A stretch of 64,000 nucleotides of DNA from positions 3,875,001-3,939,000 of the forward strand of contig NZ_CP067395.1 in the NCBI RefSeq assembly GCF_017355525.1, written 5' to 3'. Below the pieces are notes generated by a model. The model was not told where the DNA came from and made no database searches. It saw only the letters and a program-made list of their open reading frames with translations. A program made the position numbers and the translations under genes. The stretch comes from Lysobacter enzymogenes (GTDB lineage: Bacteria > Pseudomonadota > Gammaproteobacteria > Xanthomonadales > Xanthomonadaceae). Position 1 is the first letter of the stretch. Every line of letters begins with the position of its first letter. Shown here piece by piece: positions 1 to 64,000 of this stretch.

Positions 1-45
1 GGCGCAGCCGTCGGATTCCAACGACGCGCGCTACACTCGCCGCCG

Positions 46-687
46 ATGAACGACGAAAACCAGAGCAAGACCCCGCACATGGGTGCGGGCCACGCCGCCG
101 CCGCGCAGACCGCCAGCGGCCTTCCGTATCGCCAGATCCGCGCCGTCTACGACGACGCCACGATCCGCGTCTACCAGGCCTTCAACGAGCAGATCGCCGA
201 CGCCGCGCTCGCCGCCGGCCGCTTCGTCGCGCCGTTCTCGCGCTCGCGCATGACCTGGATCAAGCCCTCGTTCCGCTGGATGATGTACCGCGCCGGCTGG
301 GGCTACAAAGACGACAACCAGCGCCGCATCCTCGCCATCGATATCCGCCGCGAGGGCTTCGAATGGGCGTTGGCGAACAGTTGCCCTTCGCATCCGGACC
401 CGGCGATGACGCCGCAGCAGTGGCAGCAGCATCGCGACGCCACGCCGGTGCGGATCCAGTGGGATCCCGAACGCGATCTGCATTTCCATCCGCTCGACCA
501 TCGCTCGATCCAGATCGGGCTGGGCCGGCCGGCGGTGCTGCGCTATGCCGACGAGTGGACGCAGCGGATCGAGGATGTCACGCCGTTGGCGCATCGCATG
601 CACGCACTGGTGCAGGCGGACCGGCTCGAAGAAGCCGCTGCGTTGTTGCCGCCGGAGCGGCCGTACCTGCCGCTGACCGAGGTTTGA
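46..687 (+). CDS. DUF4291 family protein
   Basis: A 213-residue cytoplasmic protein of the DUF4291 family, whose molecular function is not established. The family signature is plain: YRQIRAVYDD near residues 28-37, then AGRFVAPF, MTWIKPSFRWMMYR near 69-82 and the basic-acidic ILAIDI segment. There is no signal peptide or membrane segment. ATG at 46 is used because a TACACT -10-like hexamer lies at 32-37; a second in-frame ATG at residue 12 is possible and would lose only a non-conserved tail. The gene is convergent with the next one and ends just before a long perfect hairpin. Family assignment is secure, role unknown. Confidence 0.88.
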   Translation: MNDENQSKTPHMGAGHAAAAQTASGLPYRQIRAVYDDATIRVYQAFNEQIADAALAAGRFVAPFSRSRMTWIKPSFRWMMYRAGWGYKDDNQRRILAIDIRREGFEWALANSCPSHPDPAMTPQQWQQHRDATPVRIQWDPERDLHFHPLDHRSIQIGLGRPAVLRYADEWTQRIEDVTPLAHRMHALVQADRLEEAAALLPPERPYLPLTEV

Positions 688-692
688 TGCGA

Positions 693-766
693 GAGGGCCT
701 TCAGGCCCGATGCGTTCGGTCCAGGTACCGCGACCTGAGCCGAAAGCATCGGGCCTGAAGGCCCTC
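693..766. repeat. Inverted repeat of the GGGCCTTCAGGCCC REP family, between convergent genes
   Basis: Two 21-base arms (693-713 and 746-766) are perfect reverse complements, each containing the core GGGCCTTCAGGCCC. The loop carries a further GGTACC-centred pairing. It lies between two convergent genes and could act as a bidirectional transcription stop. Related copies are seen at 8322-8550 and 44977-44998, so this is a dispersed repeat rather than a one-off terminator. Confidence 0.75.
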
Positions 767-828
767 CCACAGAAACAGTCGCGGCAGCTCGAAGCAGCGG
801 CGGCGCCCGAAGGCGCCGCCGGCGACGC

Positions 829-1341
829 TCACGCCAGCGCCAGGTCGGTCTGCGGCGCGCGCCGCTGCCCGGCCAGGAAGCGCAGCGCCCAGCCGGCGAA
901 GTAGCCGGCGCTGAAGCCCGACACCACCAGGTCCCAACCCAGCGCGCTGGCGTGCAACTGCGGCTGGACCGCGGCGATCACCTGCAGCGCGTAGTGCGCG
1001 CCGAAGATGCCGAGGTTGCGCAGCAGCGGCAGCGCGCTGCCGGGCTGGCGCACCAAGCGGCGCTGGTGGTCGAAGGCCAGCGCGGCCGGGTTCAGCGACC
1101 ACACCCCGAGCGCGCCGCCGATCGCCGCGCCGAGGAACCAGCGGCTCAGCGTCTCCAGCGGCGCGCCGGAGTGCCCGGCCAGCCCGATCAATCCCCAGGC
1201 GATGAACACCGCCGGCACCGCCCACACCCGCGCCAGCGATTGCACGCCGGTGCGCAGGCGGCGCAGGCCGAGGTACAGCAGGACCGCGAAGATGGCGTAG
1301 ACCCACAGCGGGGTGCCTTGCAGGAGATGGCTGAGGAACAT
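829..1341 (-). CDS. DUF6622-like integral membrane protein
   Basis: A 170-residue hydrophobic protein with four to five predicted membrane segments, beginning MFLSHLLQGTPLWVYAIF and containing the LYLGLRRLRTG motif that I associate with DUF6622 membrane proteins. The ATG at 1341 is chosen because upstream in-frame sequence is low-complexity Arg/Pro/Ala and lacks membrane character; a GAGG ribosome-site-like stretch precedes it. The gene stands alone, converging on the DUF4291 gene across a hairpin. Function unknown; membrane location is inferred from hydrophobicity alone, and the family name is a recollection rather than a search result. Confidence 0.7.
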   Translation of the reverse strand: MFLSHLLQGTPLWVYAIFAVLLYLGLRRLRTGVQSLARVWAVPAVFIAWGLIGLAGHSGAPLETLSRWFLGAAIGGALGVWSLNPAALAFDHQRRLVRQPGSALPLLRNLGIFGAHYALQVIAAVQPQLHASALGWDLVVSGFSAGYFAGWALRFLAGQRRAPQTDLALA

Positions 1342-1688
1342 GGCGGCGGGCCTCGGTGAGAAAGATGCGGCGGGCGGAAGGGCGGGGTTCGTACCGGCGG
1401 GCAGGGCCGCCGGGTACGGTGCATATGCTCGGCCTCGGGCCGGCGCGATCGCAGGCCCGACGGTCACCGATGCGGCCTGCCGGAAGTCATCGCGTGGGCC
1501 GGGTGGCGACGCGGCCGGCGGGTGGCGTAGCCGGCGGGCAGGGCGGCCCGGAAGCAGGCCTGGGCACCAGTCAGGTGCCGATTTGGAATTTTTAAGACGT
1601 CTAACTGGACGCACTACGTCACATTCGTGAGCGAGTGGATGACGTGCCTGGGCGATTCCCGCCCAGCCGGGCAAAGCGCCCGGTTTTA

Positions 1689-1700
1689 TGAACACGTTCA
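1689..1700. promoter_or_regulatory. Candidate activator half-site pair TGAAC-N2-GTTCA
   Basis: TGAACACGTTCA is an inverted repeat (5-base arms, 2-base spacer) in the AT-richer part of the 491-base gene-free stretch 1342-1832. It lies about 65 bases upstream of the sigma-54 promoter match, the distance expected for an enhancer-binding protein site. Binding by any particular protein is inference. Confidence 0.3.
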
Positions 1701-1762
1701 CATTTTGGCACCTGTGAATCACATCGCACTAACAAACCAATCTGCGACATAAATCACGCTTG

Positions 1763-1777
1763 TGGCACGGATTGTGC
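1763..1777 (+). promoter_or_regulatory. Sigma-54 (RpoN) promoter of the fimbria-like cluster
   Basis: TGGCACGGATTGTGC matches the -24/-12 consensus TGGCACG-N4-TTGC with one mismatch (G for the first T of TTGC) and keeps the invariant GG and GC at the correct 10-base separation. It sits 56 bases upstream of the first pilin-like start codon, in the same orientation. The rest of 1342-1832 holds no gene I can support. Confidence 0.7.
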
Positions 1778-1832
1778 GTGATCTGGCCGGAGCGCCGGAT
1801 CCCCCGGCGCCGACTCCCTTCGGACACCTTCC

Positions 1833-2459
1833 ATGCGCAAGCTTCCGACCGCTCTCCTGGCCGCCGCTCTGCTGGCCGGCCTGCCGCTGCTCGCCCAGGC
1901 CGAGTCGCAGTACACGACCGGCACCGCCTCGCCGATCACCGCCACCGCCCGCCTCGACTTCCAGATCACCGTGCCGAAGATCCTGTTCCTGCGCGTCGGC
2001 GCCGGCGCGGACTACACCAACACGGCCACCATCAACCAGATCGCCTTCACCGTGCCGGCCGCCAACGTCGGCAACGGCGCCCCGGTCGCGGCCACCGCCG
2101 CCTCCGGCGACCTCGGCAACGGCGCGGTCACCGCCAAGCTGGTCGGCAACAACGGCACCATCGCGCTGTCGTCCTCGACGGTCGGCGCGCTCGGCAACGG
2201 TTCGGGCGACAGCATTTCCTACAGCCAGATCCAGACCACCACCGCGGTCAACACCACCGCCACCGCGCTGACCGCCCCGGCCCTGGCCGACGGCGCCGTC
2301 ACCAGCACCAACGTCGCGCCGGTCGCCGGCAGCAAGGTGGTCAACCTCGACGCGCGCTGGACCTACGCCTACCTCAACGGCGCGGTGGTCGCGCCGGGCA
2401 CCTACGGCGGCGTCAACGCCAACAACAGCCGCGTCACCTACACCGCGTCGATGCCGTAA
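1833..2459 (+). CDS. Secreted fimbrial-subunit-like protein, first of two
   Basis: A 208-residue exported protein. A clear signal peptide (MRKLPTALLAAALLAGLPLL, cleavage after AQA) is followed by a Gly/Asn/Thr-rich beta-strand domain with the motif ITVPKILFLRVG near residues 46-57 and repeated GNGA/GNGS turns; it ends TYTASMP. This composition resembles pilin or spore-coat-U-like subunits assembled by a chaperone, but I do not recognise the exact family. It shares VTVPAA, YLRVG-like and terminal VTYT-S/A-P patterns with the next gene, so the two are probably divergent paralogues. It heads a five-gene cluster behind a sigma-54 promoter match. Likely surface-exposed structural subunit. Confidence 0.78.
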   Translation: MRKLPTALLAAALLAGLPLLAQAESQYTTGTASPITATARLDFQITVPKILFLRVGAGADYTNTATINQIAFTVPAANVGNGAPVAATAASGDLGNGAVTAKLVGNNGTIALSSSTVGALGNGSGDSISYSQIQTTTAVNTTATALTAPALADGAVTSTNVAPVAGSKVVNLDARWTYAYLNGAVVAPGTYGGVNANNSRVTYTASMP

Positions 2460-2545
2460 GCGCGATGCGATGCGTCGCGCGCCGGCGTCGCCGGCGCGCG
2501 ACTCCGGCGCCGCCGCCACCGCGGCGCCTTCCCCGGAGACCCGTC

Positions 2546-3208
2546 ATGACCGCACCCATGCGCGGCCAGGCCCTGGGCCTGTGCGCCGCCGTTCCGCTCG
2601 CCGCAACGCTGGCCGGATTCGCGCTGGCGGGATTCGCGCCGGCCGCGGCCGCGTTCACCGCCAACTTGAATCCCGGCACGCGCGCGATCTACCTGCGCGT
2701 CGGCGACGGCGTCTACACCGGCAGCTACACCGGCAACGGCACGCCCGGCAACGGCGGCGGCATCGACGTGGTGTCGGTGACGGTGCCGGCGGCCGCGCTC
2801 GGCAACGGCGTGGATCAGGTCATGACGACCACCGCGTCCTCGGGCGTCAGCAACTACGACAGCTACGCGTTCTGCAACGTGCCGGCGCAGATCTACGTCG
2901 GCGGTTTCTACCGCCGCAGCGGCAGCGGCGGCGCCGCCAGCCTCACCGCGACCGTGCCGGCCGGCCTTACCAACGGCCAGGGCCAGACCATCGCGTTTTC
3001 GCAGATTTCCTGGACCGCCAGCGGCAACGGCGACACCGGCGCGCAGCCGATCCCGGCCGGCACCTTCCAGCCCGGCAACCAGTTGCTGGCGAGCTTTCCG
3101 ATCAACACCTGGCGCGAGAGCTGCCACACCTTCCGCTACGCCAACGACGCGGTGGTCAGCGCGGGCACCTACACCGGCAGGGTGACCTACACCCTGAGCG
3201 CGCCGTGA
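2546..3208 (+). CDS. Secreted fimbrial-subunit-like protein, second of two
   Basis: A 220-residue exported protein with an N-terminal hydrophobic export signal ending near FAPAAAA, then a Gly/Thr/Ser-rich beta domain. It has AIYLRVGDG near the start of the mature part, VSVTVPAAALGNG in the middle, three cysteines and a terminal VTYTLSAP. These features parallel the preceding gene, so it is probably a minor or tip subunit. ATG at 2546 is supported by GGAG eight bases upstream; longer in-frame readings upstream are Arg-rich and lack an export signal. It is followed by a GTGA start-stop overlap with the next gene, indicating translational coupling in one operon. Confidence 0.75.
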   Translation: MTAPMRGQALGLCAAVPLAATLAGFALAGFAPAAAAFTANLNPGTRAIYLRVGDGVYTGSYTGNGTPGNGGGIDVVSVTVPAAALGNGVDQVMTTTASSGVSNYDSYAFCNVPAQIYVGGFYRRSGSGGAASLTATVPAGLTNGQGQTIAFSQISWTASGNGDTGAQPIPAGTFQPGNQLLASFPINTWRESCHTFRYANDAVVSAGTYTGRVTYTLSAP

Positions 3209-3669
3209 GCCGCGCCGTGCGCGCCTGCTGCGTTCTCGTCCTCGCGCTCGCCGCGACGGCGGCGAACGCGGCGACCTACCGCGTCGACGACAGCGGCAGC
3301 CAGGTCATGAACCCGAACGTGCAGATGCGCTGGGACGCGAGCGTGCCCGGCGCGCAGGGCCGCGGCGTCACCGGCGCGCTGGAAGTCGCGCTGCGCCTGG
3401 ACGTGGCCGCGTGGCGCGGCCGCAGCGGCCGCATCTACATGCGGCTGCCGGCCTCGCCGTCGGGCCCGTTGCGCGCGGCGTGGACCACGCAAGGGCCGCT
3501 GCTGCCGGGCCAGCTGATCGCCGGCGAACGCGCGCTGATCTACGCCGGGCCGATCGCCGACGACGCCCTGCGCGACCGCCTGCGCCTGACCGTGCAAGCC
3601 GACGGGCAGCGCCTGGAGCGCGTGGAAACCCTCAATTTCACCTTCGAAATCGACCTGGACGGACTCTGA
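3205..3669 (+). CDS. Small periplasmic protein of the fimbria-like cluster
   Basis: A 154-residue protein starting with GTG that overlaps the previous stop (GTGA). A signal peptide (MSRAVRACCVLVLALA, cleavage after ANA) precedes a beta-rich domain, with RVDDSGSQVMNPNVQMRW at its start and ETLNFTFEIDLDGL at its end. I do not recognise the family. The position between subunits and chaperone, the coupling to both neighbours and the export signal suggest a minor subunit, adaptor or second assembly factor. It overlaps the next start codon (TGATG), so it belongs to the same transcription and translation unit. Confidence 0.68.
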   Translation: MSRAVRACCVLVLALAATAANAATYRVDDSGSQVMNPNVQMRWDASVPGAQGRGVTGALEVALRLDVAAWRGRSGRIYMRLPASPSGPLRAAWTTQGPLLPGQLIAGERALIYAGPIADDALRDRLRLTVQADGQRLERVETLNFTFEIDLDGL

Positions 3670-4469
3670 TGCGCCTTCCCTCGCGCTCCCTCGCCGCGCT
3701 GTGCCTGCTCGCCTCGCTGTGGCCGACGGCCGCCGCCGCGCAAGGCTTTTCCGCGCTGGTCTCGCCGCCGCGCTTCGAAGACCGCGCCGCGCCGGGCAGC
3801 GTCTACCGCAACGTGGTGGAGATCACCAACGTCGGCGCGCGCGCCGCGCGCTACACCCTCAAGACCGCCGACTGGAGCATCGACGGCAACGGCGCGGTCG
3901 CGTTCGACACCGCGCTCGCGCCGGGCAGCTGCCGGCCGTGGGTCGGCCTGGAAGCGGCGCAGATCGACGTCGCCGGCAACGGCAAGCGCCGCTACCGTTT
4001 CGAAGTGGCGGTGCCGAAGGACGCGCCGGCCGGCGAATGCCGCTTCGCGATCCTGCTGGAAGGCGAGCCGGAAACCGTCGGCGGCGCGCTGGCGCTGCCG
4101 GTGAGCGGGCGCATCGGCATCATCGTCTACCTCGCCGTCGGCGACGCCGCGGCGCAGTTGCGCGTGGTCGACACCGGCACCGCGCAGATCGACGGCCGGC
4201 GCGTGCCGGTGCTGCGCGTGCGCAACGAGGGCAATGCGCATACGCGGCTGGAAGGTTTGGTCGACGCGGTCGACGCCGGCGGCCGCCGCTACGGCCTGCA
4301 GCCTTCGAGCCTGCCGATCCTGCCCGGCGAAACCCGCACCCTGGCGCTGACGCCGCAGGCCGACGACGCCGACGCGGCCGCGCCGACCCTGGCGTATCCG
4401 TTGCAGCTCAAGGGCGCGCTGGAATGGGACCGGCAGAAGTTGCCGCTCGACCAGCGCCTGGCGCCGTGA
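3669..4469 (+). CDS. Periplasmic pilus-assembly chaperone (PapD-like)
   Basis: A 266-residue exported protein. After a signal peptide (cleavage near AAA-QGF) the mature part opens FSALVSPPRFEDRAAPGS and VVEITNVG, typical of the first immunoglobulin-like domain of fimbrial chaperones, with a second beta domain from about residue 150. Such chaperones hold subunits by donor-strand complementation in the periplasm. Start is the ATG overlapping the upstream stop. Its place directly before the outer-membrane barrel matches subunit-chaperone-usher order. It is more divergent than FimC/PapD, which fits an alternative chaperone-usher branch. Confidence 0.75.
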   Translation: MRLPSRSLAALCLLASLWPTAAAAQGFSALVSPPRFEDRAAPGSVYRNVVEITNVGARAARYTLKTADWSIDGNGAVAFDTALAPGSCRPWVGLEAAQIDVAGNGKRRYRFEVAVPKDAPAGECRFAILLEGEPETVGGALALPVSGRIGIIVYLAVGDAAAQLRVVDTGTAQIDGRRVPVLRVRNEGNAHTRLEGLVDAVDAGGRRYGLQPSSLPILPGETRTLALTPQADDADAAAPTLAYPLQLKGALEWDRQKLPLDQRLAP

Positions 4470-4479
4470 GCCGCGCGCG

Positions 4480-6468
4480 GTGACCGCCCGCTCGCGCCCG
4501 TTGCTGCGCCGCCGCCTCGTCGCGGCGCTGACGCTCGTGCTGACCGCGTCCGCGTCGACCGCAGCGGCGCAGGACAAGGACGGCGCCGCTGCCGACAACG
4601 ACTACCGCGACCGCATCATCGCGCCGCAGTCGCTGGCGCCGCTGCCGCCGGACCCGGAAGAAACCCGCGACGACAGCGGCCTGCCGCGTTCGCTGCGGAT
4701 CGGCTTCGACTACGCGCGCAACGAACGCGGCGACGACCGCTACGACGAAAGCGGCGTCAGCCTCGGCGGCTATTGGGAAACCGCGGACTGGGGCAGCCTC
4801 TCGCTCGACGCCACCGCGCTGCGCCGCAACCGCGGCGAAGGCCGGCGCGATGCGCGCGAATGGAGCGGCGCGGCGACGCTGTGGCAGCGCGGCGTGTATC
4901 TCGACGGCGGCTGGCGCGGCGACAACGGCCTCGGCGTGATCGCCACGCCGGCGCTGGAGTTGCAGCGCAACCAGTACCGGTTCTTCCTGCCGACGGTGGC
5001 GATGGCCGGCGCCAGCAGCCAGTGGAGCCGCGACAGCGACGGCCGCAGCGTGTACGCCGCGTTCGGCCGCGCCGGCGTGTTCGACGGCACCCGCACGGTC
5101 GGCTTCGACCTCGCCGACGGCGAAGTCGCCGCGCTCGGCGCGCAGTGGCGGCCGGCGCAGGACTGGACCGCGTCGGCGGCGCTGCTCAGCACCGACGGCC
5201 GGATCGCGCCGGACGAACGCGGCGTCGGCTACGTCGCCGGCGCGACCCAGGCCGGGCACTGGGCCGCGCGCTGGAGCTCGGGCGCCGACTCGGTGCAATT
5301 CAATCTGCTCAACAGCCACAGCCGCGACGGCAACGCCAGCGGCGGCTGGATCGACGCCAGCGCGCGCCGCGGCCGCTTCCGCCACGACGCCGGCCTGTTC
5401 TCGCTCGACCCCGGCATGGCCTGGGGCGCGCTGCCGGTCAATCAGGACGCGCGCGGCGGCTATTACCGCCTGGGCTACCAATACGGCCGCTGGCTGTGGA
5501 ACGCCGGGCTCGACGAAATCCGTTCGATCAGCGGCCGCGGCTTCGACGGCCGCTACGCGACCGCGTTCGCGCGCTATCAGGCCAGCACGCGCCTGGGCTA
5601 CGGCGCCAGCGCGAGCCTGCGCCACGCGCAGCGCGGCGGCGACGCGTACTCGGTGCAGGGCTTCGCCGATTACCGCAGCGATTGGGGCCAGACCCGGCTG
5701 CAACTCGACCGCGCCGACGCCGGCGGCGGCGAACGCAGCTGGCAGGCCAGCATCGATCAGGCGCTGCCGCTGCCGGAAGGCCAGCACCTGTCGCTGTCGC
5801 TGGCGTACGCCGAACTCGGCCAGCGCGGCCTGGAGGCGACCCGCAGCGCCAGCGCCTCGCTGTACGGCGGCCTGCGCCTGGGCCAGCGCTGGAGCCTCGA
5901 CGGCAACGCGCGCTGGAGCCACGGCGACGGCCCGTCGGCGACGCGCGGCAGCGACATCAACCTCAGCCTCAGCGGCGCGCTGGCGCGCGGCTGGTCGCTG
6001 AGCGCGGCGGTGTATCAGAGCCGCGGCTCGCAGCGCTCGCCGTTCCTGCTCGATCCCTTGGCCCTGGACTCGCCGTTCCAGCGCCTGCCGCGCGAACGCT
6101 CGGCGCTGCTGACCCTGCGCTACGACTGGCAGGCCGGGCGCTCGCTGCCGATCCTCGGCGCCGCGCCGGGCGCGGCCAGCGGCGCGATCGCCGGGACGCT
6201 GTACCTCGACGAGAACGGCGACGGCGTACGCGCCGCGTCGGAATCGCCGGCGGCCAACGTCACCGTGATCCTCGACGGCCGCTGGACCGCGCGCACCGAC
6301 AGCAACGGTGCGTTCGCGTTCGACCGGGTCGGCGTCGGCGAACACCGCCTGCAGGTCGTCGCCGACAACCTGCCGTTGCCGTGGTCGCTGGTCGAAGCGC
6401 CGATGGCGGTGCGGGTGTCGGTGCGCGAGACCGCGCGCGTGGAAATCGGCGCGACGCGGCCGCGATGA
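4480..6468 (+). CDS. Usher-like outer-membrane beta-barrel with C-terminal SdrD-B/CNA-B-like domain
   Basis: A 662-residue exported protein starting at GTG 4480. After a signal peptide (cleavage near AAA-QDK) and a short Asp-rich linker comes a long run of alternating amphipathic strands rich in Tyr/Trp/Arg/Gly (about residues 70-560), typical of a large outer-membrane barrel. It ends with a domain opening IAGTLYLDENGDGVRAASE and containing TDSNGAFAFDRVGVGEH, a CNA-B/SdrD-B-like beta-sandwich as found at usher C-termini. It lacks the roughly 130-residue usher N-terminal domain and is shorter than the usual 800 or more residues. By context it is the translocation pore of the fimbria-like system. 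Family name uncertain. Confidence 0.7.
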   Translation: MTARSRPLLRRRLVAALTLVLTASASTAAAQDKDGAAADNDYRDRIIAPQSLAPLPPDPEETRDDSGLPRSLRIGFDYARNERGDDRYDESGVSLGGYWETADWGSLSLDATALRRNRGEGRRDAREWSGAATLWQRGVYLDGGWRGDNGLGVIATPALELQRNQYRFFLPTVAMAGASSQWSRDSDGRSVYAAFGRAGVFDGTRTVGFDLADGEVAALGAQWRPAQDWTASAALLSTDGRIAPDERGVGYVAGATQAGHWAARWSSGADSVQFNLLNSHSRDGNASGGWIDASARRGRFRHDAGLFSLDPGMAWGALPVNQDARGGYYRLGYQYGRWLWNAGLDEIRSISGRGFDGRYATAFARYQASTRLGYGASASLRHAQRGGDAYSVQGFADYRSDWGQTRLQLDRADAGGGERSWQASIDQALPLPEGQHLSLSLAYAELGQRGLEATRSASASLYGGLRLGQRWSLDGNARWSHGDGPSATRGSDINLSLSGALARGWSLSAAVYQSRGSQRSPFLLDPLALDSPFQRLPRERSALLTLRYDWQAGRSLPILGAAPGAASGAIAGTLYLDENGDGVRAASESPAANVTVILDGRWTARTDSNGAFAFDRVGVGEHRLQVVADNLPLPWSLVEAPMAVRVSVRETARVEIGATRPR

Positions 6469-6525
6469 GGGGCTTGGCGCGTGTGGCGAGGTTTTCGCCG
6501 CACGCCGGATGACGCGATGAGCCCC

Positions 6526-6626
6526 CTGTAGGAGCGACGCGAGTCGCGACCGCGCGCTTTCACGCTCGCGGCGCGACTTTCGCCGCACGCCGGTTGGCGC
6601 GGTCGCGGCTCGCGCCGCTCCTACAG
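6526..6626. repeat. REP pair, TAGGAGCG family
   Basis: Two inverted copies of the palindromic unit TAGGAGCGRCGCGAGYCGCG (6526-6554 plus, 6598-6626 minus) face each other at the end of the fimbria-like cluster. TTTCGCCGCACGCCGG is repeated at 6494 and 6579. The arrangement resembles a REP doublet (BIME) and may form a stem at the 3' end of the upstream transcript. Confidence 0.8.
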
Positions 6627-6685
6627 GCAGCAGACGATTTGCGCGGCGCCGGGCTGCGCGACGTCGCGGTGAAGCGGCCGCCGAT

Positions 6686-8068
6686 TTACGCGGTGGCCAA
6701 CGCCGGCCGGCTTCGCGCCGGCGCCGCGGTCGCCAGCAACCGCTCCGCCAGATCGCGCGCGGCCACGCGCAACTCCGGCACCGCGGTGATCTCCCACAAC
6801 TGCGCGCGCAGCAGCGGTCCGATCGCGTACAGCCCGCGCACCGCCGCGCCCTTGCGGTCCAGCGCTTCGAACTGCGCCGACGTGCGCAGCCCCAGGCCGA
6901 GCGGATCGGCCGCGATCAGACCCGATTCGCGCAGATGCGCGATCAGCGGATGGGTGGTGCGCTCGACATCGGTGTCCAGGCCGGTCGCGCGGATCAGCGC
7001 GTCGAAGCGCTCGGTGTGCAGGCGCTGGCCGCCGCGTTCGCGGATCAGCGCTTCGACCGCGTCGTCGCCGCGGCGCGCGCGCAGCAGGCGGCCGGCGCGG
7101 ATCTGCAGCTGGCCGGACTCCTGCAAGGCCTGCAACTCGTCGGCCAGCTGCGGCGCGATGCGATGCCGCAGCGCTTCCCAGTACGAACGCAGATGGCGCG
7201 CGAACGCGCTGCGCTGCGCCGCCGGCATGCCGGCCCAGAAACTTTGCGTGTACGGCCGCAGCGCGTCGACCAGGCTGCGCCAGTCGTCGACCACCGGGGC
7301 CAGATTGCGCAGCGCGCGCAGCAGTTCGCGCGGGGCGTGGCCGTCGAGCGCGTGCAGCACCGCCGGCGGCAGCGCCACCGGCGCCGGCGCGGCCTCGCCG
7401 TGGGTGCGCGGCAGCAGGCCGTGGCGCGACAGCGCCACGATCGGGCCGCGATGGCCGCGCTTGTGCAGGCTCACCACCACATCGGCCATCGTCAGACCGG
7501 TGCCGACGATCAGCAAGCGCGCGGCCGGGTCGAGCGCGTCGAGCGCGCCGTCCTGCCACGGCCAGCCGAGATAGCTCGGATGCACCGCCAAGCGCGGCCC
7601 GACCCCGGCCAAGGGCTGCGGCGGCAGCGCGCCGACCGCGAGCACGACCTTGTCGGTCAGGAAATCGCTGCCGTCGGCCAGATGCACGCGGAAACCGGCG
7701 GCGGCGCGTTCCACCGCGATCGCCTCGTGGCGGATCTGGCTGAAGCCGGCGGTGCTGCCGGCGACCGCGGCTTGCAGCTGCGCATGCAGGTATTCGCCGA
7801 ACAACAACCGCGGCAGGTAGCTGCCGCGAGCGCGGTCGGTGAGGTTGAGCCAGTCGGCGAAACCGCCCGGCGCGTCGGGCGTGGCGCCCAGATCGCTGGC
7901 GCGCACGTTGAGCAGATGCTCCGGCCGCGCCTCGCCGTAGGCCACGCCGCGGCCGTAGCTTTCCGGCTGTCCGACCAGGCACAGCTCCACGCCGGGACCG
8001 GCGCTGCGCGCCAGTTCGCCGGCCAGGGCGCTGCCGCTGAAACCCGCACCGATGATCGTGATCCGCAT
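6686..8068 (-). CDS. FAD/NAD(P)-binding protein (NAD_binding_9 type)
   Basis: A 460-residue cytoplasmic flavoprotein. The Rossmann dinucleotide motif GAGFSGSALAG is at residues 7-17; YGRGVAY and HLLNVRASDLG near 45-65 and RATGLDTDV further on are typical of the YdhS-like pfam13454 group of putative oxidoreductases or monooxygenase-like proteins. Substrate is unknown. The start ATG directly precedes the nucleotide-binding strand, as usual. It is a monocistronic minus-strand gene between a REP pair and a repeat-rich gap, with no neighbour that hints at a pathway. Confidence 0.85.
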   Translation of the reverse strand: MRITIIGAGFSGSALAGELARSAGPGVELCLVGQPESYGRGVAYGEARPEHLLNVRASDLGATPDAPGGFADWLNLTDRARGSYLPRLLFGEYLHAQLQAAVAGSTAGFSQIRHEAIAVERAAAGFRVHLADGSDFLTDKVVLAVGALPPQPLAGVGPRLAVHPSYLGWPWQDGALDALDPAARLLIVGTGLTMADVVVSLHKRGHRGPIVALSRHGLLPRTHGEAAPAPVALPPAVLHALDGHAPRELLRALRNLAPVVDDWRSLVDALRPYTQSFWAGMPAAQRSAFARHLRSYWEALRHRIAPQLADELQALQESGQLQIRAGRLLRARRGDDAVEALIRERGGQRLHTERFDALIRATGLDTDVERTTHPLIAHLRESGLIAADPLGLGLRTSAQFEALDRKGAAVRGLYAIGPLLRAQLWEITAVPELRVAARDLAERLLATAAPARSRPALATA

Positions 8069-8576
8069 GGGGCTGCTCCTGCGTTCGAGAGTGGAGCAGA
8101 CGTTCTAGTGGATTGCGCCGCGGCGGGTGTAAAGCCGGGGTTACCGGTTCGTAAAGCGCGGCGCACGATGCGGAAGATCGTCATGACGATTCGGCATCAG
8201 CTCTGTCGCGCAACGGCAACACGACGCGACGATTCGCGCCGCGAGGAATTTCCTGTGATTCGGGGGAATAGCCTTTCGGCTTCGATGCGGCTCGTTGTGG
8301 TTCGTCACGCACCGGGCCTAAGACGCCGGGCCTGAAGGCCCTCGCATCGAAGCGGCGGCAAGGACTTCAGTTTCGATGCGTTCGTTTCCGCTGCGAACAA
8401 CCACCGGCACCGGCGCGCAAGGCTGCATGCCGGAAGGCCCTCCCATCGCGGCAGCCACCGTAGCCGCCGGATGAGAGGGCCTTCGGCCCGAACTTTTCAT
8501 GCGGGTTCGACGCGAACCCAGCCAAGCGCGTCGGGCCTGCAAGCCCTCGCGCAAGCAAGGCCTCGCTGCGCCGCGC
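8069..8576. repeat. Gene-free gap with GGGCCTTCGGCCC-family repeats
   Basis: No credible gene in these 508 bases. Repeat units related to the 693-766 hairpin occur at 8322-8345 (minus sense), about 8427-8444 (partial), 8475-8492 (plus) and 8528-8550 (minus); the last two face each other and can pair as a long hairpin. The segment nearest 8069 should hold the promoter of the minus-strand flavoprotein gene, but I see no convincing hexamers. Confidence 0.65.
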
Positions 8577-9944
8577 TTACTTCGGCCCGGCCAACTGCTT
8601 GGCCGCGCCGTACGGCCAGCCGTCGAGCGTGCCGCGCTTGATCCAGTCCAACTGCATGCGCAGATAGCCTTCGGCGATGCGGGTGTGCTGGCGCTCGCCC
8701 TTGGCGTCCTTCTCGAATTCCAGGATGCCGTGGTCGGCCTGCGGGAACACCACGCTGGTGATCGGGCGGCCGGCCTTGCCGAGTTCGGTCAGGCGCTTTT
8801 GGGTTTCATCGGAAGGCGCTTCGACGTCGTCGCCGCCGACCACCCACAGCTGCGGGGTCTTGAGCGTGCGCAGCACCGGCATCGGGTCGTAGTCCCAGCT
8901 GACTTCGAAATCGTATTTGGCGAATTCGGCCGCGATTTCGGCCGGCGTGTGGTTGGCGATCAGGCCGCTGTACTCGCCCTTGACCGCTTTCCACCACGGC
9001 TCCTTCTGGTACTTCGCGCGCGCCGCGTCGAGTTCCTTCCAGCCGCGCTTGCCGGTGGTCGAAGCGATCAGGCCGGTGGCGTCGGTCAGTTCGCGCGCCT
9101 TGCGCAGCGTGGCGGCGTCGCCGAAACCGGCGGCGCGCAGGTCCAGCACGACCTGGTCGCGGTCTTCGGCCAGCACGCCGTCGGCGAGGCCGAAGCCGAC
9201 TTCGACGAAGTCCGCCTGCGGCGTCTTGCTCGCCGCCAGCGGCGCGACCCAGCCGCCCTGGCTGCCGCCGAGGTAGCCGATCTTGCCCACGCGCCCGTCG
9301 CCCACGCGCAGCGCTTCGCGCAGCGCGGCGCCGGCGTCGTCGGACAGCTCGTGGAAGTTCTGCGTGTACTTGCCGCTGGAGCCGCCGGTGCCGCGCTTGT
9401 CGTAGACGAACACGCCGACGCCTTCGCTCGGGAACAGGTATTGCTGGAAATAGCCGTCGACGCCGGAATAGTTCTCCGAGCCGTGCACCAGCACGACCAC
9501 CGGCACCTTGTCCTGGCCGGCCGGCAGCACCAGCCGGCCGCGCAGCTTGACCCCGGCGCCCTCGAACGTGGTGTCGACGATGTCGAACTTGAGCCGGTCG
9601 CCGCGGTGGCCGTCGAACACGATGCCGTCGTCGCAGCTGCCGAGTTCGACCTTCGTCGTGTCGGCGCGCTGGGTCCAGCCGACCGTGCCGACCAGCGCGC
9701 CGTCCTTGCTGCCGGGCGCGCTGACCAGCTTGCCGGTGCGGCCGTCGAGCAGGCGCCAGCGCAGCACCGAGGCATCGTCGGTGCGGCCGATCGCGACCGC
9801 GCGGCCGTCGTCGAGGCGGTAGGCGCCGGCGTGGCAGGTCAGGTCGGCGCCTTTCGCCGCGGGCGCGGGCTCGGCGGCATGGACGGCGGTGGCGGCGAAC
9901 AGCGCCGCGGTCAGGGTGGCGATGCGCAAGGCGGTCGGGTTCAT
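8577..9944 (-). CDS. Exported alpha/beta hydrolase
   Basis: A 455-residue secreted or periplasmic hydrolase. A signal peptide (MNPTALRIATLTAALFAATA, cleavage after VHA) is followed by a roughly 110-residue beta-rich N-terminal region, then an alpha/beta-hydrolase domain: VVVLVHGSEN near 150-158 (oxyanion loop), nucleophile Ser228 in GGSQGGW, acidic residue in VVGGDDVEAP near 372 and His405 in ADHGILEF. This resembles serine aminopeptidase or acyl-esterase domains; the substrate is not deducible. ATG at 9944 is chosen because it starts a good export signal; the upstream in-frame extension is Arg/Pro-rich. Divergent from the kinase gene that follows. Confidence 0.84.
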   Translation of the reverse strand: MNPTALRIATLTAALFAATAVHAAEPAPAAKGADLTCHAGAYRLDDGRAVAIGRTDDASVLRWRLLDGRTGKLVSAPGSKDGALVGTVGWTQRADTTKVELGSCDDGIVFDGHRGDRLKFDIVDTTFEGAGVKLRGRLVLPAGQDKVPVVVLVHGSENYSGVDGYFQQYLFPSEGVGVFVYDKRGTGGSSGKYTQNFHELSDDAGAALREALRVGDGRVGKIGYLGGSQGGWVAPLAASKTPQADFVEVGFGLADGVLAEDRDQVVLDLRAAGFGDAATLRKARELTDATGLIASTTGKRGWKELDAARAKYQKEPWWKAVKGEYSGLIANHTPAEIAAEFAKYDFEVSWDYDPMPVLRTLKTPQLWVVGGDDVEAPSDETQKRLTELGKAGRPITSVVFPQADHGILEFEKDAKGERQHTRIAEGYLRMQLDWIKRGTLDGWPYGAAKQLAGPK

Positions 9945-10226
9945 GTGGGCTGGCCGTTGGAAGGGAGGTCGTGGCTTGTGATGCGCGCTTGCGCGCCGCG
10001 GTTGCAGCCTGCGCAGCGATCGCGGCCTCAACGCTGTGCACTTTCTTTTCGCGGTGCGATGTGCTGCGCGCGACGCGCGCATGACACGGGACCGGACGCC
10101 GCGCGAACCATGCCCGGCCCGCGTCCGCGCGCGCAGCCCCCGCCGGTCGTGGGCGCGCCGTGCCAGAAGTCACTTTCTGCGCCCGCCCGGTTGCCAACGC
10201 GGGCCGCCGCCGCGCAGCATTCGGCC

Positions 10227-11369
10227 ATGCCCCTGCCTTCGCCGCTGCGCGCCGTGTTGCGACCGCTGAACCTGCCCGCCGTGCTGACCTGGGTCGCGGT
10301 CGGGCTGTCGTTGCCGCTGGACCGCTCGGCGCAGGCGCCGACGCTGTGGCTGGCGATGGGCCTGTTCCTGCTGGCCTTCTTCGGCGACGAACTGTTCGGC
10401 CTGGCGCGCGCGCGCCGCGAGGCCTGGTTCGCGCTCGAGGCGACGACGGCGCTGGCGGTCTGCGCGCTGGCGCCGCGCGGCGGCGCCGCGCCGGCGCTGC
10501 TGGTGATCCTGGTCGCGCAGCTGGCGCTGGTCTATCCGCTGCGCCGGGTGTATCTGCTGGTCGCGCTGATCGATGCCGCGCTGTACCTGATCCTGCATTG
10601 GGCCGGGCATCCGGTGCCCGGCATCGTGGTGCTGGGCTTCGCCGGCTTCCAGGCGTTCGCGATGCTGATCGCGCATTACGCCAGCACCGCCGAGCAGGCC
10701 CGCGACCGCCTCGCCCTGGTCAACGCCGACCTGCTCGCGACCCGCGCGCTGCTGGCCGACAGCGCGCGCGACGCCGAGCGCCTGCGCATGGCGCGCGAGC
10801 TGCACGACGTGGCGGGGCACAAGCTCACCGCGATGATGCTCAACCTGCGCGCGCTGGCGGCCGAACCGGAGCTGGCCGAACGCCGCGAAGTGCAGATCGC
10901 GCAGCAGCTGGCCGGCGAGCTGCTCGGCGACATCCGCGCCGTGGTCCAGGCGCTGCGCGACGCGCGCGGGCTCGACCTGGGCACCGCGCTGCGCGCGCTG
11001 GCCGCGCCGCTGCCGAAGCCGACGCTGGCGCTGGAGCTCGACGAACGCCTGCACCTGACCGACCCGGCCCTGGCCGAAACCCTGCTGCGCGTGGTCCAGG
11101 AAGCGCTGACCAACGCCGCGCGCCACGCCGACGCCGCGCAGCTGCGGGTGGCGCTGCGCCGCGACGGCGCCGCGCTGGACCTGCGCATCGACGACGACGG
11201 CCGGGTGCGTGCACCATTGCGCGAAGGCAACGGCTTGTCGGGCATGCGCGAACGCGTCGCCGCGGCCGGCGGCGAACTCGATTTCTCCCTCACTCCCGAA
11301 GGCTCGATGCGCATCCACGCCCGCTTCCCGCTGCAACGCTCCGAACCCGTCGCCGCGAGGCCGGCATGA
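10227..11369 (+). CDS. NarL-family sensor histidine kinase
   Basis: A 380-residue membrane kinase. Five to six membrane segments occupy residues 15-150, followed by a coiled linker and a HisKA_3 dimerisation domain with phospho-acceptor His193 in MARELHDVAGHKLTAMM. A HATPase domain follows (VVQEALTNAARHA N-box, GNGLSGMRERV G-box). The architecture is that of DesK-like kinases that sense the membrane or a small ligand. The ATG at 10227 begins the first hydrophobic stretch. Its TGA overlaps the ATG of the response regulator, so the two are coupled. The stimulus is unknown. Confidence 0.9.
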   Translation: MPLPSPLRAVLRPLNLPAVLTWVAVGLSLPLDRSAQAPTLWLAMGLFLLAFFGDELFGLARARREAWFALEATTALAVCALAPRGGAAPALLVILVAQLALVYPLRRVYLLVALIDAALYLILHWAGHPVPGIVVLGFAGFQAFAMLIAHYASTAEQARDRLALVNADLLATRALLADSARDAERLRMARELHDVAGHKLTAMMLNLRALAAEPELAERREVQIAQQLAGELLGDIRAVVQALRDARGLDLGTALRALAAPLPKPTLALELDERLHLTDPALAETLLRVVQEALTNAARHADAAQLRVALRRDGAALDLRIDDDGRVRAPLREGNGLSGMRERVAAAGGELDFSLTPEGSMRIHARFPLQRSEPVAARPA

Positions 11370-12004
11370 GCGCGGCGCCGATCCGTATCGCCCTGGCCGA
11401 CGACCAGGCGCTGGTCCGCGCCGGCCTGCGCGCGCTGCTCGAACGCCTCGGCTTGACCATCGCCTTCGAAGCCGACGACGGCCAGGCGCTGATCGATCAG
11501 CTGGCGCACGCGCCGGTCGACGTGGTGCTCAGCGACATCCGCATGCCCGGCCTGGACGGCATCGACGCGCTGCTGGCGCTGCGCGAACGCGGCGACCGCA
11601 CCCCGGTGCTGCTGCTGACCACCTTCGACGACAGCGAGTTGCTGCTGCGCGCCGCCGAAGCCGGCGCGCAGGGCTTCTTGCTCAAGGACGCCGCGCCGGA
11701 AGACCTGCGCGACGCGATCGCCCGGGTCGCCGCCGGCGAGACCCTGTTGCAGCCGGTCAGCACCGAGCCGGTGCGCGCGCGCTACCGCTACCACGCCGAC
11801 GACGCGCCGCGCGCCTTGTTCACCGAGCGCGAGGTCGGGGTGCTGCGGCTGATGGCGGGCGGGTATTCGAACCGCGAGATCGCCAAGGCGATGTTCCTGG
11901 CGGAGGGGACGGTGAAGAACTACGTGTCGGTGATCCTGGAGAAGCTGGATACGCGCGACCGGACCCGGGCGGTGTTGAAGGCGATTACGTTGCGGGTGAT
12001 TTGA
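11366..12004 (+). CDS. NarL/LuxR-family response regulator
   Basis: A 212-residue DNA-binding response regulator. The receiver domain has IALADDQALVRAGL at its start and phospho-acceptor Asp57 in DVVLSDIRMPGLDG; the conserved Lys is in GFLLKDAAPEDL. The C-terminal LuxR helix-turn-helix reads LFTEREVGVLRLMAGGYSN then EIAKAMFLAEGTVKNYVS. It overlaps the upstream kinase by four bases (ATGA), making a cognate pair. Targets are unknown; genes of this type often control a linked transporter, but none lies here. A REP hairpin follows 28 bases after the stop. Confidence 0.93.
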   Translation: MSAAPIRIALADDQALVRAGLRALLERLGLTIAFEADDGQALIDQLAHAPVDVVLSDIRMPGLDGIDALLALRERGDRTPVLLLTTFDDSELLLRAAEAGAQGFLLKDAAPEDLRDAIARVAAGETLLQPVSTEPVRARYRYHADDAPRALFTEREVGVLRLMAGGYSNREIAKAMFLAEGTVKNYVSVILEKLDTRDRTRAVLKAITLRVI

Positions 12005-12032
12005 AGAAGCGGTTTCGACGTAGTTGCGGTGT

Positions 12033-12097
12033 CGCGGTCGCAGCTCGCGCAGCTCCTACAGGGAGCTGTTGCAGGAGCCGCGCGAGCTGCGACCGCG
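12033..12097. repeat. REP doublet forming a 65-base hairpin
   Basis: Inverted copies 12033-12061 and 12069-12097 of the TAGGAGCG-family unit, here in a variant with AGCTCGCGC(A/C)GCTCC arms, lie only seven bases apart and directly follow the response regulator stop. They could end that transcript or protect its 3' end. Confidence 0.8.
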
Positions 12098-12128
12098 ACG
12101 CTTCGCCGGCGACGAACCTCGCGAGCCA

Positions 12129-12155
12129 TGTCACACCCGCACGGCCCGGATCGTC
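12129..12155 (+). promoter_or_regulatory. Predicted ECF41-type promoter TGTCACA-N16-CGTC
   Basis: TGTCACA at 12129-12135 and CGTC at 12152-12155, separated by 16 bases, match the promoter motif known for ECF41 sigma factors, which usually autoregulate. It lies 50 bases upstream of the ECF41 gene and points at it. The match is seen directly; function is inferred from the family. Confidence 0.72.
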
Positions 12156-12204
12156 GAACCAGCACCACACCGCTATCCTGGCGCCCCCGCCGCGCCCCAC
12201 GCCC

Positions 12205-13110
12205 ATGACCCACGCCACCGACGACGACCGCCTTTTCGCCCAGCACGCGCCGATGCTGACCGGCCTGGCCTACCGCATCCTCGGCTCGCGCGCCGATGCC
12301 GAAGACGCGGTCCAGGACACCTACCTGAAGTGGCTCGACGCCGAGCGCGCCGCGATCGACAACCCGGCCGCGTGGCTGACCACCGCCTGCACCCGCCGCT
12401 GCATCGATCTGCTGCGCGCCGCCCACCGCACCCGCGTGGACTACGTCGGCTCGTGGCTGCCCGAGCCGATCCAGGCCGAACTGGCGCACGCCAGCGCCGG
12501 CAGCGAGCCGGAGGCGCACTGGACCCTGGCCTCGTCGCTGTCGACCGCGTTCCTGCTGTTGCTGGAACGGCTGACCCCGAAGGAGCGCGCGGCCTATCTG
12601 CTGCACGAGATCTTCGACCAGCCCTACGCCGAAGTGGCGAAGATCCTGGAGATCGAGGAAGCCGCCTGCCGCAAGCTGGTGCAGCGCGCGCGCGGCAACG
12701 TCGAACAGGCCAAGGTCCGCCACGTCACTCCGGCCGAGCAGCAGGACCAGTTGCTGGCCGCGTTCGAGACCGCGATCGTGCAGGGCCGCACCGCGCCGCT
12801 GGCAGCGCTGCTGTCGCAGCAGGTCGCGCTGCACGCCGACGGCGGCGGCAAGGCCACCGCGGCCGCGCAGGCGATCCACGGCGCCGACGCGGTGCTCGGC
12901 TTCATCGCCTCGGTGCTGCACCCGGCCTGCCGCGAGGACCGCTGGACCTTCGTCGACCTCAACGGCTCGCGCGGCGTGATCCTGGAGCGCCAGGGCCGGA
13001 TCGAGGCGGCGATCAGCTTCGGCTACGACGAAGGCGGCGCGCTCAGCGACATCTTCATCATGCGCAATCCCGACAAGCTGGCGCGGCTGGAGGCGGTGCG
13101 GATTCAATAG
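12205..13110 (+). CDS. ECF41-family RNA polymerase sigma factor (SigJ-like)
   Basis: A 301-residue extracytoplasmic-function sigma factor. Sigma2 (residues 8-75, EDAVQDTYLKW) and sigma4 (105-165) are followed by a SnoaL-like C-terminal extension. The three hallmark ECF41 motifs are all present: WLPEP at 84-88 in the linker, DGGGK at 212-216 and NPDKL at 288-292. In this family the extension replaces an anti-sigma factor and tunes activity. A TGTCACA-N16-CGTC promoter lies upstream, consistent with autoregulation. The usual partner (carboxymuconolactone decarboxylase or oxidoreductase) is absent; instead a convergent YafY regulator follows. Confidence 0.93.
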   Translation: MTHATDDDRLFAQHAPMLTGLAYRILGSRADAEDAVQDTYLKWLDAERAAIDNPAAWLTTACTRRCIDLLRAAHRTRVDYVGSWLPEPIQAELAHASAGSEPEAHWTLASSLSTAFLLLLERLTPKERAAYLLHEIFDQPYAEVAKILEIEEAACRKLVQRARGNVEQAKVRHVTPAEQQDQLLAAFETAIVQGRTAPLAALLSQQVALHADGGGKATAAAQAIHGADAVLGFIASVLHPACREDRWTFVDLNGSRGVILERQGRIEAAISFGYDEGGALSDIFIMRNPDKLARLEAVRIQ

Positions 13111-13150
13111 GCGCGGATCCAATGACGGCGGCGGCGCGCCGCCGCAACGC

Positions 13151-13849
13151 TCACAGCTGATCGCCCAACGACGAACCGACCGAGCGCAGGTAGGCGTTGA
13201 GCCCGCGCGTTTCGTCGGCAGCGAAGATTTCCCCGGTCGCCGCCTGCGCGACGATCCGGTCCGGGCGGAAGCTGCGGAAATCCTCGCGCAAGCGGCACCA
13301 CGCGCCGAGCGTCCAGCTGCCGCCCCAGAACGACAGGCACAGCGGCTCGATCGCGCGTTCGCTGGCGCGCGACTCGTTGTCGCGATAGGTCAGCTGCAGC
13401 ACCTGCCGGCTCTGCACCGCGGCGTAGAGCGGGTCGATGACGCCGCTGGTTTCCAGGCGGTTGCCGAGCTCCGGCGCGAAGATGCGGGTGCGCGCGGCGC
13501 GGTCGCGCAGCTCCGGCGGCAGCACCGCCTCGATCTTCAGCAGCGCCGCGGTGGCGCCGCGGCCGAGCCGCTCGCCGCCGAACGCGCGCACGAACCGGCT
13601 GCCGACGATCAGCGCTTCGAGCTCGTCGGGACTGAACATCAGCGGCGGGATGTCCGCGCCCTTGCGCAGCACATAGCCGACCCCGGCCTCGCCTTCGATC
13701 GGCACGCCCGAGCGTTGCAGGTCGGCGACGTCGCGGTAGACCGTGCGCAGCGACACCTCCAGCGTCTGCGCCAGTTGCTGGGCGGTGATGGCCTGGCGGC
13801 GGCCGCGCAGGGCATGGATCAGCAGGAACAGGCGGTCGGCGCGGCGCAT
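13151..13849 (-). CDS. YafY-family HTH/WYL transcriptional regulator
   Basis: A 232-residue regulator. The N-terminal winged helix-turn-helix (residues 1-60, RRADRLFLLIHALRGRR then ITAQQLAQTLEVSLRTVYRD) is of the HTH_11/DeoR type. The rest is a WYL-like ligand-sensing domain, with AVQSRQVLQLTYRD near 145-158 and LGAWCRLREDFRSFRPDRI near 182-200. Such proteins sense small ligands or nucleic acid and usually control an adjacent gene. The minus-strand genes upstream (13914-15745) are possible targets but are not obviously coupled. Convergent with the ECF41 gene. Confidence 0.9.
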   Translation of the reverse strand: MRRADRLFLLIHALRGRRQAITAQQLAQTLEVSLRTVYRDVADLQRSGVPIEGEAGVGYVLRKGADIPPLMFSPDELEALIVGSRFVRAFGGERLGRGATAALLKIEAVLPPELRDRAARTRIFAPELGNRLETSGVIDPLYAAVQSRQVLQLTYRDNESRASERAIEPLCLSFWGGSWTLGAWCRLREDFRSFRPDRIVAQAATGEIFAADETRGLNAYLRSVGSSLGDQL

Positions 13850-13913
13850 GCCGCATGATCCCGCGCCGCGGCGGCGCGCTCAAGCGCGCGGCGGCGGCGA
13901 AGGGCGCGGACGC

Positions 13914-15146
13914 TCACGCGCGCAGCTCCGAGCGCGCGGTCGGCGCCAGCCGCAGCAGTTGCGGCGCGGCTTTCAGATCCGCGAGCAGGGCGTCGGCGAC
14001 CGCGGCGCGCCAGCCGGCGTCCGCGGCCAACCGCCGCGGCGCTTCGGCGTCGTCGCAGCGTGCGAACCAGACCAGCGCCGGCTCGCCCTCGCGCACCGGC
14101 AGGCGCGGATAGCCGTTGGGCGTGTCGTCGGTCACGTACACGCCGAGCAGTTCGAGGCCGGCCGGTTCCAGCAGCGGCGCGAAGCCGCGTTCGAAGCGTT
14201 GCAGGAACCCGTCCTGCGCCGGCGCGTTCAACTCGCACACGCCGACGCAGACGATGCCGCCGTCTTCGCCGCGCGCGCCGACCGGCGCGCGCTCGTGCGC
14301 AGCGGCGGGCAGCGCGCAGTCCGGCCGCGCCGGCTTGAGCAGGCGCACGTCGTCGTTGTCGAGCAGGGTCGCGTTGGCGGCGTCGCGGTGGGCGCGCCAG
14401 GTCGGGCCGCCGTAGAAGCCCTGCAGCGATTCGGCGCGCAGCGCGTGGCTCGGGAAACCGCGCACCCAGGTGTAGCGGTCGGCGGCGTCGAGTTCGCGGA
14501 ACTGGCCGATCACGTGCATGCCGACGGCTTCCTGCGATTCGACGAACTCGCGCTCGAACAGCTCGATCAGATCGTCGCGGCGGCCGGGCCGCATCAGGTA
14601 GCGGCGCAGTTCGATCACCGCGTCGTCGTGGCGCAGGCGGCCGTCGTCGTCGCGGCGGCGCAGCCACATATGCCAGTTGGTTTCCCAGCTGGCGCCGCCG
14701 TCGCGCGAGAACGCCTGCTGCCAGTGCGCGGTGTGGGCGCCGATCCCGCTCCACTGGAAGCGCGCGCGCACCGGCTCGCCGTCGTGTTCGAGTTCGCCTT
14801 CGAACACGCCGACGCCGCGTTCGAAACCGCCGGCGACCGGCGGCTCCAGCACGCCGTCGTGGCTGCCGGCCCACCAGATGTTCCACTGCCGGCGTTGCAG
14901 GTCGAACAGGCGCAGGGTCATGCCCTGGAAGTCGTCGGCCTGCCCCGGCCGGCGCCAGTCGCTGAGGAAGGCGTCGACGTTGCCGAGCCCGCCGAGCACC
15001 GGCTCGCAGCTCTGGCGGGCGTGGAAGATCTCCCAATCGTCGCTGCCGGCCAAGCGCTGGCGCAGGCGTTCGTTGCGCACCTGCCAATGGCCGTGCAGGA
15101 AGTCGAAATCGTGGCGGCCGTCGCGGGCCTGGGTGTCGTCGCTCAT
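13914..15146 (-). CDS. DUF1579-like domain fused to a NIPSNAP domain
   Basis: A 410-residue cytoplasmic protein with two parts. Residues 1-175 (RHDFDFLHGHWQVRNERL, then GMTLRLFDLQRRQWNIWWA) match the lipocalin-like group found in DUF1579-type proteins. Residues about 178-410 hold a NIPSNAP-like ferredoxin-fold domain (VIELRRYLMRPGRRDDLIEL, then ESQEAVGMHVIGQFRELD). No catalytic function can be named. The ATG at 15146 gives a start just before the first domain. It lies 14 bases after the stop of a paralogue of its first half, so the pair is a small operon created by duplication, with fusion or loss of the second domain. Confidence 0.8.
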   Translation of the reverse strand: MSDDTQARDGRHDFDFLHGHWQVRNERLRQRLAGSDDWEIFHARQSCEPVLGGLGNVDAFLSDWRRPGQADDFQGMTLRLFDLQRRQWNIWWAGSHDGVLEPPVAGGFERGVGVFEGELEHDGEPVRARFQWSGIGAHTAHWQQAFSRDGGASWETNWHMWLRRRDDDGRLRHDDAVIELRRYLMRPGRRDDLIELFEREFVESQEAVGMHVIGQFRELDAADRYTWVRGFPSHALRAESLQGFYGGPTWRAHRDAANATLLDNDDVRLLKPARPDCALPAAAHERAPVGARGEDGGIVCVGVCELNAPAQDGFLQRFERGFAPLLEPAGLELLGVYVTDDTPNGYPRLPVREGEPALVWFARCDDAEAPRRLAADAGWRAAVADALLADLKAAPQLLRLAPTARSELRA

Positions 15147-15160
15147 CGTCTCTCTCTCGT

Positions 15161-15745
15161 TCAGGCCAGTCGGGTCATGCGCATGACCCAGTTGGTTTCC
15201 CAGCTGCGGCCGCCGTCGGGCGACAGCGCCTGTTCCCAGCGCACGCTGTCGGCGCGGATGTCCGACCAGACCGCGCGCGAGGGCAGCATCCGGCCCTCGT
15301 GCGCCTCGCGGCCTTCGAACACGCCGACGCCATCGCGGAAGCCGCCGATCAGCGGCGGTTCCAGCGCGCCGTCGCGGTCGCTGGCCCAGTACACGTGCCA
15401 TTGCCGGGTGTGCGGGCGGTACAGGCGCAGGGCGAAGCCTTCGATGCCGCCGTTCCAGTCGGTTCGGTAGCGGTCGACGCTGCCGAGGCCGGCGAGGATC
15501 GGGCGGCATTCGTCGGTGGCGTCGAATTCGATCCAGTCGTCGCTGCCGGCCAGGCGCTTGGCCAAGCGGCGGTTTTCGACTTTCCAGCGGCCGACGTAGA
15601 AGTCGAAGTCGTGGCGGCCGTCGTGCGGCGCGGGTGCGGCTTCAGCTGCGCTGGCCGGGCCGACGCCCGCCAGCGCGGCCAGCGGCGCGCTCGCGCCGAG
15701 TTGCAGCAGGCGCCGTCGCAGCGCGTCGATTGCAGTGGTGTCCAT
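15161..15745 (-). CDS. Exported DUF1579-like protein, paralogue of the downstream gene
   Basis: A 194-residue protein with a likely Tat export signal: RRRLLQLGASAPLAALAGVG followed by a small-residue cleavage region (ASA). The mature part, RHDFDFYVGRWKVENRRLAKR and YRPHTRQWHVYWASDRDG, is closely similar to the first 175 residues of the next gene, sharing DFDF, AGSDDW, QWHVYWA/QWNIWWA, GVGVFEG and SWETNW. Probably a periplasmic lipocalin-like binding protein; the ligand is unknown. It is the first gene of the two-gene unit transcribed leftwards. Confidence 0.8.
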   Translation of the reverse strand: MDTTAIDALRRRLLQLGASAPLAALAGVGPASAAEAAPAPHDGRHDFDFYVGRWKVENRRLAKRLAGSDDWIEFDATDECRPILAGLGSVDRYRTDWNGGIEGFALRLYRPHTRQWHVYWASDRDGALEPPLIGGFRDGVGVFEGREAHEGRMLPSRAVWSDIRADSVRWEQALSPDGGRSWETNWVMRMTRLA

Positions 15746-15866
15746 CGCGTTCCCCTCGCGTCCGGTGGCAGGGGCACAGGATCGGCGGGGGCTGCTGCCA
15801 GCCTGTTGTCAGCAGGGGTGGGGGCGGGGGCGAATCCGCAACAACGGCATAGGCGAGCTGGGCTCC

Positions 15867-15981
15867 CTGTAGGAGCGACGCGAGTCGCGACTGCGAATCC
15901 GCAGCTACGACGCCAGTCGCCTGCGGGCGAGTGACGCCGGCCGTCGAGGGTTCGCGGTCGCGACTCGCGTCGCTCCTACAG
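15867..15981. repeat. REP pair, TAGGAGCG family
   Basis: Facing copies at 15867-15895 (plus) and 15953-15981 (minus) flank 57 bases of non-coding sequence between the histidine kinase gene and the DUF1579-like operon. The minus copy ends 15 bases from the kinase stop codon, so it probably also shapes that transcript's 3' end. Confidence 0.8.
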
Positions 15982-15995
15982 GAGGCCCATCAGGT

Positions 15996-17495
15996 TCACG
16001 GCGCGACCGGCGGGAACCACACGCACACCTCGAACCCACGCCCCGGCCCGCGCGGATCGTCGGCGCCGCGCTCCAGCCCCTGGCCGCATTCGATCTTGGC
16101 GCCGTGGGTCTGGGCGATGCGCGCGACCAGCGACAGGCCGATGCCGCTGCCGCCGTCGGGACTGCCGGGCGCGCGGTAGAAACGGTCGAAGATGCGCTCG
16201 CAGTCGTCGACCGCCACGCCCGGGCCGTTGTCGGCCACGCGCAACACCGCGCCGCCGGCTTCGGCCGAGCAGCTGACCGCGACCTGGCCGTCGGCGCCGG
16301 CGTGGCGCACGGCGTTGTCGATCAGGTTGCGCAGCAGGATCCCGAGCTGGTCGACGTCGCCGAGCAAGCGGGTCGGTTCGGCGCACAGGCTGATGCGCTG
16401 GCGGCGTTCGCGCGCCAGGGTTTCGAAGTCGCGGATCACCAGCACCACCAGATCCGACAGGTCCAGCGGCGCCAGCCGCACGCTTTCCTCGCCGGCGTCG
16501 AGGCGGGCCAGATCGAGCAACTGCTCCGACAGCCGCGCGCTGCGGCGCACGCCGGCGCTGAGCCGGTGCAGCGCCTCGTTCTTTTCCTCCAGCGTGCCCG
16601 CGCGCAGCGCCAGTTCGGCGTGGGTGCTCAGCACCGCCAGCGGCGTGCGCAGCTCGTGCGCGGCGTCGGAAATGAAACGGCGCTCGTGCTGGACCGCGGC
16701 ATCGACGCGTTCGAGCTGGCCGTTGAAGGCTTCCACCAGCGGATGAAATTCGCTCGGCAAGGCGTGGGTCGGCAGCGGCGTCAGGTCGAGCGGCTGGCGT
16801 TGCAGCAAGGTGCGGCGCAGCGCGGTGATCGGCCGCAGCGAGCGTCCGATCACCATCCAGGTCGCCAGCGCGAACAGCAGCAAGATCAGCGCCGCGGCGA
16901 TCAGGCTGCCGACGATCCAGCCGCGCAGTTCCTCGACCACCATGCGCTTGCTGCGGCCGACCTGCACGACCAGGCCGCGCTGCGGATCGGACAGGGTGTA
17001 GACCTGCCAGCGCTCGCCGTCGATGACCCGGCGGGCGAAGCCGTCCTTGAACTCGGGGTTCAGCGGTTGCAGCGGCGCGGCCGCCGAATACACCACGTTG
17101 CGGCCGCCGGCCCAGACCTGGAAGCTCATCTTGCGGTCGGCGGACACCGGTATCGGCCGCTGCCGCGCCGGGTCGCGCGAGGGCAGGCGCTCCAGGCCTT
17201 CGGGCATCGAGGCGAGCACTTGTTCGGCGATCTCGCGCAGCGAGTTGTCGAGCATGCCGGTGTGCTCGCGGCCGAGCTGCCAGACCTGGCAGCTCAGCCA
17301 CACGAACCAGGTCAGCAGCACCGCCTTGAACAGCACCCAGGTCAGCTTCCAGCGCAGCGAGCGCCCGGCCGGGAATTCGCGCGAGCGGCGGCAGCGCTCG
17401 CGCCAGCCTTCGCGCGGCGCCTCGCGTTCGCGCCACGGCGCCGCGGGTTCGGCGTCGCCCGCGGGGCCGGCGTCGCGGCCGTCGACGGCGCTCAT
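15996..17495 (-). CDS. OmpR-partner sensor histidine kinase (QseC/TctE-like)
   Basis: A 499-residue inner-membrane kinase. The polar N-terminal tail of about 50 residues is followed by a first membrane span (51-73), a periplasmic sensor domain of about 115 residues and a second span (193-217). Then come HAMP-like and HisKA regions with His280 in FISDAAHELRTPL, and HATPase motifs NLIDNAVRHAGADG, RVADNGPGVA and GSGIGLSLVARI. It lies 16 bases downstream of its response regulator and is surely co-transcribed. The class often senses metals, antimicrobial peptides or small signals; nothing here fixes the stimulus. Confidence 0.92.
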   Translation of the reverse strand: MSAVDGRDAGPAGDAEPAAPWREREAPREGWRERCRRSREFPAGRSLRWKLTWVLFKAVLLTWFVWLSCQVWQLGREHTGMLDNSLREIAEQVLASMPEGLERLPSRDPARQRPIPVSADRKMSFQVWAGGRNVVYSAAAPLQPLNPEFKDGFARRVIDGERWQVYTLSDPQRGLVVQVGRSKRMVVEELRGWIVGSLIAAALILLLFALATWMVIGRSLRPITALRRTLLQRQPLDLTPLPTHALPSEFHPLVEAFNGQLERVDAAVQHERRFISDAAHELRTPLAVLSTHAELALRAGTLEEKNEALHRLSAGVRRSARLSEQLLDLARLDAGEESVRLAPLDLSDLVVLVIRDFETLARERRQRISLCAEPTRLLGDVDQLGILLRNLIDNAVRHAGADGQVAVSCSAEAGGAVLRVADNGPGVAVDDCERIFDRFYRAPGSPDGGSGIGLSLVARIAQTHGAKIECGQGLERGADDPRGPGRGFEVCVWFPPVAP

Positions 17496-17511
17496 GGCGC
17501 GGCGCTCGCGT

Positions 17512-18177
17512 TCAATTCGGGCCGCCGCCGATGCGGTAACCGTAGCCGTGCACGGTCACGATCAGTTGTTCGCCGAGCTTGCGCCGCAGCTGGTGCACGT
17601 ACACCGCGATGGTGTTGCTCTCGATCGTGCCGGAGCTGCCGTACACCGATTCTTCCAGCTGCTCGCGGGTGACCACGCGGCCCTGGCGTTCGAGCAGCAG
17701 GGTCAGGGTGCGGAACTCGTGGCCGCTGAGCGTGACCGGCTCGCCGTCGCGGGTGACCAGGCGCCGCGCCGGGTCGAGCACCACCGTGCCGCAGCTGAGC
17801 ACCGGCGACACCCGGCCCTGGCTGCGCCGCATCACCGCGCGCAGGCGCGCGCACAGTTCGTCGAGCTGGAAGGGTTTGACGATGTAGTCGTCGGCGCCGG
17901 CGTCGAGCCCGGCGATGCGTTCGCTGAGCTTGTCGCGCGCGGTCACGATCAGCACCGGGGTGGCGTCGTAGCGGTTGCGCAGCGCGCCGAGCACGCCGAG
18001 GCCGGAGCCGCCGGGCAGGCCGAGGTCGAGCACCACCGCGTCGAAGTCGTGATCGACCAGCGCGGTCTTGGCCAGCCGCGCGTCGGCGACCCAGTCGACC
18101 CGCCAGCCGTCGTGGCTCAGGCCGGTGCGCACGGCTTCGGCCAGCATCGCGTCGTCTTCCACCAGCAGGATGTTCAT
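17512..18177 (-). CDS. OmpR-family response regulator
   Basis: A 221-residue regulator beginning MNILLVEDDAMLAEAV. Phospho-acceptor Asp51 is in DAVVLDLGLPGG, the conserved Lys is in DDYIVKPFQLDEL, and the C-terminal winged helix ends with IAVYVHQLRRKLGEQL and TVHGYGYRIG. An upstream in-frame extension exists but would add residues before the receiver strand, so ATG at 18177 is preferred. First gene of a two-gene operon with the kinase; divergent from the GNAT gene. Confidence 0.93.
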   Translation of the reverse strand: MNILLVEDDAMLAEAVRTGLSHDGWRVDWVADARLAKTALVDHDFDAVVLDLGLPGGSGLGVLGALRNRYDATPVLIVTARDKLSERIAGLDAGADDYIVKPFQLDELCARLRAVMRRSQGRVSPVLSCGTVVLDPARRLVTRDGEPVTLSGHEFRTLTLLLERQGRVVTREQLEESVYGSSGTIESNTIAVYVHQLRRKLGEQLIVTVHGYGYRIGGGPN

Positions 18178-18384
18178 GACCCGGTCGCGCGCTCGTGTTG
18201 CGGAGGTGTTGCGGCATTTCGCCGCATCGTGCCGGGGCACTGTGCGCCGGCACGATTAAAAAGTTCTTAAAAGCCGGCGCGCAGGATGGCTGCGCCCGCA
18301 CCGGGGCCCGCCGCGTCCGCGGACTCCCGTCGCGATGCTACCGCGTCGCCGCGCCCCTCACCCGCCGCTTACCGGAAACCCGCG

Positions 18385-18921
18385 ATGAACCCCCAGCTCG
18401 CCGTGACCCGTTCCGACCCCATGCCCGCCGCCGCGCCGGCCGTCCTGCGCGTGCGCGCGGTGACCCGCGCCGACGCCGCGACCCTGATCGCGCTGTGCCA
18501 GGAGCACGCCGACCGCCGCGAACTGGAGCGCCGCCCCTACGGCCCCGCGCGCGCGGATGCGCTGGAGCTGATGGAAGTGCTGTTCGAGCCCCCGTACGGC
18601 GCCTGGGCGTGGCTGGCCGAGGCCGACGGCGAGGCGGTCGGCTACGCCAGCGCCACCGCTGGCTTCTCGATGCTCGAACGAGCGTACTGCCTGCAACTCG
18701 ACGATCCCTACGTGCGCGAGCCGTGGCTCGGGTGCGGCGTGGAGGCCGAATTGCTGCGCCATGCGCTGGACGCGGCGCGCCGCTTCGGCTGCCTGAACCT
18801 GCAATGCCAGTCGCCGCAATGGAGCCAGGCCGCGCGCGCGCTGGACGCGCCGTTGCGCGCGGTGCGGGTCGAGGCGGTGAAGTACGTGGTGCGCATGGAC
18901 GAGGACGCCGCGCAAGCGTAA
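18385..18921 (+). CDS. GNAT-family N-acetyltransferase
   Basis: A 178-residue cytoplasmic acetyltransferase-like protein. RVRAVTRADAATLIALCQEH opens the fold, AWLAEADGEAVGYASATAGF gives strands 3-4, and YVREPWLGCGVEAELLRHAL takes the place of the acetyl-CoA binding loop, with a degenerate R/Q-x-x-G-x-G/A signature. The substrate is not deducible. ATG at 18385 is preferred over an upstream in-frame ATG whose extension is Ala/Pro-rich. A second in-frame ATG 13 codons on is also possible. Confidence 0.78.
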   Translation: MNPQLAVTRSDPMPAAAPAVLRVRAVTRADAATLIALCQEHADRRELERRPYGPARADALELMEVLFEPPYGAWAWLAEADGEAVGYASATAGFSMLERAYCLQLDDPYVREPWLGCGVEAELLRHALDAARRFGCLNLQCQSPQWSQAARALDAPLRAVRVEAVKYVVRMDEDAAQA

Positions 18922-19132
18922 GCGCGAGGGAGCCGGGCCGGCGCTGTCTCCCCCGGCGCGGGTCCGGCTCCGTTCGCGCGGCGATGTTCATACCGTCGAT
19001 GACATCGGCGGCGGCGATGAACGTCCGCAGGCAATGCGGTCTGCGTCGTCGATGCAGCACCGCGGTCTGAACTCGCGCGATTTCCACGCGGCCAAGCCCC
19101 ACGTTCTCGCCGACAGTTACCGCAAGAGCAAA

Positions 19133-19162
19133 AAAGGATTCCGGCGAACACCGGAATCCTTT
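19133..19162 (-). terminator. Rho-independent terminator, minus strand
   Basis: A perfect 12-base stem (AAAGGATTCCGG / CCGGAATCCTTT) with a six-base loop is followed on the minus strand by a run of six T (19130-19135). The nearest minus-strand gene is dinB, 300 bases upstream, so it ends either the dinB transcript or an unrecognised RNA from 19163-19461. Confidence 0.75.
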
Positions 19163-19461
19163 CTGCTGTTGCCTTTGCATTAGCTTGTCCGCTCCCCCCG
19201 CCGCCCCGAATTCGCCACAGGCAACCGTAGACCCGAAGGGCGCGCGCATGGATGCGCGCGTGCGGGACCGGGCCAGGATGGCCCTTGTCCCGCATCCCCG
19301 CGCAGGCATCGAACGATAGTGGCTCTTGATTCGAAAACAAGGAAAGCGCCTTTCTTTGGTTACTTTCTTTGGCAAGACAAAGAAAGTGACCCGGCCGCTT
19401 GCGGACGGAAGCTATTGATCTCCGCTTGTCATCACGCGACACAGCGACGACAGCGAAAGCA
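19163..19461. repeat. Hairpin-dense intergenic segment downstream of dinB
   Basis: No credible protein gene. The stretch holds several self-complementary elements: GCGCGCATGGATGCGCGC near 19240-19260, a GGGAC...GTCCC stem near 19264-19292, and an imperfect inverted repeat GTTACTTTCTTTG / CAAAGAAAGTGAC at 19359-19390. Together with the terminator at 19133 this could be a structured RNA or a dispersed repeat; only one copy is in this window. Confidence 0.45.
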
Positions 19462-20604
19462 TCAATCGTCCATCTCGTCCGACAAAGCCGCCTCCGCATC
19501 CTCCAACGCGAACGACGCCGCGAACAGATCCGACTGCGCCAACGCCTCGCCTTCCTCTGCAAACCCCGACAACCCCACGCCGACCAACCGATACAAGGTC
19601 TCTTCCGGCAACTCCACCCGCGCGCGCAAGGCCCAGGCGATGTCAGCCAGTTCGCGCTCGCTGCCCGGCGGCTGCGGCGGAGTCAGGCTGCGGGTCAAAA
19701 TGCGAAAGTCGGACGTCTTGAGCTTGAGCACCACAGTGCGCGCAATCCGCCCCGGCCGCCGCTGCAACTCGCGCCGATACCCCGCCCAAGTCTTGCCGGC
19801 CAGCGCCCGGATCTCAGCCTCGGTACGCTCCAACGGCACGTCGCGTTCGAACGTGTCTTCCGAAGAAATCTGCAAGGTCGGCCGTTCCGGCTCGACCGGA
19901 TGCTCGTCGATCCCGTAAGCGAGTTCGTGCAGCCGCCGCCCCCAGCGCCCGAAGCGCTGCTCCAGCTCCAGCGCCCCGAACGCGCGCAAGTCGGCGACGG
20001 TCGCCACGCCCAGCTCGGCGAGCTTGCCCTCCATGACCTTGCCCACGCCCGGCAACCGCCCCACCGCCAGCGGCGCGAGAAACGCCTCGACCTGATGCGG
20101 CTTGACCACGAACAGCCCATCGGGCTTGTTCCAGTCCGAAGCGATCTTGGCCACGAACTTGTTCGGCGCCACGCCGGCCGACGCGGTCAGCTGGGTTTCC
20201 TCGCGGATCGACGCGCGGATCGCCTGCGCGGTCGCGGTCGCCGAGGGCAGGCCGGTCTTGGTCGCGGTGACGTCGAGATAGGCCTCGTCCAGCGACAAGG
20301 GTTCGATCAGATCGGTGTGGCGCGCGAAGATCTCGCGCACCTGGCGCGAGACCGCCTTGTAGCGGACGAAATCCGGCGGCACGAACACCGCCTGCGGGCA
20401 CAGCCGCTCGGCGCGCACCGCCGGCATCGCCGAGCGCACCCCGAACACCCGCGCCTCGTAGCTGGCCGCGCACACCACCGAGCGCGCGCCGCGCCAGGCC
20501 ACCACCACCGGGCGGCCGCGCAGGGAAGCGTCGTCGCGCTGTTCGACCGACGCGTAGAACGCGTCCATGTCGACATGCAGGACTTTGCGCGGAGCGGCGG
20601 ACAC
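19462..20604 (-). CDS. dinB: DNA polymerase IV (Y-family translesion polymerase)
   Basis: A 380-residue Y-family polymerase that copies past damaged bases. Catalytic motifs are intact: DMDAFYASVEQRD near residues 12-24 with steric-gate Phe16, SLDEAYLDVT near 104-113 supplying the Asp-Glu pair, YEARVFGVRSAMP in the fingers, a helix-hairpin-helix (GRLPGVGKVMEGKLAELG) and the little-finger domain. The length suits the family. The C-terminus is acidic and lacks the simple QLGL-type clamp motif, though QSDLF near residue 358 is a possible beta-clamp binding site. It appears to be monocistronic. Confidence 0.95.
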   Translation of the reverse strand: MSAAPRKVLHVDMDAFYASVEQRDDASLRGRPVVVAWRGARSVVCAASYEARVFGVRSAMPAVRAERLCPQAVFVPPDFVRYKAVSRQVREIFARHTDLIEPLSLDEAYLDVTATKTGLPSATATAQAIRASIREETQLTASAGVAPNKFVAKIASDWNKPDGLFVVKPHQVEAFLAPLAVGRLPGVGKVMEGKLAELGVATVADLRAFGALELEQRFGRWGRRLHELAYGIDEHPVEPERPTLQISSEDTFERDVPLERTEAEIRALAGKTWAGYRRELQRRPGRIARTVVLKLKTSDFRILTRSLTPPQPPGSERELADIAWALRARVELPEETLYRLVGVGLSGFAEEGEALAQSDLFAASFALEDAEAALSDEMDD

Positions 20605-20697
20605 GGAAGGCGGCGGAGGCGAACGCGGACAGGGCGAGCGATGCGGAACATGGTAGCCGTTCCGCCCGCGCCGTCCGCGCCGCGCCCGCCGCCGCGG

Positions 20698-21141
20698 TCA
20701 CTCCGCGTAGGTCGGCACCAGCGCGCCGTTGCTGTCGAGCCCGGCGCCGTACTGGCCGTCGCCGTAGCTGTACACCGGCGGGTTGCCGAGCGTGGCCAGC
20801 AGCGCCTGATAGGCCTGCGGCACGCTTTCCTGCCAGACCGCGATCTGGCCGATCACGAACACCGAGGCCGGGTTGTAGCCCCAGCTGTCGAGGATCTCGG
20901 CGACCGTGGGCACGTCGTTGACCGCGAACACGTTGCCCTGGTCGTCGGCGACGCTGAGGTGGATGCCGATGATCCGCGCGCCGGCGTCGTTGCGCGCGCA
21001 TACGCCGATGCAGGAGGTGAAGGGGGTGAACTGGATCGTGGACTGGGTGTCGTTGCCCTGCGGCGGAACGTTGTCGGCCGAACCCCAGCGGCGCTCGGGG
21101 ATGGCCAGGGGCGTGTTGCTGAACTCGATCGCGTACGGCAT
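20698..21141 (-). CDS. Orphan CheD/CNF-fold-like protein, possible glutamine deamidase
   Basis: A 147-residue protein without an export signal or membrane segment. The stretch FTSCIGVCARNDAGARIIG ending at IH places Cys44 and His61 17 residues apart, with the SC-x-x-VC-x-R pattern. This is the same spacing and pattern as the catalytic Cys27/His44 of chemoreceptor deamidase CheD (GSCVAVCMRD ... H). A helix and a VFVIGQIAVW strand follow, as in that fold. No chemotaxis gene is near. I therefore infer a CheD/CNF-like cysteine hydrolase or deamidase of unknown target; a chance motif cannot be excluded without structure prediction. Divergent from the Mor-like regulator. Confidence 0.6.
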   Translation of the reverse strand: MPYAIEFSNTPLAIPERRWGSADNVPPQGNDTQSTIQFTPFTSCIGVCARNDAGARIIGIHLSVADDQGNVFAVNDVPTVAEILDSWGYNPASVFVIGQIAVWQESVPQAYQALLATLGNPPVYSYGDGQYGAGLDSNGALVPTYAE

Positions 21142-21315
21142 GGCTGCGCTCCGGAAACCCGCGGCGGATTGCCGCGCGGCGAACCTAGCCGGCGGCGCGC
21201 GGCGCCGCCATTGCGGGCGCGGTCCGCAGGCGCGCGGCGCCGACGCAGCGCACAAACCCCGCAACCGCGCGCCGGCGCGCTTCACGTCGCCGGCGCCGGC
21301 GCGTTCATCCGGGGC

Positions 21316-21846
21316 ATGAACCTGCACGCCTCGCCGATCCCGACCGCCGCGTCCGCGGCCCCGCCCTGTTTCGCCGGCCTGCCGGCGCCCGACAGCGACG
21401 ATTTCGAAACCCTCAGCGCGTTCTGCGACACCCACCGGATCGACGCGCTGGCGGCGCTGCCGTGGGTCGCGGCCGAAGTCGCCCAGTCCTGCGGCTTCGC
21501 CGCGATGCTGCGGCTGGCGCACCGCCACGGCGGCCGCCGCGTCTACCTGCCGCGCGGCCGCAACGCCTGCGCCGCGCGCCTGGGCCTGGAACTGGACGCG
21601 GCCGCGCACCGGCGCCTGCTCGACCGCGCCAGCGCCGCCGGCACGATCGAGATTCCCTCGGCCTGGGGCGTGTTCGTGGCCCTGCGCCGGGTCGCGATCC
21701 GCGCCGCGCTGCGCGCCGGCTGCGACCAGCGCGAGATCGCCCATGCCTTCGGCGTGACCGAGCGCCATCTGCGCCGCGAAGTCGATTCGCTGCAGGTGCG
21801 CGCCGGCGACGCGGCGGCGCGCACGCCGCCGGACGTGCGCCAGTGA
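21316..21846 (+). CDS. Mor-like transcriptional regulator
   Basis: A 176-residue protein. Residues about 60-160 resemble the Mor/C activator fold of phage Mu: GGRRVYLPRG supplies the dimerisation strand, and GCDQREIAHAFGVTERHLRR is a helix-turn-helix close to the C-terminus. Mor proteins activate middle promoters of Mu-like phages, but there are no phage genes here, so this is a domesticated or orphan copy. ATG at 21316 begins 174 bases from the divergent CheD-like gene. Its stop overlaps the GTG of the next small gene (GTGA), so the two are translationally coupled. Confidence 0.72.
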   Translation: MNLHASPIPTAASAAPPCFAGLPAPDSDDFETLSAFCDTHRIDALAALPWVAAEVAQSCGFAAMLRLAHRHGGRRVYLPRGRNACAARLGLELDAAAHRRLLDRASAAGTIEIPSAWGVFVALRRVAIRAALRAGCDQREIAHAFGVTERHLRREVDSLQVRAGDAAARTPPDVRQ

Positions 21847-22139
21847 GCGCGCGCGCGGCTGCCGCGACGATCGAACGGGCGGTGATGGTGCGCCGCGACG
21901 GCCCGCGCGGCCGCTGGATCCTGCACACCGCGGTCGACTTCCTGCGCGTGGACGACGGCGCCCGCATCGCCTGCGACTACTTCGAAGTCGCGCCCGCGCC
22001 CGGGCAGCTGTGCTGGATCCGGGTCGCCGCGCCGCATCCGGACGCCGGCACCTGGCTGGCCCGTTTCGACCACAGCTACAACGTGGTCTTCGACTTCGTC
22101 GACCTGCGCCCGGCCGAGCCCGCGCCCGGCGAAAACTGA
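21843..22139 (+). CDS. Small hypothetical protein coupled to the Mor-like regulator
   Basis: A 98-residue protein starting at GTG 21843 inside the previous stop. No family is recognised. It has the alternating pattern of a small beta fold ([20 protein letters not shown], then [19 protein letters not shown] and [11 protein letters not shown]) and no export signal. Translational coupling suggests it works with the regulator, perhaps as a modulator. Confidence 0.55.
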
Positions 22140-22218
22140 ACGGGCCGGGGCCTGCGCACGACGGCGCGTCGCCGACTTCGGCGACAATGGCGCCCCCTCG
22201 CCGCCAGCGTCCGAGCCC

Positions 22219-23256
22219 ATGTCCGCCGTTCTCACGCCCAGCTCCGCCATCTCCCTGACCCGTTACCTGATCGAAGAACAGCGCGCCGGCCGCATCAACG
22301 CCGACCTGCGCCTGCTGATCGAAGTGGTCGCGCGCGCCTGCAAGACGATTTCCATCGCGGTCGGCAAGGGCGCCCTCGGCGGCGTGCTCGGCGATGCCGG
22401 CACCGGCAATATCCAAGGCGAAGCGCAGAAGAAGCTCGACGTGCTCAGCAACGAGATCCTGCTCGAAGCCAACGCCTGGGGCGGCCACCTCGCCGGCCTG
22501 GCCTCGGAGGAGATGGACACCTCGCACCCGATCCCCGACGTCTACCCGCGCGGCAACTACCTGCTGCTGTTCGATCCCCTCGACGGCTCGTCGAACATCG
22601 ACGTCAACATTTCCGTCGGCACCATCTTCTCGGTGCTGCGCGCGCCCGAAGGCGTGACCCAGGCGCAGGACAAGGACTTCCTGCAGGCCGGCACCGAACA
22701 GGTCTGCGCCGGCTACACCACCTACGGCCCCAGCACCATGCTGGTGCTGACCATCGGCAACGGCACCCACGCCTTCACCCTCGACCGCGAAGTCGGCAGC
22801 TTCGTGCTGACCACCCGCAACATGCGCATTCCCGAAGACACCCAGGAATTCGCGGTCAACATGTCCAACCAGCGCCATTGGCAGCCGCCGATGCAGCGCT
22901 ACGTCGGCGACCTGCTCGCCGGCAAGCAAGGCCCGCGCGGCAAGGACTTCAACATGCGCTGGGTCGCCTCGATGGTCGCCGACGTGCACCGCATCCTGAC
23001 CCGCGGCGGCATCTTCAGCTACCCGCTCGACGCCAAGTGCGCCGACAAGGGCGGCAAGCTGCGGCTGATGTACGAAGCCAACCCGATGGCGCTGCTGGTC
23101 GAGCAGGCCGGCGGCGCGGCCAGTACCGGCCGCCAGCGCATGCTGGAAGTGGCGCCGACCGGGCTGCATCAGCGGGTGCCGGTGTTCCTCGGCAGCAAGA
23201 GCGAAGTCGAGGCGGCGGTGCGCTATCACCGCGAGTTCGATTCCGAGCAGCCGTAA
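22219..23256 (+). CDS. fbp: Fructose-1,6-bisphosphatase class 1
   Basis: A 345-residue cytosolic enzyme hydrolysing fructose 1,6-bisphosphate to fructose 6-phosphate, the committed step of gluconeogenesis. The metal and substrate motif [11 protein letters not shown] (residues about 115-125) with upstream SEEMD supplies the Mg2+ ligands; AMP-site-like N-terminal residues and the C-terminal substrate loop ([20 protein letters not shown]) are present. The length matches class I enzymes. It is a single gene with 80 bases upstream. Confidence 0.96.
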
Positions 23257-23599
23257 GCGGCCGATAAGCCCGACCCGGCCTGCAGCATCGGCCGCATCGC
23301 GCGGCGGCGAACCGCAACGTCGCCGCGCGGCAACCGCGATTCGCGGCGATCCGGCCGCGCGCGCCGGATTTTCCGGCATCCGCGACGACGCGCGCGCGGT
23401 GTCGCTTGCCACGATCCAATGCGCACGCCGCGCCCGCGCACCCCAACATCTGGCGTCTTGCGCGCGCCCCGCCGTGCCCAGCCGCTAAAACGCACCGCGC
23501 CGACCCGACCGGCCGTCGGTGGCCGGCTTCCGCTGGTCACTGCGTTGGAGTAAGAACTGGAATCAATTGCGCAGTTTTGCGCGCGCGGGGATCGAACTC

Positions 23600-25060
<1,461 letters not shown>

Positions 25061-25091
25061 AGTTTCAACGCCACCGGATCAGGAGCAAAGG

Positions 25092-25760
25092 ATGGGCCCA
25101 CGCATATCCGTGAACAAGCTCGGCGAGTACATGACTGCGACGCCATCTAGACGTCGACAAATTGTTAAGGATCAGAAGAACAAACCTGCCTTCAAAGCAG
25201 CCAGATATAAAGATGCCCGCGAGATAATTACTACTTTCATAGCATCTGGAATGATCGATGATGAAGTAGCGCTAGATGCCGCCGAAGCTTTGCGAGAAGA
25301 TCAAAGCGGAACGGATTTCGCTATACAAGATCGATTCAACTGCGCTGACGCAATCGAAAAATTCGTCGAGCTCAGCGGAGACATTGATCTGGGAAGTCTA
25401 GTTCCGATCGCCAGTCCTGAAGCAGCCTCTGACTCGCTCGAGCTCTCTGGAGTTCGCGTAAGCATACGCCCGGACGCTCTACTTCTGGATAAGGACTCCC
25501 ATGAGGTTGTCGGATGCATCAAGCTACACTTCGCAAAAAGCCAGCCATTGGACGAAAAAGGTGGGGCGTACGTCGCGACGGCTATGCGTGCTTACTTAGA
25601 GACGGTGATTTCGTCGCCTTCCGTCGTTAATCCAACACGGTGCTATGTAGTCGATATAGCGACAAGAACCATCTACCTCGCGCCGAAAGCAGTAAAACGG
25701 CGCATGGACGATCTTTCTGCCGCATGCGAAGAAATCAAGGATCGATGGGCTAACCTCTAA
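25092..25760 (+). CDS. Low-GC gene of unknown function
   Basis: A 222-residue soluble protein, start ATG 25092 with AGGAG six bases upstream. It uses A/T-ending codons (ATA, AAA, GAT) that its neighbours avoid, so its GC content is visibly far below the surrounding genes; this indicates recent transfer. No family is recognised. The centre reads VRVSIRPDALLLDKDSHEVVG then CIKLHFAK, a D...G-x-IK pattern reminiscent of PD-(D/E)xK nuclease cores, with Cys where Glu or Gln is usual. This is suggestive only. It stands alone, immediately after the sigma-54 activator and before the Fap-like operon terminator. Confidence 0.7.
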   Translation: MGPRISVNKLGEYMTATPSRRRQIVKDQKNKPAFKAARYKDAREIITTFIASGMIDDEVALDAAEALREDQSGTDFAIQDRFNCADAIEKFVELSGDIDLGSLVPIASPEAASDSLELSGVRVSIRPDALLLDKDSHEVVGCIKLHFAKSQPLDEKGGAYVATAMRAYLETVISSPSVVNPTRCYVVDIATRTIYLAPKAVKRRMDDLSAACEEIKDRWANL

Positions 25761-25767
25761 AAGAAAT

Positions 25768-25790
25768 CGGGGCGGAAACCCTCCGCCCCG
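25768..25790 (-). terminator. Rho-independent terminator of the Fap-like operon
   Basis: An eight-base perfect stem CGGGGCGG / CCGCCCCG with a seven-base loop is followed on the minus strand by a T-rich tail (ATTTCTTTT). It lies about 50 bases beyond the last gene of the minus-strand operon and could also slow transcripts from the convergent low-GC gene. Confidence 0.72.
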
Positions 25791-25842
25791 TCCCCGGGCA
25801 CAGCGCGACGCCATTCCCCGCAAGCGATGCCGCGCGGCGCTT

Positions 25843-27186
25843 TCAGAACGAACGCGAACCGCGCAGCGAAAACACGAAATTCGGCGCGTCCGGGGTCAGC
25901 CCCGCGGCGATCTGGCCGTTGAAGGTCCAGCCCGAGGGCAGCACGTAGCTGGCGCCGATGTTGAGCGTGGTCGAATTGCTGGAGCTGCCGGCGACGCGCC
26001 GCTTCGCTGCACCCGGCGCGGTGATGTGGGTCGCGCCGGTGGCCGCGGTGGCGACGCTGAAGCTGACCGCCGAGCGGTCGTTGAGCGCGATCGCCAGGCC
26101 GCCGCTGAGCTGCACGGTGTTGCCCAGCGCCACCCGCGCCGGCGAGACCTGTTCGGCCACCGGCGAGATGTCGTCGAAATCGGCCGGCTGGTTGTAGGTG
26201 TAGCCGATGTTGCCGAACAGGATCACCGGGTCGTAGGTGCGCAGCGCCGAGACGTTGAACGTCGCTGCCCACACGCCCGAGCCGGTCGGTAGGTCTTCGG
26301 GGATGTTGAGGTTGTTGTTGTCGCCGTCGGGCTGGATCAGCTTGAGCCCGAACGGATCGCGCCCGGTCGGCGCGCGCACGCGCAGGCTGGTGACGATGTC
26401 GGGCCAGCGCTGCGATTCCTTGACCCACTGGTAGTACGCCGCGACGCTCGCATCGCCGACGCCCTGCGAGCGCATGCGCACTTCGCTGACCACGCTGGAC
26501 GCGCCGCCGGCGCCGCCGCTGACGAAGCGCGAGTCGCGGTAGACGTAAGGCAGCGAGGCTTCGAGGCTGAGCCGGTCGCTGAGGCCGTAGCGGCCGCTGA
26601 GTTCGAAGGTGCCGACGCTGGCCTTGGTCTGGTCGAGGTTGATGCTGCCGAGGAAGATCGCGTCGAGCGCGAGGAATCCGCTGAGCGCGAGTTGGCGGCG
26701 GTCGTAGTAGCTGTAGCTGAAGCCGGCGTCGAGGGTGAACTTGCGTTCGAACAGCGGCGCGTGTTCGCGCACGACCAGGGCTTTTTCCTGCTCGCGGCGC
26801 TGGGCGTCTTCTTCGCGCTGGGCCTGGCCGACCTGGATCGGTGCGTTGGCCGATCCGTCGGCGACTGCTGCGTTGTTGTCGCCGGCTTTGCGCCGCGCAT
26901 CCTCGGCCAGCTCGCGCGCATCGCGCGGCACGCCTTGCTGCGCGCCATCGGGCGCGTCGGCCTGCGGCGCGCTCAGGCCGCGTCCGTGCTGAGCCAGTTC
27001 TAGCCGGTCGACTTCGTCGCGCAAGCGCTCGATTTCGGCGCGCTGCGCGGTCAGTTCGTTGCTCATGTCGAGCATGCGTTGATGCAGCGACTTGAAATCC
27101 GCGGCGGCGGCGTCTTCGCCGGCATGCGCCGGCGCGCTCAACGCGAGCGCTACGGCGAACGACAGCGGGGCGAGGGCAATGCGCAT
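25843..27186 (-). CDS. fapF: FapF-like outer-membrane amyloid-export barrel
   Basis: A 447-residue exported outer-membrane protein. A signal peptide (cleavage after PAHA) precedes a coiled coil (LHQRMLDMSNELTAQRAEI, residues about 32-58), a disordered charged linker to about 145, and a beta-barrel of amphipathic strands ending GSRSF with a C-terminal aromatic. The N-terminal coiled coil plus barrel is the architecture of FapF, the trimeric pore that exports Fap fibre subunits in Pseudomonas. It is the last gene of the operon, the same position as fapF. Start ATG at 27186 begins the signal peptide. Confidence 0.78.
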   Translation of the reverse strand: MRIALAPLSFAVALALSAPAHAGEDAAAADFKSLHQRMLDMSNELTAQRAEIERLRDEVDRLELAQHGRGLSAPQADAPDGAQQGVPRDARELAEDARRKAGDNNAAVADGSANAPIQVGQAQREEDAQRREQEKALVVREHAPLFERKFTLDAGFSYSYYDRRQLALSGFLALDAIFLGSINLDQTKASVGTFELSGRYGLSDRLSLEASLPYVYRDSRFVSGGAGGASSVVSEVRMRSQGVGDASVAAYYQWVKESQRWPDIVTSLRVRAPTGRDPFGLKLIQPDGDNNNLNIPEDLPTGSGVWAATFNVSALRTYDPVILFGNIGYTYNQPADFDDISPVAEQVSPARVALGNTVQLSGGLAIALNDRSAVSFSVATAATGATHITAPGAAKRRVAGSSSNSTTLNIGASYVLPSGWTFNGQIAAGLTPDAPNFVFSLRGSRSF

Positions 27187-27219
27187 GATCGTGCCTCCAT
27201 GCCTTGGGTGCGGTGGGCG

Positions 27220-27987
27220 TCAGCGCGGCAGCGCGCGCAGGCCTTCGAGCGCCTGCTGCAGGCCGAGCTGGCGGCTCATCTGCGGCGTCATCGCCGCGGT
27301 GACGATCTGCAATTGCAGGCGGTTGCCGGCGCTGACGCCGTCGCCGGCGATGCGCCCGCTCTGGGCGATGCCGCCGAGGCCGCCGCCGTCCAGGCGCTGT
27401 TGCAGCGACACGCCCGGCGCCTGCACGCCGACCTGCGCGCCGCCGTCGAGGAAGGTCACCTGCGCGCGCAGCGCGCCGGCGGCGCTGTCGCTGTGGGTCT
27501 GGCCGTTGAAGCCGGACGCGTCCAGGTCGGCGCGCGCGCGGTCGACGAAATCGATCGAGGCCAGGTTCGACAACCGGTTGCCGTCGCCGGCGATCTGCGC
27601 GATCTGGCCGATGCCTTGCACGCGCACCGCGTCGGCGCCCGAGGCATCGGCATGGGCGAGCGGCGCATCGGCGCCGACCGCCGCGCTGCTGCGCGCGTCG
27701 CTGCGCACGCTGTAGCCGTCGCCGTCGCGCAGCACCAGCAGCGAACCGGTAGCGATAGCCGCGCCTTGCTGCGGCGTGGCCACGCTGGAAATCAGGTCCA
27801 CGCGCAGGCCGATCAGCATGTGCGCGTCGTAGTAGCGTCCGCTGAGCGTCGCCAACGTGGCGTCGTCGACGATCTGCGCGCGCACCGGCGCGCGCTGCGC
27901 GGGTGGCAGGGCGGCCGCGGGTTGCGCCGCGGCCGCCGCTGCCGCGAGGGCCGTGAACAGGACACAGGGGAGTGATGGGCGGTTCAT
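27220..27987 (-). CDS. FapE-like secreted protein
   Basis: A 255-residue exported protein: signal peptide to about residue 26 (cleavage near AAA-LPP), a conserved-looking LATLSGRYYDAHMLIGLRVDL block, and two glycine-rich motifs with IAGDGN (GQIAQIAGDGNRLSN; GRIAGDGVSAGNRLQLQ) that echo the AGxGN repeats of the subunit genes. By position between the C39 protease and the pore it corresponds to fapE, a minor fibre-associated component in Pseudomonas. Similarity to FapE itself is not verified, so the call rests on context plus repeats. Confidence 0.6.
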   Translation of the reverse strand: MNRPSLPCVLFTALAAAAAAAQPAAALPPAQRAPVRAQIVDDATLATLSGRYYDAHMLIGLRVDLISSVATPQQGAAIATGSLLVLRDGDGYSVRSDARSSAAVGADAPLAHADASGADAVRVQGIGQIAQIAGDGNRLSNLASIDFVDRARADLDASGFNGQTHSDSAAGALRAQVTFLDGGAQVGVQAPGVSLQQRLDGGGLGGIAQSGRIAGDGVSAGNRLQLQIVTAAMTPQMSRQLGLQQALEGLRALPR

Positions 27988-28020
27988 CGGGCACCTCGAA
28001 ACGAAAACCTCGATTACGGT

Positions 28021-28758
28021 TCAGAACAGGTCCGACAGCGACAGCGTGTACTCGACCGCGCGCGGCGCGGCGGTGGCGCGTTGCAGCGCGTCGCCGCGGC
28101 GTTGCAATGCCGGCGAGCTGCGGTCGAAGACCAGATAGGAGTCGGCGCGCATCGGTCGGTCGCCGACCACCGCCAGGACGATGCCGTTCCAGCCGCGCAC
28201 GAACTCGGCTTCCGGCATCACCCGATGGCCCAGCGCCGGATCGGCGACGAACACGCGTCCGCCGGCCGCGCCCTTGACCACGACGAAGTGGCGATAGCCG
28301 CGGATGTCGAGCAGCGCGATCACCGGCATCTGCAGGCGGTACAACGCGTCGGCGTCGATGCGGAAGCCGTGCGCGCGCAGGCCGATGCTTTCGACGTAAC
28401 GCTTCATGTCGAGCATCGAAAACCCGTTGCGCACGACTTCGCGCGGATCCACGCCGACCATCATCTTTTCGATCAGCGCCGGCTCGTCGACGTCGAGGCC
28501 GTAGCCGTAATGCAGCAGGCTGGCCAACGCGGCCGAGCCGCAGCTGAAGTCGTAGCGCTGGCGCAGCAGTTCGCGATAGCGCAGGTCGCGCAGGGTGCGC
28601 ATCGGCTTGACCATCGGGGTCGGGCCGGCGCCGGTGAGGCGGGTCAGGTCGATCGGGCTGTAGCGCTCGCCGGGCGAGACTGCGTTCTGCGCGCGCGCGG
28701 CGCCGCAGGCGGCAAGAGCGAACGCGAGCGTGGCGGCGATAGCGCGCAAGGCGTGCAT
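28021..28758 (-). CDS. fapD: FapD-like C39-family cysteine protease
   Basis: A 245-residue exported peptidase-like protein. The catalytic Cys73 is in YDFSCGSAALASLLHYGYG, His157 in GYRHFVVVKG and Asp173 in VFVADPALG, the order and spacing of peptidase C39 domains. The N-terminus ends LAAC (Cys18), which fits a lipobox, so it may be a periplasmic lipoprotein; signal peptidase I cleavage after ARA is the alternative. In fap systems FapD is needed for amyloid export or maturation. ATG at 28758 is chosen because it opens the hydrophobic signal. It lies between the subunit genes and the FapE/F-like genes. Confidence 0.82.
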   Translation of the reverse strand: MHALRAIAATLAFALAACGAARAQNAVSPGERYSPIDLTRLTGAGPTPMVKPMRTLRDLRYRELLRQRYDFSCGSAALASLLHYGYGLDVDEPALIEKMMVGVDPREVVRNGFSMLDMKRYVESIGLRAHGFRIDADALYRLQMPVIALLDIRGYRHFVVVKGAAGGRVFVADPALGHRVMPEAEFVRGWNGIVLAVVGDRPMRADSYLVFDRSSPALQRRGDALQRATAAPRAVEYTLSLSDLF

Positions 28759-28831
28759 GGCGGCGAGGTCGAGAGAAAGTCGGGAAGGCCGCGATGGCCG
28801 ATGCGCGGCCATCGCGGTGCGGCGGGGGAGG

Positions 28832-29644
28832 TCAGTCGCCGCAATGGGTGCAGGTCGGCGGCGGCGGCGGCGGCGCGCAGGCGCCGCACGACGCGGTGGC
28901 GATCGCCAGACCGTTGTGCTGCAGATTGCCGACGCCCGACGCCACGTTGACGCCGATGTTGCCCTGCGCGCCGGACAGCGCGCTGCCGCCGAGCGAGGCG
29001 TACAGGTCCAGGCTGATGCGGCGGCCGTCGCTGTCGAGCAGGTTCGACGTCGCCGACTGTTCGCTGTCGGCGCTGGCCAGGGCCAAGGTGCCGGAGCTGT
29101 TCACCGAAGCGGCCATGGCGTTGCCTTGCGCGTTGCCGACGCCGGCGGCGACGTTGACGCCGATGTTGCCCTTGGCGTTCGACAGCGCATTGCCGTCGAG
29201 CGTGGCGCGGTAGAAAGTCTGGTCGGTGCTGGTGGTGGCGAAGTTGGCGTACGAAGACTGCGAACCGAACGTCATCGCCGAGGCGAAGACTTTTTCGCCG
29301 TCGACTGCCGACAGCGCGGTGTCGTTGCTCTGCGCGTTGCCGACGCCGGCGGCGACGTTGACGCCGAGGTTGCCCTGGGCATTGGACAAGGCGTTATCGC
29401 CCAGGTGCGCGCTGTGGTCGCCGTCGCCGAGCGAGGCGTTGGCTTCGGTGCTCTGGTCCTGGTCCACGGTCGCGGCCGATTGCGAGGCCACGCGGACCTG
29501 GCCGCGCACCTTGACCCGGCCGGATACGTCGATGCGGTTGCCGACGTAGGTATCGCTGTGGATGCGCGCGTCGTCGCCCTCGGCCAGGGCCGGCAAGGCC
29601 ACCGCGGCGAGCGCGAGCGCCAACAAGCAGTGTTGGAGTTTCAT
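28832..29644 (-). CDS. fapC: FapC-like amyloid fibre subunit
   Basis: A 270-residue exported subunit. Signal peptide 1-21 (cleavage PALA-EGDD). Three imperfect repeats of the pattern ALSNAQGN-IGVNVAAGVGN-xQxN sit at residues 84-107, 152-175 and 221-244, separated by variable linkers rich in Ser/Ala/Asp, the layout of FapC from Pseudomonas. The C-terminus has CGAC at 253-256 and CTHC at 265-268 around a polyproline stretch; a terminal CxxC is typical of FapC. It is a tandem paralogue of the upstream gene (same EGDDARIHSD start). Predicted major extracellular amyloid component. Confidence 0.82.
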   Translation of the reverse strand: MKLQHCLLALALAAVALPALAEGDDARIHSDTYVGNRIDVSGRVKVRGQVRVASQSAATVDQDQSTEANASLGDGDHSAHLGDNALSNAQGNLGVNVAAGVGNAQSNDTALSAVDGEKVFASAMTFGSQSSYANFATTSTDQTFYRATLDGNALSNAKGNIGVNVAAGVGNAQGNAMAASVNSSGTLALASADSEQSATSNLLDSDGRRISLDLYASLGGSALSGAQGNIGVNVASGVGNLQHNGLAIATASCGACAPPPPPPTCTHCGD

Positions 29645-29699
29645 CTTCGTTCTCCGTCAGGCGCTGCGGCCGCGGCGCGACGCCGCGGCCGCGCGCGCG

Positions 29700-30461
29700 T
29701 CATTGGCAGCTGCCGCACGAAGCGGTGGCGATCGACAGGCCGTTGTGCTGCAGGTTGCCGACGCCGGCGGCGACGTTGGCGCCGATGTTGCCCTGCGCGC
29801 CCGACAGCGCGCTGCCGCCGAGGGTGGCGAAGGTGTCCAGGTCGCAGGCCGCGGCCAGTTCGTTGAGCCAGCTGTGCTGCTCGCTGTCGGAAGCGGCCTT
29901 GGCGATCGTGCCGGAGCTGTTGACCGAGGCGGCCATGCCGTTGCTCTGCGCATTGCCGACGCCGGCGCCGACGTTGACGCCGATGTTGCCCTTGGCGTTC
30001 GACAGCGCGCTGCCGTCGAGCGTGGCGCTGTAGTAGGTGTCCTGCTGGCTCGAATAGGCGTAGTTGAAGCCGGCCTTCTGGTCGTTGAACACCATCGCCG
30101 AGGCGAACACCTTCTCGCCGTCGACCGCCGACAGCGCGGTGTCGTTGCTCTGCGCGTTGCCGACGCCGGCGGCGACGTTGGCGCCCATATTGCCCTGGGC
30201 GTTCGACATCGCGCTGCCGCCCATGTGGGCGTCGTGGTCGCCGTCGCCGAGCGAGGTGTTGGCCAGGGTGTTCTGGTCCTGGTCCACGGTCGCGGCCGAT
30301 TCGGACGCGACCCGGATCTTGCCCTTGACCGCGACGCGGCCGCCGACGTGGATGCGGTTGCTGATCGAGGTGTCGCTGTGGATGCGGGCGTCGTCGCCTT
30401 CGGCGTAAGCAGGCGCGGCGACGGCCAGGGCGAGGGCGAGCAGGGTCAGTTGCGCTTTCAT
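29700..30461 (-). CDS. fapB: FapB-like amyloid fibre subunit
   Basis: A 253-residue exported subunit: signal peptide 1-20 (cleavage PAYA-EGDD), three repeats of the ALSNA(Q/K)GN...GVGNxQxN type at residues 83-106, 151-174 and 217-240, and a terminal CGSC at 249-252. It shares most of its sequence with the downstream paralogue, including SAATVDQDQ, DGEKVFASAM and NSSGT, but lacks the polyproline/second CxxC tail. By position it corresponds to the nucleator subunit fapB. ATG 30461 starts the signal peptide and has AGGAGAG upstream. Confidence 0.8.
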   Translation of the reverse strand: MKAQLTLLALALAVAAPAYAEGDDARIHSDTSISNRIHVGGRVAVKGKIRVASESAATVDQDQNTLANTSLGDGDHDAHMGGSAMSNAQGNMGANVAAGVGNAQSNDTALSAVDGEKVFASAMVFNDQKAGFNYAYSSQQDTYYSATLDGSALSNAKGNIGVNVGAGVGNAQSNGMAASVNSSGTIAKAASDSEQHSWLNELAAACDLDTFATLGGSALSGAQGNIGANVAAGVGNLQHNGLSIATASCGSCQ

Positions 30462-30516
30462 GGTCTCTCTCCTGAAGGGTGGTGGGTGTCGCGACTGCAT
30501 TCCGCCGTTGTGGTTG

Positions 30517-31137
30517 TTATGGAGCGCTCCCCGGCAGTCGGAGCACGATGGCGTTGACCGACGCGTTGCCGGCCCCCGCCGTCTGGTTGAGTTGCAGCAC
30601 GCCCTGGCCGCCGCGGAAGGCGTCGTCGGCGATGGCGGCGTCGCGCAGGCTCGGCGCGCGCCGGTTCTCCAGCGGCGCGGACGGCGGGCCGGCGATCTGC
30701 GCCAGGGCCGCGTCGTCGAGCGCGGCGGCGCCGCCGCGCGCCAGCGCGAACTGGTTGAGCTGGGCATTGCCGGCGCCGGCGCTTTGGTTGAGTTGCAGCA
30801 GGCCGCTGGCGTCGGCGAACGCGCCGGCGCCGATGCGCGCCTGCGCGTTACGCGCGGCGGCGGCGGGGTCGGGACGTTCGGCTTGCTGATGCGCGTTGGC
30901 GGCGGCGAGCGCGATGCCGTCCGGGGTCAGCGCCAGCGCGGCCTGATTGGCCTGCGCATTGCCCTGGCCCGCGGCTTGGTTGATCGCCGCGCGGCCGTCG
31001 AGGCCGCGGCCGGCTGCGCCGATCTCGGCGCGGTCGAGCGGCGGCTCGGCGCGGCCGTCGCCGGCGATCGCGGTCGCCAGGAGGCAGCCGATCAGCCACC
31101 AAGGCGCATGCCGCAGCGGGCGCGCGCGCGCGTTCAC
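30517..31137 (-). CDS. FapA-like or additional fibre component with short AGxGN repeats
   Basis: A 206-residue exported protein starting at GTG 31137, which overlaps the upstream stop. The signal segment is WWLIGCLLATAIA. Three repeats of NQ-[AST]-AG-x-GN-A-x-x-N occur: INQAAGQGNAQANQAAL (52-68), LLQLNQSAGAGNAQLNQFAL (113-132) and VLQLNQTAGAGNASVNAIVL (180-199), shorter relatives of the FapB/C repeats. Linkers are Ala/Asp-rich. It occupies the fapA position before the fapB/C-like genes, but FapA homology is not verified; it could be a third fibre subunit. Confidence 0.65.
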   Translation of the reverse strand: MNARARPLRHAPWWLIGCLLATAIAGDGRAEPPLDRAEIGAAGRGLDGRAAINQAAGQGNAQANQAALALTPDGIALAAANAHQQAERPDPAAAARNAQARIGAGAFADASGLLQLNQSAGAGNAQLNQFALARGGAAALDDAALAQIAGPPSAPLENRRAPSLRDAAIADDAFRGGQGVLQLNQTAGAGNASVNAIVLRLPGSAP

Positions 31138-31688
31138 CGCCCGCTCCCGGTCGGCGGCGGCGCGACGGCGGACGGCATCGCCGCCTGCATCACCGCACCG
31201 CTGATCGTGTCGCCGAGGCCGGCGGTGGCGCCGATCACCGCGCCGCCGACGCTGGCGCTGGCGCCGAGCGGCGCCGACGCCGCCGGGCCGCCGAACGCGT
31301 TGCCTGCGCCGACGCCCGCCGACGGCACCAGCAACCCGGTCACCGCGCCGGCGGCCGCGGCCACGCCGATGCCGCCGGAACCGTGCTGGCCGAGCGCGGC
31401 ATCGTCGAGCAGCGGCGCCAGCGAACGGTCGAGGGTGGCGTGGAACACCCGGCCCGGGAACGTCGTCGCCTCGGTGCGCACCGGGTTGTCCTGCACCGGC
31501 AGCGCGCGATACGCGATGCGCGGGTACACCGTGCGGGCGACGATCACGCTCGGGTCGGGGCCGGGTTCGGCCGCGTGCGCGCCCGGCGCGGCGGCGACGG
31601 CGATGGCCAGCGCGGCGCACGCCAGCGCGCGGCGGTGGAGGGCGACGGCGCCGACGGTGGCGGCGCGCAGGGCGGGCAGGGACGACAT
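31134..31688 (-). CDS. First gene of the Fap-like operon, secreted, unknown
   Basis: A 184-residue exported protein; hydrophobic signal (ACAALAIAVAAAPGAHA) then a Pro/Arg-containing region (VIVARTVYPRIAYRALPV) and a Gly/Ala-rich C-terminal half (GGIGVAAAAGAVTGLLVP, then GVGAGNAFGG) that could span or associate with membrane or fibre. It has no counterpart I know in fapABCDEF. Its stop overlaps the GTG of the next gene, so it is an integral part of the operon. A sigma-54 promoter match lies 72-86 bases upstream. ATG at 31688 is used because it opens the signal sequence. Confidence 0.62.
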   Translation of the reverse strand: MSSLPALRAATVGAVALHRRALACAALAIAVAAAPGAHAAEPGPDPSVIVARTVYPRIAYRALPVQDNPVRTEATTFPGRVFHATLDRSLAPLLDDAALGQHGSGGIGVAAAAGAVTGLLVPSAGVGAGNAFGGPAASAPLGASASVGGAVIGATAGLGDTISGAVMQAAMPSAVAPPPTGSGR

Positions 31689-31759
31689 GGCGGACTCCGA
31701 GAGACGGGGGGTCTCGAAACACCGGTCGCGGGGCAGGCGCGGCCGGCAGAGGGTCCTAC

Positions 31760-31774
31760 GCCAAACCCGTGCCA
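31760..31774 (-). promoter_or_regulatory. Sigma-54 (RpoN) promoter of the Fap-like operon
   Basis: On the minus strand the sequence is TGGCACGGGTTTGGC, matching TGGCACG-N4-TTGC with one mismatch (G for the second T of TTGC) and with the preferred T just before TGG. The GG and GC dinucleotides are correctly spaced. It is 72 bases upstream of the first operon start. An inverted repeat CGTTGC-N6-GCAACG at 31848-31865 is a candidate activator site about 75 bases further upstream. Confidence 0.7.
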
Positions 31775-32085
31775 ACTCCGCAAGCGCTTGATCCGGCGCT
31801 GGTTTTTCGCCGTCCAGCGCGGCGTGTCCGGTGCCGCTGCGACAAAACGTTGCGCGCCGGCAACGCCCGGCCGGCGCCTCGGTGCGGACGGTTCCCCACT
31901 CAGCTTTGCGCTGTCGCAGCCGCGCATGCGCGCGGGGCCTGGCTTTGCCGCGGCTCGCGCATCGCGCCGCGCGCGCATCGCGGCCGCGTTGCGTTTTCGC
32001 AACCTCGCCACGCATGCGAGGATGGGGCGACGACGCCGTCGGCGCGTTTGTGTCCTACCCGATCCGTTCCGCCAGGTGGCCTTGC

Positions 32086-32838
32086 ATGTCTTCCGCACCC
32101 GACGCCGTCCGCGACGCCCTGCCCGCCGCCGCCAACGGCGGCGACGATTTCATCGAGGTCTATCCGCAGGCGCTCGACCGCGCGCAATGCGCCGAGCTGA
32201 TGCGGCGCTTCGACGCCAGCCGCGAGAGCGAACCCGGCCGCGTCGGCGGCGGCGTGATGCCCGACCTCAAGGACAGCCGCGACCTCACCATCACCGGCCG
32301 CGAAGGCTGGAAAGACATCGAGATCGCGCTGAACCTGGCGGTGTTCCGCGGCCTGCTGCAGTACCTGCGCCGCTATCCGCACATGATGATCGCGCCGCTG
32401 ATGCTGGAAGCGCCGGGCGCCGACGGCAAGCGCCACCGCCTGACCCCCGAGCGCATGGCGCAGATGGACGACCAGCAGCTCGCGCCGATCGCCCAGACCG
32501 TGTTCCGTCCCGGCGCGATCAATCTGCAGCGCTACACCGACGGCCGCGGCGGTTATCCGTACTGGCATTGCGAGCTGTACCCGCGCGACGCCCACGCCGA
32601 AACCCTGCACCGGCACGTGCTGTGGACGATCTACCTCAACGACGGCTTCGAGGAAGGCGAAACCGAGTTCCTGTATCAGCGGCGCAAGATCGCGCCGCGC
32701 GCCGGCGACCTGCTGATCGCGCCGGCCGCGTTCACCCACACCCATCGCGGCAACCGGCCGAAGGGTGGGGACAAGTACATCGCTACGAGCTGGATCTTGT
32801 TTCAGCGCGCCGAGCGGTTGTTCGGCGGCGGGGGCTGA
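32086..32838 (+). CDS. 2-oxoglutarate/Fe(II)-dependent oxygenase
   Basis: A 250-residue cytoplasmic dioxygenase-like protein. Iron ligands fit an H-x-E...H facial triad: His161 and Glu163 in YPYWHCELYP and a distal His in AFTHTHRGNRP (218/220), with a downstream Arg that could bind 2-oxoglutarate. Residues 175-200 (HRHVLWTIYLNDGFEEGETE) form the double-stranded beta-helix core, typical of prolyl-4-hydroxylase-like enzymes. The substrate is unknown. ATG 32086 is preferred; the upstream in-frame region is Arg-rich and out of character. Divergent from the Fap-like operon. Confidence 0.8.
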   Translation: MSSAPDAVRDALPAAANGGDDFIEVYPQALDRAQCAELMRRFDASRESEPGRVGGGVMPDLKDSRDLTITGREGWKDIEIALNLAVFRGLLQYLRRYPHMMIAPLMLEAPGADGKRHRLTPERMAQMDDQQLAPIAQTVFRPGAINLQRYTDGRGGYPYWHCELYPRDAHAETLHRHVLWTIYLNDGFEEGETEFLYQRRKIAPRAGDLLIAPAAFTHTHRGNRPKGGDKYIATSWILFQRAERLFGGGG

Positions 32839-32884
32839 GCGGCGTTCGCTGCGCAGCGGAGCCGGCGGCGCGAGATTGAAAGCC

Positions 32885-32913
32885 CGCGGTCGCGGCTTGC
32901 GCCGCTCCTACAG
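32885..32913 (-). repeat. Single REP unit, TAGGAGCG family
   Basis: One minus-sense copy of the TAGGAGCGGCGCAAGCCGCG variant, 46 bases after the oxygenase stop codon and before the convergent response regulator gene. No facing partner is evident. Confidence 0.75.
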
Positions 32914-32990
32914 GGGGCGCAGGCCGCGGCGTGGCGGCTGTGACCGCGAATTACGGGCGACGACGCGAGTTTGAAACGCGCCGCGCAGGC

Positions 32991-33425
32991 TCAGGGATTG
33001 CGCGGATGGTTCAACACCAGCCAATACAAGCCGACCTGCTTGACCGCCCACACGAACTGCTCGAAATCCACCGGCTTCTGGATGTAGCTGTTGACCCCGA
33101 GCGCATAGCTGGCTTCGACGTCGAACGGCTCGGTGCTGGTGGTCAGCACCACCACCGGCAGGGTCCGGGTGGGTTCGTGGGCGCGGATCGCCTGCAGCAC
33201 TTCGCGGCCGTCGACCTTGGGCAGGTTGAGGTCCAGCAGCACGATCGACGGCAGGTCGTTGGGATCGCGGTCGGAGTAGCGGCCACGGGCGAACAGGTAA
33301 TCCAGCGCCTCGGCGCCGTCGCCCATCACCACCAGCCTGTTGGCGATCTTGGCCTCGTCGAACGCGAGCCGGGTCAGCTCGACGTCGTCGGGGTTGTCCT
33401 CGACCAGCAGGATTTCCTTATGCAT
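32991..33425 (-). CDS. Single-domain response regulator (Rcp1-like)
   Basis: A 144-residue receiver-only protein: acidic pair in ILLVEDNPDDVELT, phospho-acceptor Asp65 in IVLLDLNLPKVDG, Thr in VVVLTTSTEP and Lys in SYIQKPVDFEQF. The VEDNPDD start and NLPKVDG motif are typical of the Rcp1 type that pairs with PAS/phytochrome-like kinases and has no DNA-binding domain. Its start overlaps the end of the upstream kinase gene by eight bases, so the two are a coupled phosphorelay pair. The output is presumably protein-protein. Confidence 0.92.
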   Translation of the reverse strand: MHKEILLVEDNPDDVELTRLAFDEAKIANRLVVMGDGAEALDYLFARGRYSDRDPNDLPSIVLLDLNLPKVDGREVLQAIRAHEPTRTLPVVVLTTSTEPFDVEASYALGVNSYIQKPVDFEQFVWAVKQVGLYWLVLNHPRNP

Positions 33426-34641
33426 CAGCGTTTTCCTCGCCCCTCGACACGAGCGGCAACTCGACTGTGAACGTGCTGCCCGCGCCGGGCTCGGCGTGGG
33501 CGCGCAACTGGCCGCGATGGCGCTCGGCCACGCGTTGCGCGATCGCCAGGCCCAGGCCGTGGCCGCCGCCCTGGTCCGGCCCGTGCAGGCGCTGGAAGGG
33601 CTCGAACAGCTTGTGAGCATAGCGCATGTCGAAACCGCTCCCGTGGTCGCGCACGCTCAGCGCCAGCACCCCGGCGCGGACTTCGCCGGCGACCTCGATC
33701 CGCACCCGCGTCCCGGCCGGCGCCTCGGCCGGCACGGTCGAGAACTTCCAGGCGTTGTGCATCAGCTGGGTCAGCATGAGCTTGAGCAGGCGCTCGTCGC
33801 CCTCGACCTGCAAGCCGGGCTGGACGCTGACCTCGCCGCGATGGGCGGGGTCGGCGTCCTGCAGCTCGGCGCCGACCCAGTCGGCCAGCAGGCTCAGGTC
33901 GACCGGCGCGATCCGCATCTCGGCGCGGGTCACGTGCGACAGCTCGGTCAGCATCGCCAGCAGCCCGGTCATGCGGCTCGCGGCGGCGCGGATCCGGCCC
34001 AGGTAGTCGCGGTCGGTTTCGTTGAGGCGCTCGCCGGCGCGGTCGGCCAGCAACGCGGAGAAGCTTTCGATCGAACGCAGCGGCGCGCGCAGGTCGTGGG
34101 CGACCGCGTCGGCGAACAGCTGCAGCTGCCGGTGCGAGGCGTCGAGCGCGGCGCCGTGCTCGGCGACCCGCGCGCTCAGCGCGATGCCGGCCTCGCGTTC
34201 GCCGCGGATGTCGCGCATGTGCGAGATGAAGTACTGCGGCGCGCCGTCGTCGGCGCGCATCACCGCGACGTTGAGCTGCACCCACACGTCGGAGCCGTCG
34301 CTGTGCACGTAGCGCTTGTGTTCGTCGACCGAGGCCAGCTCGCCGCTGACCAGGGCGGCGACGAGGTTGTGGCTGATCGCCAGATCGTCGGGATGGGTGA
34401 CGTCGCTGTAGTGCTGGCCGCGCAGTTGTTCCTCGCGGTAACCCAGCATCGCGCACAGCGCCGGATTGACCTCCAGCCACACGCCTTCGAGCGAGACGAT
34501 GGCCATGCCGATGTTCGACGCCGTCATCGCCAGGCGGAAACGATCTGCCCGCGCCGGATCGTCTCCGGCCTGCGGGGCGGTCGGCAGGGCGTGCGGCAAG
34601 CTCATCGGATTGGGGGCGGATCGGACCGCAGCGTCGGCCAT
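33418..34641 (-). CDS. PAS-domain sensor histidine kinase (cytoplasmic)
   Basis: A 407-residue soluble kinase. A PAS/PAC domain (residues 35-150; GMAIVSLEGVWLEVNPALCA, then YFISHMRDIRGERE) is followed by HisKA with His182 in FADAVAHDLRAPLRSIESF and a HATPase domain (LMHNAWKFS, VRDHGSGFDM, GGGHGLGLAIAQRV). This is the phytochrome/bathy-type kinase core without a photosensor; the PAS may sense redox or a ligand. The start is uncertain: ATG 34641 or ATG 34605, neither with a strong ribosome site. Coupled to the Rcp1-like regulator. Confidence 0.88.
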   Translation of the reverse strand: MADAAVRSAPNPMSLPHALPTAPQAGDDPARADRFRLAMTASNIGMAIVSLEGVWLEVNPALCAMLGYREEQLRGQHYSDVTHPDDLAISHNLVAALVSGELASVDEHKRYVHSDGSDVWVQLNVAVMRADDGAPQYFISHMRDIRGEREAGIALSARVAEHGAALDASHRQLQLFADAVAHDLRAPLRSIESFSALLADRAGERLNETDRDYLGRIRAAASRMTGLLAMLTELSHVTRAEMRIAPVDLSLLADWVGAELQDADPAHRGEVSVQPGLQVEGDERLLKLMLTQLMHNAWKFSTVPAEAPAGTRVRIEVAGEVRAGVLALSVRDHGSGFDMRYAHKLFEPFQRLHGPDQGGGHGLGLAIAQRVAERHRGQLRAHAEPGAGSTFTVELPLVSRGEENADA

Positions 34642-34741
34642 CGGCGGCGAAGTGGCCGGGAAGTGTAGCGAATGTGTCCGTGACGGCAGGGTGGACGGCG
34701 CACACGGCGCGGACACGGCCAACTCCCGCACAATCGCCGCC

Positions 34742-36538
34742 ATGGACTTTTCTCAGATCGCCTTCCTGCTGATCCTGGCCGCCGCACTGTACCTGTTCGT
34801 CAGCGAACGCCTGCGGGTCGACGTGACCGCGATGCTGACCCTGCTGGCGCTGGTGCTGACCGGGGTGCTCGACGCCAAGCAGGCCTTGTCGGGCTTTGCC
34901 AGCGAACCGGCGATCATCGTCGCGGCGGTGTTCGTGATCTCCGGCGGCCTGGCCGCGACCGGCATCACCGAGCGCCTGGGCCAGTGGATCGGCCGCGCCG
35001 CCGGGCGCAGCGAGGGCCGGGCGATCGCGGTGACCATGCCGGCGGTGGCGGCGCTGTCCTCGTTCACCCACCACGTCATGGTCACGGCGATGATGCTGCC
35101 GATCCTGACCCGGTTCGCGAAGTCGCGCGGGCTGTCGGCCTCGCGCCTGCTGATGCCGATGTCGTTCGCGGCCTCGCTCGGCACCACCCTGACGCTCGTC
35201 AGCGCCCCCGCCTTCCTGCTCGCCGACAACCTGATCGAACGCACCGGCGCGCCCGGGCTGGGGATCTTCTCGATCACCCCGATCGGCCTGGCGCTGGTCG
35301 TGGTCGGCGTGCTGTACATGCTGGCCGCGCGCTGGATCCTGCCCAAGCGCAGCGGCGACCACGGCGACGACGGCTACCTGCGCCTGGACCGCTACCGCAC
35401 CGAGCTGCTGGTGGTCGAGGGCTCGCGCTGGAGCACGCGGCCGCTGGCGGAGCTGCAGAAGGCGCTCGGCGACCGCTTCGTGCTGACCGGCTGGCTGCGC
35501 GACGGCGTGCGCCGCCAGGACCTGGGCCCGAGCAGCCCGCTGATCAGCGGCGACATCCTGCTGGTCGAGGCCTCGGCCGACGCGCTGGCCTCGCTGCACG
35601 ACGACGCCGGCCTGGACCTCAACGCGATCGCGCGTTTCGGCGAACACGCCCAGGGCGACGGCGAGGCGCAGCTGGTGCAGGCGCTGGTCGCGCCGGGTTC
35701 GGAGTTCGTCGGCCGCAGCGTGCGCGAGCTCGACTTCGCCCGCCGCTTCAACGCGGTCATCGCCGGGCTGTGGCGGCGCGACGGCGCGGTCGCGCCGCGT
35801 CTGGCCGACGCGCGCCTGCGCGAGGGCGACCTGCTGGTGCTGTGGGGCCGGCCGGCGCGTTTCGCCGAACTGGCCGCGCACCACGGCTTCCTGATGCTGG
35901 TGCCGTTCGCCGGCGAAGCGCGGCGGCGGCTGCGCGCGCCGGTCGCGCTGGCGATCCTGGCCGCGACCGTGGTCGCCGCGGCGACCGAATGGCTGCCGGC
36001 GCCGCTGGCGTTCCTGCTCGGCGCGGTGGCGATGGTGGCCACGCGCTGCGTCGACGTGGAACAGGCCTATCGCGAGATCGACGTGCGCATCTTCGTGATG
36101 ATCGCCGGCGTCATCCCGCTCGGCGTGGCGATGGAACAGACCGGCACCGCGCAGCTGCTGGCCCAGGGCATGCTGCACGTGATCGCCGGCTGGCCGCCGC
36201 TGGCGATCTTGCTGGTGATGTTCACCGTGGCCGCGCTGCTGACCCAGATCCTGTCGGACGCGGCGACCACGGTGCTGCTGGGGCCGATCGCGATCTCGCT
36301 GGCGCAATCGCTGGGCCAGCCGCCGACGCCGTTCGTGGTGTGCACCGCGCTAGGCGCGGTGGTCGCGTTCCTGACCCCGATCGGTCACCACGGCAACCTC
36401 CTCATCCTCGGCCCCGGCCAGTACCGCTTCAGCGATTTCCTGCGCATCGGCTTGCCCCTGACCGTGCTCATCGCCTTGGTCAGCGCCTGGATGGCGCGCT
36501 GGCTCTGGCTCGGCGGGCCGTTCTGGCCCGGCGGCTGA
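34742..36538 (+). CDS. SLC13/DASS-type permease with two TrkA-C domains
   Basis: A 598-residue inner-membrane transporter. About five spans in residues 1-205 and five or more in 395-598 flank two cytoplasmic RCK/TrkA-C domains (about 220-295 and 305-385; RTELLVVEGSRWSTRPLAEL and GSEFVGRSVRELDFARRFN). This split arrangement is that of YfbS/SAC1-like anion or sulfate permeases of the CitM superfamily. The substrate is probably an inorganic or dicarboxylate anion. ATG 34742 opens the first span. Divergent from the kinase gene. Confidence 0.88.
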   Translation: MDFSQIAFLLILAAALYLFVSERLRVDVTAMLTLLALVLTGVLDAKQALSGFASEPAIIVAAVFVISGGLAATGITERLGQWIGRAAGRSEGRAIAVTMPAVAALSSFTHHVMVTAMMLPILTRFAKSRGLSASRLLMPMSFAASLGTTLTLVSAPAFLLADNLIERTGAPGLGIFSITPIGLALVVVGVLYMLAARWILPKRSGDHGDDGYLRLDRYRTELLVVEGSRWSTRPLAELQKALGDRFVLTGWLRDGVRRQDLGPSSPLISGDILLVEASADALASLHDDAGLDLNAIARFGEHAQGDGEAQLVQALVAPGSEFVGRSVRELDFARRFNAVIAGLWRRDGAVAPRLADARLREGDLLVLWGRPARFAELAAHHGFLMLVPFAGEARRRLRAPVALAILAATVVAAATEWLPAPLAFLLGAVAMVATRCVDVEQAYREIDVRIFVMIAGVIPLGVAMEQTGTAQLLAQGMLHVIAGWPPLAILLVMFTVAALLTQILSDAATTVLLGPIAISLAQSLGQPPTPFVVCTALGAVVAFLTPIGHHGNLLILGPGQYRFSDFLRIGLPLTVLIALVSAWMARWLWLGGPFWPGG

Positions 36539-37207
36539 AGCCAGTCCTGCGCTTCGAGTTCGCCGGCCGGCAGGCTGACCGTGCCCGCGCCGGTCGCCGC
36601 CGGCGCCGCCGCCCAGGCCAGCAGCAGGGCCCAGGCCAACCACGCGCGGCGGTGCCGACGCGCGCGTGGGCGAACGGGCAGCGCGGCCGGCGTCCTGGCG
36701 ATGGCGGGCATGGTCGGTCCTTGAGCGGCCGCGGCGAGGCGGGAGCGGTCAAGGTAGGCCTGCGGCGGGGTCGGTTGATCCGCCGAAAGTCTCGGTGAGG
36801 CAACGGGTTACAGGCGGCGTTCAGTCGCATGAGCGGGGTTGGGGGTTGGGGAACTGAGGTGGCGCGGCGAGGGTGCACAGCGCGGGTCGGGGCGGGCTGA
36901 GGGCCTCATTGCGTTGGTTGAGGTTCGGATGTTTTGCCGGGGGGGTCAGCGCGAAGCGCTTGCGGATGCGTTGGCCGCAGCGCGGTCTCGACCCGCGATC
37001 AGAAATTTCCTACAGCGCGCCTGCGAGTCTTCCGAGGGTAAAAGACTGTGGCTTGCGTCACCTTATGCGCGCCCCGGCAGCCTCACTCATGCGCCGGCAA
37101 CGGACGCCGCTCTTGGCCAGCGCATCGGCCAACCGATGGGTCGCCGCCTTGAGCAAGCGGTCAAGCTGGGTCGGGGCCTCATTCGTTCGCCATCCACGCG
37201 GGGCGTC
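36539..37207. other. Gene-poor stretch, nothing supportable
   Basis: About 670 bases between the permease and a small gene. A minus-strand reading of 108 residues starting near 36711 begins with a signal-like segment (RAWLAWALLLAWAAAPAATG), but its second half runs antisense through the permease end and has no recognisable domain. It could be a decayed secreted-protein gene. No terminator, repeat or RNA was recognised. Confidence 0.35.
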
Positions 37208-37426
37208 ATGGTCTTCACCGTGCAACTCAACGAATCCACCTACCACGGCCGCACGCTGTCGTGCGACGTGGCCGACGCGCGCTTCGACGATGCCGCCTCG
37301 GCGTCGGCCGCCGCCAAGGCCGAAGCCTTCGATCTGTCGATGCAGCTGCGCGTGGCGGTGGCGATCCGCATCTTCGAAGACAGCCGCATTTATCTGTCGC
37401 ACATCATGCCGGCGCCGCAGCGCTGA
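37208..37426 (+). CDS. Small hypothetical protein, 72 residues
   Basis: Starts ATG 37208 (MVFTVQLNESTYHGRTLSCD) and ends at HIMPAPQR. The reading shows an ordered pattern, with a beta-like start, an Ala-rich helix (FDDAASASAAAKAEAFDLSM) and a strand-like RVAVAIRIFEDSRIYLSHIM, and no export signal. No family is recognised. The ribosome site is weak. The gene is isolated between a gene-poor stretch and a REP pair. Real coding is likely but not certain. Confidence 0.45.
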   Translation: MVFTVQLNESTYHGRTLSCDVADARFDDAASASAAAKAEAFDLSMQLRVAVAIRIFEDSRIYLSHIMPAPQR

Positions 37427-37875
37427 AACGGCCGCAGGTTTTCTTTGACCGCAACGCTTCGCTGCGCAACGCAGCGACTGCAGGAGCGACGCGAGTCGCG
37501 ACCACGAAGTTCGCGCTCGCGCCGAAACGTTCGTCGTAGCGGTTTTTTCGCGGTCGCGGCTTGCGCCGCTCCTACAGGGCGAACCCGCGGTTCGCATCGT
37601 CCGTCGGCCTTCGCGCTCTTAGACGCGCATCCCATTTCTTCGATCCCACCTGCCTTCTTTGCGTAACAAAGGTGGGGGGATACGCATTGCGCCGCGTTCG
37701 CAGCTATGGGGAAACGCTGCAACGGATGCGCCTTCACTCGTCGTAAGACGCCGCCGTCAGGCACCAATGACTCCCTGCCGTTGTGCAGTAACGCCGCAGA
37801 CGCGACTCGATTCGCGCACCGGCGATTTGCGTTCTTTTCTCTCTTTCGCTTTGCATGACTCGGAGACCCAACGCT
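37427..37875. repeat. Intergenic stretch with REP pair upstream of the M4 protease
   Basis: REP units at 37478-37506 (plus, CTGCAGGAGCG variant) and 37549-37577 (minus) face each other. The remaining 300 bases to the protease start hold a CCCACC...GGTGGG pairing near 37648-37677 but no recognisable promoter hexamers or gene. A GGAG ribosome site at 37862-37865 serves the protease. Confidence 0.65.
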
Positions 37876-39792
37876 ATGTCGATCAAGCACAAGGTGCTCA
37901 CCGCATCGATTCTTCTGGCCATCACCGGCACCACCGCGACCGCGCTGGTGGTCGCGCAGCGCGACGCCGGCGGCGCGTCCGGCAACGCTCAGGCCAATGC
38001 CCAAGGCGGCGCCGCGAACGCTCACGCCGCCGCGCAACGCAGCGCGCACGCGCCGGCCGCGCACGCGACCCTCGAACAGCCCTTCGCCGACGCCTCGGCG
38101 CGCTCGGGCGCGACCCCGCAGGCGCAGCTCGACACCCATCCGGCGGTGCAGCGCGCGCGCGAATGGCTGCAGGCCGACAAGGCCCGCAGCGCCGCCGCGC
38201 AAGGCCTGTCCGGCGGCGCCGGCGCCGCCGCGCTGGCGGCGGAAAGCTACAAGCCGCGCGACGTCATCGTCGAAGCCGACGGCAGCGAACACGTGCGTTT
38301 CCAGCGCGATTACCAGGGCCTGCCGGTGATCGGCGGCGATCTGGTCACCCACGCCAAGAACGGCCTGCTGACCTCGATCAGCAAGACCCTCGACCTGACC
38401 CTCGGCAACGGCGGCGCCGCGCCGAACGCGAAGCTCTCGTCCGCGCAGGCCATCGCCGACGCCGGCGTGCACTTCGCCGGGCGCTTCCTCGAGCAGCCCA
38501 AGTCGCGCATGGTCTACTTCGCCAAGGACAACCAGCCCACGCTGGCCTATGAAGTCACCTTCCGCGGCCTCAACAAGGCGCAGCGCCCGGTCCACGACCT
38601 GATCTACGTCGACGCCGGCAACGGCGGCCTGCTCGGCCGCGACAGCCGCATCTACAGCGCCGAAAGCACCGAAACCTACGGCTACACGATCACCCGCGGC
38701 AAGGTGAACATCACCACCGCCAAGGTCAGCGCCGCGGAAAGCGACGGTCGCGGCGCGGGCTATCTGCTGCGCGACGACAAGCGCGGCGGCGGCAGCACCC
38801 ACAACACCGGCGGCACCGTGGTCGACCTGATCTTCGGCGGCGGCGACTTCAGCGCGCCGGCGATGTTCGATGCCGACAATGTCTGGGGCAACGAGCAGAT
38901 GACCAACATCGAGCGCACCGGCGTGGAAGCCCACTACGGCGTCGCCCGCACCTGGGACTACTACAAGAAGTTCTACGACCGCGTCGGCATCTTCGGCGAC
39001 GGCCTCGGCGTGCAGAGCTTCGTCAACGTCACCTTCAGCTACTTCGGCATCTTCGACCTGGGCGGCACCAACGCGTTCTGGGACGGCGACGCCAAGCGCA
39101 TGGTCTACGGCAACGGCGATTTCGGCGTGTCCAATCCGGTCGTGGCGATCGACGTGGCCGGCCACGAGATGTCGCACGGCGTAACCCAGGCGACCTCGGG
39201 CCTGCTGTACTCCGGCGACGCCGGCGGCCTCAACGAAGCCAACTCCGACATCCACGGCACCCTGGTCGAGTTCTTCGACAACAGCCCGAAGGATCCGCCG
39301 GATTACCTGATCGGCGAGAACGTGAACCTCGACGGCACGCCGCTGCGCTACATGTTCAAGCCGAGCCTGGACGCGGACGCCGACGGCAACGGTTCGTTCG
39401 ACTGCTACCCGGCCGCCGGCTTCACCGAGGAAGACCCGCATTACACCTCGGGCATCGGCAACCACTTCTTCTACCTGCTGGCCGAAGGCCAGAAGGTGCC
39501 GAAGTCGCACCGCAAGACCGTGCTGCCGTCCGACCTGGTGTGCAACGGCGCGACCGGCCTGAAGGGCCTGACGCCGGTGGTCGCCGGGCAGATCTGGTAC
39601 CGCGCCAACACGCTGTACCTGACCTCGCAGGCGAGCTACCCGGATGCGCGCGTGGCGACCCAGACCGCGGCCCAGGACCTGGTCGACCGCGGCCTGCTCA
39701 AGGCCAGCGCGGTCAAGACCGTGGCTTGCGCGTGGGAAGCGGTGAACGTGGGCTTGCCGGAAGGTTCGAACGCGGTCAACTGCAAGAACTGA
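37876..39792 (+). CDS. Secreted M4-family (thermolysin-like) zinc metalloprotease
   Basis: A 638-residue prepro-protease. The signal peptide (ASILLAITGTTATALVVA) is followed by an FTP/PepSY propeptide region (about 80-270; VIVEADGSEHVRFQRDYQGL), then the catalytic domain. HEMSH at 430-434 supplies two zinc ligands and the catalytic Glu; the third ligand Glu lies in GGLNEANSDIHG. YTSGIGNHFFYLLAEG is the C-terminal active-site helix. Such enzymes degrade extracellular protein and are typical of lytic soil bacteria. ATG 37876 has GGAG ten bases upstream. A strong terminator follows, so the gene is monocistronic. Confidence 0.95.
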   Translation: MSIKHKVLTASILLAITGTTATALVVAQRDAGGASGNAQANAQGGAANAHAAAQRSAHAPAAHATLEQPFADASARSGATPQAQLDTHPAVQRAREWLQADKARSAAAQGLSGGAGAAALAAESYKPRDVIVEADGSEHVRFQRDYQGLPVIGGDLVTHAKNGLLTSISKTLDLTLGNGGAAPNAKLSSAQAIADAGVHFAGRFLEQPKSRMVYFAKDNQPTLAYEVTFRGLNKAQRPVHDLIYVDAGNGGLLGRDSRIYSAESTETYGYTITRGKVNITTAKVSAAESDGRGAGYLLRDDKRGGGSTHNTGGTVVDLIFGGGDFSAPAMFDADNVWGNEQMTNIERTGVEAHYGVARTWDYYKKFYDRVGIFGDGLGVQSFVNVTFSYFGIFDLGGTNAFWDGDAKRMVYGNGDFGVSNPVVAIDVAGHEMSHGVTQATSGLLYSGDAGGLNEANSDIHGTLVEFFDNSPKDPPDYLIGENVNLDGTPLRYMFKPSLDADADGNGSFDCYPAAGFTEEDPHYTSGIGNHFFYLLAEGQKVPKSHRKTVLPSDLVCNGATGLKGLTPVVAGQIWYRANTLYLTSQASYPDARVATQTAAQDLVDRGLLKASAVKTVACAWEAVNVGLPEGSNAVNCKN

Positions 39793-39847
39793 TCGTGCGG
39801 GCGGCGCGGCCTTCGGGCTGCGTCGCCTGATGCATCGGCGGTAAAGA

Positions 39848-39885
39848 AAAAGCGCCGGGACTTCGGTCCTGGCGCTTTTGTTTTT
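39848..39885 (+). terminator. Rho-independent terminator of the M4 protease gene
   Basis: AAAAGCGCC pairs with GGCGCTTTT, extended by GGAC/GTCC around a TTCG tetraloop, and is followed by a T-rich run (TTTTGTTTTT). It is 56 bases after the stop. The symmetric A-run on the left would also let it work on the other strand. Confidence 0.88.
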
Positions 39886-39949
39886 GCGTGCGGGCGACGG
39901 GCAGGAAACGGCAACGACGAAGCGCGGCAGGCGAGGCGGCTTGCGACTG

Positions 39950-40106
39950 CGCGGTCGCGGCTCGCGCCGCTCCTACAGTGGGGGCTTCCAATCCTTCGGC
40001 GAACTGCGAGGCAGCGACTGTAGGAGCGACGCGAGTCGCGACCGCGAAACTGGGCCGACGGCGCAAGCTTGCGACCCCGCGGTCGCGGCTTGCGCCGCTC
40101 CTACAG
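39950..40106. repeat. Cluster of three REP units, TAGGAGCG family
   Basis: Copies at 39950-39978 (minus), 40018-40046 (plus) and 40078-40106 (minus) alternate in orientation at 68- and 60-base pitch between the protease and the LprI-domain gene 40139. This is the densest REP cluster in the window. Otherwise 39886-40138 holds nothing recognisable. Confidence 0.8.
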
Positions 40107-40138
40107 GCAGGCATCCGACATGCGTTGGATGCAGGCGC

Positions 40139-41230
40139 TCAACGCGCCGGCGCAGTCGTCTGGAAATACCAGCCGTCCAGCGTGCCGTTGTGCCCGCAGA
40201 ATTCCGACATCGGATGCGGCTGGCCGTTGCTGTCGAGTTCGCGCACGCGCAAGCCGGCGCCGACGCGGGTCAGCTCCAACGCGCTGCCGTCGTCGCCGGC
40301 ACGTGCGACCACGCGCGCTTCGCTGCCGCCGCCGGAGACCTCGGCGTCGCAGACCCAGCGCCCGTCGAGCGGGTGGGCCGCGTTGCCGCGCACCACGTAG
40401 ACGCCCTTGGTGTCGCGGCGGATTTCCAGGCCGCCGGCGAAGTTGTTCCAGTCGCCGAGCAGGCCCTCGCGGGGACGCTCGCGAATACGCTCCAGTTCCT
40501 TGAGCCGCCCGTCGAGTTGATCGCGCAGCACCTTGCCGCGTTCGCCGCGCTCGGCGTTTTCGTACGCGGCGTCGCGCACGCTCATGAAGTAGCGCTGGTC
40601 CTCGCGCAATCCCTGCCCGGCTTCGCCGCCGAAGCCTTGCAGCAAGTCGGCGTAGCGGTGCGCGATCGCCGAGTCCGCGCGCGCGGCGGCCGGGTCGGCG
40701 CAGATCGCGCGCTCCACCGGCGTCCTGGCTTTGGCGCAATCGAACGAGGGCTGCGGCTTGCCGTCGTCGAAGAACGCGTAGGCCGAGAAATCCACCGCGT
40801 CGGCCTTGGCGCGCGGAATGCGGCGATAACGCGAGCCTTCGTCGATCTTGCTCTGGCAACTTTTCGTCGCGGCGCCGACCCATTGCAGCTCGGCGCCGCA
40901 TTGCAGCAGGTAGTCCGGTTGTTTCGACGGCGTGCGCGGTTCGCAGCCGTTGGCGCTGATCGAACAACCTTCCGGGTCGAACTCCACGCGCCCGTCGACC
41001 AGCCGCCCCTTGAACAGGTTGGTGCCGCCGCTGTTGCTGGCGCGCCAGTTCCACGCGCCGCGGATCTGCGCGCCGCGCTGTTCCAGTTGCAGGCTCTGGC
41101 ACCACAGCTCGCCCTGGTAGCGCTGGCAGGATTCCCAGAAGCCGTCGAACGACGCCGCCGGCGCGGCATGGGCGAACATCGGTGCGGCCGACAGCAGCGC
41201 GGCGGCGGCGATACGCGAAAACTTGCTCAT
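40139..41230 (-). CDS. Secreted protein with LprI-like domain, downstream of a pair
   Basis: A 363-residue exported protein; signal peptide to FAHA (residue 22). N-terminal region with several Cys (SCQRYQGELWCQSLQLEQRG) resembling a lipocalin-type beta domain, then the LprI signature FDCAKARTPVERAICADPA near residue 165 with a following helix (ADSAIAHRYADLLQGF), and a C-terminal beta domain with further Cys. LprI proteins in mycobacteria inhibit lysozyme; the role of this one is inferred from the domain only. It follows the next gene by 14 bases in one operon. Confidence 0.72.
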   Translation of the reverse strand: MSKFSRIAAAALLSAAPMFAHAAPAASFDGFWESCQRYQGELWCQSLQLEQRGAQIRGAWNWRASNSGGTNLFKGRLVDGRVEFDPEGCSISANGCEPRTPSKQPDYLLQCGAELQWVGAATKSCQSKIDEGSRYRRIPRAKADAVDFSAYAFFDDGKPQPSFDCAKARTPVERAICADPAAARADSAIAHRYADLLQGFGGEAGQGLREDQRYFMSVRDAAYENAERGERGKVLRDQLDGRLKELERIRERPREGLLGDWNNFAGGLEIRRDTKGVYVVRGNAAHPLDGRWVCDAEVSGGGSEARVVARAGDDGSALELTRVGAGLRVRELDSNGQPHPMSEFCGHNGTLDGWYFQTTAPAR

Positions 41231-41244
41231 GGAAGCGTCCTGCC

Positions 41245-42078
41245 TCAGGAATAGAACGGAATGCGTTGCAGCTTGTAGACGCCGTCGACGCGCTTGAACA
41301 CGCGCTGGCTGTGGATATCGTCGTTTTCGAGCAGATATTCGCCCGGCTCGATCACGCCCGGCGCCTGCACCTCGCCGTTCTCGTCCTCGCCCGAATCGAG
41401 CTTGCGCGAGTAGCCGCGCACGCGGTTGGCCTTGAGCGCGGCGCGCACCGCGGCGGTGACGATGCGGTCGTACTTGGCCACCGCCTCGGCTTCGTTGCGC
41501 GCGCTGGCCGACTGCTTGCGCTGCTGCGCGTCGCAGGGGTCGTTGCCGGGCAGGCAGCTGCTGCCGCGGCTGAAATCGGCGAACGGCTGCGCGGTCATCT
41601 TCGCCACCGCGGCGCGGTCGTCGGCGGCCACGGCCTTGCGCAGATCGGCGATGAAGACCTTGAAATCGCCGTGGCGGTCGAAGCGGTAGTCGTTCTTGGG
41701 TTTCGCGGCGGCGGCCGGCTCCGGCGGCAAGGCCTGCGCCCAGTCGCGGCGCATCTGCGCGATGCGTTGCTGGTACGCGTCGCGGATGCAGGCCGGATCG
41801 CGGCATTCGTTGCGCCCGGCCAGCCAGCGCGCGTTCTCGGCGGCGATCGGATCGACCTGGCGGCCGGTGTCGCCGTCGACGCCGCGGGTTTCGGCGCGGA
41901 TTTGTTTGTAGAGCTCGTTCATTTCGCTGTCCAAACGCGACAGCTCGGCGTCGGCGCAGATCGTTTTCTCGACCTGGGTGCGCGCGCGGCGGCAATCGAA
42001 GCCGGCGGCCTGGCTCACCGCGGCGACGGCGAGCAGGGCTAGCGCCGCGCAAGCGCGGAAAGTAGCGGATCGGAACAT
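41245..42078 (-). CDS. Secreted LprI-domain protein
   Basis: A 277-residue exported protein: signal peptide to about residue 24 (SQA-AGF), then FDCRRARTQVEKTICADAELSRLD-type LprI domain with paired Cys, ENARWLAGRNECRD and ACIRDAYQQRIAQM, and a C-terminal domain (FKVFIADLRKAVAADDRAAV, then GVYKLQRIPFYS) resembling periplasmic beta-sandwich modules. The LprI-like motif set is conventional. It is the first of two genes with the same motif, so they are likely related in function, perhaps in envelope protection. ATG 42078 opens the signal peptide. Confidence 0.75.
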   Translation of the reverse strand: MFRSATFRACAALALLAVAAVSQAAGFDCRRARTQVEKTICADAELSRLDSEMNELYKQIRAETRGVDGDTGRQVDPIAAENARWLAGRNECRDPACIRDAYQQRIAQMRRDWAQALPPEPAAAAKPKNDYRFDRHGDFKVFIADLRKAVAADDRAAVAKMTAQPFADFSRGSSCLPGNDPCDAQQRKQSASARNEAEAVAKYDRIVTAAVRAALKANRVRGYSRKLDSGEDENGEVQAPGVIEPGEYLLENDDIHSQRVFKRVDGVYKLQRIPFYS

Positions 42079-42355
42079 GCGGAATCCTTGCGGCGGGGAG
42101 AGGGAAGCGCGAACGGCCGGGCACGCCGCGCGCGGCCGCGAGCGGGCGCGGCCGAAGCGAGGAAGAAAGCGTGCGGGCGACAGCGGGGGCATGGGCATCC
42201 TTGCGCAGTCCGGCGGTTCGGCGGATACGGCGGCGCGCCCGGTGCCGCGGCGCGCTGGCGGCATTGTCGGCGAGGCCGCGCGCGCCTGCCAGCGCGGACG
42301 CGATGCGGCCACGATCGGGCAGGTCGCGGGCCCGCCGCTCATCCGGTCTGTCGGC

Positions 42356-43258
42356 TCACGCGATCGGCTTGTGCCGGAACAAGCGCTCGCCGATGAAGTC
42401 GAGGAACACCCGCAGCTTCGGCGACACGTGCCGGTGCGCCGGCCACAGCGCCCAGAACTGGCCGCGCTGGGTTTCGTAGCCCGGCAGCACGCGTTGCAGG
42501 CGGCCGGCGGCGAGGTGCTCGCGGACCAGGAAATCCACCGAGTACACGATGCCCAGGCCATGCACCGCGGCTTCGACCGCGGCCTCGCTGTTGTTGCACA
42601 CCAGCGCCGCCGGCAGGTGCGGCGCGGCCTCGCCGGGTTCCAGCTTCAACGACCATTCCTGCAGCTTGCCGCTGTTGGCGAAACGGAAGTGGATGCAGTC
42701 GTGCCCGGCCAGATCGGCCGGCACGCGCGGTTCGCCGCGGCAGGCCAGGTACTCCGGCGCGGCGCACAGCATGAAGCAGAACGGGCCGAGCCGGCGCGCG
42801 CGCAGGCGCGAGTCGGGCATGTCGCCGCTGCGGATCGCGGCGTCGAAGCCGCCGTCGATGACGTCGACGATCTGGTCGTTGAAGTCCAGTTCCAGCTCGA
42901 CTTCCGGATAGCGCTTGTGGAACTCGCCGAGCACCGGCACCAGGAAGCGGTAGCCCACGGTCGGCAGGGCGATGCGCAGGCGTCCGCGCGGCGCCTGCAT
43001 GGCGTGGGTCAACGCGGCCTCGGCGTCTTCGAGTTCGTCCAGCAGCGGCTTGCAGCGCTCGTAGAACTGGCGGCCCTCCTCGGTCAGCTGGACGTTGCGG
43101 GTGTTGCGCTGGAGCAGGCGCACGCCGAGCTGCTGCTCCAGCCGGGCCACGCTCTTGCCGACCGCCGAGGACGAGACCCCGAGCTGGCGCGCCGCGGCGA
43201 CGAAGCTGCGGGCGTGGGCGGTGCGCACGAAGGCGAGCAGGCTGCCGAGCTTGTCCAT
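42356..43258 (-). CDS. LysR-family transcriptional regulator
   Basis: A 300-residue regulator. The N-terminal winged helix-turn-helix (LLAFVRTAHARSFVAAARQL, then SSSAVGKSVARLEQQLGVRL) and the periplasmic-binding-protein-like effector domain from about residue 90 (GRLRIALPTVGYRFLVPVL) are complete. It is divergent from an MFS exporter gene with a TTATG-N11-CATAA palindrome between them, the usual layout in which LysR controls the divergent gene and itself. The effector is unknown. Confidence 0.93.
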   Translation of the reverse strand: MDKLGSLLAFVRTAHARSFVAAARQLGVSSSAVGKSVARLEQQLGVRLLQRNTRNVQLTEEGRQFYERCKPLLDELEDAEAALTHAMQAPRGRLRIALPTVGYRFLVPVLGEFHKRYPEVELELDFNDQIVDVIDGGFDAAIRSGDMPDSRLRARRLGPFCFMLCAAPEYLACRGEPRVPADLAGHDCIHFRFANSGKLQEWSLKLEPGEAAPHLPAALVCNNSEAAVEAAVHGLGIVYSVDFLVREHLAAGRLQRVLPGYETQRGQFWALWPAHRHVSPKLRVFLDFIGERLFRHKPIA

Positions 43259-43297
43259 GCGGCGGATCCCCAGGGGAGGGTGGGTGCGAGGCCGCCA

Positions 43298-43318
43298 TTA
43301 TGTCCGTTTGCTCCATAA
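43298..43318. promoter_or_regulatory. Candidate LysR operator TTATG-N11-CATAA
   Basis: TTATG (43298-43302) and CATAA (43314-43318) are perfect inverted arms around 11 bases, containing the T-N11-A core typical of LysR-type sites. It lies 40 bases from the lysR start and 78 bases from the MFS start, between the divergent genes. Confidence 0.55.
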
Positions 43319-43395
43319 AGCTTGAACCGCAGTGGTGTTTTTCACCGATTGCGGCACTCCTAAGCTGGTCCACCGTCCCCCACGGCCTACCCCGC

Positions 43396-44961
43396 ATGTC
43401 CGTTTCCGCCTCTCCGGCCGAGCCCGCCTCCGGCCGCCACGACCGTTTCTGGATCCTCGGCGCCATCTGCCTGGCCGGGCTGGTGCTGCCGCTGAGCTTC
43501 ACCGCGCCGCCGGTGGCGATCCCGGCCATCGCCGCCGAGCTCGGCGGCAGCCCGGTGGCGCTGAACTGGATGACCAACGCCTTCATGCTCGCCTTCGGCA
43601 GCTGTTTGATGGCCGCCGGCACGCTCGCCGACACCTACGGCCGCAAGCGCGTGTTCGCCACCGGCATCGTCGCGTTCGCGCTGGTCTCGCTGCTGCTGGC
43701 GCTGGCGCCGAGCCTGGCCGCGCTGAACGGCCTGCGCGTGCTGCAAGGCGTCGCCGCGGCGCTGGCGCTGGCCGGCGGCAATGCCGCGCTGTCGCAGGAA
43801 TTCCACGGCCCGGCGCGGATCCGCGCCTTCAGCCTGCTCGGCACCGCATTCGGCCTCGGCCTCGCGTTCGGGCCGAGCCTGGCCGGCTGGCTGGTGCAGA
43901 CCCAGGGCTGGCGTTCGGTGTTCCTGTCGAGCCTGGCGATCGCGGTGCTGGCGACCTTGTTCGGGGTGCCGCGCATGCGCGAATCGCGCGATCCCGATGC
44001 CGGCGGCCTGGACTGGCGCGGCAGCCTGAGTTCGACCGCGATGCTGGCTTCGCTGACCATCGGCGTGCTCGAAGCGCCAGAGCGCGGCTGGGGCGATCCG
44101 TGGGTGCTCGGCGCGCTGATCGGTTCGGCGTTGCTGCTGGTCTGGTTCGTGCGCATCGAAACGCGCGCGGCGCGGCCGATGCTGGACCTGAGCCTGCTGC
44201 GCTATCCGCGCTTCGTCGGCGCGCAGTTGCTGCCGATCGGCACCGGGCTGTGTTACCTGGCCCTGATCGTGCTGCTGCCGGTGCGGCTGATCGGCATCCA
44301 CGGGCTCGGCACGCTCGACGCCGGGCTGATGATGATCGCGCTGTCGGCGCCGATGCTGGTGGTGCCGATGGTGGCGGCGGTGCTGAACCACCGCGTCGCC
44401 GCCTCGACCCTGTGCGCGGCCGGCCTGTTGCTGGCCGCGGCCGGCCTGGCGTGGCTGGGCTGGGCCGCCGGGCGCGGCGAGGTCGCCGGGCTGATCGCGC
44501 CGATGCTGTTGATCGGCACCGGCTCGGCGATTCCGTGGGGCCTGATGGACGGTCTGGCGATCAGCGTAGTGCCGAAGGAACGCGCCGGCATGGCCGCCGG
44601 CGTGTTCGGCGCCAGCCGCGTGTCCGGCGAAGGCATCGCCCTGGCGGTGGTCGCCGCGGCCCTGGCCGGCCTGTTGCAGTGGCGGCTCGGCCACGCCGGC
44701 GCCGCCGCCGGCGAGGCCCTGAACCAGGCCGCGCAACGGCTGGCCACCGGCGACGCCGCGCGCGCGCAGGCGCTGCTGCCGCAGTTCGCGCCGGCGGCGT
44801 TGCGCGCGGCGTACGACGGCGCGTTCGCGTGGCTGATGTATGCGCTGGCCGGCGCGACCGCGGTGGTGGCGTGGGTGGTGTATGCGCTGCTCGGGCCCGC
44901 AGCGGAGCCGGCGCCGGCCGACGCGGCGGGCGCGGCCTTGTGCGAGGACGCGGCGGGCTGA
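43396..44961 (+). CDS. MFS transporter, DHA2 (14-span) family
   Basis: A 521-residue inner-membrane protein with about 14 membrane segments. Motif A-like GTLADTYGRKRVF lies between spans 2 and 3 and an LNGLRVLQGVAAALA motif B region follows; the NWMTNAFMLAFGSCLMAAG span is typical of DHA2 multidrug exporters driven by the proton gradient. The final span pair follows a long loop near 470. ATG 43396 is chosen because the conserved part begins at residue 15; an upstream ATG at 43300 would read through the LysR operator. Probably regulated by the divergent LysR gene. Confidence 0.88.
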   Translation: MSVSASPAEPASGRHDRFWILGAICLAGLVLPLSFTAPPVAIPAIAAELGGSPVALNWMTNAFMLAFGSCLMAAGTLADTYGRKRVFATGIVAFALVSLLLALAPSLAALNGLRVLQGVAAALALAGGNAALSQEFHGPARIRAFSLLGTAFGLGLAFGPSLAGWLVQTQGWRSVFLSSLAIAVLATLFGVPRMRESRDPDAGGLDWRGSLSSTAMLASLTIGVLEAPERGWGDPWVLGALIGSALLLVWFVRIETRAARPMLDLSLLRYPRFVGAQLLPIGTGLCYLALIVLLPVRLIGIHGLGTLDAGLMMIALSAPMLVVPMVAAVLNHRVAASTLCAAGLLLAAAGLAWLGWAAGRGEVAGLIAPMLLIGTGSAIPWGLMDGLAISVVPKERAGMAAGVFGASRVSGEGIALAVVAAALAGLLQWRLGHAGAAAGEALNQAAQRLATGDAARAQALLPQFAPAALRAAYDGAFAWLMYALAGATAVVAWVVYALLGPAAEPAPADAAGAALCEDAAG

Positions 44962-44976
44962 GAGCGTTCGGGCGCA

Positions 44977-44998
44977 GAAGGGCCTTCGGGCCCGACGC
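44977..44998 (+). repeat. GGGCCTTCGGGCCC-family repeat unit
   Basis: A single unit with a self-complementary GGGCCTTCGGGCCC core, 16 bases after the MFS stop codon, of the same family as 693-766. It may terminate the MFS transcript, though no T-run follows. Confidence 0.6.
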
Positions 44999-45051
44999 TG
45001 CGCGCCCGCACCGTCAGTTGTGGATAACGCCGTGCGGCCGATCCGCGTCGG

Positions 45052-46155
45052 TCAGAACAGCTCCATCTGCGGCGTCGGCTTGCGCGGCGCGACGAACCGG
45101 CTCGTATCCAGCGCCGGCAAGCGGTCGAAGCCCAGCCGTCGCCAGCTCTTGCGGAAGCGCTGCTCGATCAGCTGCGCGAACGGCCCTTCGCCGCGCATGC
45201 GATGGCCGAAACGGCTGTCGTAATCCTTGCCGCCGCTCATCTGCTGGATCAGGCTCATCACGTGCGCGGCGCGGTCGGGGTAGTGCAGTTGCAGCCAGTC
45301 GCGCCAGACCTGCTTGAGCTCGTGCGGCAGCCGCAGCAGCACGTAACCGGCCGCGCGCGCGCCGGCCTCGTGCGCGGCGTCGAGGATGCGCTCGATCTCG
45401 CCGTCGTTGATCATCGGAATCACCGGCGCCACCATGACCCCGACCGGCACCCCGGCCTGGGCCAGCGTGCGCATCGCCTTGAGCCGCGAATGCGGCGCCG
45501 AGGCGCGCGGCTCCATCCGCGCGGACAGCTGGTTGTCGAGCGTGGTCACCGAGAAGTACACCGACACCAGCCCGCGCTGCGCCATCGACGCCAGCACGTC
45601 GACGTCGCGCACGATCGAGGCGTTCTTGGTGATCAGGCTGAAAGGGTGCGAACACGCGTCGAGCACGTCGATGACCCCGCGGGTGATGCGGTAGCGGCGC
45701 TCGATCGGCTGGTAGGAATCGGTGTTGATGCCCAGCGCGATCGGCGCGCAGCGGTAGCCCGGGCGCGCCAGCTCGTTCTGCAGGCGCTCGGCGGCGTTGG
45801 TCTTGGCGAACAAGCGGGTTTCGAAATCCAGCCCCGGCGACAGTTCCAGGTAGGCGTGGGACGGACGCGCGAAGCAGTAGACGCAGCCGTGCTCGCAGCC
45901 CCGATAGGGATTGATCGACTGGCCGAAGGCGATGTCGGGCGAATCGTTGCGGCTGATGATGCTGCGCGCGGTTTCCTCGCTGACCACGGTGTCCGGGCGC
46001 GAGGCGAGCTCGGCGTCCTCGTAGACCGAGCCCCAGCCGTCGTCCTCGCCATGGGCGGTGCGCACGGCGAAGCGGCCTTCGACATAGCTGGCCGCGCCGC
46101 GGCCCTTGATCGCCGCCGGCTGCATCGAGATCTGGGTTTTGCGCGCCGAATCCAT
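45052..46155 (-). CDS. PA0069-family radical SAM protein
   Basis: A 367-residue cytoplasmic iron-sulfur protein. The cluster-binding motif CX3CX2C is at Cys87, Cys91 and Cys94 in RGCEHGCVYCFARP; further motifs (GINTDSYQPIERRYRITR, then LITKNASIVRDVDVL and APVIPMINDGEIE) are those of the SplB-related PA0069 family. The reaction is not known; spore-photoproduct-lyase-like DNA repair has been suggested for relatives. ATG 46155 is chosen over an upstream in-frame ATG with an Arg-rich lead. DnaA-box-like 9-mers flank the gene on both sides. Confidence 0.9.
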   Translation of the reverse strand: MDSARKTQISMQPAAIKGRGAASYVEGRFAVRTAHGEDDGWGSVYEDAELASRPDTVVSEETARSIISRNDSPDIAFGQSINPYRGCEHGCVYCFARPSHAYLELSPGLDFETRLFAKTNAAERLQNELARPGYRCAPIALGINTDSYQPIERRYRITRGVIDVLDACSHPFSLITKNASIVRDVDVLASMAQRGLVSVYFSVTTLDNQLSARMEPRASAPHSRLKAMRTLAQAGVPVGVMVAPVIPMINDGEIERILDAAHEAGARAAGYVLLRLPHELKQVWRDWLQLHYPDRAAHVMSLIQQMSGGKDYDSRFGHRMRGEGPFAQLIEQRFRKSWRRLGFDRLPALDTSRFVAPRKPTPQMELF

Positions 46156-46209
46156 GCGCCCCAGCCTAAGCCCGCGGCGTCGCAACAGACGCGACGCTAG
46201 AACGCGGGC

Positions 46210-46373
46210 TGTGGATAAGACCGGCTACCCGGGCTGTGGACAACCGCTCAGGCAGATGAACGAGCGCGGGCTTATCGACAGCACTTATCCCCAACCCGCC
46301 CCGTTCAGGGAAACCCGCGCGCTGGTTCGCTTTGCGCGGGTTTACCCACATCGCTGACCACGAGTTATCCCCA
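46210..46373. other. Satellite cluster of DnaA-box-like 9-mers
   Basis: Exact TGTGGATAA at 46210 and TGTGGACAA at 46235, with near matches TTATCGACA 46272, TTATCCCCA 46285, TTACCCACA 46342 and TTATCCCCA 46365, all within 164 bases of the gap upstream of the radical SAM gene. Single exact boxes also occur at 45019-45027, 47422-47430 and 49661-49669. DnaA binding is inferred from the consensus TTWTNCACA. Confidence 0.6.
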
Positions 46374-46430
46374 AGCTTCTCCAGCGTTCCATTTTGCGCA
46401 GTTTGCCGCCCCAACGCGGCCCCCAAACCT

Positions 46431-46521
46431 TTGCAGGAGCGACGCGAGTCGCGACCGCGAAACCCGACCGACGGCGCAAGCCCGGAGCCCCACAGTCGCG
46501 GCTCGTGCCGCCCTTACACAG
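46431..46521. repeat. REP pair, one degenerate
   Basis: A good plus-sense copy (46431-46459) faces a decayed minus-sense copy (46491-46521, CCGCCCTTACA in place of CCGCTCCTACA). They lie between the DnaA-box-like cluster and the end of the SIMPL gene. Confidence 0.7.
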
Positions 46522-46538
46522 GACCGCAGCCGCGCCGC

Positions 46539-47312
46539 TCACTCGATCGCAAAACTCGCCGACACCGTCGCATTGACGCTGATCTGACCGACCGCCAGCG
46601 TCGCGCCATCGTCCTCGCCGCCCTCGTCGCCGGCTTGCTGGACCACGTTCTGCATCATCTGCCCGCCGCCGGCGCCGCCCCAGCCGCCGCCGCGCCACCA
46701 GCCTCCGGAATACGACTCCGAGACGCTGTAGACCGCGCCGCGCCGCACGCCGAGTTCGTGCGCCAGCGCGTCGGCCTTGTCCTGGGCCGCGCGGATCGCC
46801 AGCGCGCGCGCGGCGTCGCGGTGCTTGCGCAGCTGCGAGGTGCGGAACTCGATCCCGTGCACGTGCTGCGCGCCGTTGGCCAGCAGCCCGGCCAGCACGC
46901 TCTCGTAGGCGCCGATCCGGGTCAGGCGCACGCCGATGCTCTTGCGCGCGACGTAGAACTCCGGCGTCAGCCGCGCCACGACCTTGGTGCTGTTGTCGTA
47001 CGGATAACGCGGCTCGATGTTGACGTAATCGGTCTGCACGTCCTTGTCCGGCACGCCGCTGGCGCGCAGGAACGCCAGCGCCTTGGCCACGTCGGCGTCG
47101 TTGAGGCGCTTGGCCTCGGCCAGCGCGATCGCGCGCGACTCCACCCCGACGCTGATCAGGACCTCGTCGGGCGGCACCTTGATTTCGGCCGAACCCGACA
47201 CGTTGAGACTGCGCCGCTCGGGCGCCGGCAGTTCGGAAAAGCGCGGCACGGCCGCGGACGGCGCGGCGATCAGGATCGCGGACAGCAACAGCCACCAGGC
47301 GGGACGCGGCAT
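46539..47312 (-). CDS. SIMPL-domain (DUF541) periplasmic protein
   Basis: A 257-residue exported protein: signal peptide ending near AVP (residue 23), then the SIMPL domain with RSLNVSGSAEIKVPPDEVLI and DVQTDYVNIEPRYPYDNS, and RAAQDKADALAHELG in the C-terminal helix. A Gly/Trp-rich insertion (GGWWRGGGWGGAGGG) precedes the last strands. SIMPL proteins form oligomeric rings in the envelope and are linked to stress resistance; the exact function is unknown. It appears to be monocistronic. Confidence 0.9.
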   Translation of the reverse strand: MPRPAWWLLLSAILIAAPSAAVPRFSELPAPERRSLNVSGSAEIKVPPDEVLISVGVESRAIALAEAKRLNDADVAKALAFLRASGVPDKDVQTDYVNIEPRYPYDNSTKVVARLTPEFYVARKSIGVRLTRIGAYESVLAGLLANGAQHVHGIEFRTSQLRKHRDAARALAIRAAQDKADALAHELGVRRGAVYSVSESYSGGWWRGGGWGGAGGGQMMQNVVQQAGDEGGEDDGATLAVGQISVNATVSASFAIE

Positions 47313-47572
47313 GGGACTTCCTCCTTGAGATGGGAACCGGTGAGATCCACCAACGCGCGCCGGCTGCGGCCGGGGTTAGCGCGGCGATCGGCGGCGAAGC
47401 GGCAAGCATCGCGGCGCCTGTTGTGGATAACCTGCCATCCCCGACGCGGCCGCGCGCGAACCCCGCGCGTGCCGCACGCAGCGACCGCACGCACACTTTG
47501 CGCCGCAACCCGCGCGGGCTAGCCTAGCGCGGCGCCGGCCGCGGCCGCGCCACCTTCCGATGGAGCTTCGCC

Positions 47573-49009
47573 GTGCCCGAATCGCTGACCGCGCTGTGGC
47601 AAGACCTGGTCCGCATCCCTCACCTGGGCCTGTACCTGACCGCCGGCTGGGCGGTGTACCTGTTCTGGCTGGGCACCTGGATCGTCCTGCAAAAACGCGA
47701 GCCGGTGGCGACCCTGAGCTGGTTGTTCAGCCTCGCCCTGCTGCCCTACATCGGCTTCCTGATCTATTTCTTCTTCGGCCCGCAGCGCATCCACCGCCAG
47801 CGCCTGCGCCGGGTGCGCGCGCGCGCCGCGCTGCCGGCGCCGCCGCCCGGGCTGACCCCGTCGCCGGAAGCGATCGAACTGGCGCGCCTGGGCCAGGCCA
47901 CCACCGGCCTGCCGCCGACCACCGCGACCGACGCGCGCCTGCTGATCGACGGCGGCGCCAAGTACGAATCGCTGCTGGCCGACATCGCCCAGGCGCGCGA
48001 GCACATCCACCTGGAGTACTACATCTACCAGCCCGACGGCATCGGCACCGCGCTGCGCGACGCGCTGGTCGAACGCGCGCGCGCCGGGGTCAAGGTGCGC
48101 CTGCTGCTCGACGCGGTCGGTTCCGGCAGCACCTCCAAGCGCTTCCTGCAGCCGCTGCTCGACGCCGGCGGCGAAGCGGCGTGGTTCCATCCGATGAAGC
48201 TGCGCTGGTTGTGGCACCGGCCGTGGCTGAACCTGCGCACCCACCGCAAGATCGTCGTCGTCGACGGCCGCATCGGCTACACCGGCGGCATCAACATCAC
48301 CGACGAGGAGGACGAGCGCGCGCGCAAGGACGCCTACCGCGACCTGCACCTGCGCCTGGAAGGCGATGTGGTGCGCGAGCTCGAACTGGTCTTCATCGAG
48401 GACTGGTGCTACGCCACCGGCCAGCCGCCGCTGAAGCAGCTGCATCTGGCGCCGCAGCCGGGCACGATCGCCGCGCAGGTGGTCAGCTCGGGGCCGGACT
48501 CGAACTGGGAAGCGATCCACCGCATCCACGTCGGCGCGATCCACGCCGCGCGCACGCGGGTGTGGCTGGTGACGCCGTACTTCGTCCCCGGCGAAGCCGC
48601 GCGCATGGCCCTGACCTCGGCCGCGCTCGGCGGCCTGGACGTGCGCCTGCTGGTGCCCAAGCTCAGCGACAGCCGGCTGGTGACGTATGCGGCGCGCTCC
48701 TACTTCGACGAACTGCTCGAGGCCGGGGTCAAGATCCACGAGTACGGCCCGCGCATGCTGCATACCAAGGCGCTGCTGTGCGACGACGAAAGCGTCGTCA
48801 TCGGTTCGGCCAACTTCGACCACCGCAGCTTCCGGCTCAACTTCGAGATTTCGGTGATGTTCTACAACGCCGACCTCGGCGGCCGGCTGGCGGCGCTGAT
48901 CGAGCAGGAATGCTCGCGCGCGCCGCGGGTGCGCAACGACCGCAACCGTTCGCTGTGGCGGGTGCGGCTGCCGGAGGCGCTGGCGCGGTTGGTGTCGCCG
49001 TTGTTGTAG
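47573..49009 (+). CDS. cls: Cardiolipin synthase (phospholipase D family)
   Basis: A 478-residue inner-membrane enzyme joining two phosphatidylglycerols into cardiolipin and glycerol. Two N-terminal spans (residues 20-70) are followed by two PLD domains, each with an HKD motif: His224-Lys226-Asp231 in HRKIVVVDGRIGYTGG and HTKALLCDDESVVIGSANFD near residue 398. The start is GTG 47573 (MPESLTALWQ); no nearer ATG retains the spans. Complete and typical in length. Confidence 0.93.
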   Translation: MPESLTALWQDLVRIPHLGLYLTAGWAVYLFWLGTWIVLQKREPVATLSWLFSLALLPYIGFLIYFFFGPQRIHRQRLRRVRARAALPAPPPGLTPSPEAIELARLGQATTGLPPTTATDARLLIDGGAKYESLLADIAQAREHIHLEYYIYQPDGIGTALRDALVERARAGVKVRLLLDAVGSGSTSKRFLQPLLDAGGEAAWFHPMKLRWLWHRPWLNLRTHRKIVVVDGRIGYTGGINITDEEDERARKDAYRDLHLRLEGDVVRELELVFIEDWCYATGQPPLKQLHLAPQPGTIAAQVVSSGPDSNWEAIHRIHVGAIHAARTRVWLVTPYFVPGEAARMALTSAALGGLDVRLLVPKLSDSRLVTYAARSYFDELLEAGVKIHEYGPRMLHTKALLCDDESVVIGSANFDHRSFRLNFEISVMFYNADLGGRLAALIEQECSRAPRVRNDRNRSLWRVRLPEALARLVSPLL

Positions 49010-49048
49010 GCGCGGCAGGGCGTCGGGCTGGCGCCGGACGGCGCAGGT

Positions 49049-49136
49049 CGCGGTCGCGGCTTGCGCCGCTCCTACAGTCGGATTTCCAGCGATGTCGCGC
49101 CTGCTCCCTGTAGGAGCGGCGCAAGCCGCGACCACG
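49049..49136. repeat. REP pair after cardiolipin synthase
   Basis: Facing copies 49049-49077 (minus) and 49108-49136 (plus) of the CTTGCGCC/GGCGCAAG variant begin 39 bases after the cls stop. The rest of 49010-49358 shows a TACACT -10-like hexamer at 49266-49271 that may serve the next small gene. Confidence 0.78.
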
Positions 49137-49358
49137 TCCCCCCGGCCTCGCGCCGAACCCCTCCCGCCAGCGTATTCATCGCCCCGACGCCCGCCGACTC
49201 CGCCCCGATGTGCCGGCGGTCGCAGCCGCGCACCGCTGCGGCTGTAGCCTGCCGCGGTCGCACGCTACACTCGACCCGGGCCCGTCCGAGGCCCCCGGCC
49301 GGCCGATCGCGACCGGCCCGGACAGGGGACCGCCGATTTCGTCAGGGAGCACGCCGCA

Positions 49359-49625
49359 ATGCCTTGGGTTTATCTGCTGCTGGCCGCCGCCGCCTTCGGG
49401 CTGGCGCTGAAGACCACCTCGCCGCCGCTGATGGCGGTCGGCCTGCTGGCCGCGCTCGGGCTGTTGATCGCCGGGGTCATGGGCCTGCTGGCGCGGCGCC
49501 TGGACAACAGCAGCCGCGACGTGTCGTCGATGATCGATCCGGCCGAACTGCGCCGCCTGCGCGAGCAGGCCGAAGCGCGCAAGCTCGCCGCCGCGGCCAG
49601 CCAGTCGGAACCGCCGCAGCGCTGA
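49359..49625 (+). CDS. Small two-span membrane protein
   Basis: An 88-residue protein with hydrophobic segments at residues 3-18 and 24-46 (LMAVGLLAALGLLIAGVMGL), followed by a charged, helical C-terminal tail (SSMIDPAELRRLREQAEARK). AGGGAG lies ten bases before ATG 49359. No family is recognised; the two-span plus helix layout is common in small envelope proteins. It precedes pdxJ by 110 bases. Confidence 0.75.
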   Translation: MPWVYLLLAAAAFGLALKTTSPPLMAVGLLAALGLLIAGVMGLLARRLDNSSRDVSSMIDPAELRRLREQAEARKLAAAASQSEPPQR

Positions 49626-49734
49626 GTCCGCCGGATCCGGGCCGCCGGCCCGGCCGACGCTTGTCCACAGGCCGCATCCGCGGCGGCCAGATTGCGCACT
49701 CGCCGCCGGCTGCGGCGCACGCTAGGCTTTGGCC

Positions 49735-50490
49735 ATGACCGTCCTCAGCGTCAACGTCAACAAGATCGCGGTACTGCGCAATTCGCGCGGCGGGTCCGAG
49801 CCGGACGTGGTGCGCGCCGCGCGCGCCTGCCTCGACGCCGGCGCCCACGGCATCACCGTGCATCCGCGCCCCGACGCGCGCCACATCCGCGACTACGACG
49901 TGCTCGCGCTGGCCGAACTCGCGCACGCGCGCGGCGTCGAGTTCAACATCGAAGGCAATCCGTTCGCGCCGCCGCGCGCCGGCTACCCGGGCCTGCTCGA
50001 ACTGTGCCGCCAGGCGCGTCCGGCGCAGGCGACGCTGGTGCCCGACGGCGACGACCAGCTCACTTCCGACCACGGCTTCGACTTCGAACGCGACGCCGCC
50101 GCGCTGCGCCCGCGCATCGCCGAACTGGGCGAACTCGGCTGCCGCGTCAGCGTGTTCGCCGACGCCGACCGCGACGGCATCGAACGCGCCGCCGAACTCG
50201 GCGCGCAACGCGTCGAGTTGTACACAGGCCCGTTCGCCGAAGCCTTCGCCGCCGGCGACGCCGGCGCGGCGCTGGCCGAGTTCGCCGCCGCCGCGCGCCG
50301 CGCCCAGGCCGCCGGCCTGGGCGTCAACGCCGGGCACGACCTCAGCCAGGCCAACCTCGGCGCGTTCCTGCGCGCGGTGCCGAACGTGCTGGAAGTGTCG
50401 ATCGGCCACGCGCTGATCAGCGAGGCCTTGTACGACGGCCTCGATGCGACGGTCCGCGGGTATCTCGCGGCGATGGCCGGCGCTCGCTGA
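49735..50490 (+). CDS. pdxJ: Pyridoxine 5'-phosphate synthase
   Basis: A 251-residue cytosolic TIM-barrel enzyme that condenses 1-deoxyxylulose 5-phosphate with 3-amino-2-oxopropyl phosphate, the last step of de novo vitamin B6 synthesis. Motifs are intact: [17 protein letters not shown] at the start, [22 protein letters not shown], and [12 protein letters not shown] and [15 protein letters not shown] at the phosphate-binding end. ATG 49735 is chosen; a TTG two codons earlier is not needed. It is the gene left of the DnaA-box array, as expected from Xanthomonadaceae order (pdxJ next to exbD). Confidence 0.95.
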
Positions 50491-52423
50491 AACGCTTCGG
50501 CGGCGGCTGGATCGATCGGCCGCCGACGCGAGTCGGCTCGCATCCCGCAACTTATCCACCGCGCAGCGCTGCGTAGTTGGCGATGCGTTTTCGATTCGTA
50601 CCTGCGCGTGGATGCCGCCACGCTGTGGGTAAGTCCGCGTTCGGCGACGCGCAGCGTCGCGCTCACGAACGCTTCTGTGGACAAGTCGTTTCCGCGAAGG
50701 CGTCTGTGGATAGATGATGCCGCGCAGTCGGCGACGCACCCCGTCGACGACTGCGACAAGAACGACTTGTGGACAAGACTGCGCGGCATATTCGCAGAGT
50801 GCTGCGCATCAAGCGTTTCAACGGCGTCGCCCTGCAGTGTGCGAGCTGTGGACAAGCGCGCGGCCAGGACTCGATCGTCGGTGGTTCGCGGTTGCGCGTC
50901 TTGCGGCAGCGACAGACTGCATTCGACTGATCGCAGCGGCTTGTGGACAAGTATCGATAGCGCTTCCGGTGTACACCAGCGCGCGGCTTGCTTCGTCGTT
51001 CTATCCGCCGATGATCTGCACGGTCGTTGCGTCTGCTTCGATGCTGCCGGCATGCCGGCTGTGGACAAGTTCGAAGTACGCCGTGCGCGCGGTCTCGCGT
51101 GCGATCGCGGCGACTCGACCGGCATGGATCGCGCGGTCTGCGGATGATCGGCGCCACTGCCGCATCGATTCCGATCGCCTCGCGATGCGGCCTGTGGACA
51201 AGCTCGAGTCGCGCAGCATGCATGCCGCGCCGCGCGCGATCTCGGCCGTTCCATCAGCATCGACCACAGTTTTTTCGCCCTGCCTTCTTTGGATAATCCG
51301 CGTCGTCATCGCATCGGCGCCAAGGCCGCCGCGATGCGGCCAGGCAAGCGACTGTCGCTTGCAAGGCTGTGGACAAGTGCGCGGCGCGACGCACCGCGCA
51401 ACGAGAGCCGTCTCCATCGCCGTCACGACAGACTCGGACAAGTGTCCGCTGAGACTGCGATGAACCGCTCAGCGCAACGCCAGTAGCGACGCTGCGCCAG
51501 CGCACATGCGGCCCGGCCGGCTTGTGGACAAGTCTTGTCATAAGTGCTCGCGCGTACCGAGCGAAACCCGCGTTTTCCAGGCCTTTTTTGCGGGTCCGCA
51601 GCGATTGCGGATGCGGTGTGGACAACTGTTCGGACAGTTCACAAATCCGCCCCAGGCGAGATCGGCATGGCCCCGTGTTGCCTGCGACGGTAGCGAGCCA
51701 TCGATTGCGGACAATGCGCAGGCGCATCGTTTCGCCACACAGGGTCGAATGCATCGCACCCCCAGCCGTGGACGTCGGGCCGCCGAGCGCGGGTGTTCGT
51801 CGCAGCGACGTAGACAAGTCCACAGCGAGTCGCAGCGGTGCGCGCTTCCACGCGGTCCCGAAAATCGGGCGCAGCTCTGTGGACAATCAGATCTCGTAGC
51901 GGGCATCGAGCGTTGTCGCCGGGCCGTCGAAACGCATCGCTCTGGGGGTACGTCCATGCGCACAGGCTTGTGGGCAATTCGCACCGGTTGGTGGCGATCG
52001 AACGTTCCGCGCTGTACAGCACACCGCATCGCATCGCTCCGATATGCGACGCGGCGAGCCGACCTTCCGTTATCCACAACGCGGCGATGCCCGCTCGACG
52101 AAAAGTCCGATAGCGGTTATCCACATGCGTCCTCACGTTCGAAGCGGAGGCGCGAGGTACGCGCTTATCCACAGTCCGAATCACCCGCAGACCGCACCGA
52201 CGCTCTCCTCATCGCGCGGCTGTGGACAACATCCGCAGCGCTCACGCCGAGCCATTCGCGGATCGGCCGTGGCATCGCGTCGCATGCGCCCGGTACGAGC
52301 CCGCGACGCGGTCATGCCCGGCAGCAAAGCTTGTGGACAAGCCTCGCCGCACACGAAAACGGCCGCGTCTTCGGCGGCCGTCTCCGGTTCCACGTGGCGC
52401 CGCGCGTCGGGCGGCGAAGCGGT
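50491..52423. other. Gene-free DnaA-box array (candidate origin or DnaA-titration locus)
   Basis: Exact TGTGGACAA 9-mers start at 50676, 50768, 50847, 50942, 51060, 51193, 51368, 51523, 51617, 51878, 52221, 52332 and (just inside the flanking exbD) 52430. Exact TTATCCACA 9-mers start at 52070, 52117 and 52165. Near matches are TTATCCACC 50552, TGTGGGTAA 50624, TGTGGATAG 50705, TGCGGACAA 51706 and TGTGGGCAA 51969. Spacing is irregular (about 47-260 bases). By chance a given 9-mer is expected about 0.015 times here. Long open frames exist but lack start signals, domains and local codon usage. No strong AT-rich unwinding tract was seen; 51268-51300 and 51568-51595 are mildly T-rich. Confidence 0.8.
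52355..52381 (-). terminator. Rho-independent terminator of the third exbD gene
   Basis: ACGGCCGC (52359-52366) pairs perfectly with GCGGCCGT (52374-52381) around a seven-base loop; on the minus strand TTTTC follows. It lies 43 bases past the exbD stop, within the right edge of the DnaA-box array. Confidence 0.7.
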
Positions 52424-52831
52424 CTAGCGTGTGGACAAGTTGCGGATGCCGGCTTCGTCCGCGGCCGACAAGGCGTGAGCGAAGGCCTGGTAGTCGGCAT
52501 CGGCGTTCGCGCTCACCGTCAACACGGTGTCGGGACGGTCGGCGGCCAGCGCCGTCAGCGCCGCGGACAGCTGCGCGCGCGTCATCGGCCGGCCGTCGAG
52601 GACGAAGCTGCCGTCCTGGCGCACGTTCAATTCGGCCTTCGGGGCCTCCTTGACCGGATGCGGGTTGGGGGAGGGCAGGCTGAGCTTGAGCTGCCCGGTC
52701 AGCGCTGGCGCGGTCACCATGAAGATGATCAGCAACACCAGCATCACGTCGACCAGCGGGGTCACGTTGATCTCGGCGACGGTCTCGTTGCGGTACCGGC
52801 CTGACGAAGCGGAATACGCGGAAACGGCCAT
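52424..52831 (-). CDS. exbD: ExbD/TolR-family proton-channel subunit, third copy
   Basis: A 135-residue inner-membrane protein: short cytoplasmic tail, one span with the proton-path Asp in [20 protein letters not shown] (residues 20-39), then a periplasmic domain (SLPSPNPHPVKEAPKAELNV, then LTVSANADADYQAFAHALSA). It works with ExbB and TonB to energise outer-membrane receptors. It lies beyond the terminator at 53004, so it is probably expressed separately from the tonB-exbB-exbD-exbD unit. A DnaA-box 9-mer (52430-52438) is embedded in its last codons (LST). Confidence 0.92.
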   Translation of the reverse strand: MAVSAYSASSGRYRNETVAEINVTPLVDVMLVLLIIFMVTAPALTGQLKLSLPSPNPHPVKEAPKAELNVRQDGSFVLDGRPMTRAQLSAALTALAADRPDTVLTVSANADADYQAFAHALSAADEAGIRNLSTR

Positions 52832-53003
52832 GAGCTACCTCCATCCTTGGGGCGGGATACCCGGCTCGACGGTAATCCCGCGGCGGCCGGGTGCGCAAGT
52901 CGTCGCATTTCGGCGCCGACCGCGCCGGGTCGGCTCGGCGTGGCCGATCGCGGCCACGGACTTGCCCACACCCCATCACCGGCGCCCCGACAGGCGGCCG
53001 CAT

Positions 53004-53033
53004 AAAAAAACGCCGCCCGGTTGGGCGGCGTTT
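53004..53033 (-). terminator. Rho-independent terminator of the tonB-exbB-exbD-exbD operon
   Basis: An 11-base perfect stem AAACGCCGCCC / GGGCGGCGTTT with a GGTT loop (53008-53033) is followed on the minus strand by a run of seven T. It is 29 bases after the second exbD stop and separates it from the third exbD. Confidence 0.92.
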
Positions 53034-53062
53034 CACGACGGTAAGCGTCGGTTCCGAACGGA

Positions 53063-53479
<417 letters not shown>

Positions 53480-53494
53480 GTTCCCGATCTCCGA

Positions 53495-53908
53495 TTAGCG
53501 TTCTTTGATCGCGACGAAGCCGACCTTACGCATGCCTTGCTTCTGCGCGATGGTCACCACGTTGTTGATCGTGCGGTACTTGGTGGTGCGGTCCCCGCGG
53601 ACGTTGATCGGCGGCTGCGGGGTCTTCTGCGCTTCGACCGAAAGACGGCTTTCCAGCTGGTCGGCGGTGATCGGCTCGTCGTTCCAGTAGATGTGACCGT
53701 CTTCTTGGATCGCCAAGGTGATCGGCGTGATCTTCGGCGCTTCCTCGATCTTCTTCAGCGTGGCTTCGGGCAGCTTGATTTCGACCTTATGCGTCATCAA
53801 CGGCGCCGTGATCATGAAGATGATCAGCAGCACCAGCATCACGTCCACGAGGGGCGTGACGTTGATTGTGGCCATCGGGCCGCCGGTGTCGCCTGAACTA
53901 AAGGCCAT
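53495..53908 (-). CDS. exbD: ExbD/TolR-family proton-channel subunit, first copy
   Basis: A 137-residue protein with [20 protein letters not shown] (span and proton Asp) and a periplasmic domain (VEIKLPEATLKKIEEAPKI, then INVRGDRTTKYRTINNVVTI). It couples the proton-motive force to TonB together with ExbB. It lies 42 bases after exbB and 15 bases before the second exbD, in one operon. All features are ordinary for the family. Confidence 0.95.
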   Translation of the reverse strand: MAFSSGDTGGPMATINVTPLVDVMLVLLIIFMITAPLMTHKVEIKLPEATLKKIEEAPKITPITLAIQEDGHIYWNDEPITADQLESRLSVEAQKTPQPPINVRGDRTTKYRTINNVVTIAQKQGMRKVGFVAIKER

Positions 53909-53950
53909 GTCCGAACTCCAGGAGCTACGCTAAATGGGGAGGCGTGGTAA

Positions 53951-54700
53951 TTAGCGCTTGTTCGACACTTCGCCGACGCGCGAGCCGGTGGCGAAGAAGT
54001 CGTGCAGGTCGTGCGCGAAGGTGTCGAACTTGTTGTTCGTGACGCGGTTCAGGCGCACGAAGAAGTTGTACGCGAGCACCGCCGGGATCGCGACGAACAG
54101 ACCGATCGCGGTCATGATCAGCGCTTCGCCGACCGGGCCGGCGACGGCCTGGATCGAGGACTCGCCCGAGGCGCCCAGGCGCAGCAGCGCGTGGTAGATG
54201 CCCCACACGGTGCCGAGCAGGCCGACGAACGGCGCGGTCGAACCGACGGTGGCGAGCACGGTCAGACCGGCTTCCAGACGCGAGCTCTCGCGGGTCACGG
54301 CCTGACGCAGGGCGCGATCGACGAACTCCGAGCGGTTCAGCGACTCGACCAGGCGCGAACCTTCGTGGCGCTGGTGGTGAGCGGCGGCCTGGGCGGCGTC
54401 GAGGGCGATCTTGGAGAACGGCTCGCTGCGCGGCTGCTCTTCCATGTAGCGGATCGCGTCCTGCGCGTTCGGGGTTTCCCAGAAGGTGCTGACGACGCGG
54501 TCCGAGGAACCGCGCAGGCGCAGGTTCTTAACGAAGTTGATGACGATCCAGTAGACCGACAGAACCGACATCAGCGTGAGCGTGATGAACACGATCCAGC
54601 CGACGAGATCGAAGTTCTGCAACAGATGCGAGAAGCTCATCTGCTGGAGCGCTTCAGCGTTGGAGCCTCCGGCGGCGGCGGTGGTGGTTTGCTGCAGCAT
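53951..54700 (-). CDS. exbB: ExbB/MotA-TolQ-family proton-channel protein
   Basis: A 249-residue inner-membrane protein with three spans: about residues 30-52 (LVGWIVFITLTLMSVLSVYW), 165-185 and 198-222. The conserved channel stretch LEAGLTVLATVGSTAPFVGL then LLGTVWGIYHALL and EALIMTAIGLFVAIPAVLAY is intact. It forms the pentameric stator around ExbD that drives TonB. It follows tonB by 84 bases and precedes the exbD copies in the same operon. Confidence 0.96.
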   Translation of the reverse strand: MLQQTTTAAAGGSNAEALQQMSFSHLLQNFDLVGWIVFITLTLMSVLSVYWIVINFVKNLRLRGSSDRVVSTFWETPNAQDAIRYMEEQPRSEPFSKIALDAAQAAAHHQRHEGSRLVESLNRSEFVDRALRQAVTRESSRLEAGLTVLATVGSTAPFVGLLGTVWGIYHALLRLGASGESSIQAVAGPVGEALIMTAIGLFVAIPAVLAYNFFVRLNRVTNNKFDTFAHDLHDFFATGSRVGEVSNKR

Positions 54701-54784
54701 GACGCTTACCTTTGAATGTCGTGGAAAGGAAGAAAGGTTTTACGCGGAACGAACGACACAACTAGCTGGTCCAGCCGACCCCGA

Positions 54785-55510
54785 TCAGGTCGGCGGGACG
54801 AAGTCCACGGGCACTCGGACGCGACTGGCGACCGGCTGACCGTTTTTCATTTCGGGGTTGAAGCGCCACTTGCGCGCGGCGTCCATGGCCGCTCGGTCCA
54901 GGTTGCGGTTGCGGCTGGACTTCTCGACCTGCACGTCCAGCACGTTGCCCTGGCCGTCGATGCTGATCACGAGGACTACGGTGCCGCCCACGCCCTGACG
55001 GGCTTCGGTCGGCGGGTACTTCGGCGGGTTCAGGCGGCGCGAGGACGGATCCACGCTCGAACCGATATCGCTGGCCACGGCGGGCGGCGACGGCGGAGCC
55101 GGCGGCGGCGCGGGCGGATCGATCGGGCTCGGATCGACGTTCTCGATCGGCGGCTGCTCCGGCGGCGGCGGCGTCGGAGTCGGTCGCGGCGGCGACAGCT
55201 CCTTCGGCGGCTGCTTGATTTCCTTCGGCGGCTCCGGCGGCGGCGGCGGCGGCGGCGGGGGCGGCGGCGGCGGCTTGATGATGTTCACCATCGTCACCTC
55301 CTCCTTGTCCTGCTGCTGGGCGGGCGGAGTCATCGGGGCCAGCAACAACAGCAGCGCCGCAGCATGCACGGCGATCGCGCAGGTGATACCGGCAATACGT
55401 GCCCAGTTCAGCCCTTCGCGGTCGTCATCTTTCCTAACTTGGAGTTCGAGGTCTTGCGTCATGCCGTCAGCTCGGGAGGTGTTACCGGACGCCTGGGCGC
55501 CGCGGGCCAT
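54785..55510 (-). CDS. tonB: TonB energy transducer
   Basis: A 241-residue protein anchored by one N-terminal span (ARIAGITCAIAVHAAALLLL, residues 37-56). A long polyproline spacer (a run of 13 Pro, then PEPPKEIKQPPK and PRPTPTPPPPEQPP) crosses the periplasm and a C-terminal TonB domain (PPKYPPTEARQGVGGTVVLV, then AAMDAARKWRFNPEMKNGQP) contacts receptor TonB boxes. ATG 55510 has AGGA eight bases upstream; ATG 55462 (MTQDLELQ) is an alternative without such a site. It is the first gene of the Ton operon, with a promoter candidate at 55554-55583. Confidence 0.94.
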   Translation of the reverse strand: MARGAQASGNTSRADGMTQDLELQVRKDDDREGLNWARIAGITCAIAVHAAALLLLLAPMTPPAQQQDKEEVTMVNIIKPPPPPPPPPPPPPEPPKEIKQPPKELSPPRPTPTPPPPEQPPIENVDPSPIDPPAPPPAPPSPPAVASDIGSSVDPSSRRLNPPKYPPTEARQGVGGTVVLVISIDGQGNVLDVQVEKSSRNRNLDRAAMDAARKWRFNPEMKNGQPVASRVRVPVDFVPPT

Positions 55511-55553
55511 CGTTCGGTTCCTGCAACCGTTTCCAGTCGCGGGAACCTCCTAG

Positions 55554-55583
55554 CATATACCAAACCGCGTCACAGGTTTACAA
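55554..55583 (-). promoter_or_regulatory. Candidate sigma-70 promoter of the tonB operon
   Basis: On the minus strand TTGTAA (55578-55583) and TATATG (55554-55559) are separated by 18 bases, 44 bases upstream of the tonB ATG. The match is moderate, but the position is right and the hexamers stand out in a GC-rich context. No Fur site was recognised. Confidence 0.45.
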
Positions 55584-55608
55584 GCGCGGATGGGCCTGCA
55601 CGCTGAAA

Positions 55609-56820
55609 TTACTTGCCTTTCAGCGCGAGAATCTTTTTGGCGTCGTCGGGCTTTTTCACGCCCTTCGCGATCGCCTGCTTGGCGGCTTCCTTGGCCTCGG
55701 GAATGCGGTCTTCCTGCCACAGCACGCGGGCGAGATTCAGGTACGTCTCACCGTCCGGCGCGAGCGGAGCCGCCTTCTTGTACGCGTCGATCGAGGGACC
55801 GGTCTGGTCGGAGTAGTAATAGGCCTGGGCCAGCGCCACGTAGGCCTGGTAGTCGGGCTTGAGGACGCCCTTCTGCAGACCTTCGTTGATCACTCCGATC
55901 GCCTCCTTCTCTTTCTTGTCGAGATTGAGGTAGGTCGAATACAGCTGACGATAGTCCTTGTCTTCGGTGAACTGGCCGGCGGCGCGCATCTTCTCCATCA
56001 CCGCGGCGGCCTTGTCGAGCATGTCGGACTGCGAATAGACCGCGGCGACGTTCATCTGCGCGCGCTTGTCGTTCGGATTCTTGGCGGCGATCGACTCGGC
56101 GACCTTGGCCGCCTCGGCGCCCTGGTTGTTCTCGACGTAGGCGGCCATCAGCAGCTGCAGCCATTCCTGCTTGGGCTCCGGCGACGCGTCGACGGCCTGC
56201 TTGATGACCTTGGCCGCGTCCGGGTAGCGCTCCAGGCGGTACAGCGCATTGCCCTTGACGATCAGGTGCTCGGGCTTGGTGCTCTTGGACTCGTTGAGGA
56301 AACGGTCCATCGTCGCCAGCGACTCGGCGTACTGCTCTTCCTGCAGCTGCAGCTGGGCCAGGACGAACATGCGGTCGAAGTGGGCGTTGTTGTCGAGGCC
56401 GTTGATCTCGATGGCCTTCTTCAGGTACTCGATCGCCGCCTTGTTGTCGTCGGCGTCGTACGCGACCTGGAAGCCGATCTGCGCGGCGAAGGAGCGTTCG
56501 TAAGGATTGAGACCGGTGTCGGCGATGATCGCGTCGGCCTGGCTGCGGGCCTCCGGGAACTTCTCCTTGTCGAACGCGTCCATCATCTTCTGCAGCTTGG
56601 CGCCGCCCTTCGACGAGGCCTTGGCTTCCGGCGCGGTGCGGGTCGCGTTCGGGTACTGGTTTTCCTGCTTGGCGGGCTTGCCGCTGTCCTTGGCCGCGCG
56701 GCGCTGGGCGCTGCGCTCGGAGGCGGTCTGGGCGTTGACCTGGGTCACGGCACCGAACACCAGCACCGCACCGATGGCGGCGGCAAGCAGGGTGCTGCGA
56801 CGGGTGGGTTGCTTGTTCAT
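55609..56820 (-). CDS. Exported tetratricopeptide-repeat protein
   Basis: A 403-residue protein with a signal peptide (LLAAAIGAVLVFGAVTQVNA), a disordered charged stretch (residues 32-75) and about eight TPR-like helical pairs (DNKAAIEYLKKAIEINGLDN; EEQYAESLATMDRFLNES; YPDAAKVIKQAVDASPEPK; GPSIDAYKKAAPLAPDGET). The C-terminus is Lys-rich. TPR arrays mediate protein contacts, here in the periplasm. Its place directly before tonB-exbB-exbD is typical for this family of bacteria and suggests a link with envelope energisation, but no partner is shown. Confidence 0.88.
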   Translation of the reverse strand: MNKQPTRRSTLLAAAIGAVLVFGAVTQVNAQTASERSAQRRAAKDSGKPAKQENQYPNATRTAPEAKASSKGGAKLQKMMDAFDKEKFPEARSQADAIIADTGLNPYERSFAAQIGFQVAYDADDNKAAIEYLKKAIEINGLDNNAHFDRMFVLAQLQLQEEQYAESLATMDRFLNESKSTKPEHLIVKGNALYRLERYPDAAKVIKQAVDASPEPKQEWLQLLMAAYVENNQGAEAAKVAESIAAKNPNDKRAQMNVAAVYSQSDMLDKAAAVMEKMRAAGQFTEDKDYRQLYSTYLNLDKKEKEAIGVINEGLQKGVLKPDYQAYVALAQAYYYSDQTGPSIDAYKKAAPLAPDGETYLNLARVLWQEDRIPEAKEAAKQAIAKGVKKPDDAKKILALKGK

Positions 56821-56957
56821 CGACTCACCTTTTCAAGGGGCTCAGAGGCCGCAGACCGGGGCCTCGCGGCGGACCGGCGCAAGGCCAAGGGGCCGCCAAC
56901 CTAACAGAAACTTGGGCCTGCGCGATACGGGTTCGGGCTGCCTTTTTCACATGTTCA

Positions 56958-57761
56958 TCATCCACACCTGGGCGTACGGCCGGACGCCCGGGCCTGCTCG
57001 TAGACCGGGACCAGGGCGCCGGCGCGGGCGTTCAGTTCGTGGATGCGCGACTGCGGGTCGGGGTGGGTCGACAGCCACTGCGGCGGGCGCGAACTGCTGG
57101 CCGCGATCATGTTCTGCCACAGGTCCACGGCCTGCCTCGGGTCGTAGCCCGCCTGTGCCATAAGTCGTTGACCCACCACGTCCGCCTCGCTCTCCTGGGT
57201 GCGCGAACCGGGCAGCAGGAAGGCGGTCTGCAGGGCCGCGCCGCCGAGCTGGCTGGTCGCGCTGGCGGCGCCGTCGCCGTAGCGCGCGCCCATCAGGCTG
57301 CCGAGGATGTTGAGCGCCACCTGGCTGCCCATCTGGCGGGTGATGCGCTCGTCGTGATGGCGCGAAACCACGTGGCCGATTTCGTGCGAAATCACCGCCG
57401 CAAGTTGGTCCTGGTTCTTGGCGACGGTAAAAATTCCCGTGTTTACGCCAACCTTTCCGCCAGGAAGGGCAAAGGCGTTGGGGGAACTATCGACGAACAC
57501 GGCCACTTCCCAATTCGCCTGCCACGCCGGCGGCAGTTCGCGCGTGATCGTGTTCACCACGCAGCGCACGTAGGCGTTCTGGCGCGCATCGGTGCTGATG
57601 CGCTCCTTCTTCTTGGTTTCGGCGAAGGCCTGCGCGCCCATCTGGTCGAGCTGGGCCTGGGAGACGCCGCCGACGTGCTGGGTGCGCCCGGTGGGCGACG
57701 TGGTGGTGGCGCAGGCCGCGACCGCCGCGGCGATCGCGAGCCCGAGCAGGATGCGTTTCAT
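56958..57761 (-). CDS. M48-family zinc metalloprotease, lipoprotein
   Basis: A 267-residue envelope protease. The lipobox VAAC (Cys17) follows a hydrophobic signal; the zinc motif HEIGH is at 126-130 in VISHEIGHVVSRHHDERI, and the third ligand is in SRTQESEADVVGQRLM. WLSTHPDPQSRIHEL is the family's C-terminal motif. It resembles LoiP/YcaL-type outer-membrane quality-control proteases. It lies between a CPBP protein and the TPR gene, each with its own short gap. Confidence 0.93.
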   Translation of the reverse strand: MKRILLGLAIAAAVAACATTTSPTGRTQHVGGVSQAQLDQMGAQAFAETKKKERISTDARQNAYVRCVVNTITRELPPAWQANWEVAVFVDSSPNAFALPGGKVGVNTGIFTVAKNQDQLAAVISHEIGHVVSRHHDERITRQMGSQVALNILGSLMGARYGDGAASATSQLGGAALQTAFLLPGSRTQESEADVVGQRLMAQAGYDPRQAVDLWQNMIAASSSRPPQWLSTHPDPQSRIHELNARAGALVPVYEQARASGRTPRCG

Positions 57762-57859
57762 TGCCGGTGGTCCCCAAAGCGATAACGGCTTTGTAGCCTT
57801 GCCCGGATTAACGGATCGTCAATAGCGGTACGGGCTGCGGCCCGGCGCGGATGCGCGGC

Positions 57860-61199
<3,340 letters not shown>

Positions 61200-61222
61200 T
61201 TAGCTATTGGGATCCAGACGAA

Positions 61223-61231
61223 ATTATAGCA
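61223..61231 (-). promoter_or_regulatory. Extended -10 promoter of gyrB
   Basis: On the minus strand TGCTATAAT is a perfect -10 hexamer with a TG extension; no good -35 hexamer precedes it, as is usual for extended -10 promoters. The predicted start near 61216 gives a leader of about 80 bases before the gyrB ATG. Confidence 0.7.
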
Positions 61232-61283
61232 CTTCGCGCCCCCTCCCCTGTGGGTACCCAGCCCCGGACGCCTGGATGGCCTC

Positions 61284-62354
61284 TCAGCGCGTCCCAGGCG
61301 CGAGCAGAGCCTGGACGTCGACCACGTCGACGTCGTGCATCTGCCGCAGATACGCGTCGAGATAAGCCTTGTGCGAGGCGCCGACGACCTGCAGCACGCG
61401 CACGCCGGGGCGGTTGCCGAAGGCTTCGCGCAGGCTCGCGGCCATGCGCAGATTGCGTGCCTCCCACCACGCCACGTACTGGCGGCCGTAGCGCTCGGGC
61501 GAGGGCTCGCGCAGGGCGGCGCCGAAGTCGGAATCGATGCCGCCGAGCTGGGTGGCGGGGCGATTGAGGAAGCGGTAGAGCCCGAGCAGGTCGCCGCGGT
61601 CGGTATAGCCCTGTTCCTCGGCGATGAAGGGGTACGCCGAGGCCTTGCGGACCGCGCCGATCGCGTCCTGGAAACCCGGCCCCATGTCGGCGAATACGCG
61701 GTCGGCGCTGTGATCGTCGATCGCGTAGACCCGTTGTAGGCCCAGGCGCGCGGCCAGGGCCGCGCCGATGCGGTAGTTCTCGTTGCGGGCCGTGGTGGCG
61801 AGGGCGCCCAGTTGCTCAGTCAGCGCCGCATCGAGGCCGTCGCCGGCGCGGCGTTCGGACGGCGGCAGTTGCAGCCACTGGACCAGGGCCGAGGCGCGTT
61901 CGCTCGCGGCCAGCAGCAGCGAGGCGAGGCGACGGCGCTGGGCCGGGGTCGGCTGCGCCGGCCAGTCGGCGTAGCGGCGGCGCACTTCGGCGACCGCGGC
62001 CGGGACGTCGAGGCCGGTGGCCTTGCGCGCGGCCGCGGTGTCGGCGCAGTAGGTGTCGTCCGCGCCGTCGAACAGCGGTTGGTAGCGCCTCAGGTGATCG
62101 CATCCTTCGCCGGACACGGCCTCGATGGCGACGATGTCGGGCTTGAACGCCGCCAGGCGCTCCAGCACCGGCTCGAGCCGGGTCAGGTCGTAGTCCTTGG
62201 GCAGGCCGCTGAGGTGGGCGGTGCCGAGCACGGCGACCTGGGTGCGCGGGCCGGCGCTGCGGCGGCTGAGTTCGGACAGATCGACCTGGGCCGGCGCCGG
62301 CAGGGTGGCGACAAGGGCGAACAGGCCGAGAACGGCGGAAAGAACGGACTTCAC
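61284..62354 (-). CDS. DUF5694 (TraB/EreA-like fold) exported protein
   Basis: A 356-residue protein with a signal peptide (cleavage near APA-QVD) and the domain opening TQVAVLGTAHLSGLPKDYDL, with paired Glu in IVAIEAVSGEGCDHL and a terminal VLQVVGASHKAYLDAYL. The G-T-x-H start, internal acidic residues and terminal G-x-x-H are like TraB/TIKI/EreA metal-dependent hydrolases, but no activity is known for DUF5694. It lies between recF and gyrB, an insertion relative to the most conserved order, and has a parS site just upstream of its start. Confidence 0.82.
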   Translation of the reverse strand: MKSVLSAVLGLFALVATLPAPAQVDLSELSRRSAGPRTQVAVLGTAHLSGLPKDYDLTRLEPVLERLAAFKPDIVAIEAVSGEGCDHLRRYQPLFDGADDTYCADTAAARKATGLDVPAAVAEVRRRYADWPAQPTPAQRRRLASLLLAASERASALVQWLQLPPSERRAGDGLDAALTEQLGALATTARNENYRIGAALAARLGLQRVYAIDDHSADRVFADMGPGFQDAIGAVRKASAYPFIAEEQGYTDRGDLLGLYRFLNRPATQLGGIDSDFGAALREPSPERYGRQYVAWWEARNLRMAASLREAFGNRPGVRVLQVVGASHKAYLDAYLRQMHDVDVVDVQALLAPGTR

Positions 62355-62432
62355 TCCCTGAATCCCCTGGCTGGATGCGTCCGGGTGGGATGCGGACGGG
62401 GTCGGCGGGGTTTAGAACCGAGGTTGGCGTCG

Positions 62433-62448
62433 TGTTCCACGTGGAACA
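62433..62448. other. parS site 1 (ParB-binding palindrome)
   Basis: TGTTCCACGTGGAACA is a perfect 16-base palindrome matching the universal parS pattern NGTTNCACGTGNAACN. It lies in the gap between recF and the DUF5694 gene. Half-sites GTTCCAC (62471, 62484) and GTGGAAC (62504) follow inside the recF 3' end. Confidence 0.92.
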
Positions 62449-62460
62449 CGTCTGAGGCCA

Positions 62461-63606
62461 TCAAGAGCGGGTTCCACGCTCCAGTTCCACGGACAGGCTT
62501 CCCGTGGAACCGTGGATCCTTGATTCCTGCCGCAAGGTTCCATGTTCCACGTGGAACCGAGCGATCTCGACTTCCATCTCGGCCAACGCGGGCGGAGGCT
62601 CTGTGCCGGTGATGAAAACTTGGGCCCGACTGGCGATCAGACGCTCCAGCACGCGACGCTGATGCCGGCGATCCAGCTCCGAGGCCAGATCGTCCAGCGC
62701 GATCACCGGCCATTCGCCCTGGACTTGCGCGTGCTGCTCGGCCTGGGCCAGCAAGGCCACCAATGCGACCAGCTTGGCTTGCCCGCGCGACAGGGCCTCG
62801 CGGCCCGGAATCGCACCGTAGCCGATGCGCCAGTCGGCGCGATGCGGGCCGACCGAGGTAAAGCCTTGCTGCTGGTCGCGTTCCCGGGCCAGCAGCAGGG
62901 CGTCGGCCAGCGGGAAGTCGTCGCGGCGCCAGCCGGGGACGTAGTCCAGGCGGATCGCGCCCAGTCCCGGCGCGAGTTCCGCCGCAAACGCGGCAAATCG
63001 GGGCTGCAGCTCGTCCAGATATTGCTGGCGGCGCCGGCTCAGCGGTTCGCCAGCCTCGGACAGCTCGCGATCCCACGCATCGATCTGGCCATCGCGGGCC
63101 CGCGCCTTGAGCAGGGCGTTGCGCTGCTTGAGCGCGCGGGTGTATCGCCGCCACAGCGGAGTGAAGTCTGGTTCCACGTGGAACAAGCCCCAATCGAGAT
63201 AGCGACGACGGATTTCGCCGGGCCCGGTAATCAGCGCGTGGCTGCCGGGCTCGAAGCTGACGACGGCCAGCGCCGCGCACAACTCGCCGAGCTGGGACAC
63301 CGAAGCGCCATCGAGCCGGCCGACCCAGTCCTGTCCGCTGTGCCGCAACCCGGCCTTGCGCCGCTGGTCGCGGCGGGCCTCCTGCCATTCGACGAACACT
63401 TCCAAGGCCGGATCGCCGGCACGGATCAAACCGTCGCGAACGCGGCCACGAAAACTGCGCCCGTAGGCCATCAGGTGCAGGGCTTCGAGCAGGCTGGTCT
63501 TGCCCGCGCCGTTCTCGCCGGTGATCAGGTTGATCCCGGGCGCCGGCAACAGGCTTACGTCGGCGAAGCGGCGCAGGCCGCGGGCGTCCAGGCGGGTTAC
63601 GTGCAT
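62461..63606 (-). CDS. recF: DNA replication/repair protein RecF
   Basis: A 381-residue SMC-like ATPase that loads RecA at gaps with RecO and RecR. Walker A GENGAGKTSLL (residues 30-40), signature ALSRGQAKLVALVALLAQ and Walker B VIALDDLASELDRRH are complete. The C-terminal tail after about residue 350 is longer than usual and Arg/Ser-rich (HGTLRQESRIHGSTGSLSVE), in the part that carries the parS sequences. Two parS palindromes lie within the gene and read as FHVEP and FHVEH. It is upstream of gyrB and downstream of dnaN in transcription order. Confidence 0.97.
   Translation of the reverse strand: MHVTRLDARGLRRFADVSLLPAPGINLITGENGAGKTSLLEALHLMAYGRSFRGRVRDGLIRAGDPALEVFVEWQEARRDQRRKAGLRHSGQDWVGRLDGASVSQLGELCAALAVVSFEPGSHALITGPGEIRRRYLDWGLFHVEPDFTPLWRRYTRALKQRNALLKARARDGQIDAWDRELSEAGEPLSRRRQQYLDELQPRFAAFAAELAPGLGAIRLDYVPGWRRDDFPLADALLLARERDQQQGFTSVGPHRADWRIGYGAIPGREALSRGQAKLVALVALLAQAEQHAQVQGEWPVIALDDLASELDRRHQRRVLERLIASRAQVFITGTEPPPALAEMEVEIARFHVEHGTLRQESRIHGSTGSLSVELERGTRS
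62543..62558. other. parS site 2, inside recF
   Basis: TGTTCCACGTGGAACC matches NGTTNCACGTGNAACN and lies in the recF 3' coding region, where it is read as part of FHVEHG. It is 110 bases from site 1. Confidence 0.92.
63170..63185. other. parS site 3, inside recF
   Basis: GGTTCCACGTGGAACA matches the parS pattern and lies in the recF coding region, where it is read as LFHVEP. It is 627 bases from site 2. Confidence 0.92.
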
Positions 63607-63684
63607 GGGGGAATGATCGCAGATTGGCTAGGGCGGGGCGGGCGGGACGCAGCAAACGGGCCTGGCTAAACCGGTATGGGCTAC

Positions 63685-63848
63685 CTGTAGGAGCGGCGCG
63701 AGCCGCGACAACCGAAGCGATTGACGCTAGCGGAGCCGCCGAAGCCAAAGATCCGCCAGAACAAGGTTTTCCTAGCCACATCAGTCGCTTAGGCGACCTC
63801 GTGGTACCAAATTTCTTCGGTTGATCGCGGCTCGCGCCGCTCCTACAG
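63685..63848. repeat. REP pair between recF and dnaN
   Basis: Facing copies 63685-63710 (plus) and 63823-63848 (minus) of the TAGGAGCGGCGCGAGCCGCG variant lie in the 358-base gap 63607-63964. The gap also holds the dnaN terminator and parS site 4, and no gene. Confidence 0.8.
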
Positions 63849-63894
63849 GGCCCTCAGGAACCCGACGTAAGCAGCCGAACCTTCAGCCAGGCCC

Positions 63895-63929
63895 CAAAAC
63901 GCACACGCCCGGCAGAAGCCGGGCGTGTG
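63895..63929 (-). terminator. Rho-independent terminator of dnaN
   Basis: A 12-base perfect stem CACACGCCCGGC / GCCGGGCGTGTG with an AGAA loop (63902-63929) is followed on the minus strand by CGTTTTGGGG. It is 36 bases after the dnaN stop, with parS site 4 in between. Confidence 0.85.
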
Positions 63930-63932
63930 TTG

Positions 63933-63948
63933 TGTTCCACGTGGAACC
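63933..63948. other. parS site 4, between recF and dnaN
   Basis: TGTTCCACGTGGAACC, matching the parS pattern, lies between the dnaN stop and its terminator, so it is transcribed in the dnaN 3' untranslated region. Confidence 0.92.
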
Positions 63949-63964
63949 GAAGCGACGCCGTGGA

Positions 63965-64000
63965 TCAGAGACGCAGCGGCATCACCACATGGCGGCAACG
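63965..64000 (-). CDS. dnaN: DNA polymerase III beta clamp, C-terminal fragment
   Basis: Only the last 11 codons and the stop are in the window: minus-strand RCRHVVMPLRL then TGA at 63965-63967. The terminal VVMP(M/L)RL is the hallmark end of bacterial beta clamps, and the position upstream of recF is the conserved one. The rest of the gene, and presumably dnaA, lies beyond the window end. Confidence 0.9.
   Translation of the reverse strand, partial: RCRHVVMPLRL

What the first reader, a model, noticed from the sequence alone, without database searches (positions are those of the whole stretch)
50491..52438. A 1.9 kb gene-free array of 16 exact DnaA-box 9-mers, 12 kb from dnaN
Thirteen exact TGTGGACAA and three exact TTATCCACA 9-mers plus at least five one-mismatch forms fill a stretch between pdxJ and exbD that has no credible gene. 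The 13 TGTGGACAA boxes all have one orientation; the three TTATCCACA boxes have the opposite one and are clustered at 47-48 base pitch (52070-52165). TTATCCACA and TTGTCCACA are both accepted DnaA boxes. E. coli datA is a known DnaA-titrating locus with far fewer boxes. This could be the chromosomal origin itself or an exceptionally large DnaA sink. Against the origin here: all genes from 52.4 to 64 kb run leftwards, as expected if replication starts to the right near dnaA, and no clear AT-rich unwinding element was seen.
Basis: partly seen in the sequence, partly recalled or inferred. Interest (0 to 1): 0.82.

Follow-up and report, generated by a model that had tools for sequence, protein, structure and literature searches.

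The report
Giant DnaA-box array beside replication origin
A group of Lysobacter species carries an unusually large bank of likely binding sites for DnaA, the protein that starts chromosome copying, about 13-15 kb from the likely start point, where it probably soaks up DnaA and so helps time the copying.

Summary
In detail: 13 TGTGGACAA and 3 TTATCCACA in 1.9 kb (simulations: mean 0.009, maximum 1 in 3,000). The genome, a 5.95 Mb Lysobacter-type chromosome, has 56 exact boxes; 30 lie in 30 kb around dnaA, 16 of them in the array.
The array is probably not the origin. The dnaN-dnaA gap, 12.8-14.6 kb away, has an AT-rich block, an exact IHF consensus and an exact box pair in all 5 array-bearing genomes, and at least one exact box in 18 of 18 congeners examined. 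No array has the IHF consensus.
Five congeners, set apart by one tree split of support 1.000, carry 12-23 boxes in the interval; of 14 others, 13 have none and one has one. Spacers are almost unalignable (47-54% identity in 9 of 10 pairs; 43-45% with shuffled spacers) while nearby intergenic DNA is 61-91% identical. So box number, more than sequence, seems to be kept, as expected of a DnaA titration bank.
DnaA binding and any effect on initiation are inferred. Verdict: new variant of a known kind, and a natural test case for initiator titration.

The parts
50491..52438 (.). DnaA-box array: pdxJ-exbD2 convergent intergenic interval plus the 3' end of exbD2; 16 exact TTRTCCACA boxes
50676..50684 (-). 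exact box TTGTCCACA
50768..50776 (-). exact box TTGTCCACA
50847..50855 (-). exact box TTGTCCACA
50942..50950 (-). exact box TTGTCCACA
51060..51068 (-). exact box TTGTCCACA
51193..51201 (-). exact box TTGTCCACA
51368..51376 (-). exact box TTGTCCACA
51523..51531 (-). exact box TTGTCCACA, part of the conserved core
51617..51625 (-). exact box TTGTCCACA, part of the conserved core
51878..51886 (-). exact box TTGTCCACA
52070..52078 (+). exact box TTATCCACA
52117..52125 (+). exact box TTATCCACA
52165..52173 (+). exact box TTATCCACA
52221..52229 (-). exact box TTGTCCACA
52332..52340 (-). exact box TTGTCCACA
52430..52438 (-). exact box TTGTCCACA inside the 3' end of exbD2
51400..51640 (.). conserved core: two boxes 91-94 bp apart and adjoining sequence; BLAST finds it (149 bp or more) in the 5 array-bearing genomes only, among the 20 genus stretches and 80 pdxJ loci searched
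50552..50560 (+). one-mismatch box TTATCCACC
50624..50632 (-). one-mismatch box TTACCCACA
50705..50713 (-). one-mismatch box CTATCCACA
51288..51296 (-). one-mismatch box TTATCCAAA
51706..51714 (-). one-mismatch box TTGTCCGCA
51969..51977 (-). one-mismatch box TTGCCCACA
52359..52381. GC-rich hairpin next to exbD2, perhaps the shared terminator of the convergent genes (inference from the sequence; the terminator scan did not list it); a similar hairpin stands there in the 5 aligned genomes
45019..45027 (-). outlying exact box TTATCCACA
46210..46218 (-). outlying exact box TTATCCACA
46235..46243 (-). outlying exact box TTGTCCACA
47422..47430 (-). outlying exact box TTATCCACA
49661..49669 (+). outlying exact box TTGTCCACA
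49729..50490 (+). pdxJ, left flank, transcribed toward the array (gene name from the finding)
52424..52831 (-). exbD-type gene (called exbD2 here), right flank, transcribed toward the array (gene name from the finding)

Best explanation
The stretch is a noncoding bank of high-affinity DnaA boxes beside, not at, the replication origin. DnaA is expected to bind the boxes one by one: 67 of 76 box-to-box spacings in five species are 50-260 bp, not the tight phasing of an orisome. Because the bank lies 12.8-14.6 kb from the boxes of the presumed dnaN-dnaA origin, it is copied very soon after initiation, so the number of high-affinity sites jumps at once, free DnaA falls, and re-initiation waits until enough DnaA has been made. 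This is the initiator-titration mechanism packed mostly into one locus. The bank sits in a convergent gene gap, where bound DnaA should disturb no promoter. Selection keeps the number of boxes while spacers turn over, in part through duplication of box units. Shown here: the boxes, their number, their distribution among congeners, fast-evolving spacers, and origin-like features elsewhere. Inferred: DnaA binding, titration, effect on timing, the reason for the place.
For: Enrichment far above chance. De novo 8-mer counts over the five intervals rank pieces of TTRTCCACA first (55 and 53 against 0.6 and 0.5 expected; largest count of any word in 50 simulations 24), and the commonest of 31 one-mismatch forms is TTATGCACA (6), which fits the published consensus TTWTNCACA (consensus in a passage of PMC5835720). 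TTATCCACA and TTGTCCACA stand for each other at the forward site of the dnaN-dnaA gap: A form in 7, G form in 6 of the 13 genomes with an exact box there, at 177-180 bp from dnaN in 12 and 199 in G003. The host DnaA domain IV aligns over 92 of 100 residues with entry 1j1v (DnaA; that it is E. coli domain IV with a DnaA box is recalled), the GRDHTTVLHACR stretch being identical. Five genomes keep 15, 23, 14, 13 and 12 exact boxes in the interval (77) although interval identity is 47-54% in 9 of 10 pairs and 66% in one, against 43-45% with shuffled spacers, 90-95% for pdxJ and 61-91% for four other gaps nearby. The five stand apart from 13 other congeners by a split of support 1.000 (unrooted tree). 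30 of 56 genomic boxes lie in 30 kb around dnaA. SeqA was found in 0 of 20 congeners, with E. coli positive as control, so another brake on re-initiation is plausible.
Against: No binding data exist. Fourteen other congeners with the interval do without the array, so it is not needed in the genus. Hda is present in 20 of 20 congeners, so a nucleotide-switch brake exists anyway. Shared box positions exceed all 8 spacer-shuffled controls in 7 of 10 species pairs and not in 3. Orientation bias (73 of 77 boxes one way in the interval, 13 of 13 the other way between exbD2 and exbD1) is not predicted by simple titration, though duplication could produce it. In G015 the genome-wide count (58) is no higher than its reversed-pattern control (57). 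A review (PMC5295017 passages) reports that removing the B. subtilis clusters had a strong effect only when all six were gone, and elsewhere says that they play no significant role.
Confidence: 0.6

Rival explanations
1. The array is the chromosomal origin, or an added second origin, of these species, with DnaA loading helicase there.
For: More exact boxes than the dnaN-dnaA gap. Cumulative GC skew has a local low near 51-52 kb in the window. A core with two boxes 91-94 bp apart is conserved in the five genomes, and in G017 and G019 the interval has a 60-bp stretch of GC 0.37-0.38. Box orientation flips across exbD2.
Against: The dnaN-dnaA gap keeps AT-rich DNA, an exact IHF consensus and the exact box pair in the same 5 genomes and is 81-91% identical among them. 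No low-GC stretch is shared by the arrays (lowest 60 bp 0.47-0.50 in G000, G005, G015). The lowest cumulative skew is at 24.9 kb, not at the array; a third-position change-point fit peaks at 92 kb and does not separate array from dnaN-dnaA (log-likelihood difference 0.36). The predicted genes from exbD2 to dnaA would all be read head-on to a fork leaving the array rightwards. Four parS-like sites lie at 62.4-63.9 kb, none in the array at up to 3 mismatches.
Confidence: 0.1
2. The array is a datA- or DARS-like locus that switches the nucleotide state of DnaA rather than only soaking it up.
For: Box clusters outside oriC with such roles exist in E. coli (passages of PMC4585315 and PMC5295017). 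The conserved core of two boxes with nearly fixed spacing could be the active part.
Against: No exact IHF consensus in 5 of 5 arrays (weaker sites not tested), while datA activity depends on an IHF site and its spacing to boxes (PMC4585315 passage). Box spacing differs between species, against a defined geometry, the core excepted.
Confidence: 0.15
3. The 9-mers are sites of another protein, or a leftover of repeat expansion without function.
For: Some boxes of G017 lie in repeat units. The genome has other repeats with box-like pairs far from the origin.
Against: Spacers near noise identity with 12-23 exact boxes in each of 5 species are hard to explain without selection. The word matches the DnaA box, its commonest variant fits, and the same word stands in the dnaN-dnaA gap. 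No tandem array in the window copy.
Confidence: 0.1

Closest known systems
oriC-proximal DnaA-box clusters (DBCs) of Bacillus subtilis (Okumura 2012, paper not held; known through passages of the review PMC5295017)
   Same: Clusters of DnaA boxes outside oriC; removing all six caused early initiation, which fits titration.
   Different: Six separate clusters there against one 16-box bank plus a 5-box group here; unrelated lineage; the review also doubts their importance. Not compared by sequence.
E. coli datA
   Same: Noncoding locus with several DnaA boxes; deletion causes over-initiation (PMC5295017 passage).
   Different: datA has 5 boxes and a required IHF site (PMC4585315, PMC5295017 passages); the array has 16 exact boxes and no exact IHF consensus. 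datA is far from oriC (recalled); the array is 12.8-14.6 kb from the dnaN-dnaA boxes.
Box enrichment around oriC in E. coli and Salmonella (PMC12371093; abstract, section 6 and search passages seen)
   Same: Boxes accumulate near oriC, proposed to favour titration.
   Different: There a broad enrichment over several centisomes with a looser motif; here mostly one 1.9 kb bank of exact boxes. The paper reports preference for the lagging strand; here 73 of 77 interval boxes read along the leading strand if dnaN-dnaA is the origin (inference from orientation).
Streptomyces DnaA-box cluster (Smulczyk-Krawczyszyn 2006, paper not held; title seen in the reference list of PMC4585315)
   Same: A box cluster outside oriC involved in replication control (from the title).
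   Different: Size, box type and place are recalled only; nothing compared here.

Membership tests
DnaA-box titration cluster (DBC-like) | many DnaA-box 9-mers above chance in noncoding DNA | tested here: met
DnaA-box titration cluster (DBC-like) | apart from the origin but early-replicating | tested here: met
   12.8-14.6 kb from the boxes of the dnaN-dnaA gap; that this gap is the origin rests on comparison, not on experiment
DnaA-box titration cluster (DBC-like) | bound by DnaA in vivo | not testable with these tools
   needs ChIP-seq
DnaA-box titration cluster (DBC-like) | removal causes early or excess initiation | not testable with these tools
   needs a deletion strain
datA | IHF-binding site between DnaA boxes | tested here: not met
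   no exact WATCAANNNNTTR in 5 of 5 arrays; weaker sites not tested
datA | stimulates DnaA-ATP hydrolysis | not testable with these tools
   biochemistry
oriC | AT-rich unwinding element beside boxes, shared among relatives | tested here: not met
   lowest 60 bp GC 0.47-0.50 in 3 of 5, 0.37-0.38 in 2 of 5
oriC | conserved among congeners | tested here: not met
   14 other congeners with the interval have 0 (13) or 1 (one) exact box; N runs in G010 and G014 could hide some
oriC | GC-skew switch at the locus | tested here: inconclusive
oriC | autonomous replication | not testable with these tools
   needs an origin plasmid

The most novel reading that the evidence does not exclude
In these species the origin region is a distributed machine: a classical dnaN-dnaA origin flanked by two lineage-specific DnaA stations, the 16-box bank 12.8-14.6 kb on one side and a compact 5-box group about 10 kb on the other. 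The bank is selected mainly for its number of boxes, a natural DnaA counter that has replaced or strengthened other brakes on initiation; it may even fire as an auxiliary origin.
Probability: 0.2. Interest if true: 0.8.

Novelty: new variant of a known kind. Interest (0 to 1): 0.6.

Why it matters
Whether bacteria time replication by titrating DnaA on chromosomal boxes has been debated for decades; PMC12371093 (abstract, section 6 and passages seen) says that experimental evidence was still lacking. Here evolution has set up the experiment: species of one genus with and without a large box bank near the origin, a bank whose best-kept property is its number of boxes. Deleting it, or comparing sister species, would test titration directly. 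No paper on a Lysobacter origin or array was seen in the listings (0 papers; 3 papers; 20 listed of 39; 10 listed of 178); searches for Xanthomonas campestris and Xylella oriC work gave 0 and 3 papers. The library lacks most subscription journals, so this is no proof of absence.

Tried and rejected
GC skew: plain and third-position analyses are too weak to place the origin at this resolution; the third-position fit peaked at window coordinate 92 kb, at neither candidate. Coding function: eight of the longer ORFs gave no Pfam match. RNA: no Rfam match near its gathering score. Mobile element: no match of the interval among plasmid or phage records. parS/ParB: four sites near recF and dnaN, none in the array. 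Tandem array in the window copy: none. A strict triple-box pattern over 198 family genomes hit only the window's own three TTATCCACA boxes, so counts were used instead.

Two statements in my notebook (entry) did not survive recount: the exact box pair is in 10 of 18 dnaN-dnaA gaps, not all 18 (at least one exact box in 18 of 18), and the congeners lacking the array are 14, not 13. The notebook's 9-box figure for the array of Stenotrophomonas sp. ATCM1_4 (entry) is 10.

G012 was not among the congeners counted genome-wide. The dnaA-yidC stretch (91-93% identical) is left out of the 61-91% range because at 0.9 kb it probably holds genes (recalled gene order); the exbD2-exbD1 gap, with coverage as low as 0.23, is kept in. 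Intervals of G010 and G014 hold 40 and 48 N: G010's single exact box lies in a repeated unit whose further copies are broken by N, so it may have a few more, and the low-GC value of G014 is an artefact of N.

Full report
Observation. Thirteen TGTGGACAA (reverse complement TTGTCCACA) and three TTATCCACA lie between 50676 and 52438; first-order simulations of the interval give 0.009 such words on average and never more than one in 3,000. The last box is in the 3' end of exbD2. Six one-mismatch forms lie among them. The window is bases 3875001-3939000 of a single-contig genome of 5,947,018 bp. In that genome TGTGGACAA occurs 32 times and TTATCCACA 24 times; reversed-pattern controls occur 18 and 8 times. 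So 16 of 56 boxes are in the array, and 30 of 56 lie in the 30 kb from 3920019 to 3950334 around dnaA, about 0.5% of the genome. That the genome is Lysobacter-type rests on its nearest pdxJ relatives; the species was not established.

Where the origin probably is. dnaN ends at window coordinate 65101 and the dnaA reading frame spans 65820-67274, outside the window. In the five array-bearing genomes the gap between them holds an AT-rich block (lowest 60 bp GC 0.32-0.35), an exact IHF consensus and a pair of exact boxes in opposite orientation 36 bp apart, each 5 of 5. Of 18 genomes of the genus whose gap was fetched, 18 have at least one exact box there and 10 have the exact pair; the forward box is TTATCCACA in 7 and TTGTCCACA in 6 of the 13 with an exact one, which shows inside the data that the two forms stand for each other at one origin-like site. 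Four parS-like sites (0-1 mismatch) lie at 62433, 62543, 63170 and 63933. GC skew is too weak here to decide: the lowest cumulative value is at 24.9 kb, the best third-position change point at 92 kb, and the array and the gap differ by 0.36 log units. The origin call is therefore comparative.

Distribution. Of 20 genomes of the genus, 19 have both flanks in the fetched stretch. G000, G005, G015, G019 and G017 have 15, 23, 14, 13 and 12 exact boxes in the pdxJ-exbD2 interval (1.9-2.3 kb). Of the other 14, thirteen have none and one (G010) has one; their intervals are 42-2,342 bp long, four of them under 50 bp, so in those four the absence says little. Intervals of G010 and G014 contain N runs that could hide boxes. 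A FastTree of gyrB, dnaN and recF DNA from 18 genomes separates the five from the other 13 with support 1.000 (unrooted); I call the five a clade on that basis. Genome-wide counts of TTRTCCACA are 48-64 in the five and 11-32 in the 14 other congeners counted. The reversed-pattern control is 19-27 in four of the five but 57 in G015, so for G015 the total alone shows no excess. In a sample of 198 family genomes, which held only G000 of the five, two exceed 40 boxes: G000 (56, control 26) and G047 (69, control 23). G047 has 29 boxes over about 80 kb on both sides of its dnaA, 13 of them outside predicted genes. Stenotrophomonas sp. ATCM1_4 (L086, G209) has 10 boxes in its own pdxJ-exbD interval; blastn against the window's interval finds only short matches (longest 23 bp, best E 0.03). 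Of 80 pdxJ loci, 62 had an exbD beside pdxJ: 57 of these had no exact box in the interval, five had 12, 10, 3, 3 and 1. Of the eight Stenotrophomonas loci among the 62, five have none, two have 3 and one has 10. An independent gain in ATCM1_4 is likely but no tree was made for it (inference).

Evolution. Identity of the aligned interval among the five is 47-54% in nine pairs and 66% in G017/G019. With shuffled spacers (8 shuffles a pair) it is 43-45%; pdxJ is 90-95% and four other gaps nearby are 61-91% identical. Yet each species keeps 12-23 exact 9-mers. Shared box positions exceed all eight shuffled controls in 7 of 10 pairs and not in 3, so positions are only partly kept. One 240-bp core with two boxes 91-94 bp apart is conserved in the five and was found in no other sequence searched. 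In G017 (L037) four boxes lie in 55-bp units and seven in units of about 100 bp, which suggests growth by duplication followed by decay of spacers. Orientation is biased: 73 of 77 interval boxes point one way, and 13 of 13 between exbD2 and exbD1 the other way. I have no firm explanation for this.

Identity of the binder. Among the 25 commonest 8-mers of the five intervals the leading ones are pieces of TTRTCCACA or its overlaps with flanks; the two other words clearly above expectation (13 against 1.7, 11 against 0.6) belong to the hairpin beside exbD2. TTATGCACA, 6 of 31 one-mismatch forms, fits TTWTNCACA (passage of PMC5835720); the next, TTATCCACT (5), does not. The host DnaA has a domain IV that aligns over 92 residues with entry 1j1v, including GRDHTTVLHACR.

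Mechanism. 67 of 76 box spacings are 50-260 bp, median 94.5, so separate binding of many DnaA molecules is more likely than one filament (inference). Lying 12.8-14.6 kb from the boxes of the presumed origin, the bank should double within a minute or so of initiation at usual fork speeds (inference), the property that titration needs; PMC12371093 (section 6 read) argues the same for box enrichment near the E. coli origin. SeqA was found in 0 of 20 congeners (E. coli control positive), Hda in 20 of 20. A convergent gene gap is a place where bound DnaA should disturb no promoter (inference; the promoter scan of 50.4-52.9 kb found none). The clade also has a compact group of TTATCCACA upstream of an MFS-type gene, about 10 kb on the other side of the gap (3950169-3950334 in G000): five boxes in G000, G005, G015 and G019, three boxes (two TTATCCACA, one TTGTCCACA) in G017, none in G010, the only other congener whose stretch was compared.

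Comparison. By what it probably does it resembles the B. subtilis DnaA-box clusters, whose joint removal caused early initiation, though the same review doubts their weight (PMC5295017 passages). It is not shown to be datA-like: the exact IHF consensus is missing. It fails two tested features of an origin. I file it as a new variant of a DnaA-box titration cluster, with binding and effect untested.

Noticed in passing
G000 3950169-3950334 (window coordinate about 75.2 kb; L027 15169-15334): Compact group of five TTATCCACA beside an AT-rich block upstream of an MFS-type gene; five boxes in G000, G005, G015 and G019, three in G017, none in G010. A candidate second regulatory or origin-like site.
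   Followed up: partly
G000 5589783-5590544 (L035) and 5647157-5648366 (L036): Intergenic repeats with units 159-418 bp apart, alike over 108-111 nt, each with a box-like pair (TTGTCCACA with a nearby TGTGGAYAN); clusters of similar box layout are listed for G005, G001, G003 and G004, not compared by sequence.
   Followed up: partly
G000 4446568-4446590 (L162): Inverted pair TTATCCACA-N5-TGTGGATAA in a gap between divergent genes; a pair with the same spacing appears in 11 of the 12 family genomes whose places are listed. Whether it is the same locus was not examined.
   Followed up: partly
window 62433, 62543, 63170, 63933: Four parS-like sites (0-1 mismatch) around recF and dnaN.
   Followed up: no
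G047 contig 1, 23-102 kb (L153-L157): A family member with 29 exact DnaA boxes spread over about 80 kb around dnaA instead of one array, 16 of them inside predicted genes.
   Followed up: partly
L125 (G010) pdxJ-exbD interval: A non-array congener with one exact box in a repeated unit; the further copies are broken by N runs, so it may carry a small array of its own.
   Followed up: no
window 50491-52423: GATC occurs 14 times where about 6 are expected from composition; 59 over the five intervals against about 33. Significance not tested.
   Followed up: no
window about 63680-63850, recF-dnaN gap: A short interspersed repeat: the query window:62400-64000 has 151 matches in the genome at E 0.001 or better, nearly all of the listed ones to this part.
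   Followed up: no
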